From the NCBI RefSeq assembly GCF_003991425.1, contig NZ_CP034346.1, forward strand, positions 657,501 through 721,500: a stretch of DNA of 64,000 nucleotides, written 5' to 3'. Positions within the stretch are counted from its first letter, which is position 1; each line of letters opens with the position of its first letter. Below the pieces are notes generated by a model that had not been told where the DNA came from, did not search any database, and saw only the letters and a list, made by a program, of their open reading frames with translations. Shown here in pieces: positions 1-64,000 of the stretch. This DNA is from Paenibacillus lutimineralis. Lineage in GTDB: Bacteria > Bacillota > Bacilli > Paenibacillales > Paenibacillaceae. Both the position numbers and the translations under genes were made by a program.

Positions 1-559
1 TCTGCTCCTGCGTGATGAATCGAAATGGGTAGAGTCAGGCTTGGGCAAAAATCCTTCACCATCTGGGGGATACCCGCTCTTTACCGTATTTGACAACGTG
101 GATGAGATTGAAGTGTCCTACGATATTCTCGCAAAATATTTGAAAGGCGAGGTTGATATTGACAGCATCGACTTCAGTACGCACAAGCTGCTTAAGGATG
201 ATATGAATGCGATCAAGAAGCTGAAGAAGGAACCGTTCGAGGATTTCTCGATCAACAATTGGGATTTGAAGGACAGCGGCGACCTGATAACAACCAACCT
301 GCCGCGTCTCATCTCGATTATGGTCGGCGACAGACCGCTGGCGACAGATACGAATATTAAAGAGGTATACAGTCTGTACTACGGTCAGACCGATACGATG
401 ACTTCCAGATGGGCGAATCTGCAGAAGCTGGAGAAGGAGACCTTCGCCAAGATCATCATGGGCTCGGCTCCGATCGATTCCTTTGACGATTTCGTCAACA
501 AGTGGAATAAGCAGGGCGGAGAGAAAATTCTCGGTGAAGTCGCTGAGATGAGCAAGTAA
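1..559 (+). CDS. Extracellular solute-binding protein, C-terminal part (gene starts before window)
   Basis: The frame is open to the left edge (first codons read L-L-L-R-D-E-S-K-W), so this is the 3' end of a longer gene. The final stretch, with GSAPIDSFDDFVNKW and GGEKILGEVAEMSK, is typical of family 1 solute-binding lipoproteins of carbohydrate ABC transporters (LipO-like) that are abundant in Paenibacillus. Such proteins capture a sugar or oligosaccharide outside the membrane and deliver it to two permeases. The N-terminal lipobox and the permeases, if adjacent, lie outside the window, so the ligand cannot be guessed. The gene ends just before a strong hairpin terminator. Confidence 0.7.
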   Translation, partial: LLLRDESKWVESGLGKNPSPSGGYPLFTVFDNVDEIEVSYDILAKYLKGEVDIDSIDFSTHKLLKDDMNAIKKLKKEPFEDFSINNWDLKDSGDLITTNLPRLISIMVGDRPLATDTNIKEVYSLYYGQTDTMTSRWANLQKLEKETFAKIIMGSAPIDSFDDFVNKWNKQGGEKILGEVAEMSK

Positions 560-570
560 ATAAAAAATAG

Positions 571-612
571 AACAGCCGGTAAGCGCGAGGAGCGTTTATC
601 GGCTGTTTTTTT
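571..612. terminator. Bidirectional intrinsic terminator
   Basis: AACAGCCG pairs with CGGCTGTT, followed by a run of seven T on the plus strand. A T-rich stretch also follows on the minus strand. It separates the solute-binding gene from the convergent sfp-like gene. Confidence 0.8.
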
Positions 613-628
613 GTATGGTTCAGAGTCT

Positions 629-1336
629 TTATTGAGTCGTTGTGTTAACGCGCATGAATCTTCTGTACAGCTCATCAAAATCGATGAACCGAGGCTGCTC
701 TGGGAAGTCCGCGCTTTGGGCGCAAACTGCCATTTTATGCAGCGGATCGGGGGTATATTGCTTGAAGAAACAGCGTTGGAAGCTGTTCTCCGTATCAAGT
801 TGAATATGGCCGTGCTGCTTGCTGACTGTAAATGAGGATAAGGGCAGGGAGAGGCCTCGGCCCTCCGCCTTGATGTAGCTCTCCTTCATAGTCCATAGCT
901 CAAAGAAATAGTCGGATCTGACCTCCAGCGGTATCTCGCGTAAATCCCTAACTTCTTGTTTGGAGAAGAAGCGATCTGCAATCCCGAGATCAATGTCACT
1001 CATCTGCTCGATATCAATACCGACAGGGGCATTGGAAATGGCACTGACAATCCACTGCCCGGAATGGGAATGGTTGAAATGCAGTCCTTCGTTCCCCTGA
1101 AGAATCGGCTTGCCATAGGCATTTTGCATAATCTGCAGTTCCTCATTAGCTATGCCAAGATAATCGCATATTAGCCACCTGGAGAGAATGTCAGCGATCA
1201 GCGAACGATACGCATCCTCTCGGCGGGCAAACTTACGTATTTTGTCCTGCTTAGGCAAGGGAAGCAAGCGAAGCAGGTTTTCAAAGTGGAGGGGATTCAT
1301 ATTATGCTGAAGCGGAGTCATATAAATTTCTAACAT
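629..1336 (-). CDS. sfp: 4'-phosphopantetheinyl transferase, Sfp type
   Basis: This 235-residue protein has the Sfp family hallmarks in order: FNHSHSG near residue 90, VGIDIEQ near residue 105 (Mg-binding Asp), and FFELWTMKESYIKAEGRG near residue 150 (catalytic and Mg-binding W-x-x-K-E-S/A-Y-x-K). The family transfers the phosphopantetheine arm of CoA onto acyl or peptidyl carrier proteins. The length matches B. subtilis Sfp-class enzymes. The ATG at 1336 has GGGAG six bases upstream. No NRPS or PKS gene is visible in the window, so the carrier-protein substrate lies elsewhere. It is a stand-alone gene convergent with its left neighbour. Confidence 0.92.
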   Translation of the reverse strand: MLEIYMTPLQHNMNPLHFENLLRLLPLPKQDKIRKFARREDAYRSLIADILSRWLICDYLGIANEELQIMQNAYGKPILQGNEGLHFNHSHSGQWIVSAISNAPVGIDIEQMSDIDLGIADRFFSKQEVRDLREIPLEVRSDYFFELWTMKESYIKAEGRGLSLPLSSFTVSKQHGHIQLDTENSFQRCFFKQYTPDPLHKMAVCAQSADFPEQPRFIDFDELYRRFMRVNTTTQ

Positions 1337-1576
1337 AAGGTTCTCCCGTTATTCGAAAGTATATTGTTAAGAAGAAGCTCTTCTCTATCGATTTCCATTT
1401 TAACACAGTATGGTTGTAGTGAAATTTGTGGATGATAAAAAGGAAGAGGACTGTTCCCAAAGTTCCCAAAAATAATCTTAAATTAATCCTACCCATTTAG
1501 TCGAGATTATGATATTATATCGACATTAATAATTCAGTAAGGTCATTATGATATGACAGTTGAGGGGGAGACAGAA

Positions 1577-2968
1577 GTGGAAACCATTCAAGTCATTCTG
1601 AATGTTGTCGTTATGCTTGCATTAATCGGGCTGTTGCTCTGGATGCAGAAGAAGCATATTTCTTTTACAAAGCGAGTATTTACCGGTCTTGGATTGGGGC
1701 TCGTATTTGGGGTTGTATTACAAGCTATCTATACTTCCAGCTCTGATGTGCTGGCCAAATCGTCGGATTGGTTCAATCTTGTCGGACGGGGTTATGTCGG
1801 CTTATTGCAAATGGTCGTTATCCCGCTGATTATGGTATCGATCATCTCTGCGATTATGAAATTGAAGGGCAAACAGAATTTGGGCAAGATGACTGCTCTG
1901 ATTATTGCTACATTGCTGATAACAACAGCAATCGCTGCGACCGTAAGTATCGTTACTAGCCTTAGCTTCGATCTGAAGGCAATTCAAATTGAAGCGGGCC
2001 AGAAAGAACAGGAGCGCGGAGCGAAGCTTGAAGAGCGTGTCGGCGATGTAGCCGATAAGACGATCCCGCAGTATGTCCTGGATTTCATCCCAACGAATCC
2101 GTTTGCGGATATGGCTGGTTCACGTAGTTCTTCGACAATGGCCGTCGTGATTTTCTCAGCGTTTATTGGTGTTGCTGTACTTGGAATAGACCGGAAGAAG
2201 CCAGAACAGGCAGAGACCTTCCGTAAAATCGTTGAATCTGTATACGCCGTTGTTATGCGAATTGTAACTTTGGTGCTGAGGCTGACACCTTACGGGATTC
2301 TGGCGCTTATCACCAATGTAGTGGCGACGACGAACCCGCAAGAAATTCTGAAACTGATCAAGTTCGTCGGCGCTTCCTATGTAGCTCTGATCGTGATGTT
2401 CATTATTCATTTAATTATACTGGCACTCTTCGGATACAATCCGATTCAGTACGTAAGAAAAGTATTCCCGACACTGGTCTTCGCGTTCACATCCCGTTCT
2501 AGTATTGCTACCATTCCGCTGAACGTGGAGACTCAGACGAAGCGTCTGGGTGTGCCTGAGGGGGTTGCCAACTTGTCGGCTTCGTTCGGCTCGATGATCG
2601 GGCAGAACGGATGCGCCGGGATCTATCCGGCGATGCTGGCGGTAATGATCGCACCGACGGTAGGTATTAATCCAATGAGCTGGGATTTCATCATTACCTT
2701 GATTCTTGTTGTAGTGATCAGTTCGTTCGGTGTTGCTGGCGTTGGTGGTGGAGCTACCTTTGCTTCGCTGATCGTATTGTCGACGATGAACTTGCCTGTA
2801 GGTCTGGCGGGTCTGTTGATCTCCGTTGAACCGTTGATCGACATGGGCCGTACCACACTGAACGTCAACGATTCGATCGTAGCCGGGGTTGTCACCGGCA
2901 AGGTGCTTGGCGAGAACGATAAAGACGTGTTCAAGCAAAATGTAGAATTGGATGCTGTGCAAGCATAA
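1577..2968 (+). CDS. tcyP: L-cystine sodium symporter, TcyP-like (DAACS family)
   Basis: A 463-residue polytopic protein of the dicarboxylate/amino acid:cation symporter family. It has the family signatures LLQMVVIPLIMVSI, FTSRSSIATIPLNV (serine-rich re-entrant loop) and NGCAGIYPAMLAVMIAP, plus DMGRTTLNVNDSIVAG near the C-terminus. This pattern is that of TcyP (YhcL), which imports L-cystine. An upstream in-frame ATG at 1553 would add eight residues but has no ribosome-binding site. The GTG at 1577 is preceded at six bases by GAGGGGGAG and gives the expected family length, so I place the start there. Single-gene unit ending at a strong terminator. Confidence 0.88.
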   Translation: METIQVILNVVVMLALIGLLLWMQKKHISFTKRVFTGLGLGLVFGVVLQAIYTSSSDVLAKSSDWFNLVGRGYVGLLQMVVIPLIMVSIISAIMKLKGKQNLGKMTALIIATLLITTAIAATVSIVTSLSFDLKAIQIEAGQKEQERGAKLEERVGDVADKTIPQYVLDFIPTNPFADMAGSRSSSTMAVVIFSAFIGVAVLGIDRKKPEQAETFRKIVESVYAVVMRIVTLVLRLTPYGILALITNVVATTNPQEILKLIKFVGASYVALIVMFIIHLIILALFGYNPIQYVRKVFPTLVFAFTSRSSIATIPLNVETQTKRLGVPEGVANLSASFGSMIGQNGCAGIYPAMLAVMIAPTVGINPMSWDFIITLILVVVISSFGVAGVGGGATFASLIVLSTMNLPVGLAGLLISVEPLIDMGRTTLNVNDSIVAGVVTGKVLGENDKDVFKQNVELDAVQA

Positions 2969-2981
2969 TATATAAAATGAT

Positions 2982-3035
2982 AAGGCGGCAGCCTCGGATC
3001 ATCTTTCAAAGATGAGAGAGGCTGCCGCCTTTTTA
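2982..3035 (+). terminator. Intrinsic terminator after tcyP
   Basis: AAGGCGGCAGCCTC pairs with GAGGCTGCCGCCTT, followed by TTTTTAT. The inner ATCTTTC/GATGAG sequence may extend the stem. It may also serve the convergent pilin cluster. Confidence 0.88.
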
Positions 3036-3065
3036 TACAGATGTAGATCAGTCTATTTGGCCTAA

Positions 3066-4325
3066 TTATAGGCTCCCTTCAATGAACACAATATCGGCTG
3101 GCTGCTTCGGCGGCTGCTTGTTGATATCCGTTCCTTCGATGGTAAGTTTGTCGTTGCCATTGAGGTGGATTGCGCCGTTCGAGTATACATAACCAAGCAG
3201 GGAAGGAGAGTCGGATCCGGCATTCAATGCGATGGAGCCCGCGGCATAAATCTTGAATTGGCTGCGGTTATATAAAGTACCATTGACCTCGGATTTCACA
3301 TAAATGCGTCCTGCTGTGAGTGTACCGTTAATATTAATTTGATTTGTATAGATATCTCCCTCAATGACTGCCTTAGTTGGAGTACTTCCGTTCATGTTCA
3401 TAGATCCGTTGACGCGAATGGATTCTCCAGAGTGAATTTCGGCGCCTCCATTAAAAATTAGATTCCCGTTAATGTAAATATGGCCGCTGGCGGAGAGATT
3501 TGATCCGGGTTGCATCGTTAGCTCGCCTTGAATGACTAGGTCGCCATCAATTTCGATCATCGCTCCATCCATGAGTTTCAAACTTTTGAGAGCGGTCGAC
3601 TCAGTATAATGCTCATTCCCAGAGACCTCGAAATTCGCCGGACGAATAGGGATTTGATGGAGCAAGTCAGATAAGGATTGGGATAACTGCTGATCAAACT
3701 CGGATACCATGGAAGCTACTTCCACCCTTGAAGGCAAGACCAGACCATTCATAGGTGGAGTGACAGGCGTCACCTTCTGGCCGTTAACGGTGGACTGGTT
3801 GTCTGCTAATGCACCGGCAGTGTAGATACTTCCCTCAATGATTGTCTTGTTGATATCCAGGGAGCCTTGACTAACGACGGCATATCCGTTGCCATCTTCT
3901 CCATCCGAGGGCCCAGTCGGATCGTAGCTTAGCGCGATCTCTACTTTTCTCTGCACAGTTTGGATGATTTTGCCCGATTTGCCTTGAGCAGATACTACTG
4001 CGGTATAGCGCTGGCTCTCTTCATCCATCATCACGGTATCAGGGTCCACATAGGATGCAGCTGTATCGTGGACAAGCTCCAAAGTGACCCTATCCTCCTG
4101 ATCTTGCAAATTTATAATTTGTACACGGAGATCAGACAGCTTTAGCATCAGCTTCGTCTCACCGTCAGCCTGTGCGGATACGATATCTCCTGATATATTC
4201 ACCATGCCTTGTGAATCGGCAACACTTCTCATGACAAGCGTTCCGAGGAGGAACAGCAGGACGGTAAGAAGCAGCACGGAGACGAGAGCGTAGCCGTGTT
4301 CAGTGGAACGTGGGGATCTATCCAT
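3066..4325 (-). CDS. PilX-like pilus-associated protein with repetitive beta-rich passenger
   Basis: Starting at the ATG at 4325 (GAGGTGA eight bases upstream, 13 bases after the stop of the preceding gene), this gives 419 residues. A prepilin-like N-terminus (HGYALVSVLLLTVLLFLLGTL) is followed by a coiled region. From about residue 240 come repeated short Gly/Asn/Ile turns such as IDGDLVIQGELTM, IYINGNLIFNGGA, IRVNGSMNMNG, IEGDIYTNQININ. Such repeats suggest a right-handed beta-helix or polymer-forming (bactofilin-like) fold. In PilX-type minor pilins the N-terminal helix anchors the protein in the pilus or pseudopilus complex. Last of three cotranscribed genes divergent from pilB. The passenger role, possibly adhesive, is inference. 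Confidence 0.7.
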   Translation of the reverse strand: MDRSPRSTEHGYALVSVLLLTVLLFLLGTLVMRSVADSQGMVNISGDIVSAQADGETKLMLKLSDLRVQIINLQDQEDRVTLELVHDTAASYVDPDTVMMDEESQRYTAVVSAQGKSGKIIQTVQRKVEIALSYDPTGPSDGEDGNGYAVVSQGSLDINKTIIEGSIYTAGALADNQSTVNGQKVTPVTPPMNGLVLPSRVEVASMVSEFDQQLSQSLSDLLHQIPIRPANFEVSGNEHYTESTALKSLKLMDGAMIEIDGDLVIQGELTMQPGSNLSASGHIYINGNLIFNGGAEIHSGESIRVNGSMNMNGSTPTKAVIEGDIYTNQININGTLTAGRIYVKSEVNGTLYNRSQFKIYAAGSIALNAGSDSPSLLGYVYSNGAIHLNGNDKLTIEGTDINKQPPKQPADIVFIEGSL

Positions 4326-4338
4326 GTTCTCATTCACC

Positions 4339-4833
4339 TCATGATATGAATTTGATCGAGACGAATAAATAAAGGGGTTCGACATTAGGCGCATTAATAA
4401 GCCGAAATTTCAGATGGAGCTGGAGTCCGGCAGTATCTTTTACAAAGAAAGAACCGGCCAGCGACAAGCCATCATCATTCATCTGGGAACCATTCACATA
4501 CAGATTTCCATCGTTAAGCCGAACAGCAACGGGCTGAGTACTTCCGCTGAGCACATCGGTCAACACTTCAGCCTGGAACTTGTCCAGTGGTCCAACCGCG
4601 TCCCTATCGGTGATCTTGGTTGCATTCTTCAGCTTGGCCTGCAGACTAGAGCTAAGTGTAACAGCTTGGTTGCGTAGTTCAGTCTCATGATTGATGCGCC
4701 CATAGGCCATCAGGGAGGTGGTAAGAACTGTAGAGACTAGCATGAGCAGCAGTGCGGATAAGGCGATCGCGGCGAGCAGCTCGACAAGGGTCAGACCGTC
4801 CTCATTCTTGAACCGTTGCGCTAGGTTTCTCAT
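4339..4833 (-). CDS. Type IV pilin-like minor prepilin (PulG/PilW-like)
   Basis: 164 residues. The N-terminal signal EDG-LTLVELLAAIALSALLLMLV is a class III prepilin peptidase site: Gly at -1, Leu at +1, Glu at +5, then a hydrophobic helix. After cleavage and N-methylation by the prepilin peptidase encoded at 10245 the helix would pack in the pilus core. The start at 4833 overlaps the stop of the upstream gene (ATGA) and has GGAGGTG seven bases upstream. A longer reading from 4932 lacks such a site. Middle gene of the three-gene minor pilin unit. Confidence 0.82.
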   Translation of the reverse strand: MRNLAQRFKNEDGLTLVELLAAIALSALLLMLVSTVLTTSLMAYGRINHETELRNQAVTLSSSLQAKLKNATKITDRDAVGPLDKFQAEVLTDVLSGSTQPVAVRLNDGNLYVNGSQMNDDGLSLAGSFFVKDTAGLQLHLKFRLINAPNVEPLYLFVSIKFIS

Positions 4834-5303
4834 GTCTGGGCACCTCCGTTCTGCTGGTAATCCCGTCTGGCGGCGCCAACCAGTGAGATCTGATGCCTGT
4901 ATTGCTCTGGATGATCCGGATCTTTGGACCAATATACGGTGACTGTGATGTACAGGAAGTCGGAATTGAATGGATACTCGGGGTAGGACGAGCTTACTAT
5001 GGTTTGAATGGAATAGATATCTTCAGCTTGCTCGGGCAGAGAACTGCCGGAGTTAGCATATTGTTGCAGCTGGTCAAAAGCCATGGACTGAGTTTCATGC
5101 AGCTTGGCATTGGCGAGGTGAGTGGCCGATAGCTGTTGGTTGATGAGCTTGCTCTGTGCGGCGCTGTTCGTGAAGTAAGACAGGAAGTATAGGCTGATCA
5201 GTGAGAGGATGACCAGTGCAGCCGCTACCTCAATCAGAGTCAGTCCATCCTCGCGCGCGAGCGCGCTGCGACAGGACATGCAGCATTTGCGGGCAATACC
5301 CAT
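4830..5303 (-). CDS. Type IV pilin-like minor prepilin (PilV-like)
   Basis: 157 residues beginning MGIARKCCMSCRSALAREDG, then the prepilin motif LTLIEVAAALVILSLISLYFL, with cleavage expected after Gly and Glu at +5. The start at 5303 has GGGAG eight bases upstream; an earlier in-frame ATG at 5372 lacks one. The long positively charged leader with three Cys residues is somewhat unusual. First gene of the minus-strand minor pilin operon, divergent from pilB across a 270-base AT-rich region. Minor pilins of this class usually prime assembly or tune pilus function. Confidence 0.8.
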   Translation of the reverse strand: MGIARKCCMSCRSALAREDGLTLIEVAAALVILSLISLYFLSYFTNSAAQSKLINQQLSATHLANAKLHETQSMAFDQLQQYANSGSSLPEQAEDIYSIQTIVSSSYPEYPFNSDFLYITVTVYWSKDPDHPEQYRHQISLVGAARRDYQQNGGAQT

Positions 5304-5580
5304 ACTACTTACTCCCTTTCTACGGGGAAGATATTTTATTGCGAGAACCGACCCTATTAAACATATTTTCATACGAATAGGACGCTAGATGGAGTGACTA
5401 GGAACAATCTACCATTTATAATAGCATCTTTTCTAAAAAAGGTATATAATGTATAACATAACTTCCACAAACATCCTCGATTTTACATTTTTCTTACCTT
5501 ACCTAGTATTTCTGACCTACTTTTTCTACTTTCTATTCAACACAATCTAGCAAATCTGTCGTTCAATTCAGAGGTGAATG

Positions 5581-7272
5581 ATGCAGATGTTCAAAAAAAG
5601 GCTTGGCGAGCTTCTCTTAGAGTCTGAGATTATAACGGAAGCGGAGTTGCAGGCTGCACTGGAGGAACAACGGCATTCCCGAAAGAAGCTCGGTGATATT
5701 CTGTTGTCGCAGGGCGTTATGACAGAACATCAATTGATCGAGGTGCTTGAATTTCAACTGGGAATTCCTCATGTGACACTATCGCGGTATCAAATCGATT
5801 CTAAGCTGGCCCAGATTGTGCCCGAGGGTCTGGCCAGACGGTATCATGTATTGCCGATCAGAGCGGATGGACGCAAGCTGATGATTGCAATGACGGACCC
5901 GCTTGATTTGCTCGTGATTGATGATCTACGGATGAGCACCGGCTTTACGATCGAGCCGGCGATTATATCGCAGGGCGAGCTGCAACTCGGGATCGCCAGA
6001 TTATACGGCCTGCAGAACTCCATGAATGAGATGATCAATGACATTAGCAGCGGGGACGGCCATATCGAAGTGGAAGAATCGTCTATTACCGATGAGGATT
6101 CCCCGGTCGTACGGCTGGTGCAGCAGATGATTGAACAAGCCGTTCGGCTTGGTGCAAGCGATATTCATGTTGATCCGATGGAGACGCAAGTGGCGATCCG
6201 CTACCGGATCGATGGCATGCTGCGCAATGAGCGATCCATTCCGAAGGCGATGCAGGGAGTGGTCACGGCACGGCTCAAAATTATGGGCAATCTGAATATC
6301 GCCGAACGCCGACTGCCTCAGGACGGACGGATTAAGCTGTCTGTTGACGGGAAAGGAATCGATATTCGCTTGTCCTCACTGCCGACAGTGCATGGAGAGA
6401 AGATCGTGATGCGTCTTCTGGACACCACATCCGGGATCAAGGGCATCGAGAAGCTTGGTATGACGAAGCACAATCTGGAGCTGTTCAGACGGATGATCGA
6501 GAAGCAGCATGGCATCGTGCTGTTAACCGGACCAACGGGCAGCGGCAAGACGACGACGCTCTATTCCGCGCTGCAGCATTTGAATCAGGAGCAGACCAAC
6601 ATTATTACCGTTGAGGATCCTGTCGAGTACATGCTGGAGGGCGTGAACCAGATGCAGGTGAATACGGGGGCTGGTCTGACCTTCGCCAAGGGGCTTCGCT
6701 CTATCTTGCGCCAGGACCCCAACATTATCATGGTCGGTGAGATCCGCGACTTCGAGACAGCCGAGATCGCGATCCGTGCTTCATTAACTGGTCACTTAGT
6801 ATTCTCGACATTACATACGAACGATGCCGTCAGCACGGTAGTCCGCCTTAGGGATATGGGGCTTGAACCGTATTTGATATCCTCCTCATTAATTGGAGTC
6901 GTAGCCCAGAGGCTAGTCAGATGTATTTGCCCTGATTGCCGAACGGCGTATTCTCCGGATCTGCAGGAGAGGATCTATCTTGAACGTATTGGCGTTCAGG
7001 CCGATACGTTGTATCGCGGGACAGGCTGTGGAACATGCGGCAAGAGCGGGTACAGAGGAAGAATGGCTGTCCATGAGGTGTTGTATCTGGATGATGAGCT
7101 ACGGGCTGCGATCGTGAACGGTGTTCCGATTCAACAGCTGCGCCGCTATTCGTCGGAACGGGGGATGAAGCCATTGTTCGAAGATGGCCTTCTCAAAATG
7201 CAGGAAGGTAAGACAACGCTGCAGGAAATACTTCGGGAGACCGGAGAGGAAGAGGAGGTGAGCGGAAATTGA
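5581..7272 (+). CDS. pilB: Type IV pilus assembly ATPase PilB (GspE family)
   Basis: About 563 residues. An N-terminal MshEN/GspE_N domain (residues 1-150) precedes the hexameric ATPase core: Walker A GPTGSGKTTT, Asp box VEDPVEYMLEGVNQ, Walker B LRQDPNIIMVGEIRD, His box TGHLVFSTLHTND, and a zinc-type tetracysteine CICPDC...CGTCG. It powers pilin polymerisation at the cytoplasmic face. Three ATGs lie at 5578, 5581 and 5587; the GAGG core at 5571-5574 best fits 5581. The stop overlaps the pilT start (TTGA), indicating coupling. First gene of an eight-gene pilus operon. Confidence 0.93.
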   Translation: MQMFKKRLGELLLESEIITEAELQAALEEQRHSRKKLGDILLSQGVMTEHQLIEVLEFQLGIPHVTLSRYQIDSKLAQIVPEGLARRYHVLPIRADGRKLMIAMTDPLDLLVIDDLRMSTGFTIEPAIISQGELQLGIARLYGLQNSMNEMINDISSGDGHIEVEESSITDEDSPVVRLVQQMIEQAVRLGASDIHVDPMETQVAIRYRIDGMLRNERSIPKAMQGVVTARLKIMGNLNIAERRLPQDGRIKLSVDGKGIDIRLSSLPTVHGEKIVMRLLDTTSGIKGIEKLGMTKHNLELFRRMIEKQHGIVLLTGPTGSGKTTTLYSALQHLNQEQTNIITVEDPVEYMLEGVNQMQVNTGAGLTFAKGLRSILRQDPNIIMVGEIRDFETAEIAIRASLTGHLVFSTLHTNDAVSTVVRLRDMGLEPYLISSSLIGVVAQRLVRCICPDCRTAYSPDLQERIYLERIGVQADTLYRGTGCGTCGKSGYRGRMAVHEVLYLDDELRAAIVNGVPIQQLRRYSSERGMKPLFEDGLLKMQEGKTTLQEILRETGEEEEVSGN

Positions 7273-8318
7273 AGACCGCTGAGGTTTATTTCGTCGATCT
7301 GTTGCGCCAGGCATTTGATAGCGGTGCATCCGATCTTCATTTAACGGTCAATTCCCCCCCGGTCCTGCGTATTGACGGACAGCTTCACCGCCTGGATGAT
7401 GAGCCGCTGGTCCCATTGCAGCTGGAGGAGTTCACCAAGTCGATGCTAAATGAGGCGCAATATGAGAAATTCTCAGTCAGAGGCGAGTTGGACTTCTCAT
7501 ATGGGATACCTGGGCTATCTCGGTTTCGGATTAATGTCTATCGTCAGCGTGGGTCGGTCGGCATTGCGGCCCGGGTGATCTCTCCAACGGTCCCCTCTTT
7601 CGAGTCTTTGAAGCTGCCGCCGGTGCTGCTGAAGCTGGCGCAGAAGCCGCAGGGGCTATTCCTTGTGACAGGGCCTACAGGCAGCGGCAAATCTACGACA
7701 TTAGCTTCGTTGATTGACCATGTGAACAGGTTGAAGAGGAAGCATATCGTTACGCTGGAGGACCCGATTGAGTATTTGCATCGTCATGATCAATCGATCA
7801 TTAATCAGCGTGAGGTTGGTCTTGACACTACATCCTTCGGCGAAGGGCTGAGGGCTGCGCTCAGACAGGATCCTGACATGATTATGGTCGGCGAGATGCG
7901 TGATCCTGAGACGATTCGTACAGCAATCACCGCAGCCGAGACCGGCCATCTCGTATTCGCCACCCTTCATACCTCCGATGCTCCGCAGACGATCGATCGG
8001 ATTATCGATGCCTTCCCACCGGAGCAACAGGGACAGATTCGAATTCAATTGGCGGCAACATTGTTAGTTGTACTGTCACAGCGTCTGCTGCCGTCGCGTA
8101 ATGGAAAGGGGCGGGTATGCGCGACCGAACTGTTGCTCAATACGCCTGCTGTCGGCAACTTGATCCGTACAGAGAAGGTGCATCAGATCAAGAGTGTGAT
8201 GCAGACGAACCACCAGCTTGGCATGCATACACTGGATATGAGCTTACAAGAACTGCTACGGCTCAACCTGATCGATGAAGTTTCAGCCAAGCCGTATCTA
8301 GCAGAAGGACATATTTAA
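7269..8318 (+). CDS. pilT: Type IV pilus retraction ATPase PilT
   Basis: 349 residues from a TTG overlapping the pilB stop, with GAGGAGGTGAG upstream. Contains the PilT PAS-like N-domain (SGASDLHLTVNSPPVLRIDGQL), Walker A GPTGSGKSTT, LEDPIEYLH, Walker B LRQDPDMIMVGEMRD, and the His box TGHLVFATLHTSDAPQTIDRIID. PilT hexamers depolymerise pili to drive twitching motility and DNA uptake. The C-terminal AIRNLIRE motif of classical PilT appears as AVGNLIRTEKVHQI, consistent with a retraction ATPase. Second gene in the operon. Confidence 0.93.
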   Translation: MKTAEVYFVDLLRQAFDSGASDLHLTVNSPPVLRIDGQLHRLDDEPLVPLQLEEFTKSMLNEAQYEKFSVRGELDFSYGIPGLSRFRINVYRQRGSVGIAARVISPTVPSFESLKLPPVLLKLAQKPQGLFLVTGPTGSGKSTTLASLIDHVNRLKRKHIVTLEDPIEYLHRHDQSIINQREVGLDTTSFGEGLRAALRQDPDMIMVGEMRDPETIRTAITAAETGHLVFATLHTSDAPQTIDRIIDAFPPEQQGQIRIQLAATLLVVLSQRLLPSRNGKGRVCATELLLNTPAVGNLIRTEKVHQIKSVMQTNHQLGMHTLDMSLQELLRLNLIDEVSAKPYLAEGHI

Positions 8319-8319
8319 T

Positions 8320-9528
8320 ATGCCGCAGTATGCATATCGTGGGAAGGATATTGTATCAGGGCGCAGCTGCCGCGGCGTCATCCAGGCGATTGACCGCAGC
8401 AGCGCTCTAGCCGAGCTGAAGCAGCAGTATGTCGTGACGGATATTCAGGAGCAGCGGGAGACCGTATGGAACAAAGAGTTCTACATCGGCAGCCCGGTCA
8501 AGAATGAGCAGTTCGTCGTATTCTGCCGCCAATTTGCAACGATGATCCGCGCTGGCATATCGATTGTTGAGGCGACGAACGTGCTGGCAGCACAATGCGA
8601 GAGCAAGCCCCTGGCCAAGACGCTGCACGAGGTGAATGCGGAGCTTCGCAAGGGCAATACATTCTCTGGTGCGATCTCTGCTTATCCGCGCATATTTCCC
8701 CCGATATTTGTCCATATGATCCGGGCCGGGGAAGAATCGGGCAGTATGGAGGATACGTTGGAGCGGTTGGCCGTCTATTTTGAACGAGCGTATTTTACCC
8801 GGGAGAAGGTAAAATCGGCGATGACCTATCCGGCCATCGTCAGCATAATGGCCGTGTTCGTAGTGATTTTTCTACTGAAATTTATTATTCCGCGCTTCCA
8901 GACGATGTTCACTCAGCTTGGCGGTGATCTGCCAGCGATTACCCGCTTCACTCTCTCGCTGAGCCGAAGCATTGAGGAGCGCTGGTACATTTGGCTAATG
9001 GTCATGGTCTGGATTGTAGCTGTTATATATTTATTGCTCCGTTGGGAACGAGGCGCCTATGCTTGGGATTATATCAAGCTGAAAGTGCCGGTGTTTGGCC
9101 TGCTGAATCGTAAGAGCGCTATCGCTCAAATGACGCGCACCCTGTCTTCGCTCTATGCAAGCGCGGTGCCGGTGTTACAATCTTTGGCCATCGTGGAGAA
9201 GGTGGTCGGCAACAAGGTAATTGGGGCGACGATTCACGAATGCCAAATCTCGCTTCGACAGGGTCGTCCGCTCTCGGAGCAGCTTAAGCAATCCTGGATC
9301 TTCCCTCCGCTCGTCACCCAACTGATCCTAGTCGGTGAAGAGACCGGCTCGATCGATACGATGCTGGGCAAGGTGGCCGACTTCTATGAGAGTGATGTCG
9401 AGAATAGCGTGGACAAGCTCAAGCAGCTGATCGAACCGATTATGATCGTCCTTCTGGCCGGTGTCGTAGGCTTCATTATGGCGTCCATCATGATCCCAAT
9501 GCTGAGCCTTTATGGAAATATAAGCTAG
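8320..9528 (+). CDS. pilC: Type IV pilus inner-membrane platform protein PilC (GspF family)
   Basis: 402 residues with two GspF/T2SSF repeats (approximately 70-195 and 270-395), each with the family pattern FCRQFATMIRAGISIVEA / MTRTLSSLYASAVPVLQSL and GEESGSMEDTL / GEETGSIDTML. Three hydrophobic segments lie near residues 170, 220 and 380. PilC is the membrane rotor on which PilB and PilT act. ATG two bases after the pilT stop, with AGAAGGA upstream. A repeat element follows the gene before pilA. Confidence 0.92.
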   Translation: MPQYAYRGKDIVSGRSCRGVIQAIDRSSALAELKQQYVVTDIQEQRETVWNKEFYIGSPVKNEQFVVFCRQFATMIRAGISIVEATNVLAAQCESKPLAKTLHEVNAELRKGNTFSGAISAYPRIFPPIFVHMIRAGEESGSMEDTLERLAVYFERAYFTREKVKSAMTYPAIVSIMAVFVVIFLLKFIIPRFQTMFTQLGGDLPAITRFTLSLSRSIEERWYIWLMVMVWIVAVIYLLLRWERGAYAWDYIKLKVPVFGLLNRKSAIAQMTRTLSSLYASAVPVLQSLAIVEKVVGNKVIGATIHECQISLRQGRPLSEQLKQSWIFPPLVTQLILVGEETGSIDTMLGKVADFYESDVENSVDKLKQLIEPIMIVLLAGVVGFIMASIMIPMLSLYGNIS

Positions 9529-9532
9529 TAGC

Positions 9533-9742
9533 GGTAATTCAAAAAGTTCACTTTTGATAAGAAAACCCATCGAGGCCAATTCAAGGCTGAGCGACCGCGA
9601 TTCCTACGGAAACATCTCAGGTGCTCACGTACCCACTACGTACGCTCCGCTCCTCACGCCCTAGCTTCATCCAACTGAAGCGTTTTGAAAAAACGCACAT
9701 CGGAAGCATAAGCTTCGGTGCTGAAAAGCGGACTTTTTGAAC
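9533..9742. repeat. MITE-like repeat, copy A
   Basis: Ends in imperfect terminal inverted repeats (GGTAATTCAAAAAG ... GACTTTTTGAAC) and shares long internal blocks with copies at 18401, 19563, 52638 and 55157. Compared with the fullest copy at 52638 it lacks about 100 bases in the middle. It lies between pilC and pilA and could form a large hairpin in the transcript. Confidence 0.8.
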
Positions 9743-9786
9743 TTTTTATTATATAAATAAAAAAATATTTTAGGAGGTTAACAATT

Positions 9787-10233
9787 ATGACTGCACTTAT
9801 CCAACGTTTGAGAAAAGAAGAGAAGGGGCTTACACTCATCGAATTGCTGGCTGTTATTGTTATTATCGGGATTATTGCGGCTATCGCCGTACCGCTCATC
9901 ACAGGGATGCTGAACAATACGAAGGAGAACGCCCGGATGGCGACGGCTAATCAGTTGTTCGAGGCCGCCAAGCTGCGGTCGATTGCAAAAAATAATGGGG
10001 AGTTGAAGGATCAGCACAGTTTGCAGCAATTAGTAGGTGATGGATACATTCAGGCGGGATTGACAGATCCAAAGACAGGCAAAGCCTTTGCCGCCGGGAC
10101 CTTAGTTAATTTAGGCAATATTACATCAGGGAATGTTGTGACGCTTATTGTTGACGGAGAGACACTCAACTACACTGTGGACCAATTAACGAAGAGCACT
10201 GAAACCGCCAAAGCCCCTGAAGGCGAGGGCTAA
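9787..10233 (+). CDS. pilA: Major type IV pilin (PilA / ComGC-like)
   Basis: 148 residues. Leader MTALIQRLRKEEKG, then a classical mature N-terminus LTLIELLAVIVIIGIIAAIAVP with Glu at +5. A TKENARMATANQLFEAAKLRSIAKN helix and a beta-rich C-domain follow. Preceded by an ideal AGGAGG. Consistent with the structural subunit of the pilus. The 258-base gap before it carries repeat copy A, which might lower read-through from pilBTC or set the pilin stoichiometry; that is inference. Confidence 0.88.
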   Translation: MTALIQRLRKEEKGLTLIELLAVIVIIGIIAAIAVPLITGMLNNTKENARMATANQLFEAAKLRSIAKNNGELKDQHSLQQLVGDGYIQAGLTDPKTGKAFAAGTLVNLGNITSGNVVTLIVDGETLNYTVDQLTKSTETAKAPEGEG

Positions 10234-10244
10234 CAAACAAGACG

Positions 10245-10973
10245 ATGAGTTCTACGTTCATAACCGCTAACTTTCTCATCGGATTGGGGGCCGGCTGGGC
10301 GATTGGCGAGGCCGGCCGATGGCTGCTTGCCCGGCGCGGGCTTACGCCGCCGGGCGAATCTCCCGCGGCTGGCGAAGCCGCCGCGGGGCAAGGCGCCTCC
10401 GGCCATGCGCTGCGCTGGCCGGGGCGCCTTGCAGCGAACAGCGCCGCCGCCTTCGGCACGGCGGTGCTGTTCGCCCTCATGTACATGCGCTTCGGCTTCA
10501 CCGGCGCATGGGGCATCGGACTGCTACTGTCCGCGCTGTCCGTATTGGTGACCTACACCGATCTCGCGGCGCGGATTATACCGAACGGGATCGTGTTGCT
10601 CTTTGGCGGCGCTCTGCTCGTCGCTGCGCCGTTCATAAGCGGTGAACCGCTCTGGGTTCACCTGCTCGGTCTAGTCTGCGGCGGCTTGCTGCTTCTGCTG
10701 CTGTCTGCACTAACCCTTGGCCGCGGCGTAGGGATGGGTGATGTCAAGCTGCTGTGCATTCTCGGCGCAGTTGTCGGATTCCCCGGCGTTCTGATCTTGC
10801 TATTCTTAGCTAGCCTGCTCGGCATGAGCGTCGGTCTGACGCAGATGATCTGGCGCGGCCGAGGGCATCGTACAATAGCCTTCGGCCCCTATCTGACTGC
10901 GGCGGCCCTGATAGTGCATGCCTACGGAAAGGAGATCATCCATTGGTATATGACAAGCGTAGTTCATCTATAA
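10245..10973 (+). CDS. pilD: Prepilin peptidase (A24 family, PilD-like)
   Basis: 242 residues, about six to seven membrane segments. The two catalytic aspartates of the A24 family are visible in VTYTDLAARIIPN (near residue 105) and GMGDVKL (near residue 165). The enzyme would cleave after the leader Gly of PilA and the minor pilins. Unlike classical PilD it lacks the N-terminal GSFLNVVIxRLP and the CxxC pairs of the zinc/N-methylation region. That part is replaced by a short GC-rich, Ala/Gly-rich loop (residues 30-65). It sits between pilA and pilM and overlaps pilM by 31 bases. Confidence 0.85.
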   Translation: MSSTFITANFLIGLGAGWAIGEAGRWLLARRGLTPPGESPAAGEAAAGQGASGHALRWPGRLAANSAAAFGTAVLFALMYMRFGFTGAWGIGLLLSALSVLVTYTDLAARIIPNGIVLLFGGALLVAAPFISGEPLWVHLLGLVCGGLLLLLLSALTLGRGVGMGDVKLLCILGAVVGFPGVLILLFLASLLGMSVGLTQMIWRGRGHRTIAFGPYLTAAALIVHAYGKEIIHWYMTSVVHL

Positions 10974-11914
10974 TTAATCGCTGGACACGACCGGCTGGGG
11001 TCGGAGTTACAGTGGAGGAGGAGGGCGTCCGCTTCGTCCAAATTGATCATAAGCTGGGTACCGTGACGGCTTGCGATTTCCTGCCTCTACCTTCGTTGAT
11101 CAATGAGGAGGGCTGGCCTGAATTAACAGTTCATCTCCATACGCTGCAGGCTTGGCTGGAGCGTTATCGACTAAGCGGCAGCAAGGCGCATCTTGCCGCG
11201 CCGACTGCGCAGTCCTTCATCCGTATCCTTCGTGTCCCTAAGGTAAGACCACGACAGCAGAGGCAGGTAACGGCGCTTGAGATAGAGGGAAGTCTCCGCT
11301 TTCCTTTTGAACAGCCGATTATAGATTACCATTGGATTGATGAACGGCCTGAGGATTTGGAGAAGGGCATGCAGCCTACGTTCGTCGCCGCTGTTCCGCG
11401 TCCGCTCATCGTGGAGATGGTTGATGTTCTTGGAGCTGTCGGACTCCACATTGAATCGGTGGATCTTGGTGCTATCGCTTTATCGCGGATTTTACAACGC
11501 CAGAATCGATTGGAGCAGGAGTGTGTAATGGTGATTTTCTTTAAAGAAAAGGAAGCGGAGGTGTATTTATATAATCGTGGAATCCCTGACTTCATTCGTA
11601 CATTTTCTCTGGAACAGGTGTCAGAGGATAGTCTGAATAACTGGCGGTATAGTGAGATTGTCTCATCGGTTACGCGGATTATCAATTTCTACGAATATAC
11701 TTTACATGAAGGCGGGGAACGAATTTCCACAATTATTCTGGCTGGATCTGCTCCTGACAAGGAAACGATCAAACAACAGCTGAATACGGCCTTTGGTCAG
11801 GTTAATGTATTGGAATTGGATGTTCAGGAGTATTTTACAGCCGTGTCCTCGGATTGCCAGGATAGCTATGCTATAGCACTTGGGTTGGCGCTAAAGGGGG
11901 CGAGGCAATCGTGA
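10943..11914 (+). CDS. pilM: Type IV pilus assembly protein PilM (actin-like ATPase)
   Basis: 323 residues with the PilM/FtsA-like layout: an N-terminal GVGVTVEEEGVRFVQI, a central VPRPLIVEMVDVLGAVGLHIESVDLGAIAL and a C-terminal nucleotide-binding part ending in SYAIALGLALKG. PilM is a cytoplasmic ring component that binds the N-terminus of PilN. The TTG at 10943 is supported by AAAGGAG eight bases upstream, inside the end of pilD. The stop overlaps the GTG of the next gene (GTGA). Confidence 0.82.
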   Translation: MVYDKRSSSIINRWTRPAGVGVTVEEEGVRFVQIDHKLGTVTACDFLPLPSLINEEGWPELTVHLHTLQAWLERYRLSGSKAHLAAPTAQSFIRILRVPKVRPRQQRQVTALEIEGSLRFPFEQPIIDYHWIDERPEDLEKGMQPTFVAAVPRPLIVEMVDVLGAVGLHIESVDLGAIALSRILQRQNRLEQECVMVIFFKEKEAEVYLYNRGIPDFIRTFSLEQVSEDSLNNWRYSEIVSSVTRIINFYEYTLHEGGERISTIILAGSAPDKETIKQQLNTAFGQVNVLELDVQEYFTAVSSDCQDSYAIALGLALKGARQS

Positions 11915-12468
11915 TCGAGATTAATCTTCTCCCATCGCGTCCACGGCCGGTATGGTCCGCGCTTCTGTTGCCGGTCATTCTTTTGTTGGCTGGGGCGTTG
12001 CTTGTCGCTTATTTAGTTGTAGGATACATTGAACTCAGGCAATCGGTCAGCACCATGCGGACAAGCATCCAGACTACGGAGCATCGGCAAGCCGAGCTGC
12101 AATTGGAAATACAGCAACTTAGCAAAATGCACGGAGTCGGGGGGGAAGCGAAGGATCTACTCAAGAGCTTGCGTGAGCTTCGTCCAGATCTAGAGCTCGT
12201 TATCCGTGAGATGGAGGCTCCCCTTCCAGAAGGGGGGCAAATGGAAAGTCTGCAATTTGATGCTGGCAGCGTGGAATGGACTTGTTCTTTTCATAGTATG
12301 AACGCAGTTGGCGCGTACTCGACTTCCATCCAGCAGATATTTGCAGAGGGGGAAGTATTTATTCAATCCGTGAATGAGCAGGATGAACGCTATATCGGGA
12401 CTTTCCGGTTGTTAGGAAGGGACATCCCGACAATTCTTGGACAGATGCAGGCAGGTGAAGCCGGATGA
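11911..12468 (+). CDS. pilN: Type IV pilus assembly protein PilN
   Basis: 185 residues beginning MIEINLLPSRPRP, the INLLP motif by which PilN docks on PilM. One membrane segment follows (residues 17-40), then a coiled coil and a ferredoxin-like periplasmic-type domain facing outward. GTG start overlapping the pilM stop; its own stop overlaps the next start (ATGA), so pilM-N-O are translationally coupled. Confidence 0.85.
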   Translation: MIEINLLPSRPRPVWSALLLPVILLLAGALLVAYLVVGYIELRQSVSTMRTSIQTTEHRQAELQLEIQQLSKMHGVGGEAKDLLKSLRELRPDLELVIREMEAPLPEGGQMESLQFDAGSVEWTCSFHSMNAVGAYSTSIQQIFAEGEVFIQSVNEQDERYIGTFRLLGRDIPTILGQMQAGEAG

Positions 12469-13106
12469 TCTCGGGACAGATGGAGCGAAGAGACGGGTTT
12501 CTATTACTTCTGGCCGTCATTATTTTTGTGTTTTGTGGTGTGTTTTATTTCTTATGGTACCGACCGGTATTAAATGAATCGCATAGCTTGTCAGCTAGAC
12601 AACAAGAATCTGTGCAGTTCTTACATAAGACTGAGCAAATCGCTGAAGATAAGCGTGCTCAGGCTAGGGAGGCCGCTGCGGAGCAAGCGGGTCTGGACCA
12701 GGGCCAATTGCCGAAGAAGGTGGATCAGGAAGGGATGCTGCGCGACTTGGAAACGGCGGCGGATCTCTCGGGAGTCAAGGTGCTTGGGACGTCATTTCTT
12801 CTGGAGGAGCCCGTCACTGTGGACCAGTCTACTGCTGTTTCTACGGAGGGAGAGAGTATCTCAGCCGCTGATGGATTCAGTGGTCTGCTGGAGAGAGCTA
12901 ATCAACAAATCCCGGGGCTCTTGTCTATTGGTATAGAGCTTCGTCTGGAGGGATCGCTGGAAGCGACTAAACATTTTCTAGCTGCTATTCATTCTGAGGA
13001 GCGTATATATATCGCTGAAGCCATGCAATATAAAGCGACCAGTGGGGAGGAGAGCGGGGTATCCAGCCTACGGTTGAGGAGCTTCTATATAATCCATAGT
13101 CGATAA
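12465..13106 (+). CDS. pilO: Type IV pilus assembly protein PilO-like
   Basis: 213 residues: a short cytoplasmic N-terminus, one membrane helix (about residues 12-32, FLLLLAVIIFVFCGVFYFLW), a coiled coil and a globular domain. Assignment rests mainly on position after pilN and on topology, since PilO sequences are poorly conserved. GLLSIGIELRLEGSLEATKHFLAAI resembles the PilO fold core. Last gene of the operon; its stop codon lies in the 5' arm of a terminator hairpin. Confidence 0.75.
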   Translation: MISGQMERRDGFLLLLAVIIFVFCGVFYFLWYRPVLNESHSLSARQQESVQFLHKTEQIAEDKRAQAREAAAEQAGLDQGQLPKKVDQEGMLRDLETAADLSGVKVLGTSFLLEEPVTVDQSTAVSTEGESISAADGFSGLLERANQQIPGLLSIGIELRLEGSLEATKHFLAAIHSEERIYIAEAMQYKATSGEESGVSSLRLRSFYIIHSR

Positions 13107-13142
13107 GACTCCCTCCTTAGGGGGAGATCCATCGACTTTTTT
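13098..13142 (+). terminator. Intrinsic terminator of the pil operon
   Basis: GTCGAT pairs with ATCGAC, with an inner CTCCC/GGGAG stem, followed by TTTTTT. The 5' arm overlaps the pilO stop codon. Confidence 0.85.
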
Positions 13143-13395
13143 GGGCTCGAGTGAAGAGTGGGATTATTTAACGTTCTATGCCTTAGATCTGATACGTATG
13201 CTTATACTAGTCATTACTGTCGTTCAGAAGAATGGCGTTTTTTTCGGAGAGAATTATACATTTTCCAACATTAGTACTGAAAAATTGACATATTCCAGGT
13301 ATACTATCAGTAATCTTTGCAAATTAATGAGACGCTTTGCCGCTGTTCTCGTATATACTAGTATTAATACGCGGAAAGGTGGTGTATCTGTCAGA

Positions 13396-13833
13396 ATGGA
13401 TGCATGGGTGCTTTGGCTAATTGCCGCAGGAGTATTACTCGTATTTGAAATGATGACGCTGACATTCTACGTGCTCTGGTTATGTATTGGTGCAGTAGTC
13501 GCAGCGGTTGTCGGCTGGATAGCTCCAGATGCTTATATCCTGCAAGTTCTAGCAGGCTGTGTAGTGGCTATTGTGCTTACGATCTTTACTAAGCCATTAT
13601 CGCGAAAAATTCGTAATTCATCCAAGGGGTATGAGGATACCGGTACAGAACTGGCAGGTAAGCAGGGAGTCGTTGTTGAACCTATTGAAGAGGGACAGTT
13701 CGGAATCGTGAAGATTGGCGGAGACACCTGGAGTGCTACATCAGTGCGTTCTCTGAAGAAGGATGAACTGGTTCGGGTGCTGAAGCGAAGCAGTACAATT
13801 ATTGAAGTAGAAAGATGGGAGGATTTCACTTAA
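13396..13833 (+). CDS. NfeD family membrane protein
   Basis: 145 residues starting at ATG 13396 (AAAGGTGGTG upstream); the longer open frame from 13141 has no signals of its own. Two to three membrane segments (residues 3-65) are followed by an OB-fold domain, LAGKQGVVVEPIEEGQFGIVKIGGDTWSATS, typical of NfeD. These proteins pair with SPFH (stomatin/flotillin) proteins in membrane microdomains, and the next gene is exactly such a partner. The stop and the next start overlap by one base (TAATG). Confidence 0.85.
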   Translation: MDAWVLWLIAAGVLLVFEMMTLTFYVLWLCIGAVVAAVVGWIAPDAYILQVLAGCVVAIVLTIFTKPLSRKIRNSSKGYEDTGTELAGKQGVVVEPIEEGQFGIVKIGGDTWSATSVRSLKKDELVRVLKRSSTIIEVERWEDFT

Positions 13834-14774
13834 TGAGCTGGGAATGGATAGTTATACTTGTTATTATTCTAGTTGTTGTTGTATTTATCTCACTTACTGT
13901 TAAGATCGTACCACAGCAACGCGTGGGTGTCGTAGAACGCCTCGGGAAGTTTAATCGCCTGTTAAATCCGGGTCTTAATATTTTGATTCCGGTGATCGAT
14001 CAGGTTCGTGTGTTTCATGATTTGCGGATTCAACAGGCTAATGTACCGCCGCAGACGGTTATTACCAAGGATAACGTGCAGGTGCAAATCGACACGATTA
14101 TCTTCTATCAAGTTGTAGGGCCGGAGCAGGCTACCTATGGAATTTCGGATTATGTATACGGGGTAAGAAATATTTCTACAGCAACGATGCGTCAAATCAT
14201 CGGTAAGCTGGAGCTAGACGAGACGCTGTCCGGACGGGAGAAAATCTCTACAGAAATTCGTATCGCCTTGGACGAAGCTACAGAAAAATGGGGCGTGCGG
14301 ATCGAGCGGGTTGAAGTTATCGATATTAAGCCGCCGCTTGATATCCAAGAAGCGATGGACAAACAAATGAAGGCAGAACGGAGCAAACGGGCCATCGTCC
14401 TTGAGGCGGAAGCAGCGAAGCAAGATATGATCCTTCGTGCCGAAGGGGATAAGCAAAGTAAGATCCTGAAGGCGGAAGGGGATAAAGAAGCGCGGATTCG
14501 TGAAGCGGAAGGTTTGCGTCAGGCGCAGGAACTGGAAGGACAAGGGCGAGCGAAAGCGATCCAGGTCGTAGCAGAAGCGGAGAACACGCGGATCCAATTG
14601 CTGCGCGATGCCGCATTGACCGAGCAGGTTCTTGCTTATCAGTCGTTTGAAGCGTTGAAGGAAGTAGCTAAGGGACCAGCCAATAAAGTGTTTATCCCAT
14701 CTAACGCAGTTGAGACGCTTGGAAGTCTTGGAGCGATCGGTGAGTTGTTTAAGGAAGGGAAGGGCGCGAAGTAA
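13833..14774 (+). CDS. SPFH domain protein (stomatin/QmcA-like)
   Basis: 313 residues. An N-terminal membrane anchor (WIVILVIILVVVVFISLTV) is followed by the SPFH/band-7 domain (VPQQRVGVVERLGKFNRLLNPGLNILIPVIDQV) and a long helical region of repeated E-A-E-G-D/L-K/R motifs (residues 190-255) that oligomerises. Stomatin-class paraslipins scaffold membrane proteases and lipid microdomains. The start at 13833 was chosen because GGGAGG lies ten bases upstream. Forms a two-gene unit with nfeD. A second, unrelated SPFH protein is encoded at 35483. Confidence 0.9.
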   Translation: MSWEWIVILVIILVVVVFISLTVKIVPQQRVGVVERLGKFNRLLNPGLNILIPVIDQVRVFHDLRIQQANVPPQTVITKDNVQVQIDTIIFYQVVGPEQATYGISDYVYGVRNISTATMRQIIGKLELDETLSGREKISTEIRIALDEATEKWGVRIERVEVIDIKPPLDIQEAMDKQMKAERSKRAIVLEAEAAKQDMILRAEGDKQSKILKAEGDKEARIREAEGLRQAQELEGQGRAKAIQVVAEAENTRIQLLRDAALTEQVLAYQSFEALKEVAKGPANKVFIPSNAVETLGSLGAIGELFKEGKGAK

Positions 14775-14805
14775 GCCCTCCTAACATAAGATTTGTGTAA
14801 TAGTT

Positions 14806-14852
14806 GGAGCCATCCCGGCAGCTATGAGCGCTGCTAAGGGATGGCTCCTTTT
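14806..14852 (+). terminator. Intrinsic terminator after the SPFH gene
   Basis: GGAGCCATCCC pairs with GGGATGGCTCC and is followed by TTTT. Confidence 0.8.
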
Positions 14853-14853
14853 G

Positions 14854-15037
14854 CTAACGAAACCAGGTATCGCTATTTAGGCTAAAAGAGGCCTCTGGGA
14901 ATGCCAACGAAACGGGGTAACGTTATTTTTGTGAAATAGGGGCTTAAGGGCTTCATATCCCGCAAATAACGGTCCGTAGTTTCGTTAGATTTATTTTCAG
15001 GCTGTTTTTGCCGAATAACGATCTGTAGTTTCGTTAG
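14854..15037. repeat. Four-unit CTAACGAAAC inverted repeat element, copy 1
   Basis: Two forward units (CTAACGAAACCAGGTATCGC at 14854; CCAACGAAACGGGGTAACG at 14904) face two inverted units (CGGTCCGTAGTTTCGTTAG ending 14988; CGATCTGTAGTTTCGTTAG ending 15037). The same four-unit arrangement recurs at 60275-60458. It fills most of the space between the SPFH and ABC transporter genes. Units could pair into a long hairpin. No coding capacity seen. Confidence 0.8.
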
Positions 15038-15061
15038 AGATTTAATGGCCCATTAATCAAC

Positions 15062-15928
15062 TTAGGAGTAGTAGACCAAGGCATCTTCCAACTCCGTATT
15101 CACTAATGTGTAGGGGAAGTATGGCTCAGTAGATCTGAGGATGAGTCTGACATGGACTCCGCTCTCTACTTGCTTCATTGAGATCACTTTATATTCCCGG
15201 GCCAATTCGCTTAATTGATTGCGGTCTCTTATTACAGTCTCAGCAATCCGGCTTTGGATGCCACCTAGCCACTGATTCGGAGTTCCGCAGAAGTCCACGG
15301 TTTTGTTCTTGAGGAAGATGAGCTGGTCGCAAATAGCTGCAATATCATCTACATGATGGGTCGACAGCAGGATGAGCTTACGCTCTCCCAGTGCGGCCAG
15401 CAAGGCTCGAAACCGGATTTGCTCCAGCGGATCAAGTCCAGTGGTTGGTTCATCGACAAGAATAATGTCCGGATCTTTGATCATGACGAGGGCAATCCCC
15501 AGCCTTCTCCGCATTCCCAGTGAATATGAACCGACTTTCCGATAGGCGGCACCTTTAAGGTTGACCCACTCCAGTACTTCATCGATACGATCATCGATTT
15601 GCTGCCTAGTACCCATCTTGTTGAGCTTGCCGATATAGCCCAGCATTTCGTAGGCGTTGAGCTCATCATATAGACTGAAGTCCTGTGGGAGATATCCTAC
15701 CCGTTCTTTGACCTGTATCGAATTGTCTACGGTATCGAGCCCGTTGATGAGAACCTTGCCCTGCGTCGGTTTTGTTAATCCGGAGATCAAATTCATTAAT
15801 ACCGTCTTACCGGACCCGTGATTCCCCAGAATACCCAATATACCTGTATTAGCTTTGAAATTAATGTCCTTAAGCACTTCATTCTTCCTGAAGGATTTAT
15901 ATACGTTCGCAACTTCTAGCTTATTCAT
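15062..15928 (-). CDS. ABC transporter ATP-binding protein (ABC-2 exporter type)
   Basis: 288 residues: Walker A GNHGSGKTVL (residue 36), Q-loop GYLPQDFSLYDEL, a degenerate signature YSLGMRRRLGIA in place of LSGGQ, Walker B DIILVDEPTTGLDP and the H-loop STHHVDD. Residues 215-288 form a C-terminal extension seen in antibiotic/bacitracin-type exporters of the CcmA class. It pairs with the permease encoded 30 bases downstream on the same strand. Substrate unknown. Confidence 0.85.
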   Translation of the reverse strand: MNKLEVANVYKSFRKNEVLKDINFKANTGILGILGNHGSGKTVLMNLISGLTKPTQGKVLINGLDTVDNSIQVKERVGYLPQDFSLYDELNAYEMLGYIGKLNKMGTRQQIDDRIDEVLEWVNLKGAAYRKVGSYSLGMRRRLGIALVMIKDPDIILVDEPTTGLDPLEQIRFRALLAALGERKLILLSTHHVDDIAAICDQLIFLKNKTVDFCGTPNQWLGGIQSRIAETVIRDRNQLSELAREYKVISMKQVESGVHVRLILRSTEPYFPYTLVNTELEDALVYYS

Positions 15929-15958
15929 TGTTACCTCCTTAGGTCGGGTGGGCCTGGT

Positions 15959-17188
15959 CTATGACTTTCTATCCTTCATGGCGGATACATTCAAAATAAA
16001 CAGCAACGCTGCGATGATGATCAAAACGATCGTCCAGAGCGCTCCCTCGAGGTTTGTACCGTCTAATAGTGCCGCACCCCATAGTAGTAATGAAGCGATA
16101 TAACCGGCCATACTATTTCTTGTAATATTCGCAGTGGTCAGTCCAACTACAGCCAGGAGCAGGCTGGAACTATAAAGGATCAACAATCTAGCCATGCCAT
16201 TCTCGAGTCCGAACAGAAGCGCCGCCATATACATCAAGGTAATCAATGATTCCGAGACTAACGCACCAAAAATAAAGCGTTCGAGCATAATTCTATACCT
16301 TGGCGTACTGCTCGTATAAATGTACCCGGCCCGCTTATTTCCATATATCTCCGAATGTATAGGAATTAGTATGCAGCTAGGTAGCAGCACGATAACATAT
16401 TTAAAAATGGACCAGAAAGAGTGATCTTTTGAAATAAACGCATACATGCAAAGGAGTAGCATAACTGTGATGACGGGCGCAGCTCCTTTAAGCAGAATCG
16501 CTTGATTGTAAGAAAAACATATTTTCCTAACTTTTCTTCTGCATTTTCTTGAATCATCCAGGTTGGATCTGTCCTGGTTCAACTGGGCACAGTACAGCCA
16601 TACATAGGTTGTAAGAAGCAGGATGAAGACCATCAAAGCCAATAAAGTGAAATCGAAAATAGCTGGGACATAGATTGCGATTAAGAGCATTCCCACATAA
16701 GAGACAATCTTGCTGCGCAATAAAATATATAGAACGCTGCAGAACAGGGAAGCGATTAATACAGCAGGAACATCAACTCTGACAAACGCAGACAACAGCT
16801 TCATTACATTGTAAGGCGATCGCCCAATGAGTAATGGACTCACCGAGTACAGGGCTAAGCTGACAAGGGAACAGAAGAGATAGGCGGATATGACGGTCAG
16901 CCATTTTCCCAATGCGATGCTATAAAGCGGGATCGGTTGAGAGAATAATATATGATTCGTTAAGGTACCTTTGTGTTCTTTCAAGATCATGGCGATCGAT
17001 AGCGGCATTGTACAAAGAACGAGAGTCCTTAAATGATGTGTGAACAAAGAAACCGCCTGATTCTCTGCCAGGTAGCTAGGGAGTATCGGATTGCTCAGAA
17101 ATGCAGCTAACAATACAGCGGCTCCGATCATAAGCCAGCCATAATTTTTATAAAGCCTTTTGTATTCAAGCATTACTATAGTTTTCAT
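15959..17188 (-). CDS. ABC-2 type transporter permease
   Basis: 409 residues with about ten to twelve hydrophobic segments and the ABC-2 pattern of a large N-terminal loop (ILKEHKGTLTNHILFSQPI) between the first helices. The ATG at 17188 is preferred because AGAGGA lies seven bases upstream; an ATG at 17212 has no such site. Forms the membrane part of the exporter together with the ATPase at 15062. I cannot name the substrate. On the minus strand this gene is first and the ATPase second. Confidence 0.75.
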   Translation of the reverse strand: MKTIVMLEYKRLYKNYGWLMIGAAVLLAAFLSNPILPSYLAENQAVSLFTHHLRTLVLCTMPLSIAMILKEHKGTLTNHILFSQPIPLYSIALGKWLTVISAYLFCSLVSLALYSVSPLLIGRSPYNVMKLLSAFVRVDVPAVLIASLFCSVLYILLRSKIVSYVGMLLIAIYVPAIFDFTLLALMVFILLLTTYVWLYCAQLNQDRSNLDDSRKCRRKVRKICFSYNQAILLKGAAPVITVMLLLCMYAFISKDHSFWSIFKYVIVLLPSCILIPIHSEIYGNKRAGYIYTSSTPRYRIMLERFIFGALVSESLITLMYMAALLFGLENGMARLLILYSSSLLLAVVGLTTANITRNSMAGYIASLLLWGAALLDGTNLEGALWTIVLIIIAALLFILNVSAMKDRKS

Positions 17189-17381
17189 CGAACGATTCCT
17201 CTTATTTGCCATAATTTATTCTCAAGTATGTAATGACTCTTATAAAACGGACTGTCAGAACAAAATGTTATAAAGAGAAGGAGGGGATAGTCCTAATCGT
17301 TATATGTATATGGCGAGTATAGGAGGGAGGCTGCCAAATGGACGCGATGTCTTTCTTTTCTGACAGATTATGTATAATGCC

Positions 17382-17426
17382 AGGGCTGCTGACCAACGAA
17401 TCATGTCTCCGTTGTCCAGCAGCCCT
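17382..17426 (-). terminator. Stem-loop after pspA (no T-run)
   Basis: CAGGGCTGCTG pairs with CAGCAGCCCTG, with an additional CAACG/CGTTG inner stem. It follows the pspA stop on the minus strand. There is no clear U-tract, so it may end or protect the transcript rather than act as a classical terminator. Confidence 0.5.
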
Positions 17427-17442
17427 GTGTATAATAAACCGC

Positions 17443-18111
17443 TTAGGAATTGCGCTTGGCGAGCTGTTCTTTCAGCCGATCCAGTTCTTCATTGACTGCT
17501 GTAGAATCAGCTGCGTTTGAGGCTTCGCTATGAATGCCTCGGGAATTAAGCGAAAGGTCGAGGTCCGTCTCCCACTCCAATATCTTCTCTTCCATCCGTT
17601 CAAATCCCCGTGCCGCATCGCCGCCCTCGATACCACGACTGAAGTTTGGCTGCTGTACTGCGGCGCGATCCTTAGCTTTTTGAGCTCTGGCTGCCAATTC
17701 ATTGCGCTTTTCCTTAAGGCGGGCATATTCTTCCTCTGCTAGGCTTAATTGCTGCTGAAGTTCAAGAACATGTTCCTTCGCTTGGTTCATTTCCAAGGTG
17801 TGCTGCTGCACTTTGTCTTCGAATTGAATCTTGAGTATAGCTGCTTCACGGGCTGCGGCCTCATTGCCTGCTTGAAGCTCGGAGAGGGCGCGGAGCTCGT
17901 ATTCTTTAACGGATTGTACGGCTTCATTTAATTTTCTCTCTGCTACGCCGGCTGCTCTTTGCTGTCCCTTGATATTCTCTTCAGCCCTGCGGATATCTTC
18001 TTCCATATTCCGCAAATACTGCCCAGTCATAAGGACCGGATCTTCCAGTTTGTTCAATACTTCATGGACGGTCGCTTTGGTTAAGTTGGAGATTCTCTCA
18101 AATATACTCAT
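17443..18111 (-). CDS. pspA: PspA/IM30 family membrane-stress protein
   Basis: 222 residues, almost entirely alpha-helical coiled coil, beginning MSIFERISNLTKATVHEVLNKLEDP, the PspA amphipathic N-terminal helix. PspA/Vipp1 proteins are bacterial ESCRT-III relatives that coat and repair the cytoplasmic membrane under stress. Good GGAG site upstream. The PspC-like gene lies 39 bases upstream on the same strand, so the two form a small phage-shock-type operon as in other Bacillales. Confidence 0.92.
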   Translation of the reverse strand: MSIFERISNLTKATVHEVLNKLEDPVLMTGQYLRNMEEDIRRAEENIKGQQRAAGVAERKLNEAVQSVKEYELRALSELQAGNEAAAREAAILKIQFEDKVQQHTLEMNQAKEHVLELQQQLSLAEEEYARLKEKRNELAARAQKAKDRAAVQQPNFSRGIEGGDAARGFERMEEKILEWETDLDLSLNSRGIHSEASNAADSTAVNEELDRLKEQLAKRNS

Positions 18112-18150
18112 TGTTATCTGCTCCTTTGAATTTGGATTCGTATTTTGTGA

Positions 18151-18375
18151 TTAGTAATTGCTGAAATGATCAAAGTACTCGGCGCCGCCGATCGGTTCCT
18201 TTGGAACGATCAGGGTAGCGATCAGATAGAGGGCGATCACTGTGCCGAAGCTGCAGAGGGCAGCTACAACAGCCACGAGCCGTACTACCGTAGGGTCAAC
18301 GCCGAGCCATGCTGCGATACCTCCGCAAAGCCCACTCACCTGTCTGTTTGTTACAGAACGGTACAATTTTTTCAT
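18151..18375 (-). CDS. pspC: PspC domain protein
   Basis: 74 residues: KLYRSVTNRQVSGLCGGIAAWLGVDPTVVRL is the PspC domain signature, followed by one hydrophobic segment (VVAALCSFGTVIALYLIATLIV). In phage-shock systems PspC is a membrane sensor or partner of PspA. First gene of the unit with pspA. A repeat copy lies immediately upstream. Confidence 0.9.
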   Translation of the reverse strand: MKKLYRSVTNRQVSGLCGGIAAWLGVDPTVVRLVAVVAALCSFGTVIALYLIATLIVPKEPIGGAEYFDHFSNY

Positions 18376-18400
18376 TTTTCAACACTCACTTTCTTATAGA

Positions 18401-18575
18401 GGTAGTTCAAAAAGTCCGCTTTTGATCACGAAGTGAACCAAGTAGTTTTTCGGCATCGAATCTTGAATTCACCCGGGCCTTCCGGTGCTCACGTACCCAC
18501 TACGTACGCTGTGCTCCTCGGTCCCTAGCTTCATCCAACCTTCTCGGTGCTGAAAACCGACCTTTTTGAACGTAT
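18401..18575. repeat. MITE-like repeat, copy B
   Basis: Terminal inverted repeats GGTAGTTCAAAAAGTCCG and the complement of CCGACCTTTTTGAAC. It shares the central block GGTGCTCACGTACCCACTAC with copies A and D but has its own internal deletions. It sits upstream of pspC. The rest of the gap to 18833 shows no convincing gene. Confidence 0.78.
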
Positions 18576-18833
18576 ACTTTAAATTCAATCGCTTGGTTAC
18601 TTGGTTGTTTGATTGTGTGTCGTTTTCTTATGTTTTTATTGTATATGGATTCGGTTCTCGGGATAACGGGCTTAAGATGGTTTGTGAACTAGACCTTAGT
18701 CGGGCTGAGAAGCACGCCACAAGACTGGGGGCAAATACAAAAAAGGTAATACAGGCTTAACATTGCAGGATTATACTAGGCTTATGGATAATATTATTTA
18801 TAAAAAATAGGATTTGCCTAAGGAGGATACAAC

Positions 18834-19562
18834 GTGACTAACTTGATAAATTTTGCCCATCGTGGAGCTTCCGCTTATTGTCCTGAGAATACAATGTCTT
18901 CTTTTGTCCGTGCTTTGGAGCTTGGTGCCAGCGGCATTGAGACAGACGTGCAGATGACGAAGGATGGCCATCTCGTGCTGATTCATGATGAATCGCTGGA
19001 GCGGACCACGGGAACGAAGGCGTTGGTGAAGGACTTGACCTGGGAGGAAATTCAGACGCTGGACGCCGGGAGCTGGTTCCATGCCGATTTTGCAGATGAG
19101 AGGCTACCATCTCTGGAGCAATTGCTAGAGCTTACATGCGATAAGGGGATTATCGTGAATATCGAGCTGAAGAATGGCTTCATCCAGTATCCTGAATTAG
19201 AGGAAAAAGTAATCGAGATGATTAAGCGCTATGGGATGGTGGATCGAACGATTATTTCCAGCTTCAATCATTATTCTTTGCGGGAATGCCATCAGATCGC
19301 GCCAGATATTCGCACTGGCATTCTGTATGGTGAAGGGTTGTATGAGCCATGGGTGTATGCGAAGGGGATCGGTGCTGATGCGCTGCATGCATACATGTAT
19401 GCACTGACGCCAGAGTTGGTTGCCGAGGCGGCCAAGCATGGAGTTGCTTATCATCCGTTTACTGTAAATGAAGAGAGTATGATGAAGGCTTTGATCCAGG
19501 CTGGGGTAGCGGGGATTATTACCGATTATCCAGATAGACTGGCACAGCTATTATCAGAATAG
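18834..19562 (+). CDS. Glycerophosphodiester phosphodiesterase (GDPD family)
   Basis: 242 residues. The catalytic and metal-binding motifs of the GDPD TIM barrel are clear: HRGASAYCPENT (residues 8-19), ETDVQMTKDGHLVLIHDESLERTT (residues 36-60) and a later NIELK. The enzyme hydrolyses glycerophosphodiesters to glycerol 3-phosphate and an alcohol. No signal peptide, so it is cytoplasmic (UgpQ-like rather than secreted GlpQ). GTG start with AGGAGG upstream. A short repeat copy separates it from the MFS gene. Confidence 0.9.
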   Translation: MTNLINFAHRGASAYCPENTMSSFVRALELGASGIETDVQMTKDGHLVLIHDESLERTTGTKALVKDLTWEEIQTLDAGSWFHADFADERLPSLEQLLELTCDKGIIVNIELKNGFIQYPELEEKVIEMIKRYGMVDRTIISSFNHYSLRECHQIAPDIRTGILYGEGLYEPWVYAKGIGADALHAYMYALTPELVAEAAKHGVAYHPFTVNEESMMKALIQAGVAGIITDYPDRLAQLLSE

Positions 19563-19660
19563 TATTTAAAAAGTCAGACTTTCAGCACCGAAGCTTCTGC
19601 TTCCGATGTGCGTTTCTTCGAAACGCTTCAGTTGGATGAAGCTAGGGCGACTTTTTAAAC
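19563..19660. repeat. MITE-like repeat, copy C (short, inverted)
   Basis: TTTAAAAAGTC ... GACTTTTTAAAC ends enclose a 70-base block that is the reverse complement of the right part of copies A and D (TTCAGCACCGAAGC ... GAAGCTAGGG). The middle of the element is missing. Confidence 0.72.
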
Positions 19661-19686
19661 AACCTTTAAATAGGGAGCGTGACTGA

Positions 19687-20896
19687 ATGAAGAAAACTTG
19701 GCTGCTGGGACTCGGTTTTTTTTAGCATCAGTTTGACCTGGGCGCTTTATAACGCCTTCGTACCGCTGTTCTTGGACAATTATTTGAAGAGCACAGCGAT
19801 GATAGGGTTTATGATGACGATTGATAATTATTTCGCGATGTTTCTACAGCCATGGATCGGTCACCGCAGTGATAGAACGAATACGAGATACGGACGCAGG
19901 ATGCCGTATCTGTTAATTGGGATGCCGCTTGGCGCGGTATTCGCAGCGCTTATTCCTTGGCATACAAGCTTCCTCACCCTGGTATTGTTTATGGTGTTAA
20001 TGAATTTGTCGATGAGCTTGTTCCGGTCGCCGACGGTTGCATTGATGCCTGATATCACAGAGGAGAAGAATCGTACCAAGGCCAATGGAATCATTAATTT
20101 TATGGGCGGCGTAGGCTCAGTGTTGGCTTTTGCCCTCGGTTCCAAGATGTACGGGATCAGCTCGTATATGCCATTTCTGTTTGCAGGAATTGTCATGTTA
20201 GGTTCCTTAGTTGTGTTAAAAGCAGTCATCCGAGAGCCGGTAACGCTGCTAAGCCAGGAGGAGGCTGCGAAGCCGATCCGTCCAATCTCCATTAAGGAAG
20301 AGCTGAACCGCACGACGCTGTTCATATTGGGCGCGATCTTCTTCTGGTTCGTCGCGTATCAAGGGGTCGAGGCTTTATTTACCCTGTATGGCACCAAATA
20401 TATCGGCATGTCTGATAGTGAGGCTTCATTCTCGCTGACGTTCTTCTCGCTTGCCTTTCTCGTGTTCGCCCTCCCAAGCGGCTGGCTTGGGGCCAAGTTC
20501 GGTAAGAAGAGGATCATTTCAATCGGGGTAGGCGGTCTGTTTGTCATTTTCGGTTCATTGATCTTTGTCGATTCCGTATTATGGCTGCGAGTGCTTCTGA
20601 TTATTGGCGGTATTTTCTGGGCATGCATTAACATTAACTCTTACCCATGGGTCATTTCGACTGGCCGTGAAGATAGCATTGGCACGCGAACAGGGATCTA
20701 TTATTTTGTATCGTCTCTGGCGGCCATATCTTCTCCACCGCTATTGGGCTGGGTCATTGATATATTTGGCTATTCTGCACTGTTCGTATGCGCTTCGCTT
20801 GGTATGCTCCTTGCTCTGGTCTGCTTATTCGGGGCTGCATCCGAGAAGAGATCCTCCGGGCAGCCGAAGGACGGTTCGCAGCTGCCAATTAGGTAA
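19687..20896 (+). CDS. MFS transporter with apparent frameshift at an 8-T run
   Basis: The natural start is the ATG at 19687 (GGGAG upstream): MKKTWLLGLGFF, then a stop directly after a run of eight T (19716-19723). Reading seven T instead gives GFFSISLTWALYNAFVPLFLDNYLK, continuous with the 387-residue frame that runs from TTG 19733 to 20896. The main frame has about 11-12 membrane segments and the MFS loop RSDRTNTRYGRRMP between helices 2 and 3, as in SLC45/sugar-type MFS carriers. Substrate unknown. The run could be a sequencing error, a phase-variable tract or a transcriptional slippage site. Confidence 0.75.
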
Positions 20897-20926
20897 TAGA
20901 GATGAGCTTTTGACCGCAACTGAAAA

Positions 20927-20970
20927 TGCACCTGCATAGGGGAATGGATTTCCTCATGCAGGTGCTTTTT
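20927..20970 (+). terminator. Intrinsic terminator after the MFS gene
   Basis: GCACCTGCA pairs with TGCAGGTGC, followed by TTTTT. Confidence 0.85.
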
Positions 20971-20991
20971 GTTTATGTCCTATAGCCTGCC

Positions 20992-21723
20992 TTATCGCTT
21001 AGTTCTGCGCAGTGCGAGGAACAGAGCGATGATGGAGACGATCAACGCCGCAGTGGACAGAATAATCGAAGTTGTGGATGTACCTGAACCTTGACCTTGG
21101 GCAGGTTCGGCAGTCTGCTGCGCTGCGTTGCCCTGACTGCTGTTGGTACTGTTGGTATCCTGAGCATTATGGCTGTCTGATTGGGCAGCAGAATCGCTGG
21201 AAGCATCATGATGGTCATTTCCCTGAGACGCGGTACCGCCGGCCTGTGGGTCATTTGTAATCTTGGTGATCGAATGAGGCTTGTCTGACCCTTCCGCGCC
21301 CGTCCATTCTACGATGCTTCCATCGCTGTAGTATTGAAAGGCGTCCCAGGCCAGGTCCGCTTCATTATCCGGGTTTTTGCCGACAAATTCAAATTGCTGG
21401 AACTCTCCCGGGCCAATTCCATCCTTCTCCGCAGACCAGATTACGGTAGTAATCTGGCCGGACTCGTCCTTCGTTAGTTCTACCTTCCAGTCTGGAACCG
21501 GCCGATACTGCTTAAAGTCAAAGCCTTCCGGGACTTTCAAAGCCACTTTGGTTGTGGGGAGGTCCTTCTCCGATGGAATCTTGATGCTGTAGGTTTCCCA
21601 GGAGCCGGGCGCGGAACTGTTAGGCGATATGGTAACATGGGCGCTGGCGTTACCTGCAAATAGGATGAGAAATAATACGGCGGCTGACAATAGTGTAGTT
21701 AATCTAGTGAAATTTTTGTTCAT
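20992..21723 (-). CDS. ycnI: YcnI family (DUF1775) copper-associated exported protein
   Basis: 243 residues. A signal peptide ending in ASAHVTISP gives a mature N-terminal His, as in YcnI, where His and Trp residues bind copper. The DUF1775 domain covers residues 29-150 (WSAEKDGIGPGEFQQFEF). A Ser/Asn/Gln/His linker and a C-terminal membrane anchor (IILSTAALIVSIIALFLALRRTKR) follow. Found downstream of the ycnJ homologue, as in the B. subtilis ycnKJI locus, but no YcnK regulator is present here. Confidence 0.88.
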   Translation of the reverse strand: MNKNFTRLTTLLSAAVLFLILFAGNASAHVTISPNSSAPGSWETYSIKIPSEKDLPTTKVALKVPEGFDFKQYRPVPDWKVELTKDESGQITTVIWSAEKDGIGPGEFQQFEFVGKNPDNEADLAWDAFQYYSDGSIVEWTGAEGSDKPHSITKITNDPQAGGTASQGNDHHDASSDSAAQSDSHNAQDTNSTNSSQGNAAQQTAEPAQGQGSGTSTTSIILSTAALIVSIIALFLALRRTKR

Positions 21724-21742
21724 GCATAACGCTCCTTATTCT

Positions 21743-23515
21743 TTAATTTCCGCTCTGTAGAATAAAATCATGATCAATGGAATCGAGTGTGGACAACAAA
21801 ATGTGAATGCGTACATTCCATTCCCCGCCCATCGTAATCATCTCATCTGCTTCCAGCGGTGATGAACCTGGCATTTCAATCTGAATAACGCCCATGTCCA
21901 TCTCTCTGGAAGTCAGGCTGATAGTAGCCTGCTCAATATTGTTAAGCTTGGTTCCGCTTGAGTCTTGGATCTCCAGGCTGAAGTGATTCTCGCCTAGACG
22001 GTTTGGACTGACACTCAGTGTGATCCGGTATCCATCCTCGGTTGTGGCCTGAAGCGATACCGGCCCTGGTGCGGAGGAGGCAGAAGGCAGATTTCCTAGA
22101 ACAGCAGCAAGTACGAGTACAACAGCACCGAAGCAGAATTCGTACCATACGCCGCGTCCGAGCGGTCGGGTGCTTCTTCTCCCGCGCAGGAATGCCGATA
22201 AAGCAAGGGCCAGCATGATGAGCATAAGCGCAAATTTTGCCAGTAGGACAAGCCCGTATGGGGTATTCCATAACGCATGCAAAGTTGGAATATGCAGAAG
22301 GCCTCCATAGACCCCGGTGAGCAGCAACATCAATACACAGAGTGAGGCCAGCAGAGAAAAACGCCGGATAGCTCCCCAATAAAGTGGCCTTAGACTGTCT
22401 GACTGCTCGGTATGTCTGCGAACTGCCGGAAGCAGGAAGGCAATTGATAGAATACCTCCAAGCCATATTACGGCCGTGAGTAGATGTATGAAGTCAGCGC
22501 TTATAGCCATTAGCTTATGACTGGTTGTGGCTGCATGACCAATGAAGGCTTTGGCGACCATCAGGCCGATACAAGCGATAAGCACGAGCCAGGACCACAG
22601 ATGCTCCTGTCCGATGAAACTGGAAGTAGCCCTGTCTGAAGCCTTGTGATGGTCCTTGTCCATGAGCTTCATGCCGCTATCATGCGGGCCGTCCTGTCCG
22701 GCGCCGGAAATCGTGTAGCAAAGCCCCATGATGAATACAGCGAGTAGCATGACTTGGATGACCTGCCAGGTCCAGACTTGTCCGAAGCTGGTGAAGCGCA
22801 GAGTCTCCTGCAGCAAATCGAGGTCCCAAGCTTGGGTCCATGAGACACCTGCATCACTGGCTGTTTGCTGGGGAAGACTGAACAATACCCCGGCTACAGT
22901 ACAGACGAGCCCCATGTAGAGCAGCAGTAGACTGCGCTGTTCAAGTAAAGAGCTGCCGCGAAGTACTCGGGCTCCAGTGGGAAGCAGTAATAGGCGGAAG
23001 AATATGGTGCCGATACATAGGCTTAACCCGATGTAGAACAGCCAGCGGATGATTATTAAGCCTGCCCGGGGCAGCGCGTTGTCATTCCCGGCGGGAGTAT
23101 GCATGGCATACCCGCTCCCATCAGTACCAATCCCAAAGGGAATCGTTCCGCTAATGGCATGTCCATCGCTGGATACAGCCTTCCATTTAATACTGTAGAT
23201 CCCGTTCGGCAAGTCATTCTTCAGGCTGGCCACCAGTCGATCAGAACGTTCTGAATCGATGACAGCGTCACCCTGATCGGCGCGCCTTCCATCCGGTTCT
23301 GTTACTATGATGGAGTAGAAGGCTTGCTCAATCGATTCATTAAAAGTGATGGAGACCTCCTTAGGAGGCGATGCCAGAATCTCATTCGCCGCCGGGGAGG
23401 AAGAGGTGACGGTCGCATGAGCGGATGCCAGACTAGGATAGTAGATCATAGAGATGATACCGATCAATAGAAGCGGAAGCATCCAGCGGGAAGATATGGA
23501 TTTAAAAATTTGCAC
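21743..23515 (-). CDS. ycnJ: YcnJ-like copper import protein (CopC-CopD-YtkA fusion)
   Basis: 590 residues from the GTG at 23515 (TAAGGCGG nine bases upstream); a TTG at 23545 would be the alternative. A signal peptide precedes a CopC domain (mature HATVTSSSPAANEILASPP, DGHAISGTIPF). Next come eight or so CopD membrane helices (WLGGILSIAFLLPAVRRH). The C-terminal YtkA-like domain is TEDGYRITLSVSPNRLGENHFSLEI. B. subtilis YcnJ is a copper importer expressed under copper limitation. Cotranscribed with ycnI 19 bases downstream. Confidence 0.88.
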   Translation of the reverse strand: MQIFKSISSRWMLPLLLIGIISMIYYPSLASAHATVTSSSPAANEILASPPKEVSITFNESIEQAFYSIIVTEPDGRRADQGDAVIDSERSDRLVASLKNDLPNGIYSIKWKAVSSDGHAISGTIPFGIGTDGSGYAMHTPAGNDNALPRAGLIIIRWLFYIGLSLCIGTIFFRLLLLPTGARVLRGSSLLEQRSLLLLYMGLVCTVAGVLFSLPQQTASDAGVSWTQAWDLDLLQETLRFTSFGQVWTWQVIQVMLLAVFIMGLCYTISGAGQDGPHDSGMKLMDKDHHKASDRATSSFIGQEHLWSWLVLIACIGLMVAKAFIGHAATTSHKLMAISADFIHLLTAVIWLGGILSIAFLLPAVRRHTEQSDSLRPLYWGAIRRFSLLASLCVLMLLLTGVYGGLLHIPTLHALWNTPYGLVLLAKFALMLIMLALALSAFLRGRRSTRPLGRGVWYEFCFGAVVLVLAAVLGNLPSASSAPGPVSLQATTEDGYRITLSVSPNRLGENHFSLEIQDSSGTKLNNIEQATISLTSREMDMGVIQIEMPGSSPLEADEMITMGGEWNVRIHILLSTLDSIDHDFILQSGN

Positions 23516-23778
23516 AGTTGCACACCGCCTTATATATAAATGCAATGATATTTGTTACACTTAACCCTTATTTTAAAATTATTTTTACAGAATGAGTATG
23601 GCTATAATGGGCTATTCGATTTGTAAATTCGGTACTAAGTATGTCTAAAATATGAAAATTTCAATAAATCCGAGTTGTAATGAAGGGAATAGCGCTTACT
23701 TTTTATGTTAAATATTTAAAAATGGACAAGAGTGAGCTAAAATAGTTGAAGAGCTATTATTTGAAGGAGGAAGGTTTA

Positions 23779-24756
23779 GTGACATCGACTATTAAAGTAG
23801 GCATTGTAGGATATGGAAATTTAGGGCGCGGTGTAGAGAAAGCAATCAAACAAAATCCTGACATCGAATTGCGCGCCATTTTCTCAAGAAGAAACCCAGA
23901 CGATGTAGCGGCTGCAAATGGCGTCGTACATATTTCTGAAATTGAGAAGTACAAGGGCGATATCGACGTTTTGATCCTTTGTGGAGGATCTGCAACCGAC
24001 CTTCCTCAGCAAGGACCGGAATTCGCGGCTATGTTCAATACGGTGGACAGCTTCGATACCCATGCGAAAATTCCGGAGTATTTCGAACAAGTTAATGATG
24101 CAGCGACCAAAGGTGGCAATGTTAGCTTGATCTCCACAGGCTGGGATCCAGGCTTGTTCTCTCTTAATCGTCTGCTTGCACAATCCGTACTGCCTGAAGG
24201 CAAGGAATATACTTTCTGGGGCAAAGGGGTTAGCCAAGGGCATTCCGATGCGATCCGCCGTGTAGCCGGCGTCAAGAACGGTGTTCAATATACAATTCCC
24301 GTGGAAGCCGCAGTTGAGCGTGTACGTAAGGGCGAGAATCCGGAATTGTCGACGCGCGAGAAGCATCTGCGTGAGTGCTTCGTCGTTGCTGAAGAAGGGG
24401 CTGATTTGGCTAAGATCGAGAGCGAAATCAAGGAAATGCCGAACTACTTCGCGGATTATGATACAATCGTTCACTTTATTAGTGAAGAAGAGCTGAAGAA
24501 GGATCATTCGGCAATGCCTCATGGTGGAATGGTACTCAGAAGCGGCAAGACTGGGGAGAACAACACGCAAATTTATGAATTTGCGCTTAAATTGGACAGC
24601 AATCCGGAATTTACAGCCAGTGTGCTGGTAGCTTATGCGCGTGCGGTATACAAATTGTCCCAAGCTGGTCAGTCCGGAGCTAGAACGGTATTCGATATTC
24701 CGTTTGGACTGATGTCTCCGAAATCGCCAGAACAGCTTCGTAAGGAAATTCTGTAA
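23779..24756 (+). CDS. ddh: meso-Diaminopimelate dehydrogenase
   Basis: 325 residues. The N-terminal Rossmann motif VGIVGYGNLGRGVEKAI binds NADPH. The motifs SFDTHAKIPEYFEQVN, STGWDPGLFSLNR and TFWGKGVSQGHSDAIRR are diagnostic of Ddh (EC 1.4.1.16), which makes meso-DAP in one step from tetrahydrodipicolinate for lysine and peptidoglycan. An in-frame TTG at 23746 exists, but AAGGAGGAAGG sits directly before the GTG at 23779, giving MTSTIKVGIVGYG. Single-gene unit ending at a large hairpin. Confidence 0.93.
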   Translation: MTSTIKVGIVGYGNLGRGVEKAIKQNPDIELRAIFSRRNPDDVAAANGVVHISEIEKYKGDIDVLILCGGSATDLPQQGPEFAAMFNTVDSFDTHAKIPEYFEQVNDAATKGGNVSLISTGWDPGLFSLNRLLAQSVLPEGKEYTFWGKGVSQGHSDAIRRVAGVKNGVQYTIPVEAAVERVRKGENPELSTREKHLRECFVVAEEGADLAKIESEIKEMPNYFADYDTIVHFISEEELKKDHSAMPHGGMVLRSGKTGENNTQIYEFALKLDSNPEFTASVLVAYARAVYKLSQAGQSGARTVFDIPFGLMSPKSPEQLRKEIL

Positions 24757-24779
24757 TAGCGGGATACAAACTTTGTAGA

Positions 24780-24829
24780 GCATGTAAGAAAAGCCTAGGG
24801 CCGTCGGCCTTAGGCTTTTCTCTTACATG
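24780..24829 (+). terminator. Long perfect hairpin after ddh
   Basis: CATGTAAGA-AAAGCCTA pairs with TAGGCTTTT-CTCTTACATG around GGCCGTCGGCC, nearly 50 bases in all. Although the U-tract is inside the stem, it is almost certainly the transcript end. Palindromic on both strands. Confidence 0.75.
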
Positions 24830-25009
24830 CAGGCCCGGCATAGGCTCATTTTATATGGTGAGTGCCGAATCGTGACAGGGACCTGCATATTTCTCCCAGC
24901 CGGTGTAACCGACCGATGCATGCTGGCTTGCATGTGCAGTGATGGAGATTTGGGCTAGCCGCCTCAGCCATCCGATTAAAACGAAAAATGAGTGGAGCAG
25001 CTTTTTCAA

Positions 25010-25038
25010 TTGAAACTCTTGCAATTGTCACGTATAAT
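25010..25038 (+). promoter_or_regulatory. Promoter of the AraC-type regulator
   Basis: -35 TTGAAA (25010-25015), spacer of 17, -10 TATAAT (25033-25038). A Fur box follows immediately at the expected start of transcription. Confidence 0.65.
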
Positions 25039-25045
25039 CCATAAT

Positions 25046-25064
25046 GAAAATGATAATCATTATC
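25046..25064. promoter_or_regulatory. Fur box upstream of AraC regulator
   Basis: GAAAATGATAATCATTATC differs by one base from the 19-bp Fur consensus and overlaps the predicted +1. Iron-loaded Fur would block the promoter at 25010. Confidence 0.85.
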
Positions 25065-25159
25065 AATTTGATCGTAAGCAGTCGGAGGCCAGGGTTCAAG
25101 TGCATGAGCAATGGCTTGTTCAGGGGAACTAGGTCAGCGGGGAGGCGTGTGAGGTTACA

Positions 25160-26176
25160 ATGGAAAAGTCCGATTTCCACGAGAACTTTGATTTATTCTT
25201 TGATTCCATTCATGCGGGGCTGCCGGAGATACGGAAGGATTTTGCCGGGCAATTGCCGGAGCAGCCGGAGTTTGGCCATAAATCGATAAGACGTTGGTCG
25301 CAAAGGAGTGATATGGAAATCGTCGTATCCGAGTTCACCTTGAACAAGGATTATGCTTTTTCGCTTCAACCCCGTGCGGCGATGGTGGAAGTAAACTGCT
25401 GCTTGCTGGGGAAGCGGGAAATTAGCTTGCCGGACAGCAGTCATCAAGCGACGGCGGGGAGCTTTGCGCTGCAATTTGGGAAGCCTGGCGCCGCTCAGTT
25501 TGAATTTGCCGGAGGAGAGCCGTTCCGAATGCTGTCCATCGGGATTCCCGTCAAGACGTTTAACGGCTTCATGGAACAGGCATGGGATACAGGAGCTATG
25601 GTTGATTTTGAGCGGATCATTGGCAGTCGGCACTTGCGGGTCTTTCAAGAGAAGATCGGGCCTGCTGTTTCATTTCTGTTGAAGCGCTTCGCGTCTGCCG
25701 TCGGCAAGCCCGGAGCCTGCAACCTGGAACTGGAGTGTCATGCGCTGGAGATATTTATGCTGGCTTGCCGCATGTGCTTGAAGGAGGAAGATGAGTCTTC
25801 CCGAGCAGTGGCGTTATCGCGGGATGAGATGGATAAGCTTCGAGAGGCCCGGCTCATTATGAAGGAGCGCTTAGTCGATCCGCCAACGCTGATTGAATTG
25901 TCGCGACTGATCGGCCTTAACGATTATAAGCTGAAGGCAGGTTTTAAGGAATTATATGGTACAACCGTTTTTGGATATCTAAAAGACGAGCGATTAAGAC
26001 AGGCGATGCTCATGTTGCAGACGGGCCGGGTCAATGTAGGTGAAGCGGCATGCGCGGTCGGCTACCTTAACCCGAGTTATTTCGCGGAAGCTTTCCGAAG
26101 TAAATATGGAGTTAATCCCGGTTTGTTTATTAAGGAGGTAAAGACAGAGTCTGGCCGCTATCCATCTTTGCTCTAA
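25160..26176 (+). CDS. AraC family transcriptional regulator, iron-linked (PchR/YqhC type)
   Basis: 338 residues. The C-terminal 100 residues carry the two AraC helix-turn-helix motifs (TLIELSRLIGLNDYKLKAGFKELYGTTVFGYLKDERLRQA and VGEAACAVGYLNPSYFAEAFRSKYGVNP). The N-terminal 220 residues are a sensor domain resembling PchR-type siderophore regulators. Its promoter carries a near-consensus Fur box, and the next gene is a siderophore-binding protein with its own Fur box. The likely role, inferred, is an iron-starvation activator responding to an imported siderophore. Confidence 0.85.
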   Translation: MEKSDFHENFDLFFDSIHAGLPEIRKDFAGQLPEQPEFGHKSIRRWSQRSDMEIVVSEFTLNKDYAFSLQPRAAMVEVNCCLLGKREISLPDSSHQATAGSFALQFGKPGAAQFEFAGGEPFRMLSIGIPVKTFNGFMEQAWDTGAMVDFERIIGSRHLRVFQEKIGPAVSFLLKRFASAVGKPGACNLELECHALEIFMLACRMCLKEEDESSRAVALSRDEMDKLREARLIMKERLVDPPTLIELSRLIGLNDYKLKAGFKELYGTTVFGYLKDERLRQAMLMLQTGRVNVGEAACAVGYLNPSYFAEAFRSKYGVNPGLFIKEVKTESGRYPSLL

Positions 26177-26250
26177 TTCCCGCTAACCGCCGGACGTATT
26201 CCGCCTAGTGGTAGAGACTCGTCGATGTGGCATGCTAAAATGCATCCATA

Positions 26251-26269
26251 GATAATGAGAATCATTATC
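26251..26269. promoter_or_regulatory. Fur box upstream of siderophore-binding protein
   Basis: GATAATGAGAATCATTATC, one mismatch to consensus. It is nested in a wider dyad, GCATCCAT (26242-26249) and ATGGATGC (26276-26283), which could be the AraC regulator's site or a leader hairpin. Confidence 0.87.
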
Positions 26270-26334
26270 ACAAAAATGGATGCTCTTATATAGAAGCTGA
26301 TGAAAGAGCATGCGACACGGAGGGGTTCAAACGG

Positions 26335-27321
26335 ATGAAGAGAATAAAGAGCAAGGCAGTCCTGTTATTGTTGGCTGCGTCGATAGGAATAGCTGGCTGC
26401 GGCGTGCAAAATGCAGAAGGAACGGGAGAAACCGTAACGAAGGCAAGCGGGGGGAATCAACCAACGGCGCAAACGAAAGCAGCGGCTTCAGAAGAGGACT
26501 ATCCGCGGACAATCAAGCATTTAAGCGGCACGACAGTCATTGAAGCAAAGCCGGAAAAAATTGCAACGCCTTACATCGCATTCGTGGATTATCTGGCCGT
26601 TCTGGATGAATATCCGGTCTCGGCCCAAGGCGTCGAGACAATTATAAGCAATTTTCCAAGCTTGAGTAAACGTCTGGCCGGCAAATCGATTACTGATCTA
26701 GGAATGGAAGCGGATATTGAGAGGCTGCTCGCTTCAAGTCCCGATCTTATTCTTGCAGCGGATGACATGGCGGAGCAATATGAACAATTGAGTAAAATCG
26801 CTCCGACGGTCGTGCTGCCGCAAGCGGGGGATTGGCGTGAGACACTGCAGGAAATCGCCCGAATTATAGGCAAGGAACAGAAAGCAACCGAGGTGCTGGC
26901 GGAGTTTGACCGCAAGTCTGCAGAGTACAAAGAAAAATTAGCTTTCCGCCATAATGAAACGGTTATGTTCGCGATGTATTCCGGTAAAAAACAGTTCGTT
27001 ACTTGGAACGACGGCCGATTTGATCCGTTTTATAAAGGCCTCGGGCTGACACCGCCGCCTGGTCTGACATCCAATGTGGGGCAGCTGACGCTGGAAGGAT
27101 TGGCTGACTTGAACCCGGATCATTTGTTTCTCATCAACAATTGGCAGACGCCTGTTGAGGGCGGGGTTCGCAATGATTTGAAGGACGATGGGGTATGGAA
27201 CAGTCTGAACGCCGTCAAGCAAGATCATGTGTACTTCTTGGAGGACCCCTCGCTTCCGGGGCCTATGGCTCTGGCCAAAATCGACGGCATCGAATCGATT
27301 ATGAAAGCTTTGGCCAAATAG
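26335..27321 (+). CDS. Iron-siderophore ABC transporter substrate-binding lipoprotein
   Basis: 328 residues with a lipoprotein signal (LLLAASIGIAGCGVQ, lipid Cys near residue 22). A class III binding fold follows: AKPEKIATPYIAFVDYLAVL, DLGMEADIERLLASSPDLILAADD, APTVVLPQAGDWRETLQEIARIIGKEQKA. Class III proteins bind ferric hydroxamates or catecholates. It is controlled by a Fur box 66 bases upstream. No permease or ATPase follows; the gene ends and a terminator comes 140 bases later. It must share a permease encoded elsewhere. Confidence 0.88.
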   Translation: MKRIKSKAVLLLLAASIGIAGCGVQNAEGTGETVTKASGGNQPTAQTKAAASEEDYPRTIKHLSGTTVIEAKPEKIATPYIAFVDYLAVLDEYPVSAQGVETIISNFPSLSKRLAGKSITDLGMEADIERLLASSPDLILAADDMAEQYEQLSKIAPTVVLPQAGDWRETLQEIARIIGKEQKATEVLAEFDRKSAEYKEKLAFRHNETVMFAMYSGKKQFVTWNDGRFDPFYKGLGLTPPPGLTSNVGQLTLEGLADLNPDHLFLINNWQTPVEGGVRNDLKDDGVWNSLNAVKQDHVYFLEDPSLPGPMALAKIDGIESIMKALAK

Positions 27322-27458
27322 GACAGGCTGCAATCGGTGCTACGCCAAATTCTTATCCAAGGAGTTGGACGGCTGATAAAGGGCATGAACCTGGAGACCA
27401 ATTAAATGACAGAATGATGCTGATCCTGCACTTCTCATGCGGGCAGGTCATGAATACA

Positions 27459-27503
27459 AAGCGCAAGCTTCGGGGCAGTCTGGCCCCTAGCCTGCGCTTT
27501 TTT
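27459..27503 (+). terminator. Intrinsic terminator after siderophore-binding gene
   Basis: AAGCGCA pairs with TGCGCTT with an inner CGGGGC/GGCCCC stem, followed by TTTTTT. Confidence 0.85.
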
Positions 27504-28029
27504 GTATATGTTCAGTATAGGCTTTACGCCAAAAACATTAGTGAAAAATGACATCATGGCTGCGAAATGACGAGAATATCTCCGCATCGATATCGATGGA
27601 AAAGCGTGTCTCATGTCTGAATCGCTAGCAGGACAAGAATGAGGCGGGAAATAAGAAAAAAACATCGAAGTAATAAAATTCCATAACAGAAGTTTAACTC
27701 ATGGATCAAATAAGTAAGTGATAATAATCACGGACTATTCGAACAAATATGACAATTCGTCGAACAATAGCTTAAAGAAAGGCCAATGTGAACAATTATC
27801 AAAATCGTCGATTTTGCTGAAATACGATCAAATTTGGCTGAATTTAAACTTTTGTTTCAAAAACAGAGAAGGAAAACGGAAAATAAATGTAAATTTATAG
27901 TAAAAATGTAATTCACTATGAATTGTCATTATTAAGTAGCTTACCTAACATAGTGGTAGATAATTAATACTACCATCCCTAGAAGAGTGGATGGTGCGTG
28001 ATATTGCTGGAAAGGGGTAACGGAATTTT
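27504..28029. other. AT-rich intergenic region upstream of qoxABCD
   Basis: No convincing gene. Several small dyads occur: AATTC-ACTAT-GAATT near 27910-27924, TGGTAG/CTACCA at 27954-27975 and CCATCC/GGATGG at 27973-27993. The latter two lie within 75 bases of the qoxA start and could be operator or leader structures for the oxidase operon. Promoter elements could not be fixed with confidence. Confidence 0.45.
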
Positions 28030-28983
28030 ATGAAAAGGAAAGGATTGCTGCTGGCCGTTTTCTCAGCGCTTCTTGTCCTCTTGACCGGTTGTAATTCGCT
28101 AGCCGTATTGAACCCGAAAGGGCCGGTAGCGAAGACGCAGTCTAATGTAATTATTTTCTCAATGCTGGTCATGGCGCTAATCTTGCTGGTTGTCTATGTC
28201 TTGTACATCTTTATGCTTACGAAGTATCGTGCTTCCAAGGCGGCTCCAGATTATGAACCGCCGCATGTAGAGGGCAGCAAATGGCTGGAATTCACATGGA
28301 TAGCTATTCCGGTCGTTATCGTTACGATCCTGTCGGTAGTTACAGTTCGGACTACCAATGCCTTGGATAAGGTACCGGCAGGCTATGAAGATCAAAAACC
28401 GTTAGTTATTTATGCATCATCCTCCAACTGGAAATGGCATTTCAGCTATCCGGAGGAAGGAATTGAGACCGTTAACTATGTTAACATTCCGACAAATCGT
28501 CCGATTGAGTTCAGACTCTACTCCTACGGACCGATCACCAGCTTCTGGGTTCCGCAATTAGGCGGACAGAAATACGCGATGAGCGATATGGTAACCAAGC
28601 TCGATCTCGTTGCGGAGCACGAAGGCTCATTTATAGGTAAGAACTCCAACTTCTCCGGTAAAGGGTTCGCCGATATGGAATTTGAAGTTCTGGCGATGTC
28701 GAATGCGAAATATGGCGAGTGGGTGAATGAGGTCAAGAATACAGCTGCTCCATTGACTGAAGAGCAGTTCAATTCCCTGCTGGATACTGCGAAGGTAGGC
28801 AGACAGACATATTCCTCGACACATTTGGAATTCAGTCCAGCACCTGAGGGTGAGCATGCAGGCCACAATCATGGCGGAGGCTCCGATGATAATTCACAAA
28901 TGGATCATTCCGATATGGATATGAATATGGACCACTCCGACACAAAGGACGACGGGGCTGAACATGCCTCACACGGAAATTAA
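28030..28983 (+). CDS. qoxA: Cytochrome aa3 quinol oxidase subunit II
   Basis: 317 residues. Lipoprotein signal LLVLLTGCNS, two membrane helices (residues 40-105), then a cupredoxin-like domain (ASSSNWKWHFSYPEEGIETVNYVNIP, FWVPQLGGQKYAMSDMV). The CuA ligands of cytochrome c oxidases are absent, which fits a quinol oxidase. The last 45 residues are rich in His, Asp and Met (HAGHNHGGG, MDHSDMDMNMDHSD), an unusual acidic, metal-binding-like tail. First of four overlapping or closely spaced qox genes. Confidence 0.9.
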   Translation: MKRKGLLLAVFSALLVLLTGCNSLAVLNPKGPVAKTQSNVIIFSMLVMALILLVVYVLYIFMLTKYRASKAAPDYEPPHVEGSKWLEFTWIAIPVVIVTILSVVTVRTTNALDKVPAGYEDQKPLVIYASSSNWKWHFSYPEEGIETVNYVNIPTNRPIEFRLYSYGPITSFWVPQLGGQKYAMSDMVTKLDLVAEHEGSFIGKNSNFSGKGFADMEFEVLAMSNAKYGEWVNEVKNTAAPLTEEQFNSLLDTAKVGRQTYSSTHLEFSPAPEGEHAGHNHGGGSDDNSQMDHSDMDMNMDHSDTKDDGAEHASHGN

Positions 28984-28998
28984 GGAACAGAAGGGAGT

Positions 28999-30951
28999 AT
29001 GCTTGACATGAAATGGGACGAATTTTTCGTCACTGGCGAACCGATGATTTATGGTGCGATGGTCAGTATCGTAGTCGCATCCTTGGCAATTGTCATCGGC
29101 TTGACCTATTTTAAAAAATGGGGCTACCTGTGGCGCGAGTGGCTGACAACGGTTGACCATAAGCGAATCGGTATCATGTATATTATCAGTGCGCTCTTGA
29201 TGTTGTTCCGGGGCGGCGTTGACGCGCTGCTCATGCGGTCGCAGCTTGCGATTCCAGAGAACGGGCTTCTTGATGCGCAGCACTATAATGAGATATTTAC
29301 GACTCACGGGGTTATTATGATCCTGTTCATGGCAATGCCGTTCATTATCGGTCTGATGAACGTAGTCGTGCCGCTGCAGATTGGTGCGCGCGACGTTGCA
29401 TTTCCGAGACTGAATGCGGTCAGCTTCTGGCTATTCTTCGCCGGAGCAATGCTGTTCAACCTATCCTTCGTCATCGGCGGTTCGCCGGACGCAGGATGGA
29501 CGGCTTACTTCCCGCTGGCCAGCAATGAGTTTAGCCCATCGGTGGGCATGAACTATTACTCGATAGCAATTCAGATTGCCGGTATCGGTACGCTGATGAC
29601 GGGCGTTAACTTCATTGCTACCATTCTGAAGATGCGTGCGCCTGGTATGAAGCTGATGAAGATGCCGATGTTCACTTGGTCTGTCTTGATCACTTGCGTT
29701 ATTATCCTGTTCGCGTTCCCGGTTCTTACGGTAGCGCTAGCGCTGATGATGTTCGACCGAATGTTTGGCTCTCAATTCTTCACGATGGCCAACGGCGGTA
29801 TGGATATGCTCTGGGCCAACCTGTTCTGGGTATGGGGCCATCCGGAAGTATATATTGTTATTCTCCCGGCGTTCGGTATTTTCAGTGAAGTGATCGCGAC
29901 CTTCTCGCGGAAGAACCTTTATGGATATTCCTCGATGGTAGGCAGTATGGTTATCATCTCATTGCTGTCCTTCCTCGTATGGGCTCACCATTTCTATACG
30001 ATGGGTCATGGGGCAATGGTCAATGGCGTATTCTCCATAACGACGATGCTCATCGCGGTTCCGACCGGGGTGAAGATATTCAACTGGCTGCTTACGCTTC
30101 ATAAAGGGAAGATTGAGTTTACGACACCGATGTTGTACTCACTTGCGTTCATTCCGATCTTTACGATCGGTGGGGTTACCGGTGTCATGCTCGCTATGGC
30201 GAGTGCCGACTATCAGTACCATAATACGATGTTCCTGGTTGCTCACTTCCACTATGTGTTGATTCCAGGCACAGTATTTGCCGTTATCGCTGGTTTCTAT
30301 TACTGGTTCCCGAAATTGTTCGGATTCCGCTTGAACGAGCGTCAAGGCAAACTGGCTTTCTGGGTCATTGCAATCAGCTTCAACGTAACGTTCTTGCCGT
30401 TGTTCTTGCTTGGACTCAATGGCATGACGCGCCGGATGTACACTTATTCGGCAGATACAGGCTTTGGCCCGCTCAATATGATCGCAACGATCGGCGCTTT
30501 TGGCCTGGCAATTGGATTTATTATTCTGGTTTATAATATTTACTGGAGTTTCCGCTATGCGCCTAGAGAGACGAATGGCGATCCTTGGAACGCACGTACG
30601 CTTGAATGGAGCACGCATAGTCCGATTCCAGATTATAACTTCGCCATCGTTCCTACGGTTCAAGGACGTGACCCGTTCTGGGAGCATAAGAAGGGTGGAC
30701 ATCAGCTCTATAAAGGTAATTATGAAGAGATTCATATGCCAAATAACAGCGGCCAACCAGTCATACTCGGAGGTATCTTCTTCTTCTTTGGATTTGCTAT
30801 GATATTCGGCTGGTGGATTCCGGCGATCATCGGTGGGCTTGGTGTAATTGTAATGTTGGCAGTTCGTTCGTTCGAACGCGATCACGGGCATCATATCCCG
30901 GTTCGTGAAATTGAAGAAACGGAAGCTAGATTGCGGGGTGAACAGGCATGA
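28999..30951 (+). CDS. qoxB: Cytochrome aa3 quinol oxidase subunit I
   Basis: 650 residues, about 14 membrane helices. Heme-copper oxidase motifs are clear: the low-spin heme His in [31 protein letters not shown] (CuB His and cross-linked Tyr), WAHHFYTMG (CuB His pair) and [11 protein letters not shown] (heme a and a3 ligands). It reduces O2 with electrons from menaquinol and pumps protons. GGAG upstream of the ATG; the stop overlaps the qoxC start. Confidence 0.95.
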
Positions 30952-31544
30952 AGTTAGATAACTCTTTGCCTTTGGAATACCGTTCAGAAGAGAATAGTAA
31001 TCGGATTTTCGGTTTTTGGCTGTTCCTTGGCGCGGAAATCGTGTTGTTCTCAACGCTGTTCGCCGTCTATTTCACACTCTGGAATCGGACCGGCAACGGC
31101 CCGAGCGGTAAAGAAATATTCGAGATCGGTCCGGTTCTGATCGAGACCTTCGTGTTGCTCACAAGCAGCTTCACGATTGGTCTGATGATCAACAGTATGC
31201 GTCACGGAATGCAAAAGGCAGCTATGGTCTTTTTCTTCATCACTTTAGTGCTTGGTCTGATCTTCCTTGGTGTAGAAATTACCGAGTTCGTGACCTATAT
31301 TAATGAAGGAGCAACGATTTCAACGAGCGCCTTCATGTCCAGTCTGTTCGTTCTGCTTGGTACGCACGGTGCCCACGTAACCTTGGGCTTGCTGTGGGGG
31401 GCAGGCATTATGATACAGATCAAACGCGAGGGCTTCACGCTTGATACAGCGAATAAATCATTTATTTTCTCGCTTTATTGGCACTTCCTTGACGTTGTCT
31501 GGATCTTTATCTTCAGCTTCGTATATCTGAAAGGAATGATGTGA
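30948..31544 (+). CDS. qoxC: Cytochrome aa3 quinol oxidase subunit III
   Basis: 198 residues with five membrane helices. [21 protein letters not shown] and [16 protein letters not shown] and [21 protein letters not shown] are signatures of subunit III of heme-copper oxidases. ATGA overlap with qoxB. Confidence 0.94.
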
Positions 31545-31545
31545 C

Positions 31546-31830
31546 ATGAAAAAATTATTCCCTGTCCACCATGTCATGGGATATGTGTTCTCGCTGATCC
31601 TTTCGGTCGTCGCTCTGTCCGTCATTCTATGGGATATGCCACTGGCTGTCGGTATGACGATCCTGCTTGTCTGTGCGGCGATCCAGATGGGCGTCCAACT
31701 GTTCATGTTCATGCATATCGGCGAGACCGGATCCAAGACTTCACTGTATACCAACATCGCTTATGCTTTGTTCGTTGGGCTTGTAACCGTTTTTGGTACG
31801 CTATTTACCATGATCTGGGGATATCAATAA
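31546..31830 (+). CDS. qoxD: Cytochrome aa3 quinol oxidase subunit IV
   Basis: 94 residues, three membrane helices. HHVMGYVFSLILSVVAL and IQMGVQLFMFMHIGE match the small subunit IV (CyoD/QoxD). Begins two bases after the qoxC stop and ends the operon before a near-perfect terminator. Confidence 0.92.
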   Translation: MKKLFPVHHVMGYVFSLILSVVALSVILWDMPLAVGMTILLVCAAIQMGVQLFMFMHIGETGSKTSLYTNIAYALFVGLVTVFGTLFTMIWGYQ

Positions 31831-31868
31831 AGTTAGACGAGGCATTCGTTTCGGTCTAGTAACCAGAA

Positions 31869-31910
31869 TCACCCCGTACCTTCTGTAATGAAGGTACGGG
31901 GTGACTTTTT
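31869..31910 (+). terminator. Intrinsic terminator of qoxABCD
   Basis: TCACCCCGTACCTT pairs perfectly with AAGGTACGGGGTGA, loop CTGTAATG-like, then CTTTTT. Confidence 0.92.
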
Positions 31911-31958
31911 GTATCGACGGATTGGCAGGGGGCATCGCTGTCTAATGCCTGTAACCGA

Positions 31959-31987
31959 TTGAAAGGTTGCCTGGATTGCGATATTAT
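31959..31987 (+). promoter_or_regulatory. Promoter of the CsoR-type regulator
   Basis: -35 TTGAAA (31959-31964), 17-base spacer, -10 TATTAT (31982-31987), 32 bases before the ATG. CsoR proteins usually autoregulate, so an operator may overlap. Confidence 0.55.
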
Positions 31988-32019
31988 GATGTAAAGGTCC
32001 AATATAGCGAGGTGATAAC

Positions 32020-32367
32020 ATGGCGGAACAAGAAGAGAAGAAGCATGGCGCGACAGATGAGTGCTGCGGCGGTGAGGGCGAATGCCATGTCCGTCATAGC
32101 CATCATTCCGAAGCTGTGAAGAGCAATTTGACGAGCCGCTTGAACCGGATTGAAGGTCAGATTCGCGGCATTAAAGGTATGATCGAGAAGGATACGTATT
32201 GTGATGATGTTCTGAATCAGATCGCGGCAGTTCAATCAGCACTGAATAGTGTTGGTAAGCTGCTCTTAGAGGGTCATATGAAGAGTTGCGTGATTGAGCG
32301 GATTCAGGCCGGTGAGATGGATGTAGTTGATGAACTGCTGGTCACCGTAAATAAATTGATGAAGTAA
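32020..32367 (+). CDS. csoR: CsoR-family metal-sensing repressor
   Basis: 115 residues, all-helical. The core RLNRIEGQIRGIKGMIEKDTYCDDVLNQIAAVQSAL...LLEGHMKSCV contains the Cys (near 67) and His-x-x-x-Cys (near 92-96) copper ligands of CsoR (C-H-C signature). An N-terminal extension of about 33 residues adds ECCGGEGECHVRHSHHSE, rich in Cys and His, not part of the core. CsoR represses copper efflux genes and dissociates on Cu(I). No copA/copZ lies nearby, though the copper genes ycnIJ are 8-10 kb away. Confidence 0.87.
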   Translation: MAEQEEKKHGATDECCGGEGECHVRHSHHSEAVKSNLTSRLNRIEGQIRGIKGMIEKDTYCDDVLNQIAAVQSALNSVGKLLLEGHMKSCVIERIQAGEMDVVDELLVTVNKLMK

Positions 32368-32407
32368 TACGCGCGAAATATACCCCGTACTAGTATGTCA
32401 AAAGAGT

Positions 32408-32443
32408 AAGCCCCACAAGTTCATAACTTGTGGGGCTTGCTGT
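32408..32443. terminator. Hairpin between csoR and convergent hydrolase gene
   Basis: AAGCCCCACAAGT pairs with ACTTGTGGGGCTT around TCATA. The U-tract is weak on both strands, but its position between convergent genes supports a shared terminator. Confidence 0.7.
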
Positions 32444-34516
32444 TTATTTTAACGAGATTTCAAACTGTGATCCTGGGTCGCCTATAAAGGCGATGAAACC
32501 ATTCTCAGGCAGTACTACTTCATTCACGCCGCTGACTACAGTGAAATTTACACATGTTCCATTGGCATCATAGACCGCGAAGGAACCTGCTTTCGGCATA
32601 TTAACCGATAGTGTCTTACCTACCGATTTCTCCGGAATGGTGTACCATCTCGCTTGACCATTCTCTTGAATTTTCGTCTTCGACTCCTTACCTATATAGA
32701 GTGGAGTGACATTGTCCTGACTAACAAATAGGCTTCCGGCAGCCTTCAAATATTCTACACCGTCATCTGTGAAGAAGATGAGATCACTCGTGTCTCTGCC
32801 CATCAATGTCGGAATGTTTAACAAATTCAGAGCTTCATTGGCACCTGTAATCTTATTTGCCATTAAGTATCCTGGCATATCTTTAAGTGTTGCAATATAT
32901 GCGATAGGAGGCTGCATGAAGTAGGCCTGCGATGTATATTTTTCACTTACGAGAAAATAGGTCTTACCTTCACGGGCTTCCCATGCCTTTGCTATATCAG
33001 GAGATAATTCATTCGGTTCCAGCTTCTCCGCCTGATAGTCGGACATAGCTAGTTGACCAAGGCCTGGAATGGTTGTATAGGATCTTACCCATAAGTAAGT
33101 ACGTCCATTGTCTTCTGTGACTAAGTTAAGCTTCGTGCTGCCGTCCTCACTGACGAATGAGCCATCTGCTGTATAAATAAATTTCTGAACCGGAGCTTCA
33201 GGTACCGCAAGCGAGCTTAAGGACAACTCGCCATCCTTGCTAATATCCAGCTTGATCAACTGACCAGCTGTGCCGTAGATTCCTGCATTTGTCGATACCT
33301 CCACCGGCATATTTGCCTTTACAGGTACACCAAATGACTTGGCAGGCTTCAGCTCCTTAATGATTCCTTTTTCCTGCAGAGCACTTAACAGGATCTCGCC
33401 CGCCATAATTTGATTTATTGAACTCGAACCACTTGAAGAGAGGATTGCTACAGACAGCTTCTGCTCGGGCAACACGACCAGAGAAGCGTGAGACAGCTGG
33501 GTGTCCCCACCTTTCGTCAGGGCCTGTATTCCGTAGTCGTTGAACGGGAACAGATTGACACTATCCCAGCCTAATCCATAGGCGAACGAGCTATCTGCCT
33601 CTTCTGGCCACATACCGTTCTTATATTCTGCCTTAGCCGTGGCAGTTACTGATTTCTCTGTCAGGAGTCCGTTAGCATTCCCTGTGAAGATTTGCGAGAA
33701 GCGGGCAAGATCTTCAGCTGTGGAATAAATACCACCGGTACCGATAAAGTTAACCGTATCCGCAGGAAGCTCTCCCTGATAGCCAGGAGAATAGACGCCA
33801 GCCAGTTGTGAAGTATTCACATCATCTTGCGGAGTTTTTGTATTTTTCATACCAAGCGGCTCTGTAATATATTTATGTATGAAGTCTGTGAAGTCCAAGC
33901 CGCTAACTCTCTCTACCAATATTTCTGCTAGAGTGAAGCCGTCGTTGCAATAAACTGAGAATGCACCTGGATCAGCCTTCAGCCGCTGTACTTCCAGACG
34001 CTTCAGCAAATTGTCATATCCAGATGTATCATTATCATCGAACAAAAAGCCACTGACGAATGTAGATCCGCTTAAGCCAGAGGAATGATTCAACAGCATA
34101 CGCGGAGTAATCTTTTTATAGCGCTCGTCTTTCATTTTGAAATCAGGAATATAGGTGGTCAGAGGCTGATCCAAATCTATTTTCCCTTCATCGACAAGCT
34201 TCATAACAGCAACGGTTGTGAACATTTTGCTAGTGGAGCCAATGCCATACATGGAATCAGCTGTTAACGGGGTATTGTCAGACACATGATTGATACCGGA
34301 TTGCCCGGATACTACAATCTTACCTTGATCAATGAGTGCGTATTGCAAGCTGTACGTACCATAATTTTTCGTCAGCAGATCGGCCTTCTGCGCTGCCAAT
34401 TGCTTGGTCGCCTCGTAAGAAGGGCTCTTCTCGGCGGCAAAAGCTCCAGCTGGCACGAGCAATGTCAGCAACAGGGCTGCCATCACTAAAAATGATAGGC
34501 GCTTCTTCATTCTCAT
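32444..34516 (-). CDS. Secreted serine hydrolase (class C beta-lactamase / PBP4* family)
   Basis: 690 residues. Signal peptide (MKKRLSFLVMAALLLTLLVPAGAFA), then the beta-lactamase domain with GSTSKMF (SxxK nucleophile near residue 95), YCND (YxN near residue 190) and a candidate third-motif TKGGD near residue 340. About 270 further residues form a beta-rich C-terminal part seen in PBP4*/esterase-type members. The family includes peptidases, esterases and D-amino-acid hydrolases, so the substrate is open. Monocistronic. Confidence 0.85.
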   Translation of the reverse strand: MRMKKRLSFLVMAALLLTLLVPAGAFAAEKSPSYEATKQLAAQKADLLTKNYGTYSLQYALIDQGKIVVSGQSGINHVSDNTPLTADSMYGIGSTSKMFTTVAVMKLVDEGKIDLDQPLTTYIPDFKMKDERYKKITPRMLLNHSSGLSGSTFVSGFLFDDNDTSGYDNLLKRLEVQRLKADPGAFSVYCNDGFTLAEILVERVSGLDFTDFIHKYITEPLGMKNTKTPQDDVNTSQLAGVYSPGYQGELPADTVNFIGTGGIYSTAEDLARFSQIFTGNANGLLTEKSVTATAKAEYKNGMWPEEADSSFAYGLGWDSVNLFPFNDYGIQALTKGGDTQLSHASLVVLPEQKLSVAILSSSGSSSINQIMAGEILLSALQEKGIIKELKPAKSFGVPVKANMPVEVSTNAGIYGTAGQLIKLDISKDGELSLSSLAVPEAPVQKFIYTADGSFVSEDGSTKLNLVTEDNGRTYLWVRSYTTIPGLGQLAMSDYQAEKLEPNELSPDIAKAWEAREGKTYFLVSEKYTSQAYFMQPPIAYIATLKDMPGYLMANKITGANEALNLLNIPTLMGRDTSDLIFFTDDGVEYLKAAGSLFVSQDNVTPLYIGKESKTKIQENGQARWYTIPEKSVGKTLSVNMPKAGSFAVYDANGTCVNFTVVSGVNEVVLPENGFIAFIGDPGSQFEISLK

Positions 34517-34675
34517 CTTCGTTTTTACCTCCCTAATGTAATCGTATCCAGAATTCCACTACTAAAGGTGTGACAGTCATTCTGTCTTAACATATTTTTA
34601 CGGTGTATGTGTTCATAGGTTTCATTAGATATATGAGCGGATGCAGTGGTACGATAGCATCCGCTTCATCGATAT

Positions 34676-35284
34676 CTATTTTCCCTCGCGGACAATGCCT
34701 TGCTCATACATGGCTTCGACAAACGACACCATGATCTGGACACATCCACGGAGGAACACTACATCGGCTTTCTTATTCGTCTCCGAGAAGGTAAGCAGGG
34801 CTTCATGCTCTTTGACGCGCGCCTTGAGACGGGCGCCCTTATGTTCCTCCAGTAAGTCCGCTATACCCTCATGCTTCAGAATAGCTCTTAACATACTGGG
34901 GTGAGAGGCCCCGGCATGGAACGACTTGCTGAGGGGATTCGGCAGGGTGACCTGCCGTAAATTCCCGTGAAGGATTAGAAGTAGAGGGCTTTTGACCGAG
35001 CTCAGCAAATATTCAAGCTTTCTTCTCGGTTTGTACTTATACTTGATTCCGATTACTTGGCCGCTGTTTGTATTAGATCCGTTAGAGTTGGAATCGGTAA
35101 CTGTGAGATACATTTGTCCCCGTCCATGCGGCAGCCGAATCAGGACATGCCGTCCGGTGTATTTCCAATTCTTGAAGGACGCTTCTACAAAAGTCGCTTC
35201 GTATTTATTCGCATACTCCTGCAGCAGGAACTTTGATTTTGATTCCCACCAAGGTTTAGTAGACTTAATCTTGGTCCGCGTCAT
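34676..35284 (-). CDS. Protein of unknown function in SPFH / ribbon-helix-helix cassette
   Basis: 202 residues, basic, no membrane segment or signal peptide. I do not recognise the family. The start at 35284 has GGAGG nine bases upstream and overlaps the end of the preceding gene by 20 bases, so the two are translationally coupled. It begins MTRTKIKSTKPWWESKSKF and contains a predicted beta-rich middle (HVLIRLPHGRGQMYLTVTD) and a helical C-terminus. Third gene after an SPFH protein and a small DNA-binding protein; function probably linked to these. Confidence 0.65.
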   Translation of the reverse strand: MTRTKIKSTKPWWESKSKFLLQEYANKYEATFVEASFKNWKYTGRHVLIRLPHGRGQMYLTVTDSNSNGSNTNSGQVIGIKYKYKPRRKLEYLLSSVKSPLLLILHGNLRQVTLPNPLSKSFHAGASHPSMLRAILKHEGIADLLEEHKGARLKARVKEHEALLTFSETNKKADVVFLRGCVQIMVSFVEAMYEQGIVREGK

Positions 35285-35465
35285 TTTCCAAGGCCTCCTT
35301 GACACGCATTTGGGGTGAGGGCAAGCGCCCTTCCTTCCGTAGGGCCTCGCGTAGTACATATTCAATATGACCATTCACGCTTCGGAATTCGTCAGCCGCC
35401 CAGCGTTCCAAAGCTTCATATACGACGGGGTCCAGGCGCAGCGGGAAGCTCTTTTTCTTAGCCAT
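35265..35465 (-). CDS. Arc/HicB-like ribbon-helix-helix DNA-binding protein
   Basis: 66 residues: KKKSFPLRLDPVVYEALERWAADEFRSVNGHIEYVLREALRKEG is a ribbon-helix-helix domain of the Arc/HicB-antitoxin type (beta strand SFPLRL, then two helices). GGAG ten bases upstream of the ATG. Lies 18 bases after the SPFH gene on the same strand. From memory, small proteins of this type often sit beside SPFH proteins in Gram-positive genomes. They may be autoregulators rather than toxin-antitoxin antidotes; no RNase-type toxin is recognisable next door. Confidence 0.75.
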   Translation of the reverse strand: MAKKKSFPLRLDPVVYEALERWAADEFRSVNGHIEYVLREALRKEGRLPSPQMRVKEALENDADQD

Positions 35466-35482
35466 CGTGAATGGGACTCCAA

Positions 35483-36256
35483 TTAATACAGACTGCTCGT
35501 ATTAATGATAGGTTGGGCGGAACGGTCTGATACGACCGCGACAAGCAGGTTATTGATCATAGCAGCTTTACGCTCATCATCCAGTTCAACGACGCTCTCG
35601 TCCTGCAGGCGCTGCAGCATGGCACTGGCGATTTCCGTAGAGTATGCCAAATGTGTCAAGCGGGACTCGATGACTTTGACACCAGCTATAGCTAAGCGGT
35701 TTTGCAGCTCATCAGTCAGTTCCTGAGCAATTTCCTCTGTATTTCCGCGTAAGGAGAAGCCATTGCCATCCAACTGATCATAAGGGTACTTGCTAGCTAC
35801 GTGTCGCAGAGCAGTTTCGCTCTGAATCTCCACGAAGGTTTCGTATTCATCGACTTCGAATAGCGCTTTTGCCGAATCGATCACCGAGAATACAACAACG
35901 GTAGCAATCTCAATCGGGTTCCCGTTAACATCATTGACCTTCAGCTTGGCACTGTTGAAGTTGCGTACACGCAGCGATACTTTCTTCCGGTTGGAAAAGG
36001 GAGTTACCATATAGAACCCACTATTGCGGATCACGCCGAGGTACTTCCCGAAAAAGGTAACGACAGCGGACTGGTTCGGCTGCACGATCGTAAGCCCAGT
36101 GAGGATCACAAAGGCGATCACGCAAGAGATGGCTCCGAGGATGATGGGAAGAGGTGTAGCAATGGTAAACAGATATACTCCAGCGCCTGCAAAGGCGATG
36201 AAGAATAGCAGCGCAACAAATCCGTTCAGATAAGACAATTGTTTTTCCTTCAGCAT
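35483..36256 (-). CDS. SPFH/band 7 domain membrane protein
   Basis: 257 residues. Two N-terminal membrane helices (about residues 10-55, NGFVALLFFIAFAGAGVYLF and ILGAISCVIAFVILTGL), then an SPFH domain (VQPNQSAVVTFFGKYLGVIRNSGFYMVTPF, VRNFNSAKLKVNDVNGNPIEIATVVVF) ending in a helical segment. The start at 36256 has AAGGAG nine bases upstream; an ATG at 36280 has none. It lacks the long coiled coil of the stomatin at 13833 and belongs to a different subgroup. First gene of a three-gene cassette. Confidence 0.85.
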   Translation of the reverse strand: MLKEKQLSYLNGFVALLFFIAFAGAGVYLFTIATPLPIILGAISCVIAFVILTGLTIVQPNQSAVVTFFGKYLGVIRNSGFYMVTPFSNRKKVSLRVRNFNSAKLKVNDVNGNPIEIATVVVFSVIDSAKALFEVDEYETFVEIQSETALRHVASKYPYDQLDGNGFSLRGNTEEIAQELTDELQNRLAIAGVKVIESRLTHLAYSTEIASAMLQRLQDESVVELDDERKAAMINNLLVAVVSDRSAQPIINTSSLY

Positions 36257-36394
36257 AGTGAAGCACTCCTTAATATTCATTTAATATTTATTTGATATTC
36301 ATATGATATCACTTTTAGGATTTATTGTAAATCAATATTGTGAAAATAGTACTAAAGATGGGCGAGTCACATCCTGTATTAGTTAATGGGTAGC

Positions 36395-36423
36395 TTGAAT
36401 TTAGGAAATTAATATTTTATATT
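36395..36423 (+). promoter_or_regulatory. Promoter of stalk-domain protein
   Basis: -35 TTGAAT (36395-36400), 17-base spacer, -10 TATATT (36418-36423), 46 bases before the start codon. Confidence 0.5.
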
Positions 36424-36469
36424 CTTTATATAAATGTGCAGTAATCCATTTTATAGAAGGGGAGAGGAA

Positions 36470-37144
36470 ATGTTGAAGAAGAGATGGATGATTAGTACCA
36501 TGGTGGCAGCGCTGATGCTGACAGCCGGAACTGGTGTATATGCAGGTGCAAAACTGCAGGAGGTCAAAGCCTACCTGAACAGCAGCATTCAACTCAAGTA
36601 CAATGGAACACCTGTACAGCCACGGGATGAAAAAGGGAATGCAGTTCTCCCGCTTACCTATAACGGAACGACGTATCTTCCTGTCCGTGCGGTCGCTGAT
36701 ATTGTAGGTGTCGCTGTATCCTATAACCCGGAGACCTCTACGGTCGAATTGGGTGAGAAGGCGGAGGGCGTAGCGATCGCCAAAGGCTTTGAGAACATGT
36801 ATTATACGAAGGACCCGAAAGAGACGACTTACCAGGGTAAGGACTACAAGGAAGCTTATTTCGATAATGCCAGCGGCAAACGCAGCAGCAACTTTATGTT
36901 GTACCCGAAAGGGAAGTATCAGAAGCTGGTTCTACAGGTCGCGGCCGTTGGTGAAGATATTGATAACTTTGCCATCGAAGACAGCGAGAAGAATGTGAAG
37001 CTGACGACCGAGAAAGTTGCAGTGAGTGACGGTCTTAAGACCATCGAGGTAGATATCACAGGCGTTAACGAGTTGTATATTTATGCTGATGTACTCAATA
37101 ACGGAGCTATGTTTGTTCCTTTAACAACGTCTTATTATAAATAA
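36470..37144 (+). CDS. Copper amine oxidase-like N-terminal (stalk) domain protein
   Basis: 224 residues. Signal peptide (MISTMVAALMLTAGTGVYAG), then IQLKYNGTPVQPRDEKGNAVLPLTYNGTTYLPVRAVADIVGVAVSYN, the Cu_amine_oxidN1 stalk domain that is abundant in Paenibacillus exported proteins. The C-terminal 120 residues resemble a carbohydrate-binding-like beta sandwich (NFMLYPKGKYQKLVLQVAAV, DGLKTIEVDITGVNELYIYA). The start at 36470 is set by GGGGAGAGG upstream. Likely cell-surface; exact role unknown. Confidence 0.78.
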   Translation: MLKKRWMISTMVAALMLTAGTGVYAGAKLQEVKAYLNSSIQLKYNGTPVQPRDEKGNAVLPLTYNGTTYLPVRAVADIVGVAVSYNPETSTVELGEKAEGVAIAKGFENMYYTKDPKETTYQGKDYKEAYFDNASGKRSSNFMLYPKGKYQKLVLQVAAVGEDIDNFAIEDSEKNVKLTTEKVAVSDGLKTIEVDITGVNELYIYADVLNNGAMFVPLTTSYYK

Positions 37145-37161
37145 GCTTTTTATATTGATAG

Positions 37162-37199
37162 ACCAGTCCGACACGTGATCCGTGTCAGGCTGGTTTTTC
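37162..37199 (+). terminator. Intrinsic terminator
   Basis: ACCAGTCCGACACG pairs with CGTGTCAGGCTGGT, followed by TTTTT. Confidence 0.87.
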
Positions 37200-37285
37200 T
37201 TATTTAAGGAGAGTTAGACTGTATATAAAGGTATGGATTCTGAAGCACGATATAGAAATAAACAGCATAGAGGAGAGATATACGC

Positions 37286-38029
37286 ATGAATGAGACCATC
37301 AAGTTGTTAATGGCACATCGCTCGATCCGCAAATATGCGGACAAGCCGGTGTCCCGCGAGATCGTCGAGCAGATCATTGCTGCGGCACAAATGGCTTCGA
37401 CCTCCAGCAATGTACAAGGTTACAGTGTAGTAGCTGTTACTGATCCAGAACGTAAGCAGAAGCTGTCGCAGCTCAGCGGCAGTCAAGCTTACATCGTGGA
37501 ATGCCCTGTCTTTCTGGTATGGTGTGCGGATTTGTCCCGACTGAAAAATGCTGCCCAGCATCATTTGCCGGATACAAAATCGTATGAAGGAGCGACAGAG
37601 AATTTCATTGTTGCTACAGTCGATACTGCTCTGGCGGCACAAAATGCAGCTATCGCAGCCGAATCGCTCGGTCTTGGCATCGTCTACATTGGGGGAATCC
37701 GCAATCACATCCAGCAAGTGACTGAACTGCTCCATTTGCCAGAGCTGGCCTTTCCGGTATTCGGTATGTGTCTGGGTTATCCGGATCAAAGCCCGGGTCA
37801 GCGCCCGAGACTGCCTCAGCCAGCGGTTCTGCACTGGGAGGAATATAACAGCGCAGAGAGTGAGAAGCAGGTCGCTATATATGATGAGATCACGAGTAAG
37901 TATTTGCGCGATCGTACTGGAGGGGCCAAAGATACACCGTGGTCCAGACTTATGGCCGAGAAGCTGGCGAATCCATCGCGTCTTCATATGAAGGAGTTTC
38001 TGCAACAGCGAGGATTTAAACTGGATTGA
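37286..38029 (+). CDS. NfsA/NfrA-type NADPH-dependent nitroreductase
   Basis: 247 residues of the flavin nitroreductase fold. MAHRSIRKYADKPVSREIVEQIIAAAQMASTSSNVQGYSVV is the FMN-binding N-terminus; ALAAQNAAIAAESLGLGIVYIGGIRNH and FPVFGMCLGYPDQSPGQRPRLP are typical of NfsA/NfrA1 (FMN reductase or oxygen-insensitive nitroreductase). Start codon 20 bases after an AGGAGAG site region. Monocistronic, ending in a terminator. Confidence 0.87.
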   Translation: MNETIKLLMAHRSIRKYADKPVSREIVEQIIAAAQMASTSSNVQGYSVVAVTDPERKQKLSQLSGSQAYIVECPVFLVWCADLSRLKNAAQHHLPDTKSYEGATENFIVATVDTALAAQNAAIAAESLGLGIVYIGGIRNHIQQVTELLHLPELAFPVFGMCLGYPDQSPGQRPRLPQPAVLHWEEYNSAESEKQVAIYDEITSKYLRDRTGGAKDTPWSRLMAEKLANPSRLHMKEFLQQRGFKLD

Positions 38030-38073
38030 GCAGAGGAGGACTGTTTAGAGCTAATAGAAAAATGTACTGAATA

Positions 38074-38121
38074 GGCTGTATCGGGCTATTGGCAGCAATA
38101 GTCTGGATACAGCCTTTTTTT
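38074..38121 (+). terminator. Intrinsic terminator after nitroreductase
   Basis: GGCTGTATC pairs with GGATACAGCC (one bulge), with inner GGGCTATT/AATAGTCT, then TTTTTTT. Confidence 0.85.
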
Positions 38122-38390
38122 GCGTAAAAGGAAAGGCAGTAAGGGGCTCAAGGAGACTCCGCAAGCTGCTGTAAGCGGTGCTGAAAGTCCTGGAATTGCG
38201 ATAAGCTTGCAGTTGAAAAGCGCAATTTAATTGTGGGAAGACGTAAATGGGTTTTCGGTGTAAAACCGGAAAATTCAGATTATTATTAGATCAAGAGGGA
38301 CAACACGAACGAAAGCAACACAAGAGAAGCACAGCATGATCAACGGGGGATGGATCATTATTTAAATCATTTTAGGGGAGGTTAAAGGAG
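38122..38390. other. Region upstream of the YcaO cassette
   Basis: No gene found; the best small frame (38247-38339, 30 codons) has a weak ribosome site and no Cys/Ser/Thr-rich core, so it is not a convincing precursor peptide. CCGCAA (38159), TTGCGA (38196) and GCGCAA (38220) half-sites resemble the ComA-box halves seen near comX. GGTTTTCGGTGTAAAACC (near 38249-38266) can form a small hairpin. Confidence 0.4.
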
Positions 38391-39062
38391 ATGTATTTCG
38401 GAGAATTTCAGGATTTACGCAATCTCAATATGCCTAATAGCCATGATTTTGATTTATATGAAGGCTACTATTCGGAATTCCAGGTCACGATTCTGTGCGA
38501 CAAAGAAGCTGTTAATCCGGCGGATTCGCTCAAAGGTCTGCTTACAGGACTTGGAGTCGATGTGACTACAGTGAGCGAGTTCACAGACGTTCGCGTAGAT
38601 TCCGAACTGGTCGTAGTACTTCAGGCTGAGAAATGTGGGGAAGCGTTCAATACTTACGCTATGGAGAAGGGAATCATGTGGCTCCCCGTGCAATTCTCCC
38701 ATTCTACAGGTAGAATTGGTCCGATTATCGTTCCAGGCTACTCGGCTTGTTATGAGTGCGCACAGCGGCGAAGCAGTTCGAACGGCTTGGCACCTCTGGA
38801 GCCGAAGAATGAGATGTTCGATCTGTCCTGGTCTGTATTGAGCGGTGTGATTGCGATCGAGACGGCAAAATGGATCTCACGCCATACCAGCAGCTTTCCG
38901 CCGTTATCGCTGGGACACATGATTGATTTTGACGCCTTCCACCTGCAGGGAGAAGTTAATCCGATCTATAAGCTGCCAACTTGTCCTTCCTGTGGCACGA
39001 GAAATCAGGCCCGTCTGGGTGCACAACCTTGGCGCGAGTCGGATCTGGTGCTTGGGCAATGA
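38391..39062 (+). CDS. E1-like leader-binding partner of YcaO (TOMM cyclodehydratase C-type protein)
   Basis: 223 residues. The segment LQAEKCGEAFNTYAMEKGIMWLPVQFSHSTGRIGPIIVPGYSACYECAQRR is the ThiF/E1-related region of bacteriocin cyclodehydratase partner proteins. CYEC (near 120) and CPSC (near 200) form a tetracysteine zinc site. The N-terminal 90 residues probably include the recognition element that binds the leader peptide. Such proteins deliver a ribosomal precursor to YcaO for azoline formation. GGGGAGG upstream of the ATG; the stop overlaps the ycaO start. It is shorter than full E1 proteins and has no adenylation site, as expected for this class. Confidence 0.8.
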   Translation: MYFGEFQDLRNLNMPNSHDFDLYEGYYSEFQVTILCDKEAVNPADSLKGLLTGLGVDVTTVSEFTDVRVDSELVVVLQAEKCGEAFNTYAMEKGIMWLPVQFSHSTGRIGPIIVPGYSACYECAQRRSSSNGLAPLEPKNEMFDLSWSVLSGVIAIETAKWISRHTSSFPPLSLGHMIDFDAFHLQGEVNPIYKLPTCPSCGTRNQARLGAQPWRESDLVLGQ

Positions 39063-40456
39063 GCCGTACATTGATCCGGAGGTCGGGAGGGGCTGGTTAT
39101 GCAGGCTGCCCTAGAACCGACAACGCCGCGGTACCAACCCGGGTTCAAGATTTGACCTCTACCGTGCCAGATCATTTGCGGCGGGCGATTAGTCCGCACG
39201 GAGGCATGGTCAGGGGGCTTATGAATTTAAGTAGGGACTCTGGAGATCCCAAGCTGTATCTTAGCTTGGCTGCCCCGGCTAACCCGAAATTTTTGGTGGA
39301 GGGGCAGCATGGCCTGATCGATTTTTTCGCCAGCGGAATAGGATTAACTCTGGAAGAGGCGAATACGACCGCTGTCGCGGAAGCCATTGAGCGATACTGT
39401 GCCGCTTATGTTATCCCGGAACGACTGCTACTTGCTACTTGGGAGGAGCTAGGTGAGGATGCGCTTCATCCCGGCGAACTTCCTCTATTTACGAAAGAGC
39501 AGTATGAACAATGGCAATTTCCATATCGACCTTTTACGGAGCAGTCCATGATTCGTTGGGTGCATGGCCGTAGTCTTACAAACGGCCGAATGAAGTGGGT
39601 GCCAGCCGCGATCGCCTGGGACTCTTATATCCCGCAGAGCGGGGATGAGGAAGCGATATGCTTCGGTCTCATGACCGGTTCAGCGGCGGGGGCCACAAAG
39701 GAACAGGCCATGATTGGAGGTTTGCTGGAGATCATTGAACGGGATGCATTCATGATCATGTGGTACAATTCACTCTCGTTGCCAAGACTGGATACACGTG
39801 ATTTGCTTGTTATGGAGCAATTCAAGGAATTGCTCGATCCGAACAGATTCGAATTAACGGTGATCGATACGACGAGCGATATTGGAATTCCTTCGGCATT
39901 TGGCTTACTGATGACTCGCGACGGCAAAGTATCCGTCGGCGGATCGTCCCGGCTGTCGATGGAGGAGGCCGTACGTAAGACGCTGATGGAGATCAGCCAG
40001 CTGTTCATTGGCAACAAACCGCAAATTTATTCGAAATCAATTCCTTCACTTCTACCACATCAGGTTACAGATTACGGACTAAGGCTACCATATTATGAAC
40101 AACCTTATGCCCATGAAGAATTAGCGTTCACCACGGCATCAAGCGAGTTCCGGTCCATCCAGCCGGCGCTACCTATCGCAGCTGGTACTGAAGCGGAGCG
40201 TCTTCAGTATATCGTCCAGCAATTGGCGAAGCGGGGACTAGAAGTGCTGTGCGTTGACCTGACTACAGACGATGTCCGCCAACTAGGACTGCATGTCGTA
40301 AAGATGATCGTTCCGGGTACAGTCCAACTGCCGCGCAGCGAGAAAGAACGGATCATCACAAGTGAACGGATCTATAAGACGCCAGTTGAGCTTGCACTTC
40401 GAACAGAGTCGATTCTGCCGCAAAATTTGAACCGTAGTCCGCATCCGTTTCCATAA
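39059..40456 (+). CDS. YcaO-domain cyclodehydratase
   Basis: 465 residues. YcaO ATP-binding motifs are visible: SGIGLTLEEANTTAVAEAIERYCAAY (ExxER near residue 110), SAAGATKEQAMIGGLLEIIERDAFMIMWYN (second ExxER near residue 225) and SRLSMEEAVRKTLMEISQ (ExxQ near residue 310). The C-terminus ends NRSPHPFP, matching the Pro-rich PxP tail that matters for azoline-forming YcaOs. The enzyme phosphorylates backbone amides and cyclises Cys, Ser or Thr to azolines. ATG at 39059 overlaps the preceding stop. The partner is the preceding gene. Confidence 0.88.
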   Translation: MSRTLIRRSGGAGYAGCPRTDNAAVPTRVQDLTSTVPDHLRRAISPHGGMVRGLMNLSRDSGDPKLYLSLAAPANPKFLVEGQHGLIDFFASGIGLTLEEANTTAVAEAIERYCAAYVIPERLLLATWEELGEDALHPGELPLFTKEQYEQWQFPYRPFTEQSMIRWVHGRSLTNGRMKWVPAAIAWDSYIPQSGDEEAICFGLMTGSAAGATKEQAMIGGLLEIIERDAFMIMWYNSLSLPRLDTRDLLVMEQFKELLDPNRFELTVIDTTSDIGIPSAFGLLMTRDGKVSVGGSSRLSMEEAVRKTLMEISQLFIGNKPQIYSKSIPSLLPHQVTDYGLRLPYYEQPYAHEELAFTTASSEFRSIQPALPIAAGTEAERLQYIVQQLAKRGLEVLCVDLTTDDVRQLGLHVVKMIVPGTVQLPRSEKERIITSERIYKTPVELALRTESILPQNLNRSPHPFP

Positions 40457-40498
40457 AGATCATTAGCTCTTACTCATAAAAATAAGGATGTGATACCC

Positions 40499-41242
40499 AT
40501 GCAAATTAAATATATGGATTGGCAGTCCGATCAGGATTTTGAGGGAGAGTATTTGGCGATGACTTACCATCTGAACTCTAATCATTATCAGCAGCTTGAT
40601 GTGCTGACCCGGTCGCGAATGAAGATGCTGAAGAATCTGTTCATGCAGATGAATCAGGCAGTGACGCCAGCTAAGCGATATTTTGCTGCAGAACGGTTCA
40701 AGGCCGATGAACTTTACCACGAGGGTCATCCCTATATAGCGGAGCTCCTCGCAAGCCTGGAGAAGCTGCAGCGCACGACCGTGCCGTTCTGGGATTTCGA
40801 GAGTCTTAAAAATCTGGGACCGACCGATAAGCTGGATGCTCTTGACTTATATTTTCTGTCTAAGAGTCAGACCAGCGGCAGCTACGTGCTCTTCTATTAC
40901 AGCCCTGCGGAGAAATTCGTAGAATATGTCAAGGAAGAAGAGGGAGCACGCTGGTGGAATAAGACTTTTGACAAGAGTCTGGAGTTCCGTGATGGAGATT
41001 TAGCCTTGTTCATCACAGCGAATATTAACCGGACCATTAGGCTGTTCGGGGAACGGGGCTACCGTCTATGCATGCTGGAGGGCGGCCGAATGACTGAGCG
41101 CCTTGTGCGCAGCTCGCAAGAGAGCGGAAGATCGCTCGTTCCTGTGATGACCTTCTATGATAAACCAGTGCAGGAACTGCTTGGTGTGGACGGATATTAT
41201 GATGTCGTGTTATCGAGCCTTATATTTCGAGGAGAGGAATAG
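40499..41242 (+). CDS. SagB-like nitroreductase-fold oxidoreductase (divergent)
   Basis: 247 residues. The C-terminal half matches SagB-type azoline dehydrogenases: DLALFITANINRTIRLFGERGYRLCMLEGGRMTERLVRSSQESG, VMTFYDKPVQELLGVDGYYDVVLSSLIF. In TOMM clusters SagB-type FMN enzymes oxidise azolines to azoles. The N-terminal half lacks the usual R-R-S-x-R FMN-binding start, so activity or cofactor use may be altered. GTG at 40490 is in frame, but AAGGA spacing favours the ATG at 40499. Third gene of the cassette, 42 bases after ycaO. Confidence 0.7.
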   Translation: MQIKYMDWQSDQDFEGEYLAMTYHLNSNHYQQLDVLTRSRMKMLKNLFMQMNQAVTPAKRYFAAERFKADELYHEGHPYIAELLASLEKLQRTTVPFWDFESLKNLGPTDKLDALDLYFLSKSQTSGSYVLFYYSPAEKFVEYVKEEEGARWWNKTFDKSLEFRDGDLALFITANINRTIRLFGERGYRLCMLEGGRMTERLVRSSQESGRSLVPVMTFYDKPVQELLGVDGYYDVVLSSLIFRGEE

Positions 41243-41365
41243 AACTGCGCGAATATAAATTTGAGAGAAGTTCGAGCTGATTTTCGAACGGGAAGTTCAG
41301 TCCAACTAGGGCGTGTGCTATGCAGGAAGAAGGAATGCGAATGAGCGGTCCGCTGCCTAATTTAT

Positions 41366-41407
41366 AAAGTTTATTCAATGAATATTTCATGGAATAAACT
41401 TTTTTTC
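41366..41407 (+). terminator. Intrinsic terminator after the YcaO cassette
   Basis: AAGTTTATTC pairs with GAATAAACTT across an AATGAATATTTCATG loop, followed by a T-rich run. It separates the YcaO cassette from the comQ-like gene, so the two are separate transcription units. Confidence 0.8.
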
Positions 41408-41518
41408 TTGGGAATTGTTGTTGTTTATTTTGGCGAGAAAGAAGGTGCTAATTCATAGATATGGAATACATATAAAGAAATGGAATTTCTATATTTAATT
41501 TAGTATGGAGGTTATAGA

Positions 41519-42442
41519 GTGGAGCAATTTGCTGAAATGCTAGAAATAGAATTACGCGAAAGTTTAAGAACCTATTTTAGCGTCCCACAGCTCTATGAAC
41601 ACGCACTCGCATGTCTTGAGGACAAAATACAGGAATCTTCTATGCTATTAGGCAAAATGACCGTACTTCACTACCGGATGTTTGCAGGTGAGGATACACG
41701 GGATATTTACAGAGCGGCAGCGGCGATCGAGCTGATGATGCTCGGCCTAGACATCATCGATGATATACAGGACAAGGATAACGGTAAAATGGCATGGAAC
41801 CAGCTTCCGTCCGAAATCGCCCTGAATATCGGGATCGGTATGCTGACGCTCTCAGGGGAGCTTATTCTGGAAACTGGATTCCCCAGTGAACGGAAATTGG
41901 CGGCTGCACAGCTTCTTAATCAGGGGGTTCTTATCGCCGTAAATGGGCAAATGACGGATCTGTATAATGATGTCAGTTCGGAAGAGGAGTACATTGAGAT
42001 GGTATCGCAGAAATCAGCGGCCCTTCTCGTTACGGCCAGCATGATCGGCACGGTGCTGGCAACTGGTGAATGGATTGAGGAAGTTAAGTTGTATGCTGAG
42101 CAGCTCGGCATCGCCGCCCAGATCAAAAATGACATTCGCGATTTGCTTAACTGGGATGACAAGAATGACTTTCTAAATCGAAAAAAGACGCTTCCGACAC
42201 TGTACTTGCTGCAGTCTGTCTCCGATGAAGAACGCTGGATCATCGATTATTTCGAGGGGCGCCTGGATTTCGCCGATGTCGTAGGGCGCAAGCAGGAGGT
42301 TGAGAGGATTATAGAATCAACGGGAACGCTGATTTATACCTCAGTTCGAATGAGGACGCACTACTATCGCTATTTAGAGCACATTGAACGCCTTAATATC
42401 GAGCCGCACTGGAGGGAGAAGATGCTCTCTTTTGCTGAATAA
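41519..42442 (+). CDS. comQ: ComQ-like isoprenyl transferase
   Basis: 307 residues of the polyprenyl synthase fold. The first aspartate-rich motif is LGLDIIDDIQDKDNGK (DDxxD near residue 80). The second, AQIKNDIRDLLNWDDKND (near residue 200), is the N-D-x-x-D form typical of ComQ. ComQ prenylates a Trp of the ComX pre-pheromone and processes it. GTG start with GGAGG six bases upstream. Its identity is fixed by context: a small comX-like gene, a ComP-type kinase and a ComA-type regulator follow. A housekeeping heptaprenyl synthase is the alternative but unlikely here. Confidence 0.85.
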   Translation: MEQFAEMLEIELRESLRTYFSVPQLYEHALACLEDKIQESSMLLGKMTVLHYRMFAGEDTRDIYRAAAAIELMMLGLDIIDDIQDKDNGKMAWNQLPSEIALNIGIGMLTLSGELILETGFPSERKLAAAQLLNQGVLIAVNGQMTDLYNDVSSEEEYIEMVSQKSAALLVTASMIGTVLATGEWIEEVKLYAEQLGIAAQIKNDIRDLLNWDDKNDFLNRKKTLPTLYLLQSVSDEERWIIDYFEGRLDFADVVGRKQEVERIIESTGTLIYTSVRMRTHYYRYLEHIERLNIEPHWREKMLSFAE

Positions 42443-42505
42443 CGGTTGACTGCCATGGGACTCAGAGGGTATTGCACAACATATACCGATGCACCGCATA
42501 GGCGA

Positions 42506-42543
42506 CCGCAAACCCACGCAAATCCCGCAAAAATGTTTGCGGG
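42506..42543. promoter_or_regulatory. Putative ComA-box array upstream of comX-like gene
   Basis: Three direct copies of (C/A)CGCAAA begin at 42506, 42516 and 42525, spaced 9-10 bases. The last forms a perfect palindrome with TTTGCGGG: CCCGCAAA-AATG-TTTGCGGG (42524-42543). CCGCAA and TTGCGG are the half-sites of the B. subtilis ComA box. The palindrome centre lies about 65 bases before the predicted transcription start, a typical activator position. Confidence 0.55.
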
Positions 42544-42563
42544 AAATACGGGAGTGGTTGTCG

Positions 42564-42592
42564 TTTCCAACATCAAAAATGACCTGTATATT
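42564..42592 (+). promoter_or_regulatory. Predicted promoter of comX-comP-comA
   Basis: -35 TTTCCA (42564-42569), spacer exactly 17, -10 TATATT (42587-42592). The weak -35 fits an activator-dependent promoter. A palindrome TTAAGAGG-AAGA-CCTCTTAA (42597-42616) covers the start of the transcript. Confidence 0.45.
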
Positions 42593-42644
42593 GGGCTTAA
42601 GAGGAAGACCTCTTAATCAAATAACCCAATTGGAGGGATTTAAG

Positions 42645-42821
42645 ATGTTGAAAGAACTGATTCAAGCTTTGGTGAAGGATTCTGGTGCAATGATGAATAT
42701 TCGTGAAGGACAGCTTCAATTGGCAGGCATGAGCGCCGTCGAGCAGAGAGCTTTGATCGATGTGCTCAGAGACAAGGGAGATATGAGTAAAGAGCCACTT
42801 CGCTTTATTCCATGGTGTTAA
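42645..42821 (+). CDS. comX: ComX-like pheromone precursor peptide (58 aa)
   Basis: 58 residues, with GGAGGG eight bases upstream of the ATG at 42645. The layout follows ComX precursors: an N-terminal helix (MLKELIQALVKDSGAMMNI), a central REGQLQLAGMSAVEQRALIDVL, similar in pattern to the ComX leader, and a short variable C-terminus EPLRFIPWC. Trp, the residue ComQ modifies in Bacillus, is penultimate and the last residue is Cys, which is unusual. Between comQ-like and comP-like genes, exactly where comX lies. Longer in-frame reading from 42489 has no ribosome site and covers the operator region. Confidence 0.8.
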   Translation: MLKELIQALVKDSGAMMNIREGQLQLAGMSAVEQRALIDVLRDKGDMSKEPLRFIPWC

Positions 42822-42886
42822 TTGGAACACCATTCTTATAAAGAATGCAGATTAAGTGAGCTAACCTAAAATGTGAGGGAACAACA

Positions 42887-45268
42887 TTGGCACATAAAAC
42901 AAAAATGTCGATATTCATAGTTCTAATTAGCATTCTTGTAGGATATTTGTCTTTCTCTATATATAATAATCCTTTTATCGGAGCGAAGGTTGCTGACAAT
43001 GGGGAAGGGCAGTTTGTAGTCACAGATTTCTCTTCCAAGAGCAGTTGGGGGAACGGGAGAATATTAGTTGGGGATATAGTTCTAGAGGTGAACGACCAGC
43101 CAGCAGCGGATTTCTTCACGATCAAGACCTACGGCTTGCTGGAGAGGGCCTCATCCATACTCCTGAATAGAGCAGGAGAGGATGGCACATCATCAAATAT
43201 TTTACTTCACGTATATAACGAGCTATCGTTGAACGAATTGATGATCCAGCTCATCTCACCACTCATCTCCGTACTTCTATTCTCCGGTTTATCGTTCTTC
43301 GTATATCAGAGGCGGAAGGGCGATCCTGCGGCCATTCAGCTGATTCTGTTCTTCTTATCCATTGGAGTCGCTTATTTAAGTTCGCTCTCTTCAGGAAGAG
43401 CTGATCCGGTAGGCAGGATTACAATGACGTTTACGATTCTTATGGTGCCGATCTTCTTCTTGCAATTCATGACGTATTATCTGGATCGCTATCAGGAGAG
43501 AATCGCTAGTCGATATTCCCTAGGGTTCTTCTACGCCGTCATTTGTATGATTCTTGGACTCAATATAAGCAAAATTGTATTTAATTTCGGATCTCCGAAT
43601 GTCATTTCATCATTAATCTTGATTTATTTTATAGGAATTAATATTTACATCGTCTTCAGATTGGTGCAGAAGTTTGTCGCTCATCGTCATGGACCTTTGA
43701 AGTCCTTGTTCAAATTAATTTTGATCGGACATATTATTGGCTTTTTCCCATTTGTATTTTTGTTTGCTGTACCCCAATTGTTCAGAATATCCCTTTTATC
43801 GCCAGAGATCGCTGCGGTATTTCTCTTGACTATTCCAATTGTTTATTTGTATATGTTCACGACTAAGCAGTTGTTCGATATTGATTTTTTAATTAATCGG
43901 TTTTTCTATTATGCCAGCCTGTCATTTCTGCCTACGCTTGTGATTTGTTTGCTAACGGTTCTCATTATGAATCAGGATAATCAATCCTGGGTCAAATGGA
44001 GCCGCTTGTTCCTCGCTTGCTATTTATTGATTACGCTGATGCTGTTCCTGAAGGAATATGCCGATCTTAAGCTGCGTCCCAAGCTCAATAAGGATCTGCA
44101 TAATTTTCAAGGCAGCCTCAATCGGTTTTCTGCTCGAATATCACGTGTTATGAAGCGATCCGATCTGGAACGCGTATTGGAGCAGGAAATCTATAATGTG
44201 CTACCAGTCAAGAAGGTCGCATTCCTTGAGATTAACACGGATCATTTAACGGAGTTTAAGCTTGATGAATCACTTGGCGATATCCAGGATTCTGTCATTG
44301 AAGCGGTTGAGGCCTCAGCAGGCCCTTTGATGATCGGAAGCGTACTGAATGTGGAGCGGGGCATTTGCGTAATCGCGGGGAAGAAGCAGAATATTTTGCA
44401 CTTGATGTGGCTGGATGTGAAGGGAAACAGGACCAAATATAATCTGGATGAACTGGCCTGGCTGCGGACGTTGGCCAACTACAGTGCGATCGTATATGAG
44501 AATTTGTATCTGATCGAGAGTCTGGTCGAGGAACTTGAGGTAGAGTTCCAGAAACATAGGGGAGCTGACTCCTCTCCATGGCTGCTTCGACTAATATTCA
44601 AACTAGCCGAGAAGGAACGGCGAAAGCTGGCTTCGGATCTCCACGATTCCGCGCTTCAGGATCAATTGATCTGGTATCGTAATCTGGAATCCGCGATGCT
44701 GGACCATGATATGTCGTCAGAGCTTCATCAGAAGCTGGTCGATGTTAGAGAAGGCCTACTGGATGTTATCCATCAGATTCGGGAGACATGTAATGAGCTG
44801 CGTCCGCCTTTGCTTCAGGAGATGGGAATTGTTGAAGCTCTGCGAGGGTTATTTGAGCAGGCGCAGATCCGCTCCAATTATGTTATCGATTTTCAATCTG
44901 ATTCATTTATGGCGGATATTAATGATGAGCAAATGCTTACGATATTCCGTATTGTACAGGAGCTGCTCCGTAATGCAGGTAAGCATGCCAAGGCCTCAAA
45001 TATTTTCATATCCCTGGAACAGAAAAATGATATATGGCTTACTTACAAAGATGACGGGATTGGGCTGAAGTTGGAGGATCTCAACGATTCTTATCAGCAT
45101 ATGGGTTTATCAGGCATTAAGGAGAGGGTGCACAGCCTTGAGGGAGCGATCGATTTCAGATCAGAGCCCGGAGAAGGGCTTGAGGTTCAAATATCATTGC
45201 CGCTAGAGTCAGCAAGTATGGACAGAGAAAGCGAGGAGGATTCAGATGGTTCGAATATTGCTGGTTGA
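42887..45268 (+). CDS. comP: ComP-like membrane sensor histidine kinase
   Basis: 793 residues. One membrane helix (residues 8-27) is followed by an extracellular loop with a PDZ-like motif (NGRILVGDIVLEVNDQPAADFF). Six or seven further helices (about residues 115-390) and a linker lead to the HisKA_3 motif ERRKLASDLHDSALQDQLIW (phospho-His near residue 590) and a HATPase domain (QELLRNAGKHAKA, DDGIGL, GLSGIKERV). This is the architecture of ComP, which binds ComX outside and phosphorylates ComA. TTG start with GAGGGA upstream; overlaps the regulator gene by 23 bases. Confidence 0.88.
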   Translation: MAHKTKMSIFIVLISILVGYLSFSIYNNPFIGAKVADNGEGQFVVTDFSSKSSWGNGRILVGDIVLEVNDQPAADFFTIKTYGLLERASSILLNRAGEDGTSSNILLHVYNELSLNELMIQLISPLISVLLFSGLSFFVYQRRKGDPAAIQLILFFLSIGVAYLSSLSSGRADPVGRITMTFTILMVPIFFLQFMTYYLDRYQERIASRYSLGFFYAVICMILGLNISKIVFNFGSPNVISSLILIYFIGINIYIVFRLVQKFVAHRHGPLKSLFKLILIGHIIGFFPFVFLFAVPQLFRISLLSPEIAAVFLLTIPIVYLYMFTTKQLFDIDFLINRFFYYASLSFLPTLVICLLTVLIMNQDNQSWVKWSRLFLACYLLITLMLFLKEYADLKLRPKLNKDLHNFQGSLNRFSARISRVMKRSDLERVLEQEIYNVLPVKKVAFLEINTDHLTEFKLDESLGDIQDSVIEAVEASAGPLMIGSVLNVERGICVIAGKKQNILHLMWLDVKGNRTKYNLDELAWLRTLANYSAIVYENLYLIESLVEELEVEFQKHRGADSSPWLLRLIFKLAEKERRKLASDLHDSALQDQLIWYRNLESAMLDHDMSSELHQKLVDVREGLLDVIHQIRETCNELRPPLLQEMGIVEALRGLFEQAQIRSNYVIDFQSDSFMADINDEQMLTIFRIVQELLRNAGKHAKASNIFISLEQKNDIWLTYKDDGIGLKLEDLNDSYQHMGLSGIKERVHSLEGAIDFRSEPGEGLEVQISLPLESASMDRESEEDSDGSNIAG

Positions 45269-45905
45269 TGATCATCCCTCGGTTGGTGAAGGAACCAAGA
45301 ATATGATTGAGCAGGATCCAGATATGCAGGTCACGGTGTTCATGTCCGCGATAGAAGCGCTGGGGTTGGTGGAGCAGGAGAGCTTCGATGTGATGCTTTT
45401 TGATTTGAACATGCCGATTATAAGCGGGATTGAGCTGACGAAGCGAATTATGAAGGTCAGGCCGGAGAGCCGTATTCTGATATATACGGGGTATGAGATC
45501 AGTCCTAACTTCAACATTCTCGTTGAATCGGGTGTCAGTGGCGTGGTCAGTAAGACGGCGACTCGCGAGCAGCTACTTAATTCGATCCGCTGCGTTCTAC
45601 GCGATGAGGCAGTGATTCCGGTATCGCTGTTGCGTCAACTGCGGCGCAGAGAAATTCGTCTGAACCAAGGGCGGGAAGAGAAGTCGATGGAAGAGGTATC
45701 GATCAATGAGCGGGAGCAGGAAATTCTCCAGGAGGTCTCTAGTGGAAGCAGCAACAAGGATATTGCCTCTAGGCTATTGATGAGCCAGCGAACGGTCGAA
45801 TATAATCTGACACGTATCTTCGAGAAGCTTAATGTACGCTCGCGGTCGGAAGCGATTGTTGAGGCCAGACGACTGGGTCTGATTCACTCCAGTGAGTTCG
45901 TATAG
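45246..45905 (+). CDS. comA: ComA-like response regulator (NarL/FixJ type)
   Basis: 219 residues. The receiver domain has VDDHPSVGEGTKNMIEQDPDM, the phospho-Asp in MLFDLNMP (near residue 55) and ILIYTGYE, wording close to ComA (DDHPAVMEGTK, IVYTGYE). The LuxR-type HTH covers INEREQEILQEVSSGSSNKDIASRLLMSQRTVEYNLTRIFEKLNVRSRSEAI, again close to ComA (RSIEYSLTSIFNKLNVGSRTEA). It overlaps the comP-like gene. Expected to bind the CCGCAA/TTGCGG sites upstream of comX. Target genes outside the window are unknown. Confidence 0.9.
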   Translation: MVRILLVDDHPSVGEGTKNMIEQDPDMQVTVFMSAIEALGLVEQESFDVMLFDLNMPIISGIELTKRIMKVRPESRILIYTGYEISPNFNILVESGVSGVVSKTATREQLLNSIRCVLRDEAVIPVSLLRQLRRREIRLNQGREEKSMEEVSINEREQEILQEVSSGSSNKDIASRLLMSQRTVEYNLTRIFEKLNVRSRSEAIVEARRLGLIHSSEFV

Positions 45906-45916
45906 TGTGAGAAGAG

Positions 45917-45945
45917 AGAGCCATCCCATCGGATGGCTCTTCATG
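45917..45945. terminator. Hairpin between comA-like and tatD genes
   Basis: AGAGCCATCC pairs with GGATGGCTCT around CATC. No strong U-tract, but it lies between convergent genes. Confidence 0.6.
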
Positions 45946-45948
45946 ATA

Positions 45949-46776
45949 TTAGGTAAGGCCATAGAAGCGGCGAGTGTTATCGTACAGCACCTTTCTAGCT
46001 TCCTCCAGCGGTATGCCCCGGATATTTGCCCAGGCCGCTGCCGCGTCATTGACCATTTTGGGATGGGTAGTCTGCCCGCTAAAGGGTCCTTCAAAAGGCC
46101 ACGGGCCGTCCGTCTCCACCATCACCTGGTCAGTCGGATAGACGCGGGCCAGATCGATAATTTCTTCTTCATATAGAATATCAGGAGTGAATGACACGTA
46201 ATAACCGGATTCAGCCATTCTTGCAATCGTCGTAGCCGATCCTTTGAACCAGTGGAAATGCGCCTTCTTAATCTCATATTGCTCCAGAAGATCACAGACT
46301 CGGTCGGCATCGTCATATACGGCATGTAAGACAACCGGTTTATTATGCTTCTTCGCGAATTGCAGCATGAGCTCCAACAGTTGGATGTGCGGCTCCAGGT
46401 CAAAGGATTTCCCCTGCTCGGTAGCCTCCAGCCGTGAATAGTAAGGTAAACCGACCTCACCGACCGCAATCATCTCTGCGGTATGATCCTCCATCCATTG
46501 TAGCAGCAGCTGCAGCTCGTCCTCGGAAGGTACATTCTGTTCCGGATGATAGCCAAAGGCCGGGTATAGAAATCCAGGATTTGATTTGGCGAGCTTCCGA
46601 TTCTCCTGACTGGATTCCAGATCCTTGGAGACAGCGATCATGGCCTCGATGCTATGCTCGCGCATGTCTTGTATGATGGCTGTCCTCTCGTTCGCTTCGT
46701 ACATCTCAAAATGAATATGGGCATCCATCAAAGGCTGCCGCTCCGGCTTTATTAATGGTGAAAGATCTGAACTCAT
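45949..46776 (-). CDS. TatD family metal-dependent hydrolase
   Basis: 275 residues. The amidohydrolase-type TIM barrel of TatD is indicated by LMDAHIHFEMYE (metal-binding HxH near residue 20), MIAVGEVGLPYY (Glu ligand), KPVVLHAVYDDA (His), AHFHWFKGS (His) and DQVMVETDGPWPF (Asp). TatD-type proteins are Mg-dependent DNases or quality-control enzymes. The variant HIHFEMYE and the VGEVGLPYYSR differ somewhat from canonical TatD/YabD, so this is a diverged paralogue. Its 5' end faces the left inverted repeat of the recombinase segment. Confidence 0.85.
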   Translation of the reverse strand: MSSDLSPLIKPERQPLMDAHIHFEMYEANERTAIIQDMREHSIEAMIAVSKDLESSQENRKLAKSNPGFLYPAFGYHPEQNVPSEDELQLLLQWMEDHTAEMIAVGEVGLPYYSRLEATEQGKSFDLEPHIQLLELMLQFAKKHNKPVVLHAVYDDADRVCDLLEQYEIKKAHFHWFKGSATTIARMAESGYYVSFTPDILYEEEIIDLARVYPTDQVMVETDGPWPFEGPFSGQTTHPKMVNDAAAAWANIRGIPLEEARKVLYDNTRRFYGLT

Positions 46777-46870
46777 CAGCGTATTCCTTCCTTTCCTGAA
46801 CGTTCATTTTCACCTTTTACTATACATTTATGGCAGGTCAAATGCTATATCCTCGTGAAATATGGCGGAT

Positions 46871-46896
46871 ATGTCGTACAATATTAATTATGCGAC
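46871..46896. repeat. Left 26-bp inverted repeat flanking the recombinase segment
   Basis: ATGTCGTACAATATT + AATTATGCGAC. The exact reverse complement occurs at 48366-48391. Each copy is itself an imperfect dyad: 4-bp GTCG/CGAC ends with AAT/ATT inner matches, like a core site with two recombinase-binding arms. It lies 30 bases before the recombinase start and also contains possible -10 elements (TACAAT, TATTAAT). Confidence 0.85.
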
Positions 46897-46926
46897 ATGA
46901 CAACACGTCAACAGGAGGCTAATACC

Positions 46927-47892
46927 ATGGAGCTACATAACTATATGATGGAGGTTTCGGAACAATATTTTTTCCATTCGCTGAGCCAAGAATATGGTGA
47001 TGAGCAGATCATACAAATGTATCTGGCAGCATGTGCCAAGGTACCCAATACGAGAAGAAATTATTATCGCGCACTTGAACATTTTCGTGAGTTTTTATCA
47101 GGTATGCCAATGAAGGATGTTACCTGGAGGGAAATCGAGGCTTATAAGCTCTACTTGTCACAGGGAATTTATCGAGAGGGCGGGAGATCCCTCGCACCAG
47201 CGAGTGTTGCAGCATTTATCGCACCGTTGAAGTCCTTCTATAAATGGGGGAGCGACAGCAGTATCGGTATTTTTGAAAATAACCCAACGCTGAGTACAAA
47301 AATCCCGCAAATTGCTATAACAAGCCGCAAAAATTTCTTGACCAAAAAAGAAGTCGGTAAGCTGCTGGATAGTCTGCGTGAACAAAGTCTGCGTAACTAT
47401 TTGATTGGACTTTCCCTCGTCATGCTTGGACTACGTGTCTCTGAGCTTACTCATATTCGTTGGGGAGATTTCCATACAGATCCACTGGAAACGTCGATCT
47501 GGCTAACGATTTCTTATGCTAAGCGCGGGAAAATCCGTGAAGTGAAGATTCCGCATAAACTGTGGAATTTGTATACCGAGCATGCTCAGAGCCTCGAAGA
47601 GAGCAATGATCCAGATCCGGACCTTCTCCTGTTTCCAATTTCACCCAGGCAGATTCAGCGTATTATTCGGGAAGCAGGTGAGCGGTGCAATTTGAGCAAG
47701 AAGCCTACTCCGCACTGGCTGAGACATACGAATGCAACCCTGGCGCTGCTGCAGGGAGCATCACTGCAACAGGTTCAGGAGAGCCTTGGACACTCGCATA
47801 TTAATACAACTCAGAGATACTTACATACAGTAGAACAATTAAAGAAAGCGGCCCCTGATTTTGTTCAGGATTGTTTACAGGAGTTCATTTAA
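46927..47892 (+). CDS. Tyrosine recombinase (XerC/D-like integrase)
   Basis: 321 residues. An N-terminal SAM-like core-binding domain (residues 15-115) is followed by a catalytic domain with all expected residues: Arg in LGLRVSELTHIRW, Lys in YAKRGKIREVKIP, HxxR in PHWLRHTNATLAL, His in SLGHSHINTTQ and the nucleophile Tyr in TQRYLHT. The enzyme should be active. The start at 46927 has AGGAGG eight bases upstream. The gene lies between two exact inverted 26-bp repeats, so it most likely acts on these sites. It lacks an excisionase or phage neighbours. Confidence 0.88.
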   Translation: MELHNYMMEVSEQYFFHSLSQEYGDEQIIQMYLAACAKVPNTRRNYYRALEHFREFLSGMPMKDVTWREIEAYKLYLSQGIYREGGRSLAPASVAAFIAPLKSFYKWGSDSSIGIFENNPTLSTKIPQIAITSRKNFLTKKEVGKLLDSLREQSLRNYLIGLSLVMLGLRVSELTHIRWGDFHTDPLETSIWLTISYAKRGKIREVKIPHKLWNLYTEHAQSLEESNDPDPDLLLFPISPRQIQRIIREAGERCNLSKKPTPHWLRHTNATLALLQGASLQQVQESLGHSHINTTQRYLHTVEQLKKAAPDFVQDCLQEFI

Positions 47893-48365
47893 GTGGAGGA
47901 GAGAAAATTACTGCAATAATGCTGGCTTTTGTCATCTAGCGGCATGTGAATTTAAAAATTACTGCAAAAATGCAGCTTTTTCTTTATTAAATGCCCGATT
48001 TGAGGAGAAATTATAAAAATTCCTGCATATTTGCAGGAATTGTATTGGGATTTAAGAGTATCAAGTGGAAAAGCTGCATACCTGCAGTTTTCTACAATAT
48101 TTCGAATTTAGTGAAGCTGTCATGTCCGTAGAGAGAGAAATCCCCCTGCTATGCATGTATAAGTAGTGAATAGCATGACATTTTTACAGAATTCATCCGA
48201 ATATTTTCCAACTCTATTAAAATGTCAAGCATAAATTTAATAAATTGAATCTTTTTTCCTACAAATGTGACTTTATAGCTGTGCAAACGTTGTTCTTTTG
48301 TCCTATAATGTTAAATAGTTACAATAACAAACCTTACCAATACTCGTTCTTTTTGCATACTCTAC
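47893..48365. other. Non-coding part of the recombinase segment with four phased palindromes
   Basis: No credible gene. CTGCAATAATGCTG (47911), CTGCAAAAATGCAG (47962), CTGCATATTTGCAG (48023) and CTGCATACCTGCAG (48074) share the form CTGCA-N4-TGCAG, the first imperfect. Starts are 51, 61 and 51 bp apart, near whole helical turns. The third is extended by ATTC/GAAT. They may bind the recombinase or an accessory protein. The rest, to 48365, is AT-rich and could carry promoters reading towards the right repeat. Confidence 0.65.
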
Positions 48366-48391
48366 GTCGCATAATTAATATTGTACGACAT
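48366..48391. repeat. Right 26-bp inverted repeat flanking the recombinase segment
   Basis: Exact reverse complement of 46871-46896 (GTCGCATAATTAAT + ATTGTACGACAT). It lies 170 bases before the HD-GYP gene. Inversion between the two copies would flip 1469 bases including the recombinase. Confidence 0.85.
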
Positions 48392-48560
48392 CATTCCCGT
48401 GATGATCATATTTTATTCATATCGGCTAAATTCCGGTATATTTCTACTCTTGATAGGGTGGTAGATTTTTGAAAACTTAAGAGGGGGCGGGCCATAGGAT
48501 AAGCGGGATAATTTGGTGTAACCAGAGCTTCAGGCAGACTAAGTTTTTAGGGGGATAAAC

Positions 48561-49178
48561 GTGGTCGTTTCAGCTGATCTTATAGAACAACTGTATATAG
48601 ATAAGCATTCAGATATGGCATCATGGATCAAGTTATTGTTGTACAAGCATCCTGAGATCTATCATCACTCTGTAAGAGTGGCTATGCTAGCCGAGAAGAT
48701 AGCAAAGCCACTGGAATTGAGCATTGAAGATAAGGGGCAGCTGATTCGCGGCTGCTTCCTACATGATATAGGCAAGTCGATGATTCCCCGCGAGGTTGTG
48801 CTTCGGAAGGAATCGTTGTCAAAGAATCAACTTGAGATTATTAAGCTATACCCTATCATAGGGGCCGAGATGATTGAGAGTAATCCAGGATTTGGCTCGG
48901 ATATTATTCATATCGTTAAGTATCATCAGGAGAGATGGGATGGAGGCGGGTATCCAGAGGGGCTAAATGGGGAAGAGATTCCTTATGCAGCTAGGATCTG
49001 CGCAGTAATCGATACCTTTGACCTGATGATGTCAAGCCGCAAGGGTAACAGGAAATACAAGGTTGGAGATGCTAAGCGTGAGTTATTGAAACTTCGAGGT
49101 ACCGAGTTTGATCCTGAGATTGTGGACGCTTTGAACAAATTGCCGGATCAGGTTCTGAATATTCTTTCACTTGACTAG
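48561..49178 (+). CDS. HD-GYP domain phosphohydrolase
   Basis: 205 residues. HHSVRVAMLAEKIAKPLELS, CFLHDIGKSMIPREVVLRKESLSKNQLEIIKLYPIIGAEMI (HDxGK) and VKYHQERWDGGGYPEGLNGEEIPYAARICAVIDTFDLMMSSR (H-Q-E-x-x-DGxGYP) define an HD-GYP domain. Many of these hydrolyse cyclic di-GMP. The second His of the HHE motif is Gln. No sensor domain is attached. GTG start with AGGGGGA upstream. Its promoter would lie next to or within the recombinase segment, making it a candidate for switching. Confidence 0.87.
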   Translation: MVVSADLIEQLYIDKHSDMASWIKLLLYKHPEIYHHSVRVAMLAEKIAKPLELSIEDKGQLIRGCFLHDIGKSMIPREVVLRKESLSKNQLEIIKLYPIIGAEMIESNPGFGSDIIHIVKYHQERWDGGGYPEGLNGEEIPYAARICAVIDTFDLMMSSRKGNRKYKVGDAKRELLKLRGTEFDPEIVDALNKLPDQVLNILSLD

Positions 49179-49221
49179 GTTTATCTGAAATATTGGACTA
49201 GAAATGGAGGACACATCATTG

Positions 49222-49569
49222 ATGCAAGCAGGCCTACAAATTCTCGAGTACCCGGATGTAAGTGACAAGGAACTGAGAGAAGCAATGATGGCAGGGATGA
49301 GAGTCATAAATCTGCAAGTGGCGTTATCTTTGGAATGTGAGCAGCCTTTACTGCGTATTTGTATGATCGATGCCAAACTTAGAGCCGTTCATCAGGTGTT
49401 CGACAGCAATCCGAAGGTACCGATGTGGTTAGGTAAGGAAGCGAGCAGCGAAGTCTACCATACATCCTGGCTTATTGCCGTAGATACAGAGCCGGAGTAT
49501 ATCCAGCAGTGGGTCCTTCTGATGCAGGATGTCGATCAAGTAAAGATCACCGAGTATATTTACCAATAA
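49222..49569 (+). CDS. Conserved-looking protein of unknown function (115 aa)
   Basis: I do not recognise this protein. From the ATG at 49222 (GGAGG eleven bases upstream) it has 115 residues: no membrane segment, no signal peptide, a mixed alpha/beta appearance (LQILEYPDVSDKELREAMMAGM, LRICMIDAKLRAVHQVF, WVLLMQDVDQVKITEYIY). An ATG at 49204 would add six residues but lacks a ribosome site. It follows the HD-GYP gene by 43 bases on the same strand, probably cotranscribed, and ends before a strong terminator. Confidence 0.6.
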   Translation: MQAGLQILEYPDVSDKELREAMMAGMRVINLQVALSLECEQPLLRICMIDAKLRAVHQVFDSNPKVPMWLGKEASSEVYHTSWLIAVDTEPEYIQQWVLLMQDVDQVKITEYIYQ

Positions 49570-49622
49570 AAAAACCAGCCGAAAGTGACGACAGTAGTCA
49601 ATTCACAGCGGCTGGTTTTTTG
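49570..49622. terminator. Bidirectional intrinsic terminator
   Basis: AAAAAACCAGCCG pairs with CGGCTGGTTTTTT, giving U-tracts on both strands. It serves both the gene at 49222 and the thiamin operon on the minus strand; its right arm lies inside the last codons of the ATPase gene. Confidence 0.88.
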
Positions 49623-50413
49623 TGCATTTGTTCGCGCATTTGAGCGGCGATCTCGCGCTTAAGCTCCAGGAAGCGAGGATCATCAATCAATTGCTCCGAG
49701 CGAGGACGGGCAAAAGGCACTTCGATCTTATGCAGTACGGACGCCGGTCTACTGGAAAATAAATAGATCGTATCAGACAGCATGAGGGCTTCCTCAATAC
49801 TATGTGTGATCATAAGCACGGTGCGCTGATTCTCTTCCCATATATCGAGCAGCCAACGCTGCATATCGCTTCGGGTCAGGGCATCGAGCGCGCTGAAAGG
49901 TTCATCCAGACAGAGCACTTCCTGCGGAGCAAGCAGTCCACGTAAGAAGGAAGCACGCTGTTGCATACCGCCTGACAGCTTGTGCGGGTAAGCCTGTTCG
50001 AATTCGCCCAATCCGGCCTTGGCCAGCCAGGCTCTTGCTTCTTCGCGTGCCGCTTTAATCGGCATACCAGCAATTTCTCTGGACAGAATGACATTGTCGA
50101 GCGTACTGCGCCAAGGGAAAAGCGCTGGCTTCTGCGGAACATAGCTGATGTGGCCACGCTCGCCCGTGATGTCTGCGCCATGCAGCAGGACCTTGCCTGC
50201 GTCTGGATTGACCAGGCCGCCGATGACGTGGAATAAAGTACTCTTCCCGCAGCCGGACGGACCGATTATGGACACGAACTTCCCGATTGGAACGGTTAAT
50301 GAGACATCATTCAGCACAGGTAAACTTTGCTTTCTTTCGCGAAATGCAAGGCGGGCCGTCTGGATTTCCAGAGCGGGAGGGGTCGGCTTATGCTTATTCA
50401 TTTCTGTATTCAT
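49598..50413 (-). CDS. thiZ: ABC transporter ATPase for thiamin precursor (ThiZ-like)
   Basis: 271 residues. Walker A GPSGCGKSTL, Q-loop SYVPQKPALFPW, signature HKLSGGMQQRASFLRGLL, Walker B EVLCLDEPFSALDALTR and H-loop MITHSIEEAL: the NitT/TauT/Ssu-type importer ATPase subfamily. Last gene of an operon led by a TPP riboswitch, with permease and binding protein, so the substrate is probably a thiamin pyrimidine precursor (HMP or formylaminopyrimidine). Confidence 0.87.
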   Translation of the reverse strand: MNTEMNKHKPTPPALEIQTARLAFRERKQSLPVLNDVSLTVPIGKFVSIIGPSGCGKSTLFHVIGGLVNPDAGKVLLHGADITGERGHISYVPQKPALFPWRSTLDNVILSREIAGMPIKAAREEARAWLAKAGLGEFEQAYPHKLSGGMQQRASFLRGLLAPQEVLCLDEPFSALDALTRSDMQRWLLDIWEENQRTVLMITHSIEEALMLSDTIYLFSSRPASVLHKIEVPFARPRSEQLIDDPRFLELKREIAAQMREQMHKKPAAVN

Positions 50414-50428
50414 TGCGTAAGCCCCTTT

Positions 50429-51199
50429 CTATTTATCATCACTGGACGGATGGTAGCGGATAAGCCATTTCTCAATGAATGAGATAAGCAGGAACATCGC
50501 CAGGCTGATCGTTACGATAATCGCAATAGCGACAAATATTTTGTCAGTACGGAAGGAGGACTTCTGCAGCATCATATAATACCCGATTCCTTTGCTCGCA
50601 CCGATCCATTCTGCAATGATCGCCCCCATGACGCTGTAGGTAGCGGCAATCTTCGCTCCAGACATGATCGCGGGTAGCGCATACGGCACCTCCAGCTTGG
50701 TGAAAATATTCCACTTCGAAGCCCCGGCCATCCGCATATAGTCCAGCATGACACGGTCTGTACGGCTTAATCCGTCCATGGCCGCCACTGCGACAGGAAA
50801 GAAGCAGACCAATGTAATGACGATGATCTTAGGCAGGATGCCAAATCCGAACCAGATCATAAGCAGGGGTGCCAAGGCGATGATCGGGACATTCTGACTG
50901 AGAATGATCAGCGGGTAGAGAGCCTTTCTGAGGAAAGGGATATAATGCAGTACAAAAGCGACCAACAGCCCGACAAGAATACCGATCGAGAAACCTAGCA
51001 GCATAAGTCTAAGCGTAGCCTGTGTGTGATCCCACAACCCGGCAGCACCAGCAGCCGCTTCATGAGCGATATCGGCAGGACTCGGCAGCGTCCACTTATT
51101 GATATGAAATAGAGATGTAGCTGTCTGCCATATAATGAGGAACAAGATGACCGCCACAAGGGGCGGCCATACACTGCTCCAGATACGACGAAGCCTCAT
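50429..51199 (-). CDS. thiX: ABC transporter permease for thiamin precursor (ThiX-like)
   Basis: 256 residues, six membrane helices. The EAA loop MDGLSRTDRVMLDYMRMAGASKWNIFTKLEVPYALPAIMSGAKIAATYSVMGAIIAEWIGA is typical of NitT/TauT-type permeases. Start overlaps the stop of the preceding gene (ATGA). Fits the ThiXYZ-type importer under TPP riboswitch control. Confidence 0.87.
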   Translation of the reverse strand: MRLRRIWSSVWPPLVAVILFLIIWQTATSLFHINKWTLPSPADIAHEAAAGAAGLWDHTQATLRLMLLGFSIGILVGLLVAFVLHYIPFLRKALYPLIILSQNVPIIALAPLLMIWFGFGILPKIIVITLVCFFPVAVAAMDGLSRTDRVMLDYMRMAGASKWNIFTKLEVPYALPAIMSGAKIAATYSVMGAIIAEWIGASKGIGYYMMLQKSSFRTDKIFVAIAIIVTISLAMFLLISFIEKWLIRYHPSSDDK

Positions 51200-51489
51200 G
51201 GACGATACTTCTCCGTCAGCTTATCCATGCTGGCACCTTCCGGATTGTAGTAGATTTTAATCTGGGAGATCACATTTTTGCTACCGAATTCGATGACAGC
51301 TTCGTTCATTTCTTTGATGATGTCCAGCAGGTGGCTTAGCTCGCCCTCCATCGTTGTCTCTAGCGGGCTCACCTGATATTTCACGCCAGAAGCCTGGATG
51401 ACTTCAATTGCACGGTCGACGTAAGGAATCGAATCTTCCCCGCCCGGTGTCTTCGGAATAATCTGAATACTTACTAATGCATTAGCCAT
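51196..51489 (-). CDS. MTH1187/YkoF-type thiamin-binding protein
   Basis: 97 residues: MANALVSIQIIPKTPGGEDSIPYVDRAIEVIQASGVKYQVSPLETTMEGELSHLLDIIKEMNEAVIEFGSKNVISQIKIYYNPEG is the MTH1187 (thiamine-binding, formerly DUF77) ferredoxin-like fold. Such proteins bind thiamin or its hydroxymethylpyrimidine moiety in the cytoplasm. AGAGAGGATG upstream sets the start at 51489. Second gene of the operon. Confidence 0.85.
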   Translation of the reverse strand: MANALVSIQIIPKTPGGEDSIPYVDRAIEVIQASGVKYQVSPLETTMEGELSHLLDIIKEMNEAVIEFGSKNVISQIKIYYNPEGASMDKLTEKYRP

Positions 51490-51557
51490 ATATGGACATC
51501 CTCTCTGATACAAAATTTAAGAAACAAGTGGTTTACATTTGTAGCGCGGTCAATTCG

Positions 51558-52592
51558 TTATTTGTTCTCCGGTAGAAAATCATTCGTAAAAGCAGCATCT
51601 GCATCTAGCGGCTTCTCAATCAGCTTCTTCTCATACATCCAATCGGAGTAATTCTGCCATACGGATTGTTTCTGTTCACCCCAACGGGCAGCATCATCCT
51701 GGTATTTCGGGCTAAGCCATTTCTGGCTGGCGATGACCAGATCTTTATCGAGATCAGGTACGGCATTCAGCAGAATATCAGCTGCTTCCTCCGGATGCTG
51801 GATCGCATATTGATATCCTTTGGAGGTGGCACGTAGGAACGCCTTAATTAATTCAGGATCGTCCTTGATCTGCTTCTCATTGGTTGAAATAACCGGAGTG
51901 TAGTAATCGAGCTTATCCGAGTAGTCCTTCACGTAGAGCATATCAAGCGGCTCGCCACGCAACTCGGCTTCGATACCAGTCCAGGCATAGAAGATCCAGG
52001 CAAAATCGATATCTCTCTTCACGGCGGTGAAGAAGTCGGCTTCGCCCATATTGATAATTTTTACCTTATTAACATCTCCGCCATCGATATCCATGATCGA
52101 TTTCATGACGGCCTCTTCGACGGGTGAACCCCAGCCGCCGTAGGTCTTGCCTTCAAAGTCCTTAGGTGCCTTGATGCTCCGGTCCACAGGCGCGGCGAAG
52201 CCGGATGTATTATGCTGAATAACGGCCGCGATCGAGACGAGGGGCACGCCTTGAGTACGACCTTGTGTCACGCTCTCCTGATAGCTGATTCCGAAAGGTA
52301 CTTCACCGGATGCAACCATTGCGTCCGCACCGCCAGAGCCCGGCAGCAGTATGTCTAGCTTCAGGCCCTCCTCTTCATAGAACCCTTTGGCCTGTGCAAC
52401 ATAGAGACCGGTATGGTTCGTATTCGGACTCCAGTCCAGCACGAATTTAACATCACGCAGCTCCTTCGTCTGTCCTCCCGTTGCTGCATTTCCGTTAGCG
52501 GCCGATGTGTTGGCATTATTCGCTTTGCCGCAGCCCGCGATGATGACAAGCAGGCAGGACAAGGCAAGCAGAACCCATTTTGATCGATGCAA
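51558..52592 (-). CDS. thiY: Thiamin-precursor substrate-binding lipoprotein (ThiY-like, NMT1/THI5 family)
   Basis: 344 residues from a TTG at 52592 (GGAGGGA eight bases upstream). Lipobox LLVIIAGCGK, then the NMT1/THI5-like fold: LRDVKFVLDWSPNTNHTGLYVAQAKGFYEEEGLKLDILLPGSGGADAMVASGEVPFGISYQESV. This is the ThiY type that binds N-formyl-4-amino-5-aminomethyl-2-methylpyrimidine or HMP. First coding gene after the TPP riboswitch. A 313-bp repeat lies between the riboswitch terminator and this gene. Confidence 0.9.
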   Translation of the reverse strand: MHRSKWVLLALSCLLVIIAGCGKANNANTSAANGNAATGGQTKELRDVKFVLDWSPNTNHTGLYVAQAKGFYEEEGLKLDILLPGSGGADAMVASGEVPFGISYQESVTQGRTQGVPLVSIAAVIQHNTSGFAAPVDRSIKAPKDFEGKTYGGWGSPVEEAVMKSIMDIDGGDVNKVKIINMGEADFFTAVKRDIDFAWIFYAWTGIEAELRGEPLDMLYVKDYSDKLDYYTPVISTNEKQIKDDPELIKAFLRATSKGYQYAIQHPEEAADILLNAVPDLDKDLVIASQKWLSPKYQDDAARWGEQKQSVWQNYSDWMYEKKLIEKPLDADAAFTNDFLPENK

Positions 52593-52637
52593 TGATATTC
52601 CCTCCTTCAAGATGTCTAATCCGTATTCACTTCTAGA

Positions 52638-52950
52638 GGTAGTTCAAAAAGTCTAATTTTGATAAGAAAACCAATCGAGGCCAATTCAAGGATGAGCGAC
52701 CGCGATTCAGTGGTAGGTTTTCTTGCGAAGTAACACTGAGAGCTTATTCGACATCGAATCTTGAATTCAGCCGGGCCTAAGCAAATGCTTACGAAGTCAT
52801 GTTTCCTTCGGAAACATCTCAGGTGCTCACGTACCCACTACGTACGCTCCGCTCCTCAGGCCCTAGCTTCATCCAACTGAAGCGTTTTGAAAAAACGCAC
52901 ATCGGAAGCATAAGCTTCGGTGCTGAAAACCGAACTTTTTGAACACGTAC
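52638..52950. repeat. MITE-like repeat, copy D (fullest copy)
   Basis: About 313 bases with terminal inverted repeats (GGTAGTTCAAAAAGTC ... CTTTTTGAACACGTAC). An 11-base direct repeat, ACTTCTAGAGG, lies at both borders (52629-52639 and 52949-52959), possibly a target duplication. It contains all blocks found in copies A, B and C. It sits in the 5' leader of the thiamin operon, downstream of the riboswitch terminator. Confidence 0.82.
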
Positions 52951-53030
52951 TTCTAGAGGAACTTACACTTCTAGTGTTCCTGATCATTTCCGAATGAAGC
53001 CGGTAGTTAATAGGTTTAAATATACAGGAT

Positions 53031-53060
53031 GCAAAAAAAGCGCCCCGGATCGGGACGCAT
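53031..53060 (-). terminator. Riboswitch-controlled intrinsic terminator
   Basis: On the minus strand GCGTCCC-GATCC-GGGGCGC is followed by TTTTTTTG. It lies 40 bases after the TPP aptamer and is the expected OFF-state terminator. Confidence 0.85.
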
Positions 53061-53099
53061 AGGTGCACTTGAATATGAGCATAGCTTCATACCTGCATT

Positions 53100-53190
53100 T
53101 CTTCCTACGCTGGCATTACCCAGATCAGGTTAAAGGGTCAGTATCTTCTCGGGATACAATCTCAGCCGGCCTATTCCAGCTCCCCTGAAC
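53100..53190 (-). promoter_or_regulatory. TPP riboswitch (THI element)
   Basis: Read on the minus strand: GGGGAGCTGGAATAGGC, CTGAGATTGTATC, ACCCTTTAACCTGATCTGGG, TAATGCCAGCGTAGG. These are the conserved P1-P5 and bulge sequences of the TPP aptamer. With TPP bound, the terminator at 53031 should form and shut the thiamin-precursor transporter operon. Confidence 0.95.
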
Positions 53191-53215
53191 TATTGAACTA
53201 CGGATTACAATTGCC

Positions 53216-53244
53216 ATTATAGTTCGCTGTTGCAGATATGTCCA
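53216..53244 (-). promoter_or_regulatory. Promoter of the TPP-regulated operon
   Basis: Minus strand -35 TGGACA (53244-53239), spacer 17, -10 TATAAT (53221-53216). Transcription would start about 53209, just before the aptamer. Confidence 0.65.
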
Positions 53245-53378
53245 GTTAGAAAAATACAATACCGCGCTTCGACATCCGAAGAGATGGAGCCATTAACCGC
53301 AGAGGTAAAGGAGTTGCCACCTCGATCTGCAGCCACTTGTTCTGGTTGCCAATCTTGTTTAAGATAAGGTTAATCACT

Positions 53379-53888
53379 TCACGCTTCTGGATTTATGGGG
53401 TTCGTATCAGTCTGATTCGTAATGGCGCGATACTTCTTGAGCATGTAGAGCCGCCAGCGCACGATCATACCGAAGGCGAGAATGAAGAAAAGCGAGCCAG
53501 TCTGAAGAATGGAGACATATTGCTCGATTACTTCATGCAGAGCCAGCCGAATCACGAGCAGGCCGATCAGAATGAAGGCAAATCCGCTGGATCTTTTGGC
53601 AAATACTTGTCCGCCCTTCATCTCAAAATGGGTAGTGCGAATGAGCGGATAAGAGAACAGAAGCCAGCCAGCGGCAAAAGCGATGACTCCATACAGGACA
53701 GAAATACGCATCTGCGGCTCCACGAACATGGCGAAGCCGGTAGCCATACCGAGCGGAGGAATAATAATCTTCTTGATCGTCACCGGACGATTGCTGGCCT
53801 TAAGTCTAACGATGATGACAGATACGGCCATCAGAATCATAACAGCCGTCGCAATGATCCGCATATAAAAAGGGCTAATGGCGTCCAT
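53379..53888 (-). CDS. ccdC: CcdC-like membrane protein (YneJ, cytochrome c biogenesis-linked)
   Basis: 169 residues, four to five membrane helices. MRIIATAVMILMAVSVIIVRLKAS...PVTIKKIIIPPLGMATGFAMFV and GWLLFSYPLIRTTHFEMKGGQVFAKRSSGFAFILIGLLVIRLAL match CcdC (DUF1453). CcdC is encoded near ccdA in B. subtilis but is not essential for cytochrome c maturation there. GGGGTG site upstream. Alone here, without ccdA. Confidence 0.83.
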   Translation of the reverse strand: MDAISPFYMRIIATAVMILMAVSVIIVRLKASNRPVTIKKIIIPPLGMATGFAMFVEPQMRISVLYGVIAFAAGWLLFSYPLIRTTHFEMKGGQVFAKRSSGFAFILIGLLVIRLALHEVIEQYVSILQTGSLFFILAFGMIVRWRLYMLKKYRAITNQTDTNPINPEA

Positions 53889-54096
53889 AATAACACCCCT
53901 TCTTTAATGAATTTGGTTGATCGGTTACGATAAATAATTCAACGTTTTGAAATACCTCTTAGGCGAAATCATTATATCATAAATCCTCACCATGATAATA
54001 ATCACACGTAGATGTATGCATCAACCGGACCCGGGCTATAGAAGTGGGAACGGTCAAGTTATATAGAAACAAATTATAATCGAGAGGATGTAGTTT

Positions 54097-55152
54097 ATGA
54101 CGCAATTTGGTCTGAAGGATGAAATTCCAATTTATGTAGGTACATATGCAAAACCAGAGGAGCCGGGGATCTACTTATGCGGCTTGAATTTCCAGACAGG
54201 AGCTATGCGTGTCGTAAGCCACTTCTCCGGGATATTGAATCCATCCTTTGTCATTGTGAATGGCGAAGCTTCAAGACTGTACGCAGTGAGTGAACAGGCA
54301 GAAGGCCGTCTCGTCAGCTATAGAATCAATATTGCCAGCGGAGAGTTGACGGAGCTGGACTCCGTGCCAACAGAGGGCGCAGACCCTTGTCATCTTGCTT
54401 CACTGCCTAATGGTGACGTGATCGTCTCGAACTATTCCAGTGGGACCGTGAACCGCTTTGCCTTGGGTGAGCAAGGAGAAGCAAGCCGTTTGGCGGCGAA
54501 AGTTCAGCAAGTCGGCACAGGTCCGGTGACCGATCGTCAGGAGAAGGCTCATGCTCATAGCACCGTGACAGACTTAGAGGGGAAATACGCCTTTGCATCG
54601 GATCTGGGGGCCGATCGAATCTTTATTTATAGGATGCAGGATGGCGGTATGGTTCACCACGGCGAGGTAGCGTTACCTCCTGGGGCCGGCCCAAGACATT
54701 TCGTTCTTCATCCGAATGATCAATATGCCTATGGAATTAATGAGCTGAACAATACGATTACAATCTATAGCTATAACAAGGTGGAAGGTAGATTGGACAT
54801 CATCGACCATGTCGTTACGATTCCTGAGGACTTTACAGGCGAGAGCTATCCTGCGGATATTCATTTGTCTGAGGACGGCTGTTATTTATACGGCTCCAAT
54901 CGCGGCCATGACAGCATTGTACGCTTTGAAGTCGACGCGGTGACAGGCAAGCTTGTCGATCCAGAATGGACATCGACCGGGGGAAGCTGGCCGCGCAACT
55001 TCGCCGTGTTGGACGACTATGTGCTGGTCGCGAATCAATTCAGCGGCAATATTGTATCTTTCAAACGCGATGCCAATAGCGGCAAGCTGACAGCGACTGG
55101 GCAGGAGCTAGCCATAAGCCAGGCAGCCTGTGTTGAGCCCGTATTAGAGTAA
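54097..55152 (+). CDS. Lactonase family protein (6-phosphogluconolactonase-like, YkgB type)
   Basis: 351 residues forming a seven-bladed beta-propeller. IYVGTYAKPEEPGIYLCGLNFQTGAM, HSTVTDLEGKYAFASDLGADRIFIYRM, GPRHFVLHPNDQYAYGINELNNTITIYSY, YLYGSNRGHDSIVRFEVD and VLVANQFSGNIVSFKRD are the repeated propeller motifs of the Pgl/YkgB lactonase family. It may hydrolyse 6-phosphogluconolactone in the pentose phosphate pathway. GAGAGGATG upstream of the ATG. Followed by a short repeat remnant. Confidence 0.87.
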   Translation: MTQFGLKDEIPIYVGTYAKPEEPGIYLCGLNFQTGAMRVVSHFSGILNPSFVIVNGEASRLYAVSEQAEGRLVSYRINIASGELTELDSVPTEGADPCHLASLPNGDVIVSNYSSGTVNRFALGEQGEASRLAAKVQQVGTGPVTDRQEKAHAHSTVTDLEGKYAFASDLGADRIFIYRMQDGGMVHHGEVALPPGAGPRHFVLHPNDQYAYGINELNNTITIYSYNKVEGRLDIIDHVVTIPEDFTGESYPADIHLSEDGCYLYGSNRGHDSIVRFEVDAVTGKLVDPEWTSTGGSWPRNFAVLDDYVLVANQFSGNIVSFKRDANSGKLTATGQELAISQAACVEPVLE

Positions 55153-55156
55153 CGGA

Positions 55157-55208
55157 GGTAGTTCAACAACTCCCCTTTGATCATGTGGAATAGGATATTT
55201 TGAACACG
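55157..55208. repeat. MITE-like repeat, copy E (minimal remnant)
   Basis: GGTAGTTCAACAACTCCCCTTTGATC and ATATTTTGAACACGAACT: both termini of the MITE-like family with the middle deleted, directly after the lactonase stop. Confidence 0.6.
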
Positions 55209-55228
55209 AACTAATCATGTATTCTTAT

Positions 55229-55277
55229 AAATCGGTAATCGGGGAGTCAGAAGCTCACCCGATCTGCCGATTTTTTT
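55229..55277 (+). terminator. Intrinsic terminator after the lactonase gene
   Basis: AAATCGG-TAATCGGG pairs with CCCGATC-TGCCGATTT, followed by TTTTT. Confidence 0.85.
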
Positions 55278-55379
55278 GATTGAATACGCTCGAAGCCGGA
55301 ACTTATGATTTTCCAGTGAAAAAAACGTTTGACAAGAAAACCCAGTACATATAAAATAACACCATAACATACTAAACAG

Positions 55380-55685
55380 GTAGGAATAATTAAAGATGTT
55401 CTCACCGTACGGACGGAGGAACGCTCTACTTGCCTAGGCAGACACGGGTAGCGGCTCGGTTTGACCGTTGGGAGCAGGGCGTTTCTCCGTCTTTTGTTAT
55501 AGATACAGAAGTAATCAGTGGAGCTGATGAGTTCTAAATTCTATTTCGAAGAAGACCAACCCCACCTTTGGGGTAACGGTCGCACAGCTATGAGCGGCCC
55601 CGTTAGAGGTTTTCTTATACGGTCGGGAAAGGTTCCTGCTTGCTTGGTAGGCAAGATACTATGGGAGAAGATGGGGAGTGATACG
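55380..55685 (+). promoter_or_regulatory. Long structured leader of the sulfate uptake operon
   Basis: GACGGAGGAACGC (55412-55424) pairs with GCGTTTCTCCGTC (55479-55491), 13 pairs including one G-U, and CTTTTGTTAT follows: a terminator-like hairpin with a large loop that can hold inner stems (CGGCTCGGTTTGACCG). Then ACCCCACCTTTGGGGT and AACGG...CCGTT stems lie at 55559-55605. It does not match SAM, T-box or TPP consensus as I know them. Probably a regulatory leader, class unidentified. Confidence 0.5.
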
Positions 55686-56753
55686 ATGAGTAAATGGGTT
55701 AAGCAGAGTATTCTGGTCAGTTTGGTTCTGGCTATGTCGGTGGCACTGGTCGCCTGTGGCGGAGACAAAGCGAATGACAAAGCGAGTGCGACTGCTGGTG
55801 CGGATGGAGGCAAAGGGAAGAGCGTCCAGTTACTGAACGTATCCTACGACCCTACTCGGGAACTGTACGAGAGCTACAATAAAGCTTTTGCGACCTATTG
55901 GGAGAGGGAAAAAGGGCAGAAAGTAACGATACAGCAATCACATGGGGGTTCGGGGAAGCAGGCCCGGGCAGTTATTGATGGACTAGAGGCGGACGTTGTT
56001 ACACTGGCACTAGGATATGATATAGACTCCGTGCAGGAGAGCGGATTGATAAATGAAGGCTGGCAGCAGAAATATGAACATAACAGCTCGCCATATACTT
56101 CGACGATCGTCTTCCTGGTGCGGAAGGGAAATCCAAAAGGAATCAAAGATTGGGATGATCTCATTAAGGACGGGGTAGAGGTCATCACTCCGAATCCGCA
56201 AACCTCGGGTGGTGCGCGCTGGAATTATCTCGCGGCCTGGAGTTATGCCCTGCATCATAACAATAATGACGAAGCTAAGGCTCAGGAGTTTGTCAAACAG
56301 TTGTTCGAACATGTTCCGGTTCTGGACAGTGGGGCTCGCGGTGCGACTACGACGTTCGTAGAGCGCGGACTAGGCGATGTGCTTCTTGCTTGGGAGAATG
56401 AAGCCTGGCTTGCAGTTAAGGAACTGGGCCCGGATAAATTCGATATCATCTATCCGTCGGAGAGTATTCTGGCTGAGCCGCCTGTTGCGGTCGTCGATAA
56501 AATCGTCGATAAGAAGGGGACTCGCGAGGTAGCAGAAGCTTATTTGAAATATCTATACACAGAAGAAGGGCAGACGATCGCAGCAGAGAACTATTACCGC
56601 CCGACCCTGGACAGCGTGAAGGAGAAGTTCAAGGATCAATTCCCTGACATCAAGCTATACACAATTGATGAAGTGTTCGGTGGCTGGACGGTAGCGCAGC
56701 CGAAGCATTTCAATGACGGTGGAATATTCAGTCAGATCTATGTTCCGAAATAA
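55686..56753 (+). CDS. sbp: Sulfate/thiosulfate ABC transporter binding lipoprotein
   Basis: 355 residues from ATG 55686 (GGGGAGTGA upstream). Lipobox VALVACGGD. The sulfate-binding signatures are [82 protein letters not shown]. Earlier in-frame starts run through the structured leader and lack ribosome sites. Delivers sulfate to the CysT/CysW permeases encoded next. Confidence 0.93.
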
Positions 56754-56880
56754 TACGACCGCAACCAGCGGAGGAGCAAACCTGTGAGAGTGGTGGATCA
56801 GACAATATAGTGCGGACTTATGCTTCATTTTCAGTAGATGATCTGATTCGCCTTATGCAGGTAGAGAAAGGATGACTTTC

Positions 56881-57714
56881 ATGCCAAGCAGGACGGACAC
56901 CAGACGCGGAGTACTACCTGGATTCGGGCTGACGATGGGGTACAGCATTTTATATTTAAGCTTGATCGTATTAATTCCGTTATCCGCGCTGTTGTTGAAT
57001 TCTACGGGACTAACCTGGGAGAAGTTCTGGTCGATTGCAACCGATCCGCGAGTATTAGCCTCTTACCGAGTAAGCTTCCTGACCGCAGCGGCGGCCGGAT
57101 TGGTTGATGCAGTACTAGGATTGCTGCTTGCATGGGTTCTCGTTAGATATGAATTTCCAGGAAAAAAAATATTCGACGCAATGATCGACCTCCCGTTTGC
57201 GCTGCCAACCGCAGTTGCCGGGGTGTCGTTGACCGCGCTCTATTCATCCAAAGGCTGGCTAGGCTCATTTTTCGAACCGCTAGGCATCAAGACGGCGTTC
57301 TCGCCGCTGGGCATTACACTCGCCCTGATGTTTATCGGCATTCCGTTCGTGGTACGTACCGTACAGCCCGTACTACAAGATCTGGATGCAGAGGTCGAAG
57401 AGGCCGCTGCGACACTCGGAGCGAGCCGTCTTCGGACTTTCCGCTCCGTTATTTTACCGGAGCTACTCCCTCCGCTGCTCACGGGCTTTGCCCTCGCATT
57501 CTCCCGCGGCATTGGGGAATACGGTTCTGTCGTGTTCATCTCCGGCAATATGCCGATGAAGACCGAGATTGCGCCGCTGCTCATTATGTCGAAGCTGGAG
57601 CAATTCGATTATGCTGGTGCGACGGCGGTTGCGCTAATGTTACTCTTAATCTCTTTTGCACTTCTGCTGCTGATTAATTCATTGCAGAGCCGAGTGCGCA
57701 AGACGGCGCGTTGA
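56881..57714 (+). CDS. cysT: Sulfate ABC transporter permease CysT
   Basis: 277 residues, six membrane helices. FALPTAVAGVSLTALYSSKGWLG and the EAA loop DLDAEVEEAAATLGASRLRTFRSVILPELLPPLLTGFALAFSRGIGEYGSVVFISGNMP are diagnostic of CysT/CysU. AAAGGA seven bases upstream favours ATG 56881 over 56872. Confidence 0.93.
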   Translation: MPSRTDTRRGVLPGFGLTMGYSILYLSLIVLIPLSALLLNSTGLTWEKFWSIATDPRVLASYRVSFLTAAAAGLVDAVLGLLLAWVLVRYEFPGKKIFDAMIDLPFALPTAVAGVSLTALYSSKGWLGSFFEPLGIKTAFSPLGITLALMFIGIPFVVRTVQPVLQDLDAEVEEAAATLGASRLRTFRSVILPELLPPLLTGFALAFSRGIGEYGSVVFISGNMPMKTEIAPLLIMSKLEQFDYAGATAVALMLLLISFALLLLINSLQSRVRKTAR

Positions 57715-57762
57715 GTATAGCCGGGATTCATCGAATTTATAAAGCCAAGGGAGGGGCGTCGT

Positions 57763-58623
57763 GTGGCAGGTTCAGTACCTTTAGCGGCAGCGAGAACAAA
57801 TCCAGTTAGAAATCGCAGTACGAAAGAGTCGGGCATCGTCAAATGGACCTTAGTCAGCCTCGCCGTACTTGTTATTATGTGGCTGATCGGTCTGCCATTG
57901 ATTGTCGTTCTAACAGAGGCCCTGAAGAAGGGCTGGAGCGTCTATGTGCAGGCTATTTCCGATCCCGATGCATTATCGGCATTAAGATTGACACTGCTTG
58001 TTGCAGTGATTACTGTACCGCTGAATACGATATTTGGCGTCGCGGCCGCATGGGCGATTACGAAGTTCAAATTTCGGGGAAGACAGCTTCTAATCACTTT
58101 GATCGATTTGCCATTTGCCGTGTCTCCGGTGATCGGCGGCTTGATCTACGTGCTAGTCTATGGTGTACATGGCTGGTTCGGGCCTTGGCTGCAGGATCAT
58201 GATGTGAAGATTATTTTTGCATTGCCAGGCATTATTCTGGCCACGCTGTTCGTTACTTTTCCGTTCGTGGCCCGTGAGTTGATTCCGCTGATGGAGGATC
58301 AGGGGCAATTGGAGGAGGAAGCAGCGGTAACATTGGGTGCCAAAGGCTTCCGTATATTTTGGAAGGTGACGTTGCCAAATATCAAATGGGGTCTGCTGTA
58401 CGGAATTATACTTTGTAATGCACGGGCGATGGGGGAATTCGGCGCTGTATCGGTTGTGTCTGGGCATATTCGCGGATCAACCAATACTCTTCCGCTGCAT
58501 ATTGAGATTTTGTATAACGAGTATCAATTCTCAGCTTCATTTGCAGTTGCTTCCTTACTGTTGTTACTGGCGCTGATCACCTTGCTGCTTAAGAGCTGGT
58601 TCACTCGCAAGAGCAGTCATTAA
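57763..58623 (+). CDS. cysW: Sulfate ABC transporter permease CysW
   Basis: 286 residues, six membrane helices. DLPFAVSPVIGGLIYVLVYG and QGQLEEEAAVTLGAKGFRIFWKVTLPNIKWGLLYGIILCNARAMGEFGAVSVVSGHIRG are CysW signatures. GTG start with GGGAGGGG upstream. No cysA ATPase follows; that subunit must be encoded elsewhere. Confidence 0.93.
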   Translation: MAGSVPLAAARTNPVRNRSTKESGIVKWTLVSLAVLVIMWLIGLPLIVVLTEALKKGWSVYVQAISDPDALSALRLTLLVAVITVPLNTIFGVAAAWAITKFKFRGRQLLITLIDLPFAVSPVIGGLIYVLVYGVHGWFGPWLQDHDVKIIFALPGIILATLFVTFPFVARELIPLMEDQGQLEEEAAVTLGAKGFRIFWKVTLPNIKWGLLYGIILCNARAMGEFGAVSVVSGHIRGSTNTLPLHIEILYNEYQFSASFAVASLLLLLALITLLLKSWFTRKSSH

Positions 58624-58721
58624 GTGGGTGAACAGCATAGAGTGATCTATGTTAGAGGGAGGTTCATCTGATCAAGCTGAGAACAGATTCTAAATATTAT
58701 CGGGCAAGGGGGCTTCCACGA

Positions 58722-58943
58722 ATGACCAAACCGCTGAAGGTAGACAATGTGTGGCTGGAGCGGATCGCGGAGATGTTGAATGAGATGGAATTCGGGTCGC
58801 TGAATATCGTTGTTCACGAGGGACAGATTGTCCAACTAGAACGTACGGAACGGAAACGTTATGAGGTTGGTGGAGGGGCGGCAAAAGCATCCGGATCGTC
58901 TCGGAATGTGGTTAAACCGCTGCGTAAGTCAGAATCTCGATAG
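58722..58943 (+). CDS. YezD-like small protein (DUF2292)
   Basis: 73 residues. VDNVWLERIAEMLNEMEFGSLNIVVHEGQIVQLERTERKR is the DUF2292 pattern of YezD-type proteins, which commonly sit beside sulfate or sulfur-assimilation genes in Firmicutes. No biochemical function known to me. AGGGGG upstream. Last gene of the sulfate operon; a basic, Gly/Ser-rich tail extends beyond the domain. Confidence 0.78.
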   Translation: MTKPLKVDNVWLERIAEMLNEMEFGSLNIVVHEGQIVQLERTERKRYEVGGGAAKASGSSRNVVKPLRKSESR

Positions 58944-58977
58944 ACATATGATGAAAAAAGGAATTAGGATGAGAAAA

Positions 58978-59014
58978 GACCGTTATAGGGCAGGATGTCC
59001 TCTAACGGTCTTTG
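58978..59014 (+). terminator. Intrinsic terminator of the sulfate operon
   Basis: GACCGTTA pairs with TAACGGTC (loop TAGGGCAGGATGTCCTC), then TTTG. The right arm overlaps the 3' end of the convergent gene. Confidence 0.75.
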
Positions 59015-59946
59015 TCGTTGTTGATGATGCTGTCCGTATTCTCGGCCAGGGATGTTGCGATATGCTCCTCAGTCATCGGCAAGGCGCTAATCGTAGGATC
59101 AGACGAGAGATTGGTCTGGTAGTGTCCAACAAAGGGACGTGCTTTGCGCGGTTTGCTCCTCGTGAATAAGAATCCGCCCAGGAATAATAGAACTTGAGCT
59201 GCCGCAATATATGGAGCGATAACGGGACTGATGAAGTGGAGTAAATACATAGCAGCAATGAAGATGGCCCATAATCGCAACAGTATTGATCCTTCTCCGG
59301 GCCGGAATCCGCCCATTAGTGCAGGGTATAGGAGCAGCAGGGCGAATAGAGCGGAACCGAAGCGTGAATAGAAATAGACCGTGTCCAAGGAGTTCGAGCC
59401 CAGGAAGCTGACATCAGCACCGGTCCAGCGCAGCAGCAATTGATACACTAATATGAACAAGGCTGCGGCGAACAGAAAAGGGAAGGCAGGCTGTAATCCA
59501 AGCCAGAAACGAATACCCCAGCCCGGCTGTTCCAGCCAGTTCAATAGCTTGTCCCGCTCTTCGAGGAAGCGTTCGCTCTCTCGTTCCAGCGTTTTGAGCA
59601 GCAGCGGCAATCTCGCATGATCATGATCCTCCTTGTAAGCTCCAATCTGTCCGAGCAGATCCGAGCTTGCATAAGGAGCAGCATGGCAAGCGAGTAGACG
59701 GTCGATCAGTTCATTCTCTTGCTCCGGTGTAATCGTTCCATATATATTATCATTTAACAGCGGCGCAGAGGCGGCTGCATATAACTTTAGACTCTTCTCT
59801 AGATGCTCCAGCCGAGAGCGTAGTCCAATTCGCGTCCTCCAGCTGGTTACCCCATAAAGGGCCAGAAATGTAACCAGGACAAGGACGGCGGTCAAGGATA
59901 GCACAGCGTGCTGCTCCAGCCAGTTCATCCATTCCGATAGTGACAC
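59002..59946 (-). CDS. Membrane protein of unknown function
   Basis: 314 residues from the GTG at 59946 (AAAGGGTGA about eight bases upstream; longer frame from 60021 lacks a site). One N-terminal membrane helix (VLSLTAVLVLVTFLALYGV), a cytoplasmic helical region of about 130 residues with coiled-coil character, then four helices between residues 155 and 270, and a polar tail. I do not recognise the family. Monocistronic, convergent with the sulfate operon. Confidence 0.65.
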   Translation of the reverse strand: MSLSEWMNWLEQHAVLSLTAVLVLVTFLALYGVTSWRTRIGLRSRLEHLEKSLKLYAAASAPLLNDNIYGTITPEQENELIDRLLACHAAPYASSDLLGQIGAYKEDHDHARLPLLLKTLERESERFLEERDKLLNWLEQPGWGIRFWLGLQPAFPFLFAAALFILVYQLLLRWTGADVSFLGSNSLDTVYFYSRFGSALFALLLLYPALMGGFRPGEGSILLRLWAIFIAAMYLLHFISPVIAPYIAAAQVLLFLGGFLFTRSKPRKARPFVGHYQTNLSSDPTISALPMTEEHIATSLAENTDSIINNDKDR

Positions 59947-60691
59947 TGAAATCACCCTTTCGATATTCCTCTCTCCACTATTGCATATGAATTTATCGTT
60001 TTCAAGTTCTATGTAAACCAATCTTTGGTTATTTGTTCATTCTTTTATAGCTCATAGAGGTTGTCTTATAGAAAGCCTGTAATTTCTATAAAATTAGTAC
60101 ACTCATTATTGTCTCCTTGTTATGTACTGCTACTAAAGATATTAGGGACGGTAGTGGATTCACTCGATAGGCCAATAAAAGCTTGTAAAAGTACATAGAA
60201 TCTTAGAATAACAGATCAGAAACTGTACACGCAAATGCACAAAGAAGTAGGTCCGTACTACTCCTCGACTTTTTCTAACGAAACCTGGTATCGCTATTTG
60301 CACGAAAAAGCTAGTTCAAAATTGTAACGAAACAGGGTATCGTTATTGAACTCAAAAATTGCTTTTACAGCTCGATTTAGATCAAATAAGGATATGGAGT
60401 TTCGTTAGATTAAAAATGTCCTTGTTATTGAGAAAATAACGATTGGTAGTTTCGTTAGAGCTAGGAGGGGAGATGGTCGCTCTTTAATCTTTGGCTTGAT
60501 AAATCCTGGTTGAGATTCAAGACATACGATAGCCGGGCTTGATGCAATGTAGGTAATTATAATGATTCAATTGTAGAGCTAGAGCTTGATTTACTGCTAT
60601 TGGTGGAATAAAGGGTGGGTAGAGATTTGAGGTTGAAAGTGTATATTATGAAGATAAGAAGATAGGCAGAATGCCCGAAGGGAGACGTAGC
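59947..60691. other. Long intergenic region before nnr
   Basis: 745 bases without a credible gene. It contains copy 2 of the four-unit CTAACGAAAC element (60275-60458). The remaining sequence is AT-rich, and no clear promoter for nnr could be fixed. Confidence 0.5.
60275..60458. repeat. Four-unit CTAACGAAAC inverted repeat element, copy 2
   Basis: Forward units CTAACGAAACCTGGTATCGC (60275) and GTAACGAAACAGGGTATCG (60324) face inverted units GGATATGGAGTTTCGTTAG (ending 60408) and CGATTGGTAGTTTCGTTAG (ending 60458). Same order, orientation and similar overall length as copy 1 at 14854-15037, though the linkers differ. Confidence 0.8.
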
Positions 60692-62242
60692 ATGGAGTTT
60701 GTAACGGCGGAGCAGATGCGTGAGGTTGACCGGTATACGATCCAGGAGATCGGCATTCCAGCCATTGTGCTGATGGAGAATGCGGGGAGAGCGATTGCTG
60801 ATGAAGTGGTCAGGCTAGTGATGCAGCGAAAAGATTCGCTGGCAGGCGAGCGCTGGCTTGTGCTTATAGGTAAAGGGAATAATGGCGGCGATGGACTGGT
60901 ATGTGCCCGGCATCTGACCGATGCAGGGATTCCGGTGACGCTGGTGTACGCCGTGGCGCCGGACCAGCTTGGCGGGGAGGCGGCAGTCCAGCAACGAATC
61001 GTTGAGGCGCTGGATTTGCCGCGGATCGTGTATGCAGATGAAGCGGAAGGGATCCCGGATATGCGCAGTTATACGGGGATTGTGGATGCGCTCCTTGGGA
61101 CAGGGACCAAGGGTGCGCCGCGCGGGGTGTACGCTTCGCTCATTGTGGAAGCGAACTCCAGCGGTCTGCCGATCGTGGCGGCAGACATTCCGAGCGGCCT
61201 GGATGCCGATACAGGCGCGGTATACGACCCCTGCACCCAGGCTGAGCTTACGGTGTGCCTGGCCTTTCTGAAGGCTGGGCTGACGCAGTATCCGGGAGCG
61301 AAGGCGGCAGGGGAAGTAGTCGTGCGCTATATCGGCATTCCTCCGTGGCTCCCTGCTGGGCTGGAGGGAGCCGGGGTTGTTCTGACCGAGGAGTCGCTGG
61401 AGAGCGAGCTCGGTCTTGACGCAGGGCGGTGCCGCGCGCCGGACGGGCATAAAGGCACGTACGGGCATGTGCTGCTGGCGGCAGGCAGCCTGCCAATGAG
61501 CGGCGCCGGCCTGCTGGCCGCCAAGGCGGCGCTGCGCGCCGGGTGCGGCCTCGCGACGTGGGCTTTGCCAGCATCGCTGCTGCCGCATATGCTCGGGGCT
61601 GTGCCCGAGCTCATGCTGGCGCCGATCGCCGATGGCGGGATCGGCGCATGGGACAGTGCCGCAGCCGACGAAGTGCTGCGGCTGCTCGCGGCGCGCGATG
61701 TGCTCGCCGTCGGCCCGGGGCTGGGCCGCTTCCCGGGCGAGGCGGAGTTCCTGCGCGCCTTGTGGGAGGGCGCCCCGCGTCCCCTCGTTGTGGACGCGGA
61801 CGCCCTGGGCATCCTGGCCGCGGCCGGAGGCCTCACGGCCTGGAAGCGCCGGGATGCAGCGACGATCCTGACGCCGCATCCCGGCGAGATGGCCCGGCTG
61901 GCCGGTCTAACGACGGCCGAGGTGCAGCGGGACCGCATCGGCCTCGCGCGCCGCTTCGCTACTGAGCACGGCGTAACGCTCGTGCTCAAGGGGGCGCGCT
62001 CGGTCATCGCGGCCTCGGACGGCCAGGTCTACGTGAACGTGACCGGCCATCCCGGCATGGCGACTGGGGGCTCCGGTGATGTACTCACCGGAATCATCGC
62101 CGCCATGCTCGCCCAAGGGCTGGACGCCGTGCAGGCATCGGCGTTCGGCGCCTACCTGCACGGCCTGGCCGGTGAACAGGCTGCGGCCGCACGGAGCAAC
62201 CCGGCTTCGCTGCTCGCCGGGGATATCATAGAAGCGTTGTAG
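60692..62242 (+). CDS. nnr: Bifunctional NAD(P)HX epimerase / ADP-dependent dehydratase
   Basis: 516 residues. N-terminal YjeF_N epimerase domain (residues 1-215): VTAEQMREVDRYTIQEIGIPAIVLMENAGRAIADEV, GKGNNGGDGLVCARHL, PSGLDADTG. C-terminal carbohydrate-kinase-like dehydratase (residues 235-516): HKGTYGHVLLAAGS, AVGPGLGR, VDADALGIL, LTPHPGEMARL, GHPGMATGGSGDVLTGIIAAMLAQG. It repairs hydrated NADH and NADPH. The ATG at 60692 has GAAGGGAGA seven bases upstream. GC content rises sharply in the C-terminal half. Confidence 0.94.
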   Translation: MEFVTAEQMREVDRYTIQEIGIPAIVLMENAGRAIADEVVRLVMQRKDSLAGERWLVLIGKGNNGGDGLVCARHLTDAGIPVTLVYAVAPDQLGGEAAVQQRIVEALDLPRIVYADEAEGIPDMRSYTGIVDALLGTGTKGAPRGVYASLIVEANSSGLPIVAADIPSGLDADTGAVYDPCTQAELTVCLAFLKAGLTQYPGAKAAGEVVVRYIGIPPWLPAGLEGAGVVLTEESLESELGLDAGRCRAPDGHKGTYGHVLLAAGSLPMSGAGLLAAKAALRAGCGLATWALPASLLPHMLGAVPELMLAPIADGGIGAWDSAAADEVLRLLAARDVLAVGPGLGRFPGEAEFLRALWEGAPRPLVVDADALGILAAAGGLTAWKRRDAATILTPHPGEMARLAGLTTAEVQRDRIGLARRFATEHGVTLVLKGARSVIAASDGQVYVNVTGHPGMATGGSGDVLTGIIAAMLAQGLDAVQASAFGAYLHGLAGEQAAAARSNPASLLAGDIIEAL

Positions 62243-62401
62243 GGCGCCGATCTTTTAACAATTGGAATGTGAAGCCTACGTTCATAAATGAGGATTTGAT
62301 GTAGGTTTCTATTTTTGGCCTGGATGTAAATTGACTTTCCATTTTATTATTGATAGCATCGAAGTGAATTACAGCGGTTTAGTCGGAATTGACTAAAAGT
62401 G

Positions 62402-62424
62402 GGTTCAAAAATTTTTTTGAACCT
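62402..62424. repeat. Short palindrome resembling fused MITE termini
   Basis: GGTTCAAAAA-TT-TTTTTGAACC. The arms match the GTTCAAAAAG / CTTTTTGAAC ends of the MITE-like family but with no body between. It could be a deletion remnant or a plain hairpin upstream of the FMN reductase gene. Confidence 0.45.
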
Positions 62425-62473
62425 GCCTCTAAATAAGCTTGTCTACTTATAGATAATAAGGAGAGGATCCAGC

Positions 62474-63025
62474 ATGGCTAAGGTAACTATAATTAACGGA
62501 ACTCCTACACCAGGTTCCCGTCTGACAGCAATCATTGCATTAGCGGAGGAGTTGCTGGTGAAGGAAGGCTTCGAAGTGAAGCATGTGAATGTCGGCGAGC
62601 TTCCGCCAGATGATCTGATTCATACGAAATTCGAGAGCGAGCATATTGTAAAGGCCAATGGGCTTGTTGCCGAGGCGGACGCGATTATCGTAGCTAGTCC
62701 GGTTTACAAGGCTTCCTATACAGGCGTGCTTAAGACGTTCCTGGATTTGATTCCAGAAAGAGGCCTGACTGGCAAGGTAATTTTGCCTATGTTTATGGGT
62801 GGAACGATTGCTCATCTGTTGGCGATCGATTATGCACTCAAACCGGTCTTGTCGGTGCTCGGGGCACGTCATATTCTTGCTGGCGTATACGCCGCGGATG
62901 CGAATGTATCTCGTACAGAGCAAGGCGGATTTACCATTAGTGACGAACTTGTTGATAGGTTGAGAGACAATATCAAGGAGCTGGCGACAGAGACAAGACG
63001 TCGGATCAAGTATTCAGCTTCATAA
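62474..63025 (+). CDS. NADPH-dependent FMN reductase (SsuE-like)
   Basis: 183 residues of the flavodoxin-like fold. VTIINGTPTPGSRLTAIIALAEELL binds FMN phosphate; ADAIIVASPVYKASYTGVLKTFLDLIPERGLTGKVILPMFMGGTIAHLLAIDYALKPVLSVLGA is the SsuE-type core. SsuE supplies FMNH2 to alkanesulfonate monooxygenases. No monooxygenase gene is next to it here. AAGGAGAGG upstream of the ATG; monocistronic with a terminator. Confidence 0.87.
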   Translation: MAKVTIINGTPTPGSRLTAIIALAEELLVKEGFEVKHVNVGELPPDDLIHTKFESEHIVKANGLVAEADAIIVASPVYKASYTGVLKTFLDLIPERGLTGKVILPMFMGGTIAHLLAIDYALKPVLSVLGARHILAGVYAADANVSRTEQGGFTISDELVDRLRDNIKELATETRRRIKYSAS

Positions 63026-63040
63026 TAATGCAGTTAAACA

Positions 63041-63088
63041 AAATAAGCTCTGAGTCGTTCCGTAAGGATTGACTCAGAGCTTTATTTG
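63041..63088 (+). terminator. Intrinsic terminator after FMN reductase
   Basis: AAATAAGCTCTGAGTC pairs with GACTCAGAGCTTTATTT. U-rich on both strands, so likely shared with the convergent gene. Confidence 0.82.
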
Positions 63089-63134
63089 TTGAAGAGATTA
63101 TGGCCATGATGGCATCATCTAATCATGTCTTGCG

Positions 63135-64000
63135 CTATTGTTGAATCGTGTCAACCTCGACAACGGGAATGATGATTTGAATGATACCAGAAAGCCTTGA
63201 GAGAAGCTCATTCGTCGATCCGTCAGATTGTTCTTTCAGTACTTCCGCGATCAGTTCAATGAATTGCTGATCAATATTGAGTGCTGCGTTCTGCTCGGAG
63301 CGTCCCGTTACCGTTACATTTGCACCGGTGGGTAGAGAGAAATCACCTCGTAGAAGAACTAAGCTATTGCTGCCTGTGACAAGCGTTTCACCTGAAACAG
63401 AGTAAATCACAGTACCAGTGAATCGTACAAGAGTGTCAGGATACTGGCTAATCTTGTCGGCGGAAATATCAAGGATTTCCTGCTTAATGCCTGCGAACTG
63501 GTAACGGTCATCTGCACGAACGAAAATCGCTGTTTGTCCTTCACCATCGCCAACCGGATTAACCGCATAAATCGTATTGTCTGGCTGTATTGTCAGGCTA
63601 TCAGCCTCGATCGAGTATAGTTGGGCTATTTTATCCTCACGTACCTCAAAGGCATCATAACGTGCTTTTCTTGCCTCTGATGCTGTCTCGATTATAATAA
63701 CGGGATTATGGCCTGTACTCAGAATCGGATCGATAGATAAAGTACGGATTTGATCCTGCGAAGGCAGGTCATGATTTGTTAGAACCTGAACACTTTCCTC
63801 TGCATTCATCCGGCCAAAGTACAGCTGATTGTTCTGGCCGGTTGCCACCACATATGCTCTAGATCCGAATTTATCCCGTCCATCTACAACATGATTATAG
63901 CTACTTCCATCTGTTAGAGCAGGAAGAAGTCTTACTGGCTCAGCAATGGTCCAAGCCAGCTCTGTGGCGCTGATTTCCAACTTTGTATCCTGATAATGGC
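63135..64000 (-). CDS. Protein of unknown function, C-terminal part (gene starts beyond window)
   Basis: The frame is open to the right edge (upstream of the TTG at 63980 it continues as H-Y-Q-D-T-K), so the true start is outside. The visible 288 residues are beta-rich, with strand-turn patterns such as SRAYVVATGQNNQLYFGRM and LYSIEADSLTIQPDNTIYAVNP, suggesting a propeller-like exported or surface protein. VRFTGTVIYSVSGETLVTGSNSLVLLRGDFSLPTGANVTVTGRSE is also beta-rich. The C-terminus ends with IIQIIIPVVEVDTIQQ. I cannot name the family. Confidence 0.6.
   Translation of the reverse strand, partial: HYQDTKLEISATELAWTIAEPVRLLPALTDGSSYNHVVDGRDKFGSRAYVVATGQNNQLYFGRMNAEESVQVLTNHDLPSQDQIRTLSIDPILSTGHNPVIIIETASEARKARYDAFEVREDKIAQLYSIEADSLTIQPDNTIYAVNPVGDGEGQTAIFVRADDRYQFAGIKQEILDISADKISQYPDTLVRFTGTVIYSVSGETLVTGSNSLVLLRGDFSLPTGANVTVTGRSEQNAALNIDQQFIELIAEVLKEQSDGSTNELLSRLSGIIQIIIPVVEVDTIQQ

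Follow-up and report, generated by a model that had tools for sequence, protein, structure and literature searches.

In Paenibacillus lutimineralis, a segment of 1521 bp bounded by two inverted recombination sites holds a tyrosine recombinase gene and a predicted outward promoter. It most probably acts as a self-contained phase switch, in which the recombinase would invert its own segment and move a captured promoter toward or away from the gene of an HD-GYP-type HD domain protein; we put the probability of this reading at roughly 0.87. The segment was analysed within a stretch of 64,000 nucleotides of the P. lutimineralis genome, hereafter called the window. In all, 129 loci were compared, namely the window and 128 stretches from relatives (Paenibacillus and kin), with one genome per species, and two partial or broken recombinase matches (in G281 and G513) were left out. 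Site counts were made on 125 of these loci, after removal of L065 and L108, which end at the site, and of L067 and L072.

The segment and its recombinase

Positions 46871 to 48391 of the window delimit the segment, both sites included. Its ends are formed by an exact 26-bp inverted repeat, with arms at 46871-46896 (forward strand) and 48366-48391 (reverse strand) that are 100% complementary and 1469 nt apart in a repeat search of the window. With up to 3 mismatches allowed, 2 matches to the repeat were found in the window, against 0 in 100 dinucleotide shuffles. No third copy was detected at this threshold in the whole single-contig genome of 6,497,679 bases, where a reversed-pattern control also gave 0. 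The 28-bp cores of the sites occupy 46871-46898 on the left, with the outer arm on the tatD side, and 48364-48391 on the right, with the outer arm on the HD side. Relatives as well as the window show the short inverted repeats expected at the ends of an inverton. An earlier note, made on the window, had described exact 26-bp inverted repeats bracketing a tyrosine recombinase, each copy a two-armed dyad. The repeat search and the genome-wide scan bear out the repeats, and the dyad is real, the site fitting an 11+6+11 layout across loci. As to the distances from the recombinase gene, given as 30 nt before and 474 nt after it, the first is right and the second is 473 nt.

The recombinase is the only gene inside the segment. 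It is read on the forward strand from 46927 to 47892 and encodes an Xer-like protein of 321 residues, identified by its Pfam domains and by alignment. The ATG at 46927 is the best start, with the ribosome-binding site AGGAGG, read from the sequence, at 46913-46918 in front of it; a further ATG upstream, at 46897, is an alternative. Three copies of a 27-nt hairpin-forming repeat are found 3′ of the gene, at 47904-48042. The protein matches Pfam Phage_integrase with 93.5 bits (cut-off 27.1), as well as SAM-like core-binding domains, and no serine-recombinase match was present among the Pfam matches, which argues against a Hin-type enzyme. The columns taken as catalytic for the family (R, K, HxxR, H, Y) do not vary across the alignment (129 of 129 recombinases), in agreement with the earlier claim that all catalytic residues are in place. 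Scores of 114.6 bits for XerC (cut-off 335.15) and 103.9 bits for XerD (cut-off 329.6) do not identify the protein as either equivalog, and it also falls far under the NCBIfam cut-off for XerA. The NCBIfam models of tyrosine-type DNA invertases, about 200 residues long, gave 38.8 bits against cut-offs of 221-222. Full-length members of the family are ~48-100% identical to the window's protein and other listed tyrosine recombinases ~24-35%, short fragments apart; the next best recombinase listed in the window's own genome is about 27% identical.

No sign of a promoter was found inside the 5′ end of the segment, where exact outward and inward TATAAT boxes occur in 5 and 2 of 125 loci respectively, for 4.7 and 5.0 in shuffles. 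A −35-like hexamer precedes the upstream outer arm in 30 of 125 loci (16.0 expected) and the downstream arm in 10 (17.7 expected). Since this enrichment is mild and seen only at the upstream arm, a recombinase promoter borne by the site is kept as a mere lead.

Inversion and the recombination sites

Inversion of the segment is visible between the window and Paenibacillus sp. GM2 (locus L044). Window positions 46871-48391 align to 8029-6509 of L044, on the opposite strand, with 89.2% identity and breakpoints at the repeats, and the flanks of L044 are collinear with window positions 45000-46896 (88.7%) and 48366-50000 (91.8%). The segment of D2_2 (L045) has the same orientation as the window. 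Two observations had been named in the earlier note as telling against a switch, a single orientation in all strains and loss of the repeats from relatives that keep the recombinase. Neither was made: with one genome compared per species, L044 proved exactly inverted, and nearly all the compared relatives that keep the recombinase have retained the repeats. They flank the recombinase in 127 of the 129 loci and lie beside it in one, and no site was found at L072, where the recombinase is present. In the scan that detected them, shuffled flanks reached a best score of 12 over the 129 loci, compared to 15 for the weakest real locus.

The consensus of the sites over 125 loci is ATGTCGNAYAA-N6-TTRTNCGACAT, in an 11+6+11 layout. 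In 124 of 125 loci both copies have the same central six bases, a number to be read knowing that repeats were found by similarity, so that unlike centres could escape, and that the scan missed only 2 of 129 loci. Centres of shuffled partners agreed 6.2 times on average and 14 times at most (2000 shuffles), and 38 different centres were counted. The fate of the outer arms was followed in flipped pairs of loci. L056 and L057 both carry the outer arm CGCATAAT on the tatD side and CGTACAAT on the HD side, though the segment is flipped between them. Similarly, L153 and L157, also flipped, have CGTACAAT as the outer arm toward the target and CGCACAAT as the opposite one, the non-target arms differing in one outermost base. 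That the outer arms stay with the flanks while the inside flips is the prediction of strand exchange in the centre.

A few sites depart from this picture. The sole pair with unlike centres, L100 (G131), has kept its inner arm and had its outer arm replaced, leaving one full site only, and may result from off-target recombination or from an assembly effect. At L132 (G109), the repeat of the 3′ site extends to 73 nt and includes a copy of the recombinase's own 5′ end, corresponding to a partial duplication or an assembly effect. At L067 (G001), an exact inverted site pair beside the recombinase bounds about 240 bp without the recombinase (oriented positions ~6490-6735); this is a fim-like layout within the same recombinase family.

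The site pattern was also sought across the 40 genus genomes. In the 20 that have the recombinase, it was found at recombinase loci only, plus one second junction in G038. In G009 and G029, the contigs with tatD and with HD have it as well. The four remaining matches are in G005, G039 and G022; these genomes lack the recombinase family, and the reversed-pattern control scores in them too.

A predicted promoter inside the segment

The outward promoter sought inside an inverton is predicted at 48295-48313 of the window, on the forward strand (genome position G000:C1:705795-705813). Its core, CTTTTGTCCTATAATGTTA, has a −10 box TATAAT at 48304-48309 and appears sigma-A-like. Between the recombinase and the 3′ site, an exact outward TATAAT was found in 92 of 125 loci, against 20.4 in base shuffles, and an exact TATAAT on the opposite strand in 4, against 21.5; this contrast is lost when one mismatch is allowed (120 outward versus 109 opposite), and 33 loci have no exact outward box. 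Across the window's clade and in most near relatives, ~53-62 nt separate the box from the site. Among the 74 promoters with an exact TATAAT and enough sequence, a TTG was found 17 nt upstream in 35 and 18 nt upstream in 2, and none at 16-18 nt in 37. Outward −10 boxes were not enriched in the flanks or at the 5′ end of the segment, compared to shuffles of the 125 loci.

The origin of this promoter is suggested by its distribution. Of the 40 genus genomes, 19 have a single copy of the 19-base core CTTTTGNCCTATAATRTNA each, and the other 21 have none. All 19 occurrences are at HD loci, 14 inside the segment and 5 directly before a cassette-free HD gene. The five cassette-free loci are those of G014, G015 and G026, where tatD and HD lie side by side, and the second HD loci of G034 and G038; no recombinase match was found in these stretches. 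As the core always stands at HD, five times without the cassette, the cassette most likely captured the HD gene's own promoter, and the invertible promoter would most simply be the ancestral promoter of that gene.

Genes beside the segment

The putative target in the window is the gene of a 205 aa HD-GYP-type HD domain protein (48561-49178, forward strand), as indicated by Pfam, the loci of relatives and the promoter core. It is adjoined by a gene on the same strand, at 49204-49569, for a small protein of 121 aa that was present in 9 of the 41 loci first compared and has no Pfam or NCBIfam match. Targets were sought in four families only, HD and the chemotaxis families CheW, CheA and MCP. An outward gene of one of these lies within 1.2 kb on one side of the segment in 122 of 129 loci, including L072, which has no site, and on both sides in 0. 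The nearest is HD in 101 loci, CheW in 18, MCP in 2 and CheA in 1. HD is often followed by CheW, CheA and MCP genes, and in other lineages the putative target precedes, or is itself, a chemosensory gene. Seven of the 129 loci have no recognised target. L123, L124, L126, L127, L131 and L133 have intact site pairs and no HD or Che gene nearby, and perhaps a different target.

In 26 loci, the window among them, the target lies at the promoter-bearing end of the segment; in 96 it lies at the other end. The open frame of the target starts at most 160 nt from the segment in 111 of 122 loci. Given this short distance and the lack of −10 enrichment in the flanks or at the segment's 5′ end, the flipped state is probably OFF, and the orientation of the window would be ON.

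All seven residues checked in the HD, HHE and GYP motifs are kept in 95 of the 101 HD targets, and a histidine at each of positions 97 and 123 is kept by 98 of 101 relatives. The HD proteins of the window and of L044 have Y97 and Q123 instead of histidines, L045 also N122, and L141, L146 and L147 have F68. Because Y97 and Q123 replace conserved histidines, the window's HD protein is possibly a degenerate phosphodiesterase. At the Rfam gathering score, no riboswitch was found in the HD leader. The only match in the window is a TPP riboswitch elsewhere, at 53085-53196 on the minus strand (70.5 bits), upstream of same-strand ABC-transporter-like genes (51558-52610 and on).

The switch might be reciprocal, one orientation driving HD and the other driving the gene on the opposite side. 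In the window this is the divergent gene of a TatD-family nuclease (45949-46776, reverse strand), which points outward near the left site, with an open frame from 68 nt, and would face the promoter after inversion. On the non-target side of the 122 loci, however, the first long frame is outward in 66, inward in 52 and absent in 4, in a crude count that gives 108 outward and 14 inward on the target side. With directions so near even, a second target is no general property, and we regard a reciprocal switch as rather unlikely.

Orientation among relatives and within assemblies

Among the 257 locus pairs with both flanks homologous, 227 have the segment in the same orientation and 30 in inverted orientation. 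The inverted pairs involve L044, L057, L141 versus L146 and L147, L153 versus L157 and L165, and one weak pair, L063 and L142. A quick recombinase tree (129 proteins, 122 labelled loci) requires at least 14 orientation changes, at least 9 of which are forced by supported branches. Orientation is clustered on this tree, with 14 changes against 23.9 for shuffled labels, and one clade of 17 loci is entirely in the OFF-like state. Such clustering, together with this clade, means that switching may be rare or locked in places.

Pushed further, the same observations would fit a rare evolutionary inversion, in which the segment seldom flips, its orientation is fixed within a species and it has no day-to-day role; a comparison of one genome per species is favourable to this reading too. 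It is countered by the close relatives that differ in orientation, and by the assemblies themselves. The recombinase-bearing contig of G038 stops precisely at the 3′ site; a second contig terminates in another flank followed by the site and by 47 bases that match the 5′ end of the same recombinase perfectly. In G325, a contig likewise ends at the 3′ site, and the same 5′ end also follows a second flank, up to a run of N; 35 bases are identical at this second junction, site included. In G327 (L129), the same 92 bases, flank and site, are found at both ends of the segment, one of which is a contig end. These junctions of both orientations suggest that the sequenced DNA was of mixed state. The assemblies of G009 and G029 have no recombinase, and their tatD-side and HD-side contigs stop 4 and 71 bases beyond the site pattern; in G029, we read both contig ends as being in the same, flipped, state. 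Contig breaks at the sites are expected if both orientations are present; assembly error could also give breaks and double junctions.

Short contigs in the databases were considered as well. One of them is exactly as long as the segment and its two sites together, 1521 bp, and encodes a recombinase that differs from the window's at 1 of 321 residues. Among the best 120 of 344 protein matches, 31 proteins have a longest contig below 2 kb; 22 of these contigs measure 1105-1210 bp, two 1521 and 1569 bp, and seven have lengths elsewhere. The segment itself is 1.5 kb long in the window and ~1.1-1.2 kb in most relatives. Six of the short-contig proteins are at least 97% identical to a compared locus, and their contigs have the exact segment length in three cases, differ by 1 in one, and by 24 and 85 in two. 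This supports mixed orientation without proving it.

Both orientations, as looked for in an inverton, are found between species, and within sequenced DNA at assembly junctions only; the window's genome consists of one contig, in one orientation. With the double junctions, the contigs of G009 and G029 that break at or near the site and lack the segment, and the near-identical recombinase on its 1521-bp contig all against it, we hold a rare inversion to be unlikely, and keep the phase switch as the preferred reading.

Hairpins in the segment

The tail between the recombinase and the right site is AT-rich. Between the recombinase and the promoter, a repeat and terminator search found terminator-like hairpins with CTGCA/TGCAG stems at 47961-48041; these include 3 of the 6 terminator-like sites of the 46700-48650 region, against a mean of 1.5 in shuffles. 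Orientation might then act via transcript termination or antisense RNA, and not by promoter movement, as in the C. difficile flg and cwpV switches, which are described as acting after initiation (PMC9286219). The window shares the long hairpin tail (466-474 nt), however, with its two nearest relatives, and this stretch measures ~50-180 nt in most other loci. The enriched element is the outward −10 box, whose core is the HD promoter of cassette-free loci. We give termination or antisense RNA little chance of being the mode of action, and retain promoter inversion.

Distribution among relatives

The recombinase was searched in 98 relatives and in 40 genus, 394 family, 392 order and 398 phylum genomes, these sets overlapping. 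At a threshold of 1e-60, it was found in 20 of 40 genus, 84 of 394 family (a patchy distribution), 82 of 392 order and 1 of 398 phylum genomes, the only match in the evenly drawn phylum set being the window's own genome. Beyond the order, Tepidibacillus, Effusibacillus and Aneurinibacillus are named among the best 120 of 344 protein matches. Some genomes have two or three copies.

Tyrosine recombinases generally match phage integrase families. When ten proteins of the 41519-52610 region were compared with phage families, no structural, packaging or lysis match was obtained and the recombinase alone matched integration families; the earlier remark that no phage genes lie nearby is upheld for its nine neighbours. 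No mobility genes or cargo were seen among the neighbours compared. That the segment is an integrated mobile element with inverted repeats as its ends (a tyrosine-recombinase transposon or integrative element) is scarcely credible: cassette-free tatD-HD loci exist (L191-L193), so that the cassette was gained or lost as a unit, and several copies can be present in one genome, but the recombinase has an outward HD, CheW, CheA or MCP gene for a neighbour in 122 of 129 loci, the site pattern is confined to recombinase loci in the 20 genus genomes (one G038 junction apart), the segment holds no other gene, crossing-over yields inversion with flanks that keep their outer arms, and the promoter inside matches the target's own. 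The preference of the earlier note for a stand-alone phase switch over an integrated element is supported by the inverted relative, the persistent repeats and the double junctions.

Discussion

In the switch that we propose, the tyrosine recombinase would bind two inverted 28-bp dif-like sites and exchange strands in their identical 6-bp centres. The segment, which carries the recombinase and an outward promoter beside the recombinase's 3′ site, would be reversibly inverted. With the promoter facing HD, as in the window, HD would be transcribed (ON). In the flipped state, the promoter would fire the other way, in the window toward tatD, and HD, with little or no promoter of its own left, would be OFF. 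Taking the ancestral promoter of HD into the segment would have made the HD gene phase-variable. The sequences themselves show the sites, their matching centres, the inversion between species, the outer half-sites remaining with their flanks and the promoter shared with cassette-free relatives; we infer that this recombinase is the catalyst, that cells of one culture switch, that HD goes ON and OFF, and that c-di-GMP and motility may be affected. If the pdcB switch of C. difficile is a guide, inversion would act on the c-di-GMP level and, through it, on whether cells are motile or sessile.

A broader proposal is put forward tentatively, and we incline against it as a whole. The loci could be a family of autonomous promoter-capturing cassettes in Paenibacillus and kin, dedicated to c-di-GMP and chemosensory genes, each with its own recombinase, a site pair with a private centre and its target's promoter. 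The outer arm of the site might also serve the recombinase gene as its −10 box, in which case flipping would swap the flank that supplies the −35 box and the cassette would set its flipping rate by orientation.

The earlier note's reading as a switch stands; it had missed the switched outward promoter, which matches the HD gene's own, and the wide distribution. If the switch works in this way, many Paenibacillus, Cohnella and related bacteria should divide into two heritable states of c-di-GMP or chemosensory signalling. Two-state behaviours might arise from such signalling, the builder and explorer morphotypes of P. vortex (PMC3908376) being a possible example. The 124 natural site pairs, with 38 centres, lie beside their cognate recombinases and make a ready set for the study of recombinase-site co-evolution, and the cassettes would be small one-protein inversion modules. 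No account of this Paenibacillus switch was found in the literature searched, which covers subscription journals only sparsely.

Comparison with known systems

A dif site is 28 bp long, in an 11+6+11 layout. The sites described here have the same length and layout, and the protein is XerC/D/A-like. Unlike the Xer/dif system, the recombinase scores far below the XerC, XerD and XerA cut-offs, the sites are paired and inverted around its gene, and the distribution is patchy.

Hin is a serine recombinase, and its segment carries an outward promoter. The Salmonella Hin gene lies within the invertible segment (PMC5903667). The Paenibacillus segment likewise contains the recombinase gene and an outward promoter, but the enzyme is a tyrosine recombinase and the sites are dif-like. 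Fim-type switches also act by promoter inversion, before surface genes, their targets being fimbriae. The fim segments of E. coli and Photorhabdus, of 296 and 266 bp, are given as holding the promoter only, and a putative segment of Providencia stuartii, of 844 bp, as enclosing a recombinase ORF (PMC5903667). Promoter inversion is common to these and to the Paenibacillus segment, and the P. stuartii segment shares the enclosed recombinase; in contrast to E. coli and Photorhabdus, the Paenibacillus segment carries the recombinase, and its target would be a signalling gene, not fimbriae. For Clostridia, PMC5903667 reports inversion signatures beside genes of the two kinds met here as targets, an HD-type phosphodiesterase gene in Desulfitobacterium dehalogenans and chemotaxis genes in Clostridium thermocellum, in a section that names no recombinase or promoter for them.

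In Clostridioides difficile, an invertible promoter lies before the c-di-GMP phosphodiesterase gene pdcB, and c-di-GMP levels differ between locked strains; PdcB belongs to the EAL type, and the recombinase of the switch is not identified as far as PMC9286219 reports. The invertible promoter, the site-specific inversion and a c-di-GMP phosphodiesterase-like target are common to both, whereas here the target would be HD-GYP-type or chemosensory and the recombinase is encoded within the segment, between sites of its own. Invertible promoters are already known, and so are recombinases inside their own segment, as with Hin and the putative P. stuartii segment. What is new is an Xer-like recombinase inside its own cassette of dif-like sites, the apparently captured promoter, the private site centres, and the breadth of the cassette in the order.
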